From assembly GCA_023433185.1 (NCBI GenBank), contig JAEZEN010000415.1, positions 1 to 6,331 of the forward strand: 6,331 nt of DNA, read 5' to 3'. The DNA is from Pseudomonadota bacterium (lineage in GTDB: Bacteria; Pseudomonadota; Alphaproteobacteria; Rhizobiales; Kaistiaceae). Below the pieces are notes generated by a model. That model did no database searches. It was not told the DNA's origin and saw only the letters and a program-made list of their open reading frames with translations. Each line of letters begins with the position of its first letter. The first letter of the stretch is position 1. Shown piece after piece: positions 1 to 6,331 of this stretch. The position numbers and the translations under genes were made by a program.

Positions 1-63
1 CGCACCCCCTACAAATAACCCAGGGTCGGCCACTGCCTGGGGGCGCCCCCCGCCCACACGCCG

Positions 64-1776
64 GTGCCGGAATACATCCGGCTGATCGCGGCGGGCCGCT
101 ACAGCGACGCCTACCTGGTGAACTGGCAGTCGAACGTCTTTCCCGGCATCCTCGGCCGCACCTGCGACCGCCCCTGCGAGCCGGCCTGCCGGCGCGGCCG
201 GGTCGAGGAGGAGCCGGTCGCCATCTGCCGGCTGAAGCGCGTCGCCGCCGACAACAAGAGCGACATCCGGCACCGCCTGCCGGCCGCGCCCGCCGCGCGC
301 ACCGGCAAGCGCATCGCCCTCATCGGCGCCGGCCCGGCCTCGCTCACGGTCGCCCGCGACCTCGCCCCGCTCGGCCACGACATCGTCCTCTACGACGCCG
401 AGCCGCGCGGCGGCGGCATGATCCGCAGCCAGATCCCGCGCTTCCGCCTGCCCGAGGAGGTGATCGACGAGGAAGTCGGCTACGTCGTCGGCATGGGCGG
501 CATCGAGACCCGCTACGGCGCGCGCATCGACAGTCTCCGCGCGGTGCTCGACGCGAATTATGACGCCGTCTTCGTCGGCACCGGCGCCCCGCGCGGCCGC
601 GACCTCGACGTACCGGGCCGCCGGGAAGCGGCTGCCAACATCCACATCGGCATCGACTGGCTCGCCAACGTGTCGTTCGGCCATACCGACCGCATCGGCC
701 GCCGGGTGATCGTGCTCGGCGGCGGCAACACGGCGATGGACTGCTGCCGCACCGCGCGACGCCTCGGCGGCGACGACGTGAAGGTGATCGTCCGCTCCGG
801 CTTCGAGGAGATGAAGGCCTCGCCGTGGGAGAAGGAGGACGCGATGCACGAGGGCATCCCGATCCTCAACTTCCTCGTCCCCAAGGCCTTCACCCACGCG
901 GACGGCCGCCTCACCGGCGTCACCTTCGAAAAGGTCGCCGCGCGCGTCGACGAGCGCGGCCGCCGGTGCCTCGAGCCGACCGGCGAGCCCGACCAGCATT
1001 TCGAATGCGACGACGTCCTCGTCGCCATCGGCCAGGAGAACGCCTTCCCGTGGATCGAGCGCGACATCGGTGTCGCGTTCGACCAGTGGGGCATGCCGGT
1101 GGTCGACCCCGTTACCCATCAGTCGACGCATCCGCGCGTCTTCTTCGGCGGCGACAGCGCCTTCGGACCGAAGAACATCATCTGGGCGGTCGCCCATGGC
1201 CATGCCGCGGCGATCTCAATCGAGCGGCTGCTCTCGGGCGGCGACGTCCATGACCGCCCGCCGCCGCTCGTCACGCTCGTCAGCCAGAAGATGGGCATCC
1301 ACGAGTGGAGCTACGACAACGACATCTCGCTCGAGGCGCGCCGCAAGGTGCCGATGCGCGAGCAGAGCGTGGCGCTCGCCGACATCCGGGCGGAGGTCGA
1401 GCTCGGCTTCGACCAGGGCCTCGGCTACGCGGAAACGCAGCGCTGCCTGAATTGCGACGTGCAGACCGTGTTCACCGAGACGCTGTGCATCGAGTGCGAT
1501 GCCTGCGCCGACATCTGCCCGACCGACTGCATCACCTTCACGCAGAACGGGCCGGAGGAGGAGCTGCGCTCCCGCCTCGCCGCCCCTGCCCTCAACCACA
1601 CCCAGGACATCCTCGTCTCGGCACCGCTCCGCACGGGCCGGATCATGGCCAAGGACGAAGACGTCTGCCTGCACTGCGGGCTGTGCGCCGAGCGCTGCCC
1701 GACGGGCGCCTGGGACATGCGGAAGTTCCTCCTCGAGACGGCGCAGGCCGCGGGCACTGCCGGACAACATCGATGA
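64..1776 (+). CDS. GltD-like FAD/NAD(P) oxidoreductase with C-terminal 2x[4Fe-4S] ferredoxin domain; probable electron-transfer subunit of the 2-oxoacid oxidoreductase (KorC-like), 5' end incomplete
   Basis: This protein probably moves electrons between NAD(P)(H) and the iron-sulfur centres of the KorAB enzyme encoded next to it, in the cytoplasm. Numbering from the GTG at 64, an N-terminal cysteine cluster typical of the glutamate-synthase small-subunit fold is seen at C34, C38 and C42. The FAD dinucleotide-binding motif GAGPAS is at 88-93, the NAD(P)-binding motif GGGNTAMD at 219-226, and the second FAD motif GGD at 362-364. The C-terminus carries CxxC at 461-464 and two ferredoxin motifs CxxCxxCxxxCP at 475-486 and 535-546. 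GltD itself is about 470-480 residues, so the last ~100 residues are an added ferredoxin module. The GTG start is only the first usable codon: the homologous region clearly begins upstream (AHTP precedes it in frame), but a TAA at 16-18 blocks the frame. It overlaps korA by ATGA. Size and context resemble the flavoprotein subunit of the Azoarcus evansii 2-oxoglutarate:NADP+ oxidoreductase (from memory). Confidence 0.9.
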   Translation: MPEYIRLIAAGRYSDAYLVNWQSNVFPGILGRTCDRPCEPACRRGRVEEEPVAICRLKRVAADNKSDIRHRLPAAPAARTGKRIALIGAGPASLTVARDLAPLGHDIVLYDAEPRGGGMIRSQIPRFRLPEEVIDEEVGYVVGMGGIETRYGARIDSLRAVLDANYDAVFVGTGAPRGRDLDVPGRREAAANIHIGIDWLANVSFGHTDRIGRRVIVLGGGNTAMDCCRTARRLGGDDVKVIVRSGFEEMKASPWEKEDAMHEGIPILNFLVPKAFTHADGRLTGVTFEKVAARVDERGRRCLEPTGEPDQHFECDDVLVAIGQENAFPWIERDIGVAFDQWGMPVVDPVTHQSTHPRVFFGGDSAFGPKNIIWAVAHGHAAAISIERLLSGGDVHDRPPPLVTLVSQKMGIHEWSYDNDISLEARRKVPMREQSVALADIRAEVELGFDQGLGYAETQRCLNCDVQTVFTETLCIECDACADICPTDCITFTQNGPEEELRSRLAAPALNHTQDILVSAPLRTGRIMAKDEDVCLHCGLCAERCPTGAWDMRKFLLETAQAAGTAGQHR

Positions 1777-3620
1777 ACCCCACGCCTTCGCGGGTCGTCC
1801 GCGTCAACGACTTCGTCGTCAAGTTCGCCAACGTCAACGGGTCCGGCTCGGCCAGCGCCAACCGCCTCTTCGCCCGCTCCATCCTGCGGATGGGCGTGCC
1901 GATCGCCTCGCGGAACATCTTCCCGTCCAACATCCAGGGCCTGCCGACCTGGTACGAGATCCGGGTTTCCGAGGCGGGCCATCTCGGACGCCGCGGCGGC
2001 GTCGACCTTATGGTCGCGATGAATCCGCAGACCTGGGACAAGGACGTCGCCGAGATCGAGCCCGGCGGCTACCTGTTCTACGATTCGACGCGGCCGCTGC
2101 CGCCATCGAAGTTCCGGGACGACGTGACCGTCCTCGGCCTGCCGCTCACCGCGATCTGCAACGCCCGCTACACCGACCCCCGCCAGCGCCAGCTCTTCAA
2201 GAACATCATCTATGTCGGCGCGCTCGCCGAGATCCTCGGCATCGAGGCGGTCGAGGTCGAAAAGCTGGTCGGCGAGCAGTTCAAGGGCAAGGACAAGCTC
2301 ATCCCGCCCAACATCGAGGCCCTCGAGATGGGCCGCAGCCATGCCCGGGAAGCCTTCGGAACGGTGGACCTTCGCATCCGCCGCGCCGATGCGGTGGGCG
2401 ACCGCATCTTCATCGAGGGGAACGACGCCGCCGGCCTCGGTGCCGTCTATGGCGGGGCGACGGTCTGCGCCTGGTATCCGATCACGCCGTCGACGTCGCT
2501 GGCCGAGGCGTTCGCCAAGCACTGCGCCCGCTACCGCGTCGATCCGGTGAACGGCCGGAACCGCTACGCCATCGTCCAGGCCGAGGACGAACTCGCCTCG
2601 ATCGGCATGGTGATCGGCGCCGGCTGGAACGGCGCCCGCGCCTTCACCGCCACCGCCGGCCCTGGCGTCTCGCTGATGCAGGAGTTCCTCGGCCTCGCCT
2701 ATTTCGCCGAGATCCCCGCGGTGATCTTCGACGTGCAGCGCGGCGGACCGTCGACCGGCATGCCGACGCGGACCCAGCAGTCCGACCTGCTCGCCGCCGC
2801 CTACGCCTCGCACGGTGACACCAAGCACGTCATGCTGCTGCCGGCGGACCCGCACGAGTGCTTCACGATGGCCGCCGATGCCTTCGACCTCGCCGACCGG
2901 CTGCAGACCCCGGTCTTCGTCATGCTCGACCTCGACATCGGCATGAACGAGTGGCTCTGCGAGCCGCTCCGCTGGGAGGAAGGCCGGCGCCTCGACCGCG
3001 GCAAGGTCCTGACTGCCGAGGAACTGGAATCGGGCCGCGATTTCGGCCGTTATCTCGACGTCGACGGCGACGGCATCCCGTACCGCACCTATCCCGGGAC
3101 ACATCCGACGAAGGGCGCCTTCTTCACCCGGGGCACCTCGAAGAACGCCCGCGCCCGCTACTCCGAGGAAGGCTCGGACTACGTCGAGAACATGCAGCGG
3201 CTCTTGCGCAAGTTCGAGACGGCGCGCCGGCTCTGCCCGGCTCCGGTGCGCGACGACGCGCCGGGGGGGTCGCGGATCGGCGTTCTCTACTACGGCTCGA
3301 CCACCCCGGCGATGCACGAGGCGATGGAGGCGATCACCGCCTCCGGCCACCCGCTCGACGCGATGCGGCTCCGCGCCTTTCCGTTCCACGAAAGCGTCGC
3401 CGACTTCATCGACGGGCACGACTTCGTCTTCATCGTCGAACAGAACCGCGACGCCCAGATGCGGACGCTGATCGTCAACGAACTCGGCATCGACCCCGCG
3501 CGCCTGGTGCCCGTCCTCCACTATGACGGCACGCCCGTGACCGCCCGCTTCATCGCCCGCGCCATCGGCGACCACCTCGCCGCGCTCAAGGTCACGCCGA
3601 TGCGGCGGCAGGCGTCATGA
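1773..3620 (+). CDS. korA: 2-oxoacid:acceptor (2-oxoglutarate:ferredoxin-type) oxidoreductase, fused gamma-alpha subunit KorA
   Basis: With KorB this makes a CoA-dependent 2-oxoacid oxidoreductase that decarboxylates a 2-oxoacid (probably 2-oxoglutarate) to the acyl-CoA and passes electrons to a low-potential acceptor; the reaction can run backwards to fix CO2. The 615-residue protein begins with a gamma domain (about residues 10-195). The alpha pyrimidine-binding domain follows from about 210: YPITPST at 235-241, the acidic EDE at 271-273, TAGPG at 294-298, and QRGGPSTGMPT at 322-332 followed by QQSD at 335-338. The C-terminal alpha domain (about 500-605) ends near the HYDGTP motif. The gamma-alpha fusion in this order is typical of two-subunit Kor enzymes of proteobacteria. 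The ATG at 1773 overlaps the previous gene's stop (ATGA) and no strong Shine-Dalgarno is visible, so translational coupling is likely. The last codon before the stop is TCA, so the end of korA is itself an ATGA (3617-3620). 2-oxoglutarate as substrate is inferred from family likeness; other 2-oxoacids are not excluded. Confidence 0.93.
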   Translation: MNPTPSRVVRVNDFVVKFANVNGSGSASANRLFARSILRMGVPIASRNIFPSNIQGLPTWYEIRVSEAGHLGRRGGVDLMVAMNPQTWDKDVAEIEPGGYLFYDSTRPLPPSKFRDDVTVLGLPLTAICNARYTDPRQRQLFKNIIYVGALAEILGIEAVEVEKLVGEQFKGKDKLIPPNIEALEMGRSHAREAFGTVDLRIRRADAVGDRIFIEGNDAAGLGAVYGGATVCAWYPITPSTSLAEAFAKHCARYRVDPVNGRNRYAIVQAEDELASIGMVIGAGWNGARAFTATAGPGVSLMQEFLGLAYFAEIPAVIFDVQRGGPSTGMPTRTQQSDLLAAAYASHGDTKHVMLLPADPHECFTMAADAFDLADRLQTPVFVMLDLDIGMNEWLCEPLRWEEGRRLDRGKVLTAEELESGRDFGRYLDVDGDGIPYRTYPGTHPTKGAFFTRGTSKNARARYSEEGSDYVENMQRLLRKFETARRLCPAPVRDDAPGGSRIGVLYYGSTTPAMHEAMEAITASGHPLDAMRLRAFPFHESVADFIDGHDFVFIVEQNRDAQMRTLIVNELGIDPARLVPVLHYDGTPVTARFIARAIGDHLAALKVTPMRRQAS

Positions 3621-3631
3621 GGGATCGTCGG

Positions 3632-3796
3632 GCCCCCTCTCCCATGGGGAGAGGATACCGCAGCACGGCCGCTTGCGGCCGATGCGGAGGTTGGTGAGGG
3701 GCGGACCGTGCCGGAAGGACTCGCCCCTCACCAAGCTCGACCAGGCCCCGCTCCGCGGGGCGGGTCTCGCTATCCTCTCCCCTTGGGAGAGGGGGC
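3632..3796. repeat. Symmetric compound palindrome made of two inverted REP-like units
   Basis: Two units lie head to head around a centre near 3713. The outer arms 3632-3657 and 3771-3796 are reverse complements with 25 of 26 matches. Each outer arm also folds on itself: an 8-bp stem with a 3-nt loop at 3636-3654 and again at 3774-3792. Inside these lies a second hairpin on each side, 7-bp arms at 3666-3681 and at 3745-3761, with different sequences but the same place. The innermost arms, 3691-3703 and 3722-3734, are a perfect 13-bp inverted repeat containing GGTGAGGGGC, separated by 18 nt. Spacing is nearly mirror-symmetric (11/12 nt and 9/10 nt gaps). This resembles intergenic palindromic elements common in alphaproteobacteria, and in architecture the REPIN (paired REP) elements of other bacteria. 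It lies 11 nt after the korA stop and could end or stabilise the korA transcript. No U-run follows, so I do not call it a standard terminator. Confidence 0.9.
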
Positions 3797-3853
3797 GGGC
3801 CTTCTGTTTGGGCAGAGAACGCCGACCAAAGATGGCAGCACCACGCCCCTCTG

Positions 3854-3870
3854 TCTCCCATGGGGAGAGG
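3854..3870. repeat. Partial third copy of the repeat core hairpin
   Basis: These 17 bases are identical to 3638-3654, the core hairpin of the left unit of the compound palindrome. It folds as a 6-bp stem (TCTCCC/GGGAGA) with an ATG loop. The following GAGGGG is only loosely like the GGTGAGGGGC tail, and the second hairpin is absent, so this looks like a truncated or decayed unit. It ends 14 nt before the stop codon of the antisense DUF559 gene, where it could act as a 3' hairpin for that transcript. Confidence 0.75.
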
Positions 3871-3884
3871 GAGGGGTTCCTGCA

Positions 3885-4235
3885 TCAGCGGCTGGAGGCT
3901 GCCCGGAGCAGCAGCGTCGCGGCGATGTCGTCAACGACACCATCGGTGTTCGACAGCACTTCCTCGTTCCAGAAGCGGAGCACCAAGTACCCAGCACCGC
4001 TGATGATCTGCGTCCGGCGGCGATCCTTTTCCGCAGCCGCTACATGCTGTCCACCGTCCAGCTCGACAATCAGCTTCGCCTCGACACATGCGAAGTCGGC
4101 GATGAATCCCTCGATCGGCATCTGGCGGCGAAACTTGAAGCCATACACCTGCCGTCCCCGCAGCCGCGACCACAGTCGGCCCTCGGCGTCGGTCATCCCC
4201 TTTCGCAAATGGCAGGCAAAGGCGGTGCGGGACAT
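3885..4235 (-). CDS. DUF559 (PF04480) endonuclease-like protein, PD-(D/E)XK/Vsr-related fold
   Basis: This encodes a small protein of the DUF559 family, which is grouped with Vsr-like PD-(D/E)XK nucleases; its cellular role is not established. Numbering from the ATG at 4235 (116 residues), family landmarks run in order: LRK and MTDAE (14-18), LW (21-22), FRRQ (35-38), IADFAC with D47, KLIVELDGGQH with E58, D60 and H64, then D71-R72, and RFWNEEVL from 87. D47, E58 and D60 are the likely metal-binding or catalytic acids, so the core looks intact. A TTG at 4253 in the same frame would add six residues (MGYDAA before MSRTAF); I prefer the ATG because family members usually begin close to this point, but neither start has a clear ribosome binding site. 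The gene is antisense to korA and korB and sits between them, its start only 32 nt from the korB start. GC content over 3901-4260 is about 63% by hand count, lower than its neighbours, hinting at separate acquisition. Confidence 0.85.
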   Translation of the reverse strand: MSRTAFACHLRKGMTDAEGRLWSRLRGRQVYGFKFRRQMPIEGFIADFACVEAKLIVELDGGQHVAAAEKDRRRTQIISGAGYLVLRFWNEEVLSNTDGVVDDIAATLLLRAASSR

Positions 4236-4267
4236 CGCGGCATCGTATCCCAAGACGGGCCACAGCC

Positions 4268-5323
4268 ATGACCTACATCGCCAAGCCGAAGCTCCATCAC
4301 CCCAACCTGCCGAGGAACGACCTCGGCTACACCCGGCGCGACTATGAGGGACCGGTGTCGACGCTCTGCGCCGGCTGCGGCCACGACTCGATCTCGGCGG
4401 CGATCGTCCAGGCCTGCTTCGAGCTCGACCTGCCGCCGCACCGGATCGCCAAGATGTCCGGCATCGGCTGCTCGTCGAAGACGCCGACCTACTTCCTCGG
4501 CCAGAGCCACGGCTTCAACAGCGTCCACGGCCGCATGCCGTCGGTGGCGACGGGCGCCAACCTCGCCAACCGCGAGCTCGTCTATCTCGGCGTTTCCGGC
4601 GACGGCGACTCGGCGTCGATCGGGCTCGGCCAGTTCGCCCATTGCCTCCGGCGCGGCGTCAACATGGTCTACATCGTCGAGAACAACGGTGTTTACGGCC
4701 TCACCAAGGGCCAGTTCTCGGCCACCGCCGATGCCGGCTCGACCTCGAAGAAGGGCGTCGGCAACGCCGACCAGCCGATCGACCTGGTCTCGATGGCGGT
4801 GCTGCTGGGCGCGACCTTCGTCGCCCGCGGCTTCTCCGGCGACAAGGGCCAGCTCGTGCCCCTAATCAAGGCCGCGATCCGCCACCGCGGCGCCGCCTTC
4901 CTCGACGTCATCAGCCCGTGCGTCGCCTTCAACAACCACCCGGGCTCGACCAAGAGCTTCGACTATGTCCGCGAGCACAACGAGGCGGTGAACGCCGTCG
5001 ACTGGATCGAGGGCCGCGACGAGATCGTCACCGACTACGAGCCCGGCACGGTGAGCGACGTGACCCAACACGACGGCACGACCATCCGGCTCCGGAAGCT
5101 CGACGCCGACTACGACCCGACCGACAAGCTCGCCGCCATGGCCCACATCGCCGAACGGCAGGCGGCCGGCGAGGTGATCACCGGCCTCCTCTATCTCGAC
5201 GGCGGTGCCGGCGACCTCCACGAGCGGATGAAGACGGTCGACGCCCCGCTCAACCGGCTCAGCGACGCCGAGCTCTGCCCCGGCCCCGGGCCGCTTGCAG
5301 CGATCAACGCAAGGCTGCGGTAG
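4268..5323 (+). CDS. korB: 2-oxoacid:acceptor (2-oxoglutarate:ferredoxin-type) oxidoreductase beta subunit KorB
   Basis: This is the thiamine-diphosphate- and [4Fe-4S]-binding partner of KorA. In the 351-residue protein, CAGCGHD at 34-40 gives two cluster cysteines (C34, C37). C68 in SGIGCSSK and C218 in ISPC are the expected third and fourth ligands. The GDGD at 111-114 followed by ENNGVYGLTKGQ at 138-149 is the Mg2+/thiamine diphosphate motif. The C-terminal part (about 255-351) with HDGTT, YDPTDK and GLLYLDG matches the tail of 2-oxoglutarate-type beta subunits, so the protein appears complete. The ATG at 4268 is chosen because the conserved N-terminus starts here. Upstream there is only a weak purine patch (GACGGG, 8 nt away) rather than a good Shine-Dalgarno. 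It is split from korA by about 650 bp carrying hairpins and an antisense gene, so it needs read-through or its own promoter. hldD follows after 41 nt. Confidence 0.94.
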   Translation: MTYIAKPKLHHPNLPRNDLGYTRRDYEGPVSTLCAGCGHDSISAAIVQACFELDLPPHRIAKMSGIGCSSKTPTYFLGQSHGFNSVHGRMPSVATGANLANRELVYLGVSGDGDSASIGLGQFAHCLRRGVNMVYIVENNGVYGLTKGQFSATADAGSTSKKGVGNADQPIDLVSMAVLLGATFVARGFSGDKGQLVPLIKAAIRHRGAAFLDVISPCVAFNNHPGSTKSFDYVREHNEAVNAVDWIEGRDEIVTDYEPGTVSDVTQHDGTTIRLRKLDADYDPTDKLAAMAHIAERQAAGEVITGLLYLDGGAGDLHERMKTVDAPLNRLSDAELCPGPGPLAAINARLR

Positions 5324-5355
5324 CTGCGCTTGCATTTGGTCCGGCGCCGCGCGAT

Positions 5356-5360
5356 GGAGG
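5356..5360 (+). promoter_or_regulatory. Shine-Dalgarno of hldD, within a possible GGCGCC hairpin
   Basis: GGAGG lies 4 nt before the hldD ATG and is the clearest ribosome binding site in the window. It supports the start at 5365. Its last two bases are part of the second of two GGCGCC hexamers (5343-5348 and 5359-5364), which could pair across a 10-nt loop and partly mask the site. Confidence 0.6.
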
Positions 5361-5364
5361 CGCC

Positions 5365-6297
5365 ATGATCATCGTCACCGGCGGCGCCGGCTTCATCGGC
5401 TCGAACCTCGTCCACGCGCTGAACGCGCGCGGTCGCGACGACATCGTTATCGTCGACGACCTCACCGACGGCCACAAGTTCGCGAACCTCGCCGGCGCCC
5501 GCTTCGCCGACTATCTCGACCGCACCGAGTTCCGCCGGGCGGTGGGCGCCGATGCCGACTTCGGGCCGGTTACCGCCGTCCTCCACCAGGGCGCCTGCTC
5601 GGTCACGACCGAGTGGAACGGGCAGTACATGCTCGACAACAACTTCACCGTCTCGAAGGAGCTGTTCGCCTGGTGCCGGCGGCGCGCCCTGCCCTTCGTC
5701 TACGCCTCGTCGGCCGCCGTCTACGGCGCCGGCACCGACTTCCGCGAGGACGCGGCCGACCTGCGCCCGCTCAACGTCTACGGCTGGTCGAAGCTCGTCT
5801 TCGACCGCTGGGTGGCGCGCCAGGAACCGGCCGACGGCCGCGTCGTCGGGCTGCGCTACTTCAACGTCTACGGGCCGCGCGAGGCCCACAAGGGGCGGAT
5901 GGCGAGCGTCGTCCACCATTTCGACCAGCAGCTCCGCACCGGCGGCGAGGTGCGCCTCTTCGCCGCCTCGCACGGCGTCGGCGACGGCGGCCACCGCCGC
6001 GACTTCGTCCATGTCGACGACATCGCCGCGGTCAACCTCTGGGCGATGGAGAGCCCGACCGCGCGGGGCGTCTACAATGTCGGCACCGGCGCGAGCCGCA
6101 CCTTCAACGACCTCGCCCGCGCCGTGATCGCCGAGCGCGGCCACGGCACCATCGCCTACATCCCGATGCCGCCCGACCTCGCCGGCGCCTACCAGGCCTT
6201 CACCGAGGCCGACATCGCCCGGCTCCGGGCCGACGGCTACGCGGCCCCGTTCCTCACGATCGAGGACGGCGTCAGGCGGACGCTCGCCGCCCTCTGA
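5365..6297 (+). CDS. hldD: ADP-L-glycero-D-manno-heptose 6-epimerase
   Basis: The enzyme converts ADP-D-glycero-beta-D-manno-heptose to the ADP-L-glycero form, the last step in making the heptose donor for the lipopolysaccharide inner core; it acts in the cytoplasm. It is a short-chain dehydrogenase/reductase-type epimerase of 310 residues, the usual HldD (RfaD) length. Visible motifs are the NADP-binding VTGGAGFIG at 4-12, the HldD signature GACSVTTEW at 76-84, YASSAAVYG at 113-121 (S115/S116), the catalytic pair Y139 and K143 in NVYGWSK, and RYFNVYGPRE with HKG, where K176 corresponds to the second catalytic lysine (K178) of the E. coli enzyme. RRDFVHVDD (201-209) and YQAFTEAD near the C-terminus also match. 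The ATG at 5365 is supported by GGAGG. It probably shares a transcript with korB (41 nt gap), though no functional link to the Kor enzyme is evident. Confidence 0.96.
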   Translation: MIIVTGGAGFIGSNLVHALNARGRDDIVIVDDLTDGHKFANLAGARFADYLDRTEFRRAVGADADFGPVTAVLHQGACSVTTEWNGQYMLDNNFTVSKELFAWCRRRALPFVYASSAAVYGAGTDFREDAADLRPLNVYGWSKLVFDRWVARQEPADGRVVGLRYFNVYGPREAHKGRMASVVHHFDQQLRTGGEVRLFAASHGVGDGGHRRDFVHVDDIAAVNLWAMESPTARGVYNVGTGASRTFNDLARAVIAERGHGTIAYIPMPPDLAGAYQAFTEADIARLRADGYAAPFLTIEDGVRRTLAAL

Positions 6298-6307
6298 GAG
6301 CCCGGCG

Positions 6308-6331
6308 CTACGCCGCCTCGCCGTCCGCGGC
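6308..6331 (-). CDS. Possible C-terminal end of a convergent gene running off the window
   Basis: On the minus strand a TAG at 6310-6308 ends an open frame whose last visible residues read AADGEAA. This would put a convergent gene's stop 10 nt from the hldD stop, which is a common arrangement in dense genomes. Only seven codons are visible, so the product cannot be named and the call may be chance. Confidence 0.2.
   Translation of the reverse strand, partial: AADGEAA

Follow-up and report, generated by a model that had tools for sequence, protein, structure and literature searches.

The genes korA and korB, which encode the alpha and beta subunits of a 2-oxoacid:acceptor oxidoreductase, are parted in the window (the whole stretch of 6,331 nucleotides that was analysed) by a segment carrying a DUF559 gene and CT-rich palindromes, and CATGA stands on each side of this segment. 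The question raised by this locus is whether the cassette chose a start/stop overlap as its target and duplicated it upon entry, as the original prediction held, or whether the repeated bases have another origin.

The inserted segment

The features of the window are as follows.

64–1776, plus strand: NAD(P)-binding flavoprotein/ferredoxin partner gene (open reading frame; N-terminus possibly incomplete at the window edge)
1773–1776, plus strand: ATGA overlap of the flavoprotein gene and korA (open reading frame 64–1776, with korA in frame from 1773)
1773–3620, plus strand: korA, subunit alpha (PF01558, PF01855; TIGR03710 over its cut-off)
3617–3620, plus strand: ATGA at the korA end, relic of a former korA/korB overlap (sequence and relatives' junctions)
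3621–4267, no strand: segment of 647 bases parting korA from korB (sequence)
3632–3796, no strand: REPIN-like unit formed by an inverted pair of CT-rich palindromes (sequence)
3854–3876, no strand: another copy of the palindrome, the third, downstream of the DUF559 gene (sequence)
3885–4253, minus strand: DUF559 (PF04480) endonuclease-like gene (open reading frame, Pfam, alignment; start TTG 4253 or ATG 4235)
4268–5323, plus strand: korB, subunit beta (open reading frame, Pfam; NCBIfam matches below cut-off)

The flavoprotein product matched Pfam PF07992 and PF14691, with the profile aligned from position 42, and its match to the NCBIfam subfamily PRK12771 was under the cut-off. The ATGA overlap of its gene with korA had been described correctly. 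The 3′ end of korA reads GCGTCATGA, with TCATGA at 3615–3620, and korB begins with ATGACC from 4268. ATGA at 3617–3620 and at 4268 is preceded by C in both places, giving the CATGA on each side that was originally reported, although the segment between korA and korB measures 647 bases rather than 646. The remark that a final korA codon ending in A is uncommon also held, as such codons number 16 of 615 and TCA is 1 of 27 serine codons.

The outer arms of the REPIN-like unit (3632–3660 and 3768–3796) are 93% complementary, and the inner arms (3687–3703 and 3722–3738) read GGTGAGGGG and CCCCTCACC. No matching palindrome was found upstream of the DUF559 gene in the window. The stop-free DUF559 frame (116–122 amino acids) scored 136.4 bits against the PF04480 profile, for which the curated cut-off is 20.6, and has all 14 invariant columns of a 27-row alignment in which it is itself a row; against PF18741 the protein was below the Pfam cut-off. 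The DUF559 segment gave no Pfam match to a known transposase family, and no Rfam match was obtained at gathering thresholds. The predicted structure resembles the Vsr/EDxHD-like nuclease fold, and the best fold matches were Vsr- and homing-type nucleases. DUF559 is a putative PD-(D/E)XK, Vsr-like nuclease.

DUF559 genes and CT-rich palindromes

The view that a DUF559 gene and such palindromes form a recurrent unit was borne out. Among relatives, 52 of 68 DUF559 copies lay between CT-rich palindromes in inverted orientation, and matching repeats were absent in the other 16; this set comprises the copies with enough flank, the window included, with four short ones skipped, duplicates merged and weaker matches left out. 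The same arrangement was seen in 34 of 54 copies class- and phylum-wide, these being best matches only, three of which (L291, L295 and L296) are also in the 68-copy set under other ids. No palindrome of the classes listed was near 9 of 117 DUF559 copies.

In a set of 142 genomes from the class, palindrome abundance went with DUF559 (25/37 genomes with a strong match, defined as a best E below 1e-20, vs 3/105 without). The 105 include 14 genomes whose matches were all weaker; one of these, G066, has 18 palindromes. There was no tracking of RAYT-type transposases (Y1_Tnp) across the same 142 genomes. G028 has 98 palindromes and no DUF559 match, and G015 has 76 with a weak match only; the count per genome ranged from 0 to 234 in 61 relatives. 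The palindrome class follows the DUF559 tree, based on 108 columns, so that enzyme and class are inherited together; copies at orthologous sites inflate both this correspondence and the 50/53 figure, and the alignment made after the sorting into strong and weak DUF559 excludes row L096, which contains a stop. Both modules of G020 are bordered by further repeat units, and the second copy there could therefore stem from recombination between repeats.

These data might be read to mean that DUF559 performs routine Vsr-like repair or restriction and that the palindromes gather around it only because they favour gene ends or serve as terminators. Caulobacter VsrA, a DUF559 protein, is linked in PMC12907096 to cytosine methylation and SOS and interpreted there as a mismatch-repair enzyme, and the palindromes are generally intergenic: in 400 kb of sequence, 13 of 13 fell outside the called genes. 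However, control genes of the same genomes showed paired inverted repeats in only 1 of 329 cases and same-class palindromes on both sides likewise in 1 of 329, the co-inheritance is class-specific, and the genome-level link, which Y1_Tnp does not share, holds in genomes of 3 Mb or more (20/26 vs 0/30). We consider it unlikely that the enzyme is an ordinary one with bystander repeats. A link between DUF559 and such repeats was not found in the open-access papers searched, whose silence is not proof, and the nuclease-palindrome pairing appears to be undescribed.

The kor junction in relatives

The sample consisted of the best 80 of at least 591 korB loci, one of them without korA. Comparison of these junctions, as had been proposed, revealed an uninterrupted overlap of exactly ATGA in 43 of the 79 korA/korB pairs; the overlap is ancestral, and the left ATGA of the window is its relic, as the original prediction had supposed. 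It was also right that something had been inserted. The segment is absent in L170 and L171, and in the two empty Bauldia-type relatives the junction reads GCGGAATGAC. Where the gap at the kor junction was at least 40 bases, korB began with ATGA in 22 of 22 relatives. The flavoprotein/korA junction was taken as a control, but the mechanical assignment of start codons limited its value; the spacing there was exactly −4 in 16 of 71 cases and at least 40 bases in 8 of 71.

Within the window's clade, the opened junction is filled by one of two kinds of cargo, a ParE-type toxin-antitoxin module or this DUF559 gene, which alternate between sister lineages; the cargo has turned over. No remnants of the ParE-type module were detected in the insert of the window or of L088 (best tblastn E 0.08 and 2.8). 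The flank sequence common to both sides of 13 opened junctions, as read from the sequences, was 4 to at least 16 bases long, and only ATGA, the korA stop and korB start, was constant. The CATGA flanks are genuine, yet each arm is accounted for by its own gene: the right arm is explained by korB's own conserved Met-Thr start, and the left by the relic of the overlap kept in 43/79 relatives. Given that either cargo can occupy the same opened junction, the arms are no footprint of the DUF559 cassette, and the claim that the cassette made the duplication is not supported.

One could still envisage that DUF559 entered an intact overlap with a real staggered-cut duplication of 4–5 bases and no general preference, the ParE-type modules of the sisters being independent, later or parallel. 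The window and G005 have a common DUF559 gene (75% DNA identity over 251 bases), in the same orientation and with the same CATGA flanks, and the two may be orthologous, as their 71% amino acid identity suggests. However, with DUF559 and homologous ParE-type modules alternating in sister pairs, the same 4 bases would have to be hit several times, and neither in the window nor in L088 do the palindromes lie directly against CATGA; a staggered cut at this site is improbable.

DUF559 copies at other sites

Codirectional DUF559 copies followed an upstream ATGA stop in 6 of 38 cases, two of the six being the same kor junction. Another copy (L112) has ATGA on both sides. By mechanical orientation calls, 22 of 63 classified copies lay between convergent genes, with 6 left out for want of a neighbour and with at least one error (L093, actually metF/metH). 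Outside the paired repeats of 82 DUF559 elements, at least 4 flanking bases were in common in 26, compared with 18.8 expected from re-paired flanks; no clear target-site duplication and no dominant length emerged, the element boundaries being only approximate. Copies with unrelated flanking sequence, the outcome named beforehand as counting against overlap targeting, were thus seen. A DUF559/palindrome cassette that recognises ATGA overlaps, or favours them, and doubles the ATGA as it enters would fit the CATGA flanks of the window and G005 and the ATGA flanks of L112, but is highly improbable in view of the unrelated cargo in the same junction of sister genomes, the variable length of shared flank, the location of most other copies away from ATGA junctions, the copies called convergent, where a start/stop overlap is impossible, and the 82 elements without clear duplication. 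No open-access paper was found that combined all the terms sought on insertions in start/stop overlaps, which does not prove that none exists.

For the L131 module, L200 and L207 were examined for an empty site, but their intergenic sequence was too diverged. A comparison of two close genomes, G024 and G018 (~228 kb in aligned pieces), revealed paired palindromes opposite single ones and no clean new insertion; by neither approach could a transposition be traced to a cleanly empty site.

Discussion

We think it probable that the ATGA junction was opened and has been shaped by survivorship and cargo turnover, and that DUF559 and the CT-rich palindromes are genuine partners. The opening of the ancestral overlap would predate the present cargo. 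An insertion there would survive only if korA kept its stop and korB its start, and because both genes need these, ATGA would remain on both sides whatever the insert, through survivorship and not targeting. The opened spacer would serve as a landing pad whose contents turn over by replacement or differential loss. As to the partnership, a Vsr/homing-type nuclease gene resides inside a pair of inverted palindromes, with gene-less copies scattered between genes and with enzyme and palindrome class passed on together. We infer that the nuclease would nick or cut the palindrome (or hairpin), that repair would then copy the repeat to new sites in a REP/RAYT-like manner with another enzyme, and that the cassette can move. 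A wider proposal is tentative, and we would not give it quite an even chance: DUF559 proteins may be nucleases devoted to mobilising or maintaining a phylum-wide CT-rich REP superfamily, each lineage recognising its own class and nicking its palindrome or hairpin, with REPINs copied by repair into gene gaps without target-site duplication.

The partnership would supply a candidate enzyme for the spread of a kind of palindrome that abounds in alphaproteobacteria, where PMC3733652 reports no transposase linked to the prevailing CGTC REPs. DUF559, a common family of unknown function, gains a testable role. If the proposal is true, REP-like selfish repeats would be built on two unrelated nucleases, and a REP system would run on a Vsr/homing-type nuclease in place of an HUH transposase. 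The kor junction also illustrates how easily survivorship mimics target choice, in that no insert can survive in a start/stop overlap unless the overlap is present at both of its ends.

Comparison with known systems

In MITEs and their parent insertion sequences, a gene-bearing element and shorter gene-less elements have common inverted ends. Gene-bearing and gene-less forms with the same inverted ends likewise occur here, but unlike those systems, the DUF559 element has no Pfam transposase match and no clear target-site duplication. Compared with Vsr (1cw0) and EDxHD-type homing endonucleases (I-Bth0305I, 3r3p), DUF559 here is a single-domain protein, with no intron or intein seen and no known recognition sequence. 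CGTC-type REPs are abundant alphaproteobacterial palindromes too, prevailing in that class, and no associated transposase is reported for them in PMC3733652; their repeat sequence differs from the CT-rich one described here.

REP/REPIN-RAYT (TnpA-REP) systems, or 'REPtrons', as presented in PMC3733652, likewise consist of small palindromes repeated many times between genes, frequently as inverted pairs. There too, an enzyme gene lies between repeats of the scattered type (the window copy itself has the downstream palindrome only), and enzyme and repeat class are coupled, with several classes per genome. Unlike in REP/RAYT, the palindromes here are CT-rich, of the CCTCTCCC and CCTCCC types, and Y1_Tnp presence does not track them. 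The REP/RAYT enzyme is an HUH Y1 tyrosine transposase, whereas the DUF559 system falls outside a definition by Y1 and is built around a PF04480 protein, a putative Vsr-like PD-(D/E)XK nuclease.

The korA/korB junction and its insert

The junction between korA and korB described in the original prediction is real and well described, and re-reading of the window sequence gave the same coordinates and 647 bases between the genes. L and G numbers below denote loci and genomes of relatives.

3617-3620, plus strand: ATGA at the end of korA, which reads TCATGA (window sequence)
4268, plus strand: start of korB, ATGACC (window sequence)
korA to korB: separating segment, 647 bases (measured on the window)
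insert, minus strand: DUF559 gene (PF04480 profile match, 136 bits)
3632-3796, insert: two CT-rich palindromes, inverted relative to each other
3854-3876, insert: third palindrome

The final TCA codon of korA, noted as unusual, is the only TCA among its 27 Ser codons. The DUF559 copy in the window has a flanking palindrome on its downstream side only. At the window edge (1-64) the flavoprotein match begins at position 42 of the PF14691 profile, so that its N-terminus is absent or shifted.

Opened junctions hold varied cargo

It had been proposed that the cassette (a DUF559 gene with CT-rich palindromes) enters operons by targeting ATGA overlaps, which it duplicates. Junctions were read at the 80 top loci, out of at least 591, in a korB search of GTDB genomes, the closest being from a Bauldia genome (L001, 89% in korB). 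The uninterrupted 4-base ATGA overlap was present in 43 of 79 readable junctions, with another overlap in 2 and a gap in 34. The gap was at least 40 bases in 22 of the 34, and all 22 retained ATGA at the start of korB because korB begins Met-Thr; the korA stop was also still ATGA in 9. Among the wide gaps, L001 has a ParE-type module, L027 has 321 bases with a frame that looks antitoxin-like by eye and has no Pfam match, and L036, L064 and L076 have palindromes of differing kinds; others have short spacers.

The length common to both flanks, read by eye in 13 opened junctions, was 5 bases in the window, L088, L169, L004 and L027, 4 bases in L001, L036, L045, L052 and L064, 6 in L075, 8 in L168 and at least 16 in L076. 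Only ATGA was invariant, and since it comprises the korA stop and the korB start, selection for working genes explains its constancy without target preference.

Other spacers were also seen. In one Bradyrhizobium genome (L076:5818-6010), CCTCTCCCC palindromes are flanked on both sides by the same 16 or more bases, an exact duplication that takes in the final korA codons, and in one Paucibacter genome (L057:5745-6000) an inverted repeat, GCCTAGATTCGGCAGT, is found at both ends. Complete additional ORFs of 192 and 461 aa separate the genes in other taxa (L055:5426-6004 and L056:4359-5744), the former ending in a 4-base ATGA overlap with korB.

Turnover of the spacer in the clade of the window

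Two more informative junctions, L168 and L169, came from searching 61 genomes related to that of L001. The junction is empty in G002 and G003 (L170 and L171, genomes also represented by L002 and L005), reading GCGGAATGAC. In L001, L168 and L169 it is occupied by ParE-type modules that are homologous to one another and run antisense to the operon, with toxins 57% (L168) and 40% (L169) identical to that of L001. DUF559 occupies it in the window and in G005 (L088, L162, L167), the DNA being 75% identical over 251 bases. The L172 sequence (G007) ends before the junction, and short gaps separate the genes in the more distant L173-L175 (62-66% in korB). The ParE-type toxin-antitoxin modules lie inside the kor operon at L001:5373-5962, L168:885-1500 and L169:790-1500; within the last, about 55 bases are duplicated.

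In the korB tree the window is sister to L001 (98/94) and G005 is sister to L168 (87/97; 98 in DNA); therefore, where one sister has DUF559 the other has ParE. This is most simply read as a junction that opened early and whose content then turned over through replacement or differential loss. Given this alternation, and that palindromes do not adjoin CATGA in the window or L088, the CATGA on each side of the insert is not good evidence for the entry route of DUF559.

DUF559 copies at other sites

Both neighbours were called for 63 DUF559 copies, by mechanical gene calls and with some sites mutually orthologous; the neighbours were codirectional in 38, convergent in 22 and divergent in 3, compared with 197, 63 and 60 of 320 background gene pairs from ten genomes of the set (p 0.003). 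The upstream stop was ATGA in only 6 of the 38 codirectional cases, 2 of which are the kor junction, and flank comparison at 82 DUF559 elements revealed no clear duplication. With the 22 convergent sites and the ParE-type modules in the kor spacers of sisters, these results leave overlap targeting unsupported. Divergent gene pairs are avoided, rather than overlaps sought. The scarcity between divergent genes would fit avoidance of promoters or purging from them.

In four genomes (L092, L093, L094 and L095; around 1400-1950) the cassette lies between genes that we take to be metF and metH. In L092 and L093, metF reads into the palindrome, whose own GGGTGAGGG supplies the TGA at which the gene stops; the protein is lengthened as a result. 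This is an alternative survival route, a stop gained without duplication.

Palindromes accompany the DUF559 gene

Among 61 genomes related to G001, 38 gave DUF559 matches. Matching inverted repeats lay on both sides of 52 of the 68 copies with sufficient flank (more than 3 points above the best of 20 shuffles), and all 52, counted by hand, also reach 18 points with the same aligner. At that level there was 1 positive among 600 control genes (kor loci and genes distant from DUF559) and 1 among 329 from ten genomes also yielding cassettes, controls being anchored at called ORF ends and DUF559 at the matched domain. Class-wide and phylum-wide draws supplied 54 best matches, of which 34 reached 18 points, including loci of 43 and 50% GC (L263, L246); base composition is thus not the cause. 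A CT-rich palindrome was nearby on at least one side of 108 of 117 distinct DUF559 genes versus 26 of 329 controls, and the same class was on both sides of 64 versus 1.

Palindrome class also follows the gene. A DUF559 tree was built from 117 rows and 108 columns, and support was below 80% on 52 of its 114 inner branches. On it the CTCTCC class required 14 changes versus 37.8 when shuffled, and none of 500 shuffles, which test label clustering only, was as low. In multi-copy genomes, same-class DUF559 pairs were more similar (mean 0.515, 29 pairs, versus 0.467, 40 pairs; permutation p 0.0002, or 0.0012 minus the sole near-identical pair). In 50 of 53 cases a copy shared its class with the nearest DUF559 of another genome, a figure raised by copies at orthologous sites.

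The pattern CCTCTCCC..GGGAGAGG had a median count of 21.5 in the 38 relatives with DUF559 versus 0 in the 23 without, the reversed pattern giving 0-3 across all 61. In an evenly drawn class-wide sample of 142 genomes, where the even draw alone handles kinship, at least 5 palindromes occurred in 25 of the 37 genomes whose DUF559 match was strong versus 3 of 105 others, and in 32 versus 5 when CCCTCCC..GGGAGGG was added (reversed control mostly 0-3, up to 15 in G117). Restricting the DUF559 comparison to genomes of 3 Mb or more gave 20/26 versus 0/30. Exceptions are G028 (98 palindromes, no DUF559 match) and G015 (76 palindromes, weak match only). The RAYT-type family Y1_Tnp showed no link with palindromes in the 142 genomes (6/32 versus 22/110).

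Possible mobility of the modules

Two DUF559 modules at different places in G020 (L129, L131) are 94.5% identical over 944 bases (blastn), with the genes themselves nearly identical; homology stops at the palindromes, and long repeated REPIN-like units border both. One site lacks the module in two related genomes (L200, L207). The genomes G024 and G018 are close (L300-L319 and L320-L339), and at two clear places a palindrome pair in one corresponds to a single palindrome in the other. The single palindrome is longer, e.g., CTTCACCTCTCCCTGAGGGAGAGGTGA, suggesting decay or gain of REPIN halves. Neither the L200/L207 site nor the G024-G018 comparison provided a clean new insertion that could be set against its exact empty site.

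Relation to REP/RAYT systems

The kor segment leads beyond overlap targeting to something better, a partnership of nuclease and repeat. The analysis shows co-location, co-occurrence and co-inheritance, which suggest that the cassette works like REP/RAYT, small palindromic repeats with a Y1 tyrosine transposase. In that case cutting and copying would be putative steps, and the palindromes would depend on DUF559. The DUF559 system is nevertheless not a member of REP/RAYT, because its enzyme has another fold.
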